Assembly: GCA_902796705.1 (NCBI GenBank)
Contig: CADBQF010000030.1
Coordinates: 1-10,580, forward strand
DNA length: 10,580 nucleotides
Direction: 5' to 3'
From: Ruminococcus flavefaciens
GTDB taxonomy: Bacteria; Bacillota; Clostridia; Oscillospirales; Ruminococcaceae
Below, piece after piece: positions 1 through 10,580 of the stretch. Within the stretch, counting starts at the first letter, position 1. The number at the start of each line of letters is the position of its first letter. The notes beneath the pieces are model-generated. The model worked only from the letters and a program-made list of their open reading frames with translations, did no database searches and was not told the origin of the DNA. Position numbers and translations under genes: made by a program.

Positions 1-78
1 AGTCGTTTTCCCTTTCCGGTTTTATTATTTATATTCTACCAGATTTTTGGGTGTTTGTCGACTGCTCTTTCAGTATAA

Positions 79-366
79 CACTTCAGAGTTAATACTGAAA
101 CAGTCCACACCAAAAAGATGTCAACTGGTTCTATCACAAGTTGCAGTAATGATAATTTTGACTTTACTGCCGACATATCAGGAGGCAATAGTGGCGGTCC
201 GTTATATGTAACAGAATACCTTAATGGTAATACATATAATACAGTTGTTGGCATAACAGTTGCTGAACCTGGTCACAATGGAGTGAATATAGGAAGCAAT
301 TATGCAGTAAGATTAAATGCAGAAACTTTGAAATTCTTTATTGGTAATAGCAATAAAGAATATTAA
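79..366 (+). pseudogene. 3' fragment of a trypsin/V8-like serine protease
   Basis: The reading frame encodes the C-terminal part of a chymotrypsin-fold serine peptidase. The catalytic-serine motif GGNSGGPLY is present (codons about 181-207), preceded by the usual strand-and-Asp stretch (MSTGSI...FDFTADIS) and followed by a VVGITVAE strand and a final helix. In this family the catalytic His and Asp lie 80-150 residues further N-terminal. They cannot be encoded here, because the frame is closed by a TAA at 76-78 and neither other frame upstream gives protease-like sequence. The first ATG is at 118, but a protein starting there would lack two of the three catalytic residues. It is therefore best read as a 5'-truncated or frameshifted gene, unless the window start hides a rearrangement or assembly fault. 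The sequence is AT-rich (about 25-42% GC per 60-nt block) like the next gene, whose ribosome binding site overlaps this stop codon, so the two probably formed one transcript. Family call is firm; pseudogene status is inferred. Confidence 0.7.
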
Positions 367-378
367 GGAGGAATAAAC

Positions 379-1413
379 ATGAAAAAATCAAGAATTATAG
401 CCGGCTTAGTTTCGGCTGTGCTGACTTGTAGTATTTCAACACTATCTCCTGCAAGTGCTGTTACAGAAATATTAGAAGGCAACCCGTCAGAAATATATGC
501 AGATTATACAGAACTCCCAAAAGAACTCGGTCAGATCGACGGAAGTGAAGTATACGATTACATTACTATGCGTTACTTGAAAGTAGGCGACAATAAGAAT
601 GTAACTGAGATACAGCTTTCAGAATATCCAGATAGCATCGAATTTCTTGCTGACAAAGATATAAAGATTGAAAATCTTGGAATTATGCAGACAAGTCTGC
701 CCGAAAGAATATCTGATGCAGATAATGGATTCGTTCTTACAAAAGGCTCACTACAGTCAGACGGAAGAATCTCTTATGCAGTTTTCCTCAAAGAAGATTC
801 CGGAAACAGTATATACGGCAAAATGTCAGATAAAGACATCGTGTATGTATACAATTTATTTTCTGCTTATGGTGCATCTGACTTTAAATATACTATTGGC
901 TGTTACAATGTAGGTGCTTCTTATGCTCCATATATGACCGCATATTCCGATAGTTACATAAAAGAAGGAGCTATCGAAAAAATACAAAACTATATTAACG
1001 AGAATGATATCGCTGCTCATATAGTTCTGTATAATGCAGGTGATACAGACTTTTTAGGTAATATTGTCTACGAAAATATGATGTACGTTGTACCTGACAC
1101 AGAGCTTTCTGATATTGAACACTATCAATTAGCACAGGATATATTTATAAATACTGGAATGCGCGCAGACTTCGTTTCTCCAACCTTTGGAACTTCTAAA
1201 ATACCAAAATATAATTATATACCTGGCGATGCAAACTACGACGGAAAAGTTGACATCTCAGACGCTGTTCTCATTCTCCAGTATCTCTCAAACCCTGAGA
1301 AATATCCGATCTCCGCACAGGGAATTCTCAACGCTGATATCGTCGGAAACGACGGCGTTACTGCTCTCGATGCTCTCCAGATACAGATGATTGAAGCTGG
1401 CTCTATAAGCTGA
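379..1413 (+). CDS. secreted dockerin protein, unknown N-terminal module
   Basis: This 344-residue protein starts with a signal peptide (two Lys, then a hydrophobic run, cleavage after about residue 27 at ASA). Residues about 28-275 form a module I do not recognise. Residues 283-340 are a type I dockerin: loop 1 has D284, N286, D288, D292 and D295; loop 2 is the divergent ruminococcal form around N324-D325-G326 with D331. Dockerins dock secreted enzymes onto cohesins of a scaffoldin, so the protein probably belongs to a cellulosome or other cell-surface complex. The start is fixed by AAGGAGG at 365-371, 8 nt before ATG. The gene follows a serine-protease fragment by 12 nt, so a role linked to proteolysis (substrate, propeptide or inhibitor) is possible but unproven. 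The N-terminal part is about 32-38% GC in sampled blocks whereas the dockerin part is about 51%, which suggests a chimeric origin. Dockerin assignment is secure; the main function is unknown. Confidence 0.88.
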   Translation: MKKSRIIAGLVSAVLTCSISTLSPASAVTEILEGNPSEIYADYTELPKELGQIDGSEVYDYITMRYLKVGDNKNVTEIQLSEYPDSIEFLADKDIKIENLGIMQTSLPERISDADNGFVLTKGSLQSDGRISYAVFLKEDSGNSIYGKMSDKDIVYVYNLFSAYGASDFKYTIGCYNVGASYAPYMTAYSDSYIKEGAIEKIQNYINENDIAAHIVLYNAGDTDFLGNIVYENMMYVVPDTELSDIEHYQLAQDIFINTGMRADFVSPTFGTSKIPKYNYIPGDANYDGKVDISDAVLILQYLSNPEKYPISAQGILNADIVGNDGVTALDALQIQMIEAGSIS

Positions 1414-1441
1414 AATAAATCCTTCATATGCACATGAAACG

Positions 1442-1480
1442 ACGCTCCGCAGAAATGCGGAGCGTTTCTGATATAATTTT
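1442..1480 (+). terminator. probable terminator hairpin after the dockerin gene
   Basis: A perfect 10-bp inverted repeat, acgctccgca (1442-1451) and tgcggagcgt (1456-1465), closes on a GAAA tetraloop. It lies 28 nt after the dockerin gene stop. The T-rich tail (ttctgatataatttt) is interrupted, so termination may be inefficient or the hairpin may mainly protect the 3' end of the mRNA. Confidence 0.6.
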
Positions 1481-1734
1481 CAGCTCCGATAATGAGTATA
1501 TCACGATCGACGTCAAGAGCGGCGATGAAATCAAGTTTCGCAGCTCCGTTTTCGTGACAAGGCAAAAATCCGCCGAAAAGACGTGCAAGAATCCCTATGT
1601 GGACAGGTTCTAAAAGGCGTCTGATGTTTCGGGCTGCTCTTGAACCTACTCTTTTTCTCGATATCCTTTTTGATCCTTCTGTCGTTTCTCCTCAAAAGTA
1701 AATGCTGTTGCCGGGATTTGTTCATATAATGTCG

Positions 1735-1763
1735 TTGACTTAATCGGGACTATGTGGTAAAAT
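1735..1763 (+). promoter_or_regulatory. sigma-A promoter for the thioesterase gene
   Basis: TTGACT (1735-1740) and TAAAAT (1758-1763) are separated by exactly 17 bp, and TGG directly before the -10 box makes an extended -10 element. Transcription would start near 1770, giving a leader of about 50 nt to the ATG at 1822. Confidence 0.75.
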
Positions 1764-1787
1764 AATACAATACAATGATATCACCAC

Positions 1788-1803
1788 GCCGGTCATCTCC
1801 GGC
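1788..1803 (+). other. small leader hairpin before the thioesterase RBS
   Basis: gccgg (1788-1792) and ccggc (1799-1803) can pair around a 6-nt loop, 4 nt before the ribosome binding site AAAGAGGT (1808-1815 region). The five-pair stem is short, so it is more likely an mRNA stabiliser than a switch. No ligand-binding fold is visible. Confidence 0.35.
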
Positions 1804-1821
1804 AAAGAAAGAGGTATCCCG

Positions 1822-2265
1822 ATGAAAGTCACACAGCCTTATGAACGCAGGGTATATTACTATGAAACAGATAAAATGGGCATAATGCACCATTCAAACT
1901 ATATCAGGATATTCGAGGAAACGAGGATATTCTTCCTTGAATGTGCCGGTATGTCTTTTGAGAAGATAGAGGAGAAAGGCCTGATGATGCCTGTTGTGTC
2001 GGTCGAATGTGAATACAGGAAGCCGCTCCAGTTCAATGATCCGTTTGAGGTCTATCCTGTGATCACGAGGTTCAACGGAACGACGCTCTATGTTTCCTAT
2101 ACTGTTATAAACAAGAGAACAGGCGAAGTTTCAGCGACAGGAAAGTCGTCACACTGTTTCACAGACGCATCGCTCCGTCCAGTCAGAACGAAGAAAGCAT
2201 ATCCGGACGTGTATGAAGTATTTGCTGAAAATCTCGTGACAGACGGAGGGACTGTGAGCAGATGA
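1822..2265 (+). CDS. acyl-CoA thioesterase, YbgC/FadM (4HBT) family
   Basis: A 147-residue single-domain hotdog-fold protein, the normal size for this family, which hydrolyses acyl-CoA (or similar) thioesters in the cytoplasm, usually as a tetramer. The N-terminal signature is clear: YYETDKMGIMHHSNYIRIFEE places the catalytic Asp at residue 17, the conserved Gly at 20, His 23-24 and Asn 26 in the loop before the long central helix. Residues about 50-120 supply the alternating strands of the sheet (PVVSVECEYRKPL, then VSYTVINK and ATGKSSHCF). The start is supported by AAAGAGGT 7 nt upstream and by the motif sitting at its usual distance from the N-terminus. It has its own promoter and is followed by another promoter, so it looks monocistronic. 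The substrate cannot be told from sequence; related proteins range from 4-hydroxybenzoyl-CoA to short- and long-chain acyl-CoA thioesterases. Confidence 0.9.
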   Translation: MKVTQPYERRVYYYETDKMGIMHHSNYIRIFEETRIFFLECAGMSFEKIEEKGLMMPVVSVECEYRKPLQFNDPFEVYPVITRFNGTTLYVSYTVINKRTGEVSATGKSSHCFTDASLRPVRTKKAYPDVYEVFAENLVTDGGTVSR

Positions 2266-2295
2266 CTTCTGCGGGAACTTTTTCCTGCGTGCCGC

Positions 2296-2324
2296 TTGCT
2301 ATTTCTGAATCTTTATGTTATAAT
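2296..2324 (+). promoter_or_regulatory. sigma-A promoter for the metalloregulator-murL-murD2 operon
   Basis: TTGCTA (2296-2301) and a perfect TATAAT (2319-2324) are 17 bp apart, with TGT before the -10 box giving an extended -10 element. It begins 31 nt after the thioesterase stop. The first gene starts at 2358, about 27 nt after the expected start of transcription. Confidence 0.75.
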
Positions 2325-2330
2325 ATATTA
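2321..2330. promoter_or_regulatory. palindrome overlapping the -10 box, possible operator
   Basis: taatatatta is a perfect 10-bp palindrome that covers the end of the -10 box and the start point of transcription, a position from which a bound repressor would block RNA polymerase. DtxR/MntR regulators often control their own genes through such sites, but this one is short, purely A+T and unlike the known DtxR or MntR boxes, so it may be chance. Confidence 0.25.
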
Positions 2331-2357
2331 AATATGATCTTTGAAAGGAGGAGCATT

Positions 2358-2741
2358 ATGGCTATTACAGAAGCAGTTGAAAATTATCTTGAAACAATAC
2401 TTATTCTTTCAAAAAAACAGCCGGATGTTCATGCGATCGATATATGTTCATATCTTGGCTATTCACGCCCGACAGTCTCGATCGTCCTCAAGAAAATGAA
2501 GGAAGAAAAACTGGTGTGCGTTGACAGCGACAATCACATTACCCTCACAGAAAAAGGCAGGAGCGTTGCTGAACGCATCTACGACAGGCATACTGTTCTT
2601 TCAGAATTCTTCATGTTCCTCGGTGCAAGCAAGGATAATGCTGTCGAAGATGCCTGCAAGATCGAGCATGATCTTTCTGATGAAACTTATTCGCTCCTGA
2701 AAGAGCATTACTTCAAACTCAGGGGCGAAAAAGAAAAATAA
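2358..2741 (+). CDS. DtxR/MntR-family metal-dependent transcriptional regulator
   Basis: A 127-residue regulator with a winged helix-turn-helix at about residues 22-70 (DICSYLGYSRPTVSIVLKKM is the recognition unit) and a helical metal-binding and dimerisation half. The C-terminal motif DACKIEHDLS matches the DtxR primary metal site (Cys, Glu and His at its C102, E105 and H106), and the RH before the dimerisation helix supplies another conserved His. The N-terminal helix has Asn 9 where MntR has Asp 8 and DtxR has Met 10; Glu 12 matches MntR Glu 11. There is no SH3-like third domain, as in MntR (142 residues). I chose the ATG at 2358 because AAAGGAGG precedes it and the family N-terminus begins there; the frame is open back to 2262 but that part covers the promoter. 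It is the first gene of an apparent operon with the murL-type gene, 17 nt downstream. The metal (Mn or Fe) cannot be decided. Confidence 0.88.
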   Translation: MAITEAVENYLETILILSKKQPDVHAIDICSYLGYSRPTVSIVLKKMKEEKLVCVDSDNHITLTEKGRSVAERIYDRHTVLSEFFMFLGASKDNAVEDACKIEHDLSDETYSLLKEHYFKLRGEKEK

Positions 2742-2758
2742 TTTATCCGGAGGCTGCA

Positions 2759-4141
2759 ATGAGCAGATTTGACGAACTCAGGAGCAAAGCTCCAGAATTT
2801 ATATACAGATCATTTACGATCGACGAAGAGCCGGAGAGCGTGAAGATAACGTTCGACTTTTCGATCAGCGGTATCGCTGATTTCAGACCGGGCTGGACTT
2901 TTCCGAAGCCGGCAGATGTCAGCATCGCCGGAGACAGGGTGTTCAGGAGACTTGCATTTTCGCTCGGAATGGCGGAAGTCGTGAGCTACTGGAAAGCCGC
3001 CTGTTCTCCCGTTATGCGAATCGAATGCGGAAAGCTCTCTCCGCAGCAGTGCGAATGGTGGAAGAAGCTGTGGTATCTCGGCCTCGGTGAATTCTTCTAC
3101 GTAAACGGCATTAAGGCTGACCGTGAGAGCCTTGTCAGGATCATCTCGGAAGGGGAGAATATGCTCCCGTCAGGAGAGCCTGTGCGTGAACCGGAAGGCT
3201 GCCTCGTCCCGATCGGCGGCGGCAAGGATTCGGCACTCACTATCGAGACTCTGACGAGTGCAGGAATGGCTTGCAGATGCTATTGCATCAATGACCGGGC
3301 TTCCGTCAGGGCTACCGTAAAGGCAGCAGGACTTCCCGAAGATGCCCTTATCACAGCAAAAAGACATTTTGACCGCTCTCTTATAGAACTCAACAAGGCG
3401 GGCTATCTGAACGGTCATACGCCGTTTTCGTCGGTCGTTGCTTTTTCGGCAGAGATAACGGCTTATCTCTACGGACTGAAATATATCGTCCTCTCCAATG
3501 AATCAAGTGCGAATGAAAGCACTGTCGCCGGTCAGGACGTGAATCACCAGTATTCAAAGAGTTTTGAGTTCGAGAGTGATTTCCACAGTTACGAAAAGGA
3601 GTTCCTCGGAACAGGTATATATTATTTCAGCTTCCTCAGACCGCTCGCAGAATTCCAGATAGCAAAGATGTTCGTGAGCCACAGGAAATACCTGCCCGTA
3701 TTCAGGAGCTGCAACCTCGGAAGCAAGGTATCTCCCGATATATGGTGCGGAGAATGCCCGAAATGTCTTTTCGTATGCCTGATACTTTCGCCATTCCTCA
3801 GCGATGCGGAACTTGTTGAAGTCTTCGGCAGGGATATGCTCAATGATGAGGCTATGCTGGGATACTTCCGTGAACTTGCCGGCCGCTCCGACCACAAGCC
3901 TTTTGAATGTGTCGGAAGCATCGACGAAGTGAACCTTGCTGTCTCTCTCGCAGTCCGAAGCAGAATGGAAAAAGGCACAGAGCTGCCCCTCCTTTTTAAG
4001 GAATACGTTTCGCAGGGCTGGTATCAGCCGGAAGGCCTTGATGAAAAAGACCGCATCTGCTGTGCGTCTTTCGACGGACAGAATCTTCTCCCCGAAGATT
4101 TCAGGGATATATTAACTAAAGAAATGGAGCGACTTCTTTGA
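2759..4141 (+). CDS. murL: MurL-type UDP-MurNAc-L-Ala-L-Glu epimerase
   Basis: In Xanthomonas, MurL converts the terminal L-Glu of UDP-MurNAc-L-Ala-L-Glu to D-Glu using ATP and Mg2+, which makes peptidoglycan D-Glu without free D-Glu. This 460-residue protein has the matching plan. Residues 10-140 are a poorly conserved N-terminal domain (FIYRSFTID, then DFRPGWTFPKP). Residues 150-161 are a PP-loop, VPIGGGKDSALT, for ATP. Then come NGHTPFSS (218-225), LSNESSANEST (245-255), VNHQYSKSFEFE (261-272), LRPLAEFQIAKMF (293-305), CNLGS (318-322), WCGECPKC (329-336), FGRDML (356-361) and HKPFECVG (379-386), all of which fit the family as I remember it. The four Cys could bind a metal. CCGGAGG precedes the ATG. 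The gene lies 17 nt after the regulator, and its stop overlaps the start of the MurD2-type ligase, the expected partner; this context strongly supports the call. Without it, 'PP-loop ATPase' would be the safe name. Confidence 0.87.
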   Translation: MSRFDELRSKAPEFIYRSFTIDEEPESVKITFDFSISGIADFRPGWTFPKPADVSIAGDRVFRRLAFSLGMAEVVSYWKAACSPVMRIECGKLSPQQCEWWKKLWYLGLGEFFYVNGIKADRESLVRIISEGENMLPSGEPVREPEGCLVPIGGGKDSALTIETLTSAGMACRCYCINDRASVRATVKAAGLPEDALITAKRHFDRSLIELNKAGYLNGHTPFSSVVAFSAEITAYLYGLKYIVLSNESSANESTVAGQDVNHQYSKSFEFESDFHSYEKEFLGTGIYYFSFLRPLAEFQIAKMFVSHRKYLPVFRSCNLGSKVSPDIWCGECPKCLFVCLILSPFLSDAELVEVFGRDMLNDEAMLGYFRELAGRSDHKPFECVGSIDEVNLAVSLAVRSRMEKGTELPLLFKEYVSQGWYQPEGLDEKDRICCASFDGQNLLPEDFRDILTKEMERLL

Positions 4142-5493
4142 TAAGTTTTTCTGAATATCTTGATAATTACACCAAGGAAAAAAATATATGTATCCTCGGC
4201 TTCGGCAGAGAGGGAAAGTCAACGTATCGTCTGATAAAAAAATACTGCTCTCCCTCATCTGTTACGATAGCCGACCTCAATCCTGTTGACAGCAGCAGCG
4301 TTTCTGCTGATACAAAGCTCATCTGCGGAAAGGACTACCAGAAGACACTGGACGATTTTGATATGGTATTCAAAAGCCCCGGCATCGTCCTTGAAAAACA
4401 GCCTGACGAGCTTGACTGCCTTGTCACATCTGAAACACAGGTCTTCTTTGAGGCCTTCCGTGAGCAGATAATCGGCATAACAGGAACAAAGGGAAAAAGT
4501 ACGGTGACTTCGCTCATATATCATATCCTGCGTGAGAGCGGTGTGGACTGCCGCATCGCCGGAAATATCGGTATACCGGTATTTGATATAGCAGAGGATA
4601 TGAGTGAGGAAACTGTCGTTGTGTGCGAACTCTCATGCCACCAGCTCGAATATATGACCGTTTCGCCGTCAAAGGCTGTTTTTCTCAATCTCTATGAGGA
4701 ACACCTTGACCATTACGGTACGCTCGAAAGATACTACAACGCAAAGAAGAATATCTATCTCCACCAGAGGGAAGATGATATGCTCCTTATAAATTCTGCC
4801 ATTGTGCCGGAAGAATACTGTTCATGGCACGTATATACGATATCTGACAAAGACGAAAAAGCCGACTGCTATGTCAGCGGAGGAAAAATATTTATCCGTG
4901 GCAGCGAAGAATATACTATCCCTGCCGGCCGTGTGAAGCTCCTCGGTATCCACAATCACTACAATATCGCCGCTGCGTATGAGATGACGGTCATGACATC
5001 ACTTGTCGGACAGGAAGACTTCGACAAGGCTGTATGCACGTTTGATCCGCTCGCTCACCGCCTTGAATTTGTAACAACGGTCAGCGGAGTCCGCTACTAT
5101 GACGATTCTATCTCCACAGCCTGTGCTACGGCTATAGAAGCTGTAAAGAGCGTGCCTGATGCCGGAACTGTCCTCATCGGAGGAATGGACAGAGGCATCG
5201 ATTATACGTCTCTTGTAGATTTCCTTGCACAGTCTGATGTGAACGTCATCTGCATGGAAGCCTCCGGAAAGAGAGTCTTCGATATGCTCTCAACGGCTGC
5301 TCCCGGACAGGAGAACAGGATAAGATACGTTCCGCACCTTGACGATGCTGTGAAGCTCGCATCAGAGATAACTCCTTCCGGAAAGAGCTGTGTGCTTTCT
5401 CCGGCTGCCGCAAGCTACGGCATATTCAAGAATTTTGAAGAGCGTGGCGATGTATTCAAGCAGCTCGTCCGTGATCTCGAAAAAAACGCCTGA
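4138..5493 (+). CDS. murD2: MurD2-type UDP-MurNAc-L-alanine--L-glutamate ligase
   Basis: A 451-residue Mur ligase of the MurD branch that adds glutamate to UDP-MurNAc-L-Ala in the cytoplasm. The N-terminal Rossmann-like domain opens with ILGFGREGKST (19-29). The central ATPase has the P-loop GTKGKST (116-122), the EEHLDHYG segment (187-194) and a nearby Lys pair (203-204) where the family has its carbamylated Lys. The C-terminal domain has YYDDSISTA (320-328), GGMDRGIDY (348-356) and LSPAAASYGIFKNFEERG (420-437). Canonical D-Glu-adding MurD has DSKAT, whose Lys contacts the D-Glu carboxylate; here it is DSIST, the form found in MurD2 enzymes that use L-Glu. The start is a TTG at 4138 that overlaps the previous stop by 4 nt, with GGAG 8 nt upstream (4126-4129). 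This coupling fits a shared two-step reaction. No terminator is visible after it. L-Glu specificity is inferred from motif and partner, not shown. Confidence 0.87.
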   Translation: MISFSEYLDNYTKEKNICILGFGREGKSTYRLIKKYCSPSSVTIADLNPVDSSSVSADTKLICGKDYQKTLDDFDMVFKSPGIVLEKQPDELDCLVTSETQVFFEAFREQIIGITGTKGKSTVTSLIYHILRESGVDCRIAGNIGIPVFDIAEDMSEETVVVCELSCHQLEYMTVSPSKAVFLNLYEEHLDHYGTLERYYNAKKNIYLHQREDDMLLINSAIVPEEYCSWHVYTISDKDEKADCYVSGGKIFIRGSEEYTIPAGRVKLLGIHNHYNIAAAYEMTVMTSLVGQEDFDKAVCTFDPLAHRLEFVTTVSGVRYYDDSISTACATAIEAVKSVPDAGTVLIGGMDRGIDYTSLVDFLAQSDVNVICMEASGKRVFDMLSTAAPGQENRIRYVPHLDDAVKLASEITPSGKSCVLSPAAASYGIFKNFEERGDVFKQLVRDLEKNA

Positions 5494-5500
5494 TCCCGTC

Positions 5501-5529
5501 TTGACATATACCTGAAAAAAGTGTATAAT
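5501..5529 (+). promoter_or_regulatory. consensus sigma-A promoter for the 5563-6520 unit
   Basis: Perfect TTGACA (5501-5506) and perfect TATAAT (5524-5529) are spaced by 17 bp, the strongest promoter in the window. It starts 7 nt after the ligase stop. Transcription would begin near 5536, leaving a leader of about 27 nt. Confidence 0.88.
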
Positions 5530-5562
5530 TTACTTGTTTATTTCTGATGAACGGAGGATATT

Positions 5563-6027
5563 GTGGAAAGATCAAGATTATTCTCGCTGATGCTCGCCGT
5601 TCTGACTGCTGTTTTCGTTATGATGATAGGCAAGTCATGCGTCGGTGATATCAACAGACAGAACAAAAGACACAGGCAGAAAGATAATACTAATGCTGCA
5701 CAGGAAAGCACCATGCCTGATTATGGGAAATATGGTCTTGAGGATTCTCCCCATTATGTACCTCCTCAGACGGAAGCAACTGAACCGGAAGTCACAGAAC
5801 CGCAGGTCGAGGTCGTTACCGATATGCTCGGAAGAGTCGTTGAAACTATCCCTGTGACTCAGCCGCCTGTCGAAAGGGAGGAGATACCGGTCTCTACCAA
5901 GGAGAAGACTCTCCTTGAACAGTACCACGAGCAGTATGATACACCTGCTCCGGAGGTCGAAGTACAGAAGACTCAGCCGGCTCAGGAATATGAGCTGCCC
6001 GATTCTGTAGATATAACTATACGATAA
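5563..6027 (+). CDS. small membrane-anchored Pro/Thr/Glu-rich protein
   Basis: I do not recognise this 154-residue protein. Residues 6-23 form one hydrophobic segment (LFSLMLAVLTAVFVMMIG), either a membrane anchor or an uncleaved signal. It is followed by a very basic patch (24-40, seven Lys/Arg/His) and then an acidic, proline- and threonine-rich tail with TEPEV and TEPQV repeats, a short TDMLGRVVETIP segment and several PQ/PP pairs, with little sign of a folded domain. The Cys at residue 26 does not sit in a proper lipobox. Pro/Thr/Glu-rich tails of this type usually lie outside the cell as wall-spanning linkers, but the basic patch after the membrane segment would by the positive-inside rule keep the tail in the cytoplasm, so topology is uncertain. 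The start is GTG with GGAGG (5553-5557) 5 nt upstream. It is the first gene after a consensus promoter, and a cyclophilin gene follows after 22 nt, so co-transcription is likely. Confidence 0.75.
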   Translation: MERSRLFSLMLAVLTAVFVMMIGKSCVGDINRQNKRHRQKDNTNAAQESTMPDYGKYGLEDSPHYVPPQTEATEPEVTEPQVEVVTDMLGRVVETIPVTQPPVEREEIPVSTKEKTLLEQYHEQYDTPAPEVEVQKTQPAQEYELPDSVDITIR

Positions 6028-6049
6028 ATCAACTATGGAGGAATAATAA

Positions 6050-6520
6050 ATGGTTGTAATTGAAATGGCAAACGGAAAGAAGATAAAGATAGAGCTTTAC
6101 CCCGATATAGCTCCTATAAGCTGCGAGAACTTCGAGAAGCTCGTAAGAAGCGGATTCTACAACGGACTTACATTCCACAGAGTTATCCCCGGATTCATGA
6201 TCCAGGGCGGCTGTCCCAAGGGCAACGGAACAGGCGGCCCCGGCTGGAACATCAAGGGCGAATTCGCTGCCAACGGCGTGAAGAACGACCTCAGGCACAC
6301 AAGAGGTGTCCTTTCAATGGCTCGTTCATCTATGCCTGATTCAGCAGGTTCACAGTTCTTCATCATGCACGAGGACGCTCCTCATCTTGACGGAAACTAC
6401 GCTGCATTCGGCAAGGTCGTTGAGGGCATGGAAGTCGTTGACGAGATCGCAGAAGTTCCTACGAACTACAATGATATGCCGCTCGAACCCCAGATCATGA
6501 AGTCAGTAACTATTGAATAA
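6050..6520 (+). CDS. peptidyl-prolyl cis-trans isomerase, cyclophilin type
   Basis: A 156-residue cyclophilin, which speeds cis-trans isomerisation of X-Pro bonds during protein folding. There is no signal peptide, so it acts in the cytoplasm. The active-site strand [13 protein letters not shown] (42-54) carries the catalytic Arg 44, Phe 49 and Gln 52. Next come GTGGPGW (61-67), [16 protein letters not shown] (with the substrate-binding Gln-Phe-Phe) and [15 protein letters not shown]. At the place where human CypA has Trp 121 this protein has His ([10 protein letters not shown]), so strong cyclosporin binding is not expected. The length is typical of single-domain bacterial enzymes. GGAGG (6037-6041) lies 8 nt before the ATG. 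It is probably read from the promoter at 5501 together with the preceding small membrane protein, and is closed by a hairpin terminator 6 nt after the stop. Confidence 0.95.
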
Positions 6521-6525
6521 TCAGA

Positions 6526-6556
6526 AGTGCCGGTCAAGATACCGGCACTATTTTTA
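6526..6556 (+). terminator. intrinsic terminator after the cyclophilin gene
   Basis: agtgccggt (6526-6534) pairs perfectly with accggcact (6541-6549) around a 6-nt loop and is followed by ATTTTT. The T tract runs straight into AAGGAGG, the ribosome binding site of nfo, and no promoter is visible between them. Downstream expression therefore needs read-through or a start inside the cyclophilin gene. Confidence 0.85.
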
Positions 6557-6567
6557 AGGAGGAAAAT

Positions 6568-7401
6568 ATGCTGTACATAGGCTGTCATCTGTCGGCTTCA
6601 AAGGGCTATCTCGCAATGGGAAAACAGGCTCACGAGATAGATGCAAATACATTCGCTTTTTTTACAAGAAATCCAAGAGGCGGCTCTGCAAAGGCTCTTG
6701 ACCTTGCCGATACAGAGAGATACAACGCTTTCGCAAAGGAGCATTCTTTCGGAAAACTCGTTGCTCATGCACCGTATACGATGAATGCCTGTGCTGCTGA
6801 CGAGTCGATAAGGAGATTCGCCCGTGAGACAATGGCGGACGACCTCAAACGAATGGAAGCTGTGCCGGGCAATTATTATAATTTCCACCCCGGTTCGCAC
6901 GTAAAGCAGGGAACTGAGATCGGTACTGAACTTATCATCGAACAGCTCAATGAAGTTCTTTTCCCGGAGCAGTCAACTATTGTGCTGCTCGAAACAATGG
7001 CAGGAAAAGGCTCTGAAATGGGCAGGACTTTCGAGGAACTCAGAAAGATAATCGACGGAGTGGAACTCAAGGACAAGCTCGGCGTATGCTTCGATACCTG
7101 CCATGTCTGGGACGGCGGATACGATATCGTGAACGACCTTGACGGAGTTCTCGAACAGTTCGATAAAGTCATCGGTCTTGACAGGCTGAAAGCCGTTCAC
7201 CTCAACGACAGCAAGAATCCCCTCAATGCACACAAGGACAGACATGAAAAAATAGGCGAGGGATTCATCGGTGCTGATGCACTTATCCGTGTCATTAACC
7301 ACGATAAACTGAAAGGTCTGCCTGTTATCCTTGAAACTCCCAACGATATCGAGGGCTACAGGGCAGAGATAAAGTTCCTCCGTGAGAACTATTCCGACTG
7401 A
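6568..7401 (+). CDS. nfo: deoxyribonuclease IV (apurinic/apyrimidinic endonuclease)
   Basis: Endonuclease IV cuts DNA 5' of abasic sites and removes 3'-blocking groups in base excision repair, using three zinc ions in a TIM barrel. This 277-residue protein has the family length and start ([13 protein letters not shown]). All nine metal ligands can be placed against the E. coli enzyme: His 67 (AHAPY), His 107 (FHPGS), Glu 142 (LLETMAGKG), Asp 176 and His 179 ([12 protein letters not shown]), His 211 (VHLNDSKN), Asp 224 and His 226 ([11 protein letters not shown]) and Glu 256 (ILETP). It should therefore be fully active. AAGGAGG at 6556-6562 fixes the start. The gene sits directly behind a terminator hairpin and 12 nt before a secreted glucanase gene. 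The pairing with a glucanase has no functional logic I can see and may just be shared transcription. Confidence 0.97.
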
Positions 7402-7413
7402 TCGGAGGTATGT

Positions 7414-8826
7414 ATGCGTGTATCAAGGATAATTGCAGCTCTGCTCCCGGCAGCTCTCATTGCAGCCGTTCCGTGTGCATATGCAGCGGAGGACTCAGAC
7501 AAAATGGACTACACCAAAGACGGAGCCGTCGATGTTTTTGACCTTATCACGGCGAAACAGACGGCTTCTCCGGCTGATGTCATAAAAGTCAGGGATTTCA
7601 TTATGACCGGTAACAGACGTGATTACGAACTTGTATGGAGTGATGAATTTGACGGGACTTCGCTCAATATGGATAAATGGTCATACGAACTCGGCAACTG
7701 GAAGCTCGACGAGAACGGCAATTACATCACCGGCGGCTGGGGCAACAACGAGCAGGAATTCTACACCGACAGAAATGCTTCCTTAAAGGACGGCATACTC
7801 ACGATCTCTGCACGCAGGGAGAATCATTCCGATGAAGTTCAGGGAAATTATGAGTATACTTCCTCCAGACTCAGCACCCAGCATAAATTCTCCGTATGCG
7901 GCGGAAAGATAGAAGTCCGTGCAAGATGCGACAGCGGAAAGTCCCTCTGGCCGGCGATATGGATGCTTCCGGAGGACAGCGTTTACGGCGGCTGGGCAGC
8001 TTCCGGAGAGATAGACATAATGGAAGGCTGGGGAAGCACTCCGGAGAAGATATGCGGAACTATCCATTTCGGTGACGTGTGGCCGGGGAATACTTATCTC
8101 ACCGGTGAATATACTTTCCCCGGCGGAGATTCCACTGAAAACTGGCATACATACAGCATCGAGTGGGACAGGAGCGAGATACGCTGGTATGTCGATGATA
8201 CGCTCTACAGCACTCAGTCAGACTGGTACAGTGCGAACAGGAGTTATCCTGCACCGTTCGATCAGAAATTCTATATGATACTCAATCTTGCGGTAGGCGG
8301 ACATTTCGACGGAGTTGACGGCATATACGCCGATCCTTCGATATTTGCGGACGGAAGCAAAGACTTTGACATAGACTATGTGAGAGTTTATCAGCGGAAA
8401 GGCTATGACTTCAAACCGTCGGAGATAAGATCGGAATCGCTCTCCTCCTACATGGAAGGTTCTTCGGCTTCACTGACTAACAAGGACGGCTGTTCGGTTT
8501 TCAGCATCGATGATGCGGGTTCGCTCGAATACGGCATAATGGGACTTCTTAATGCGAGAAAGGTCAAAGCAGGCGAGACTCATACGCTCTCTTTCGATGT
8601 TTCTTCCGACAAGACGAGAGAGATGTTAGTTACCGTTGAGGACAGCTCATACAACAGATATCTCAACAAGAAAATAACCATAACGCCCGAAAAGACACAC
8701 TACAGCTTCGCTGTCACATTTGAAAATGATATGTCGGCTGATATCAAATTCCAGCTTGGCAATATCGGAGATGCCTCCACTCTCGGACATCATGAAGTTA
8801 CATTATATGATATTAAGTGGGATTGA
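7414..8826 (+). CDS. secreted GH16 beta-glucanase with C-terminal CBM and half-dockerin
   Basis: This 470-residue secreted enzyme should hydrolyse beta-1,3 or mixed beta-1,3-1,4 glucans (laminarin or lichenan type). A signal peptide ends near residue 24 (AYA). Residues about 31-67 look like one dockerin repeat: DYTKDGAVDVFDLITAKQ has the calcium-loop pattern, but the second helix (about 53-67) has no calcium loop. Residues 70-328 are the GH16 jelly-roll, starting at ELVWSDEFDGTSLN. The catalytic motif GEIDIMEGWG puts the nucleophile at Glu 199, the assisting Asp at 201 and the acid/base at Glu 204; WPAIWMLP (179-186) and DFDIDYVRVYQR close the domain. Residues about 338-470 form a beta-sandwich resembling CBM4/9 modules (SFDVSSDKTREMLVTVED, then FQLGNIG and VTLYDIKWD). 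GGAGG (7404-7408) is 5 nt before the chosen ATG; another ATG at 7410 is out of frame and too close. It follows nfo by 12 nt and ends in a strong terminator. The exact glucan is not predictable. Confidence 0.93.
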   Translation: MRVSRIIAALLPAALIAAVPCAYAAEDSDKMDYTKDGAVDVFDLITAKQTASPADVIKVRDFIMTGNRRDYELVWSDEFDGTSLNMDKWSYELGNWKLDENGNYITGGWGNNEQEFYTDRNASLKDGILTISARRENHSDEVQGNYEYTSSRLSTQHKFSVCGGKIEVRARCDSGKSLWPAIWMLPEDSVYGGWAASGEIDIMEGWGSTPEKICGTIHFGDVWPGNTYLTGEYTFPGGDSTENWHTYSIEWDRSEIRWYVDDTLYSTQSDWYSANRSYPAPFDQKFYMILNLAVGGHFDGVDGIYADPSIFADGSKDFDIDYVRVYQRKGYDFKPSEIRSESLSSYMEGSSASLTNKDGCSVFSIDDAGSLEYGIMGLLNARKVKAGETHTLSFDVSSDKTREMLVTVEDSSYNRYLNKKITITPEKTHYSFAVTFENDMSADIKFQLGNIGDASTLGHHEVTLYDIKWD

Positions 8827-8829
8827 TAC

Positions 8830-8881
8830 TGATACTGCACCTATCACAAAATGCTTTTGTGTGAGTGCAGTATCATTTTTT
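8830..8881 (+). terminator. long composite terminator after the GH16 gene
   Basis: tgatactgcac (8830-8840) pairs perfectly with gtgcagtatca (8865-8875); inside, cacaaaa (8845-8851) pairs with ttttgtg (8855-8861). The resulting two-part stem is followed at once by six Ts (8876-8881). Confidence 0.92.
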
Positions 8882-8901
8882 GCGGAGATAGTGAAAAACT
8901 C

Positions 8902-8930
8902 TTGCATTTCAAAAAAAGATGTATTATAAT
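8902..8930 (+). promoter_or_regulatory. sigma-A promoter for the MATE transporter gene
   Basis: TTGCAT (8902-8907) and TATAAT (8925-8930) are 17 bp apart, just after the GH16 terminator. The short leader can form a weak hairpin, cgcttt (8936-8941) with aaagcg (8949-8954), next to the AAGGGG ribosome binding site (8956-8961). Confidence 0.8.
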
Positions 8931-8968
8931 AAAGACGCTTTCAGAAGAAAAGCGAAAGGGGATAGGAT

Positions 8969-10351
8969 ATGGCAATCGATAAGGGACTTTACAAAAAACT
9001 TTTTACGATAGTGACACCTATCGCATTCCAGTTCCTGATGTCATCGCTCGTTACGGCAAGCGATGCGTTCATGCTGGGATTTCTCGATCAGGATTCGCTG
9101 TCGGCATCATCACTGGCAGGACAGGCGGCGTTTCTGTTCAGCCTGTTCTACGGAGCGTTCGTGTTCGGAAGCAATGTGCTTGCGGCACAGTACTGGGGCA
9201 AGAAAGATATCGATTCGGTCGAGGAAGTTCTTGCGGTCACTATGAGATATTCGCTCATAGTCGGAGCTTTGTTCACTCTGGGAACGGCATTTTTCCCGGA
9301 GCAGATAATGCACATATTCACCAGCGACGGAAAACTCATAGAAACGGGAGGCGTGTATCTGAGGACAGTTTCGCTCTCGTTCGTGCTTACGGGATTCTCT
9401 CAGGCTTATTACGGCATCATGAAAATATGCGACAGGGCAAAGCTGAGTTCCGCTATCGGCTCGACATCTGTTGTCATAAACATCATACTCAATGCGTGCC
9501 TGATATTCGGACTGGGGATATTCCCAAAAATGGGCATCGCCGGAGCTGCACTTGCGACAGTCATATCAAGGATATTCGAGACAGGATTCGTGGCTTTTGC
9601 TATGATCAGGAAGCTCTGCCCTGCACTCAGGCTGAAAAAACTGATACGCTCTTCAAACCCTGATATCCACAGGGACTACTGGGTATACACTCTGCCGATA
9701 CTGATAAATCAGCTCGGCTGGGGCGGCGGAGTATCGATGTATTCCGTTATAATGGGACATCTCGGAAGCGATGCGACGGCTGCTAATTCCATAGCGAGCA
9801 TAGTAAGAAGCATCATTGCAAGCTTCTGCTGGGGAATAGCTTCCGGTGTGGGTATCCTCATCGGCGGAATGCTCGGCAGGAACGAGATAGAAAAAGCACG
9901 CAGGGCAGGGGGAAGCTTTGTGCGGTTCTCGATAATCACCGGAGCGGCCTCCGGACTGGTGATACTTGCACTGACACCTTTAGTTCTGAAAGTGGTGTCG
10001 CTTGAGCCGCAGGCACAGCATTATCTCAAGTATATGATGTTCCTTGCGTCGTATTATATAATAGGAAATTCGCTCAATTCAACGGTCATAGTGGGAATAT
10101 TCCCTGCCGGAGGAGATACGAGATTCGGCATGATGTGCGATGTCATAACGCTGTGGGGAGTCGTCGTCCCTCTCGGACTTATCGGAGCATTCGTTCTGAA
10201 ACTTCCCGTTATCCCGGTAGCAGTCATACTCACTCTTGACGAATTCGTGAAAATACCGGCAGTTTACCGCCATTACATGAAGTTCCGCTGGCTGAGGAAC
10301 ATAACAAGGGAGAACAGTTCATCTGCTCCTGCTCTTAAAGAATCAGCATGA
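8969..10351 (+). CDS. MATE-family multidrug/sodium antiporter
   Basis: A 460-residue integral membrane protein of the multidrug and toxic compound extrusion family, which exports drugs or metabolites in exchange for Na+ or H+. It has the family's twelve hydrophobic segments in two related halves. The first half opens with TPIAFQFLMSSLVTASDAFM and a LGFLDQDSLSASSLAGQ loop, then QYWGKKD at 74-80. The second half begins near residue 230 with the matching WVYTLPILINQLGWGGG, VIMGHLGSDATAANSIAS and, later, GMLGRNEIEKAR. Asp 32 in the first helix is where many members have a conserved acidic residue. The length is normal and the frame intact, ending in a short polar tail. The start is supported by AAGGGG 7 nt upstream. 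The gene has its own promoter, and the preceding terminator separates it from the glucanase gene. The substrate cannot be inferred; no regulator gene lies beside it. Confidence 0.95.
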   Translation: MAIDKGLYKKLFTIVTPIAFQFLMSSLVTASDAFMLGFLDQDSLSASSLAGQAAFLFSLFYGAFVFGSNVLAAQYWGKKDIDSVEEVLAVTMRYSLIVGALFTLGTAFFPEQIMHIFTSDGKLIETGGVYLRTVSLSFVLTGFSQAYYGIMKICDRAKLSSAIGSTSVVINIILNACLIFGLGIFPKMGIAGAALATVISRIFETGFVAFAMIRKLCPALRLKKLIRSSNPDIHRDYWVYTLPILINQLGWGGGVSMYSVIMGHLGSDATAANSIASIVRSIIASFCWGIASGVGILIGGMLGRNEIEKARRAGGSFVRFSIITGAASGLVILALTPLVLKVVSLEPQAQHYLKYMMFLASYYIIGNSLNSTVIVGIFPAGGDTRFGMMCDVITLWGVVVPLGLIGAFVLKLPVIPVAVILTLDEFVKIPAVYRHYMKFRWLRNITRENSSSAPALKESA

Positions 10352-10352
10352 C

Positions 10353-10381
10353 TTGAAATTTGCCTCCGTATATGGTATAGT
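10353..10381 (+). promoter_or_regulatory. sigma-A promoter facing the right-end repeats
   Basis: TTGAAA (10353-10358) and TATAGT (10376-10381) have a 17-bp spacer, and TGG before the -10 box makes an extended -10. It begins right after the transporter stop codon. No protein gene follows within the window. Confidence 0.65.
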
Positions 10382-10420
10382 ATCACCACTTTATCGCCAA
10401 TTATCGTAATCTATCGTCAA
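10381..10420 (+). repeat. 10-bp tandem TATC(G/A) repeats
   Basis: Four consecutive 10-nt units read tatcaccact, ttatcgccaa, ttatcgtaat and ctatcgtcaa. TATCG recurs at 10392, 10402 and 10412, exactly 10 bp apart, so on one face of the helix. The units overlap the expected transcription start. They are imperfect and may be a protein-binding array or chance. Confidence 0.5.
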
Positions 10421-10424
10421 GGTT

Positions 10425-10464
10425 GGCAGAAAGTTGGTAGAAACCCTAAAACAAACGGTAGAAA
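10425..10464 (+). repeat. three spaced GG(C/T)AGAAA direct repeats
   Basis: ggcagaaa (10425-10432), ggtagaaa (10436-10443) and ggtagaaa (10457-10464) are spaced 11 and 21 bp apart, again near whole helical turns. The first two extend to TTGG(C/T)AGAAA. They lie inside the proposed small RNA. Confidence 0.55.
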
Positions 10465-10493
10465 GCCTGTTGACAAGCAAAACTGAATAATGG

Positions 10494-10545
10494 AAAATAG
10501 CGGACGGTGTTTCATAACAGAAGCACTGTCCGCTATTTTTATGCC
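10494..10545. terminator. long intrinsic terminator, likely bidirectional
   Basis: aaaatagcgg and the following acggtgttt (10494-10512) pair with aagcactgt and ccgctatttt (10521-10539) around an 8-nt loop. This gives about 19 pairs including two G-U pairs. The stem is flanked by As on the left and Ts on the right, so it can end transcription from both sides. Confidence 0.88.
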
Positions 10546-10580
10546 TAAAAATTGAATATTGCACATCGCTTCTCACTGAG

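Follow-up and report, generated by a model that had tools for sequence, protein, structure and literature searches.

The window analysed here is the whole stretch of 10,580 nt from a Ruminococcus flavefaciens draft genome (CADBQF010000030.1, positions 1 to 10,580). It contains a murL homologue, a partly overlapping murD2 gene and the associated features listed below.

2262..2741, + strand, DtxR/MntR-type regulator (PF02742/PF01325; NF008273 with E 1.3e-22, below its cut-off)
2759..4141, + strand, murL homologue, 460 aa, ATG start (NF041275 profile match)
3215..3232, + strand, PP-loop GGGKDS, MurL residues 153-158 (sequence motif)
3707..3766, + strand, four-cysteine cluster C318, C330, C333 and C336 of MurL (conservation)
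4138..5493, + strand, murD2, 451 aa, TTG start, predicted to ligate L-Glu to UDP-MurNAc-L-Ala (MurD2 type; TIGR01087, specificity residues, tree)
4696..4710, + strand, EEHLD, MurD2 residues 187-191; Glu188 aligns with X. oryzae MurD2 Glu197 and E. coli MurD Asp182
5179..5196, + strand, GGMDRG, MurD2 residues 348-353; Arg352 aligns with X. oryzae MurD2 Arg358 and E. coli MurD Lys348
5501..5529, + strand, sigma-70 consensus promoter TTGACA-17-TATAAT, 12/12 match, just 3' of murD2

As an earlier note on this DNA had described, the two open reading frames overlap by 4 nt and have the letters TTGA in common; GGAG lies a few bases 5' of the TTG start of murD2. Ten of 11 other loci share this overlap, namely three of the same genus (L018, L021, and L030) and seven of eight 'Ruminococcus sp.' records (L007-L010 and L012-L014), the exception being L011, where MurL ends slightly earlier. 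The MurL proteins of these eight records (L007-L014) are 66-71% identical to that of the window, and the records were taken as members of the window's genus. The regulator gene ends 17 nt 5' of murL, and a relative of it precedes murL in all 11 loci (L007-L014, L018, L021, and L030). It was not found at the murL loci of other genera within the available flanks of at most about 1.5 kb. The regulator is probably in one operon with murL, and metal-linked control of a cell-wall step through a MntR/DtxR-type protein is possible. Judging from its sequence, the promoter downstream of murD2 is likely to be the start of the next transcription unit. No tRNA gene was found in the window, and no Rfam family matched it above the gathering score. 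The window also encodes a dockerin-bearing protein (379-1413) and a GH16/CBM4_9 glycanase (7414-8826), in keeping with a fibre-degrading Ruminococcus.

The product of the first gene matched the MurL model NF041275 over residues 69-397 with an E-value of 3.8e-74, which together with the PP-loop GGGKDS bears out the proposal that this PP-loop protein is MurL-like. Both this match and the MurD match described below are far above chance level. The profile check suggested in the earlier note gave a divided answer: the E-value is strong, while the score of 249.8 bits falls short of the 700 bits set as the curated cut-off for what is an equivalog model named for one order, Xanthomonadales, on which the MurL of X. 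sacchari scores 836.5. By its sequence the protein is clearly a MurL homologue; its equivalog rank by NF041275 is not clear. Homology extends over most of the MurL length, with 46 invariant columns among 11 sequences (alignment A2: six from the window's family, one faecal contig, X. sacchari, and three Pseudonocardia), and the gene adjoins a MurD2 gene. In the Pfam copy used, there was no significant match and no MurL domain for the window protein. The precomputed entries PF26298 and PF26299, which we take to be the MurL domains, are found on the 120 relatives of the window MurL that were listed. Where the protein database gives a source name for such relatives, it reads 'hypothetical protein [Ruminococcus sp.]' or 'hypothetical protein rflaF_01604' (the latter tag presumably belonging to R. 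flavefaciens), just as had been anticipated for a gene so easily passed over.

Residues G154, G155, D157, and S158 of the PP-loop are invariant in all 11 sequences of A2. The four cysteines are invariant in 31/31 sequences of alignment A1 and in 11/11 of A2, Xanthomonas and Pseudonocardia included, and this conservation makes a metal site possible. A comparable zinc site is present in QueC. The predicted MurL structure (pLDDT 90.9) gave a structural match to the QueC-type PP-loop fold across the PP-loop domain, and the QueC family model PF06508 did not match the window MurL even at E 10. The predicted structure suggests a QueC-type fold resembling QatC, which fits the known ATP-to-AMP reaction. 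A QatC-like defence role was considered and rejected: the folds are alike, but the operon and the MurL profile speak against it.

The second open reading frame scored 311 bits against TIGR01087 (murD; cut-off 212), which places it in the MurD family. In a review of the pathway, Glu197, Arg358, Pro433, and Phe435 of X. oryzae MurD2 are set against Asp182, Lys348, Ala414, and Leu416 of E. coli MurD; the E197D/R358K double change turns MurD2 to D-Glu, and P433A and F435L leave its stereospecificity as in the wild type (PMC8788868). We confirmed this numbering on an X. oryzae protein (P0196: E197, R358, P433, and F435) and compared residues, in E. coli numbering, in an alignment that included E. 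coli MG1655 MurD. In the window ligase, the residues aligned with X. oryzae Glu197 and Arg358 are likewise Glu and Arg, and Ala and Tyr stand in place of P433 and F435. At position 182, 29 of the 31 MurDs accompanying MurL have Glu and two have Asp; this set is not independent, since some members are near-identical (23 genomes and the eight records L007-L014). Of 27 family MurDs from genomes without MurL (23 of our choosing among 176 genomes with MurI over the cut-off, and four lacking both MurI and MurL), 26 have Asn there and one has Asp. Position 348 separates the same sets completely, with Arg in 31/31 versus Lys in 27/27. The two Asp residues at position 182, as in E. coli, were counted against the reading preferred here. 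Glu and Arg also occur in all eight Xanthomonadaceae-type MurD2s chosen among the matches to X. sacchari MurD2. The MurD of entry 3lk7, which we take to be the Streptococcus enzyme, has Arg at 348 together with Thr at 182, so Arg alone does not prove MurD2. Another position that has been connected with L-Glu acceptance, 319, was rejected as a mark of MurD2, with Ile in both sets alike. Glu157, His183, and Lys198 are kept in 31/31 and 27/27.

The resemblance to Xanthomonas MurD2 extends beyond the two specificity positions. Among the 21 columns that separate MurDs with and without an accompanying MurL, Xanthomonas MurD2 has the majority letter of the former in 15 (E. coli also differing in 10 of these) and lacks it in six; the shared letters favour descent from a common ancestor rather than convergence at two sites. 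A maximum-likelihood tree built from 67 rows put the 31 MurDs accompanying MurL into one clade (100/99). Together with the Xanthomonas MurD2s they were split from the rest, rather than placed with the MurDs of their own family, at 95/90, a join for which the tree program warned of long branches and uneven composition. The residues and the tree agree with the MurD2-type assignment made in the earlier note.

The draft genome to which the window belongs comprises 2.27 Mb in 441 contigs and is 88.7% complete, so an absent gene could be an assembly gap. No TIGR00067 (MurI) match was detected in it at E 0.001; the control for this search gave matches in 10 of 14 control genomes. TIGR01087 identified one MurD over the cut-off and four weaker matches corresponding to MurC, MurE, a MurF-like and a MurT-like protein (the last two assignments fall below their models' cut-offs), and no second MurD was found in the draft. 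The best D-amino-acid transaminase match (TIGR01121) was partial and scored 39 bits, where the cut-off is 277. The lack of MurI and of such a transaminase in this 88.7%-complete genome is as expected for an organism using the MurL-MurD2 pathway, and the search proposed earlier for murI, a transaminase, and a second murD thus came out in its favour at draft level. The MurF-like match (G000:C331, locus L004, in the draft genome) has one TGA and one TAA inside it, possibly a sequencing or frame error.

The distribution of these genes was surveyed in 217 genomes drawn from the window's family. MurL was present in 23 of them (11 of 126 genera) and MurI over the cut-off in 176. No MurL-bearing genome had MurI over the cut-off (0/23), versus 176/194 of those without MurL (Fisher p 3e-20, for genomes that are not independent). 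The 22 MurL-bearing genomes other than the window's are at least 96% complete. A single MurD passes the cut-off in each of the 23 and adjoins MurL in 21 of them; its specificity positions are Glu/Arg in 21 genomes and, in the other two (L065 and L067), Asp/Arg. In G108 and G188, MurL and MurD2 are on different contigs, showing that the pair can be split. TIGR00067 gave 189 matches in the family, 13 of them below the cut-off: eight in MurL-bearing genomes and, by E-value, those in G037, G046, G196, G068, and G095. The eight weak matches were rejected as MurI, all being below its cut-off; each of these eight proteins scores above the TIGR00035 (amino-acid racemase) threshold, and five pass that of CuyB (cysteate racemase) as well. 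This racemase might make some D-Glu in those 8 of the 23 genomes. A deletion scar of murD beside mraY was also considered and dropped, because murD adjoins mraY in none of the 15 MurL-lacking genomes looked at either.

Transaminases were searched in 36 genomes, all without MurI over the cut-off (G037, G046, and G196 were left out). The best matches in the 23 MurL-bearing genomes were 31-46 bits. In G003, G125, G200, and G098, which have neither MurL nor MurI, a gene resembling D-amino-acid transaminases scores 225-233 bits, below the cut-off of 277, and offers a possible third route to D-Glu. MurL, MurI, and a strong transaminase match were all missing from G016, G049, G070, G072, G123, G128, G194, G198, and G213, several of them incomplete; G072, with 99% completeness, has no MurI match, no MurL and a best transaminase match of 26 bits. 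The family seems to be divided among the three routes, leaving some genomes unaccounted for. Among 398 genomes of the phylum, MurL was found in the window's own genome only. The list included at least one other genome of that family, and the draw indicates that MurL is rare, not absent, outside the family.

These data bear on whether the pair replaces MurI or backs it up, the two options left by the earlier proposal that D-Glu is made on the nucleotide precursor. A back-up role, in which MurI, a transaminase or a broad amino-acid racemase also supplies D-Glu and MurL-MurD2 serves in some conditions, is improbable. It would accommodate the incompleteness of the window's genome, the TIGR00035 racemase in 8/23 MurL-bearing genomes, and the finding that six of 120 same-genus genomes (G628, G656, G664, G666, G692, and G693), in a search for MurI only, have MurI over the cut-off, with two further weak matches. 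Five of these six MurIs are 69-97% identical to one another and 42-75% identical to nine MurIs of other genera (ten loci minus L039), which fits genes of the window's family, though some may stem from binning errors. Against a back-up role stand the missing TIGR00067 match in the window's genome, the absence of MurI over the cut-off from all 23 MurL-bearing family genomes, and their single MurD, with Glu/Arg or in two cases Asp/Arg, so that a dedicated D-Glu ligase was not seen. It is more improbable still that the ligase is a diverged ordinary D-Glu MurD and the PP-loop protein has another role, for example QatC-like protein modification. Both specificity positions agree with MurD2, the pair is adjacent in 21/23 genomes and in X. 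sacchari, and to feed an ordinary MurD the genome offers no MurI and just one weak transaminase match.

Very probably, then, murL-murD2 is this organism's route to the D-Glu of peptidoglycan, in place of MurI and classical MurD. The grounds are the homology, the specificity residues, the predicted fold, the pairing of the genes, and the missing MurI, second MurD, and strong transaminase match in the draft genome. The earlier proposal is supported, and replacement of MurI is the most likely form of it, since no glutamate racemase, one MurD, and a weak transaminase match were found in the draft and none of the 23 MurL-bearing genomes has MurI over the cut-off. L-Glu would be joined to the wall precursor first and then flipped to the D form. 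For the second step, MurL would use ATP, releasing AMP + PPi, to adenylate the attached L-Glu at its alpha-carboxylate, thereby acidifying the alpha-proton, and the PP-loop site would be the adenylating site. By analogy, the Ruminococcus proteins would catalyse the reactions of X. oryzae MurD2 and MurL. The review gives both reactions for X. oryzae, together with ATP-to-AMP conversion and one direction only, puts carboxylate adenylation forward as a proposal, and reports that the Micromonospora and Salinispora orthologues function as MurD2/MurL in vitro (PMC8788868).

MurL homologues also occur further afield. Three Pseudonocardia plasmids (L120, L121, and L122) encode proteins annotated as hypothetical, at about 4001-5167, that score 300-323 bits on NF041275. 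Their genes overlap a convergent large gene, with a WD40 repeat in two of the three, and no MurD2-like gene lies within about 4 kb on each side, so the MurL family may hold other functions or a second role. A human faecal contig of 8.9 kb (L123, MT836755, deposited as Bacteriophage sp.) carries a MurL-MurD2 pair with 43% and 39% identity. A phage origin was rejected, this unverified contig being the sole match in the phage collection; it is probably mislabelled bacterial DNA.

Published work places the pathway in some Gammaproteobacteria, Alphaproteobacteria, and rare actinobacteria (PMC8788868) and adds orthologues of low similarity from cyanobacteria, a fungus, and an amoeba (PMC5808125). 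In titles and abstract openings, no report of MurL in Ruminococcus or other Bacillota was found; 'murl' there, where checked, means glutamate racemase, murI. We consider it rather probable that gut and rumen genera near Ruminococcus have swapped MurI and MurD for MurL-MurD2, with neighbours using MurI or a transaminase, and that the QueC fold and QatC architecture of MurL reflect an ancestral carboxylate-activating scaffold shared by wall epimerisation and QueC/QatC chemistry. With such a swap, free D-Glu would not be needed for the wall in those genera. If this is true of Ruminococcus and related bacteria, free D-Glu from them should not be assumed, and genome-based models could wrongly call them D-Glu auxotrophs. 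The review also puts the pathway forward as a narrow-spectrum drug target against pathogens (PMC8788868); MurL-MurD2 drugs could then hit commensals. The predicted QueC/QatC-type fold offers a testable active site for the poorly understood MurL reaction.

The window pair resembles MurL (XOO_1319) and MurD2 (XOO_1320) of X. oryzae in the MurL profile and in the residues equivalent to MurD2 Glu197/Arg358, and its genome shows no MurI or strong transaminase match, in line with what is reported for X. oryzae (PMC8788868). As in X. sacchari, murL and murD are adjacent and overlapping, and the PP-loop GGGKDS and the four cysteines are present. Identity to the X. sacchari proteins is low (MurL 37% over 319 columns and MurD2 26%), and Pro433/Phe435 of X. 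oryzae MurD2 are Ala/Tyr. The host, a Ruminococcus-like member of Bacillota, and the MntR-like regulator gene 5' of murL also differ from Xanthomonas. Compared with QatC, QueC, and Cap9, the window MurL has 11-18% identity in structural alignments, a different substrate and pathway, and Gly in place of the first Ser of SGGxDS. The canonical MurI and MurD of the family serve the same peptidoglycan step and have the MurD family in common with the window pair, whereas those MurDs are 27-33% identical to the window ligase and carry N/K where it carries E/R.
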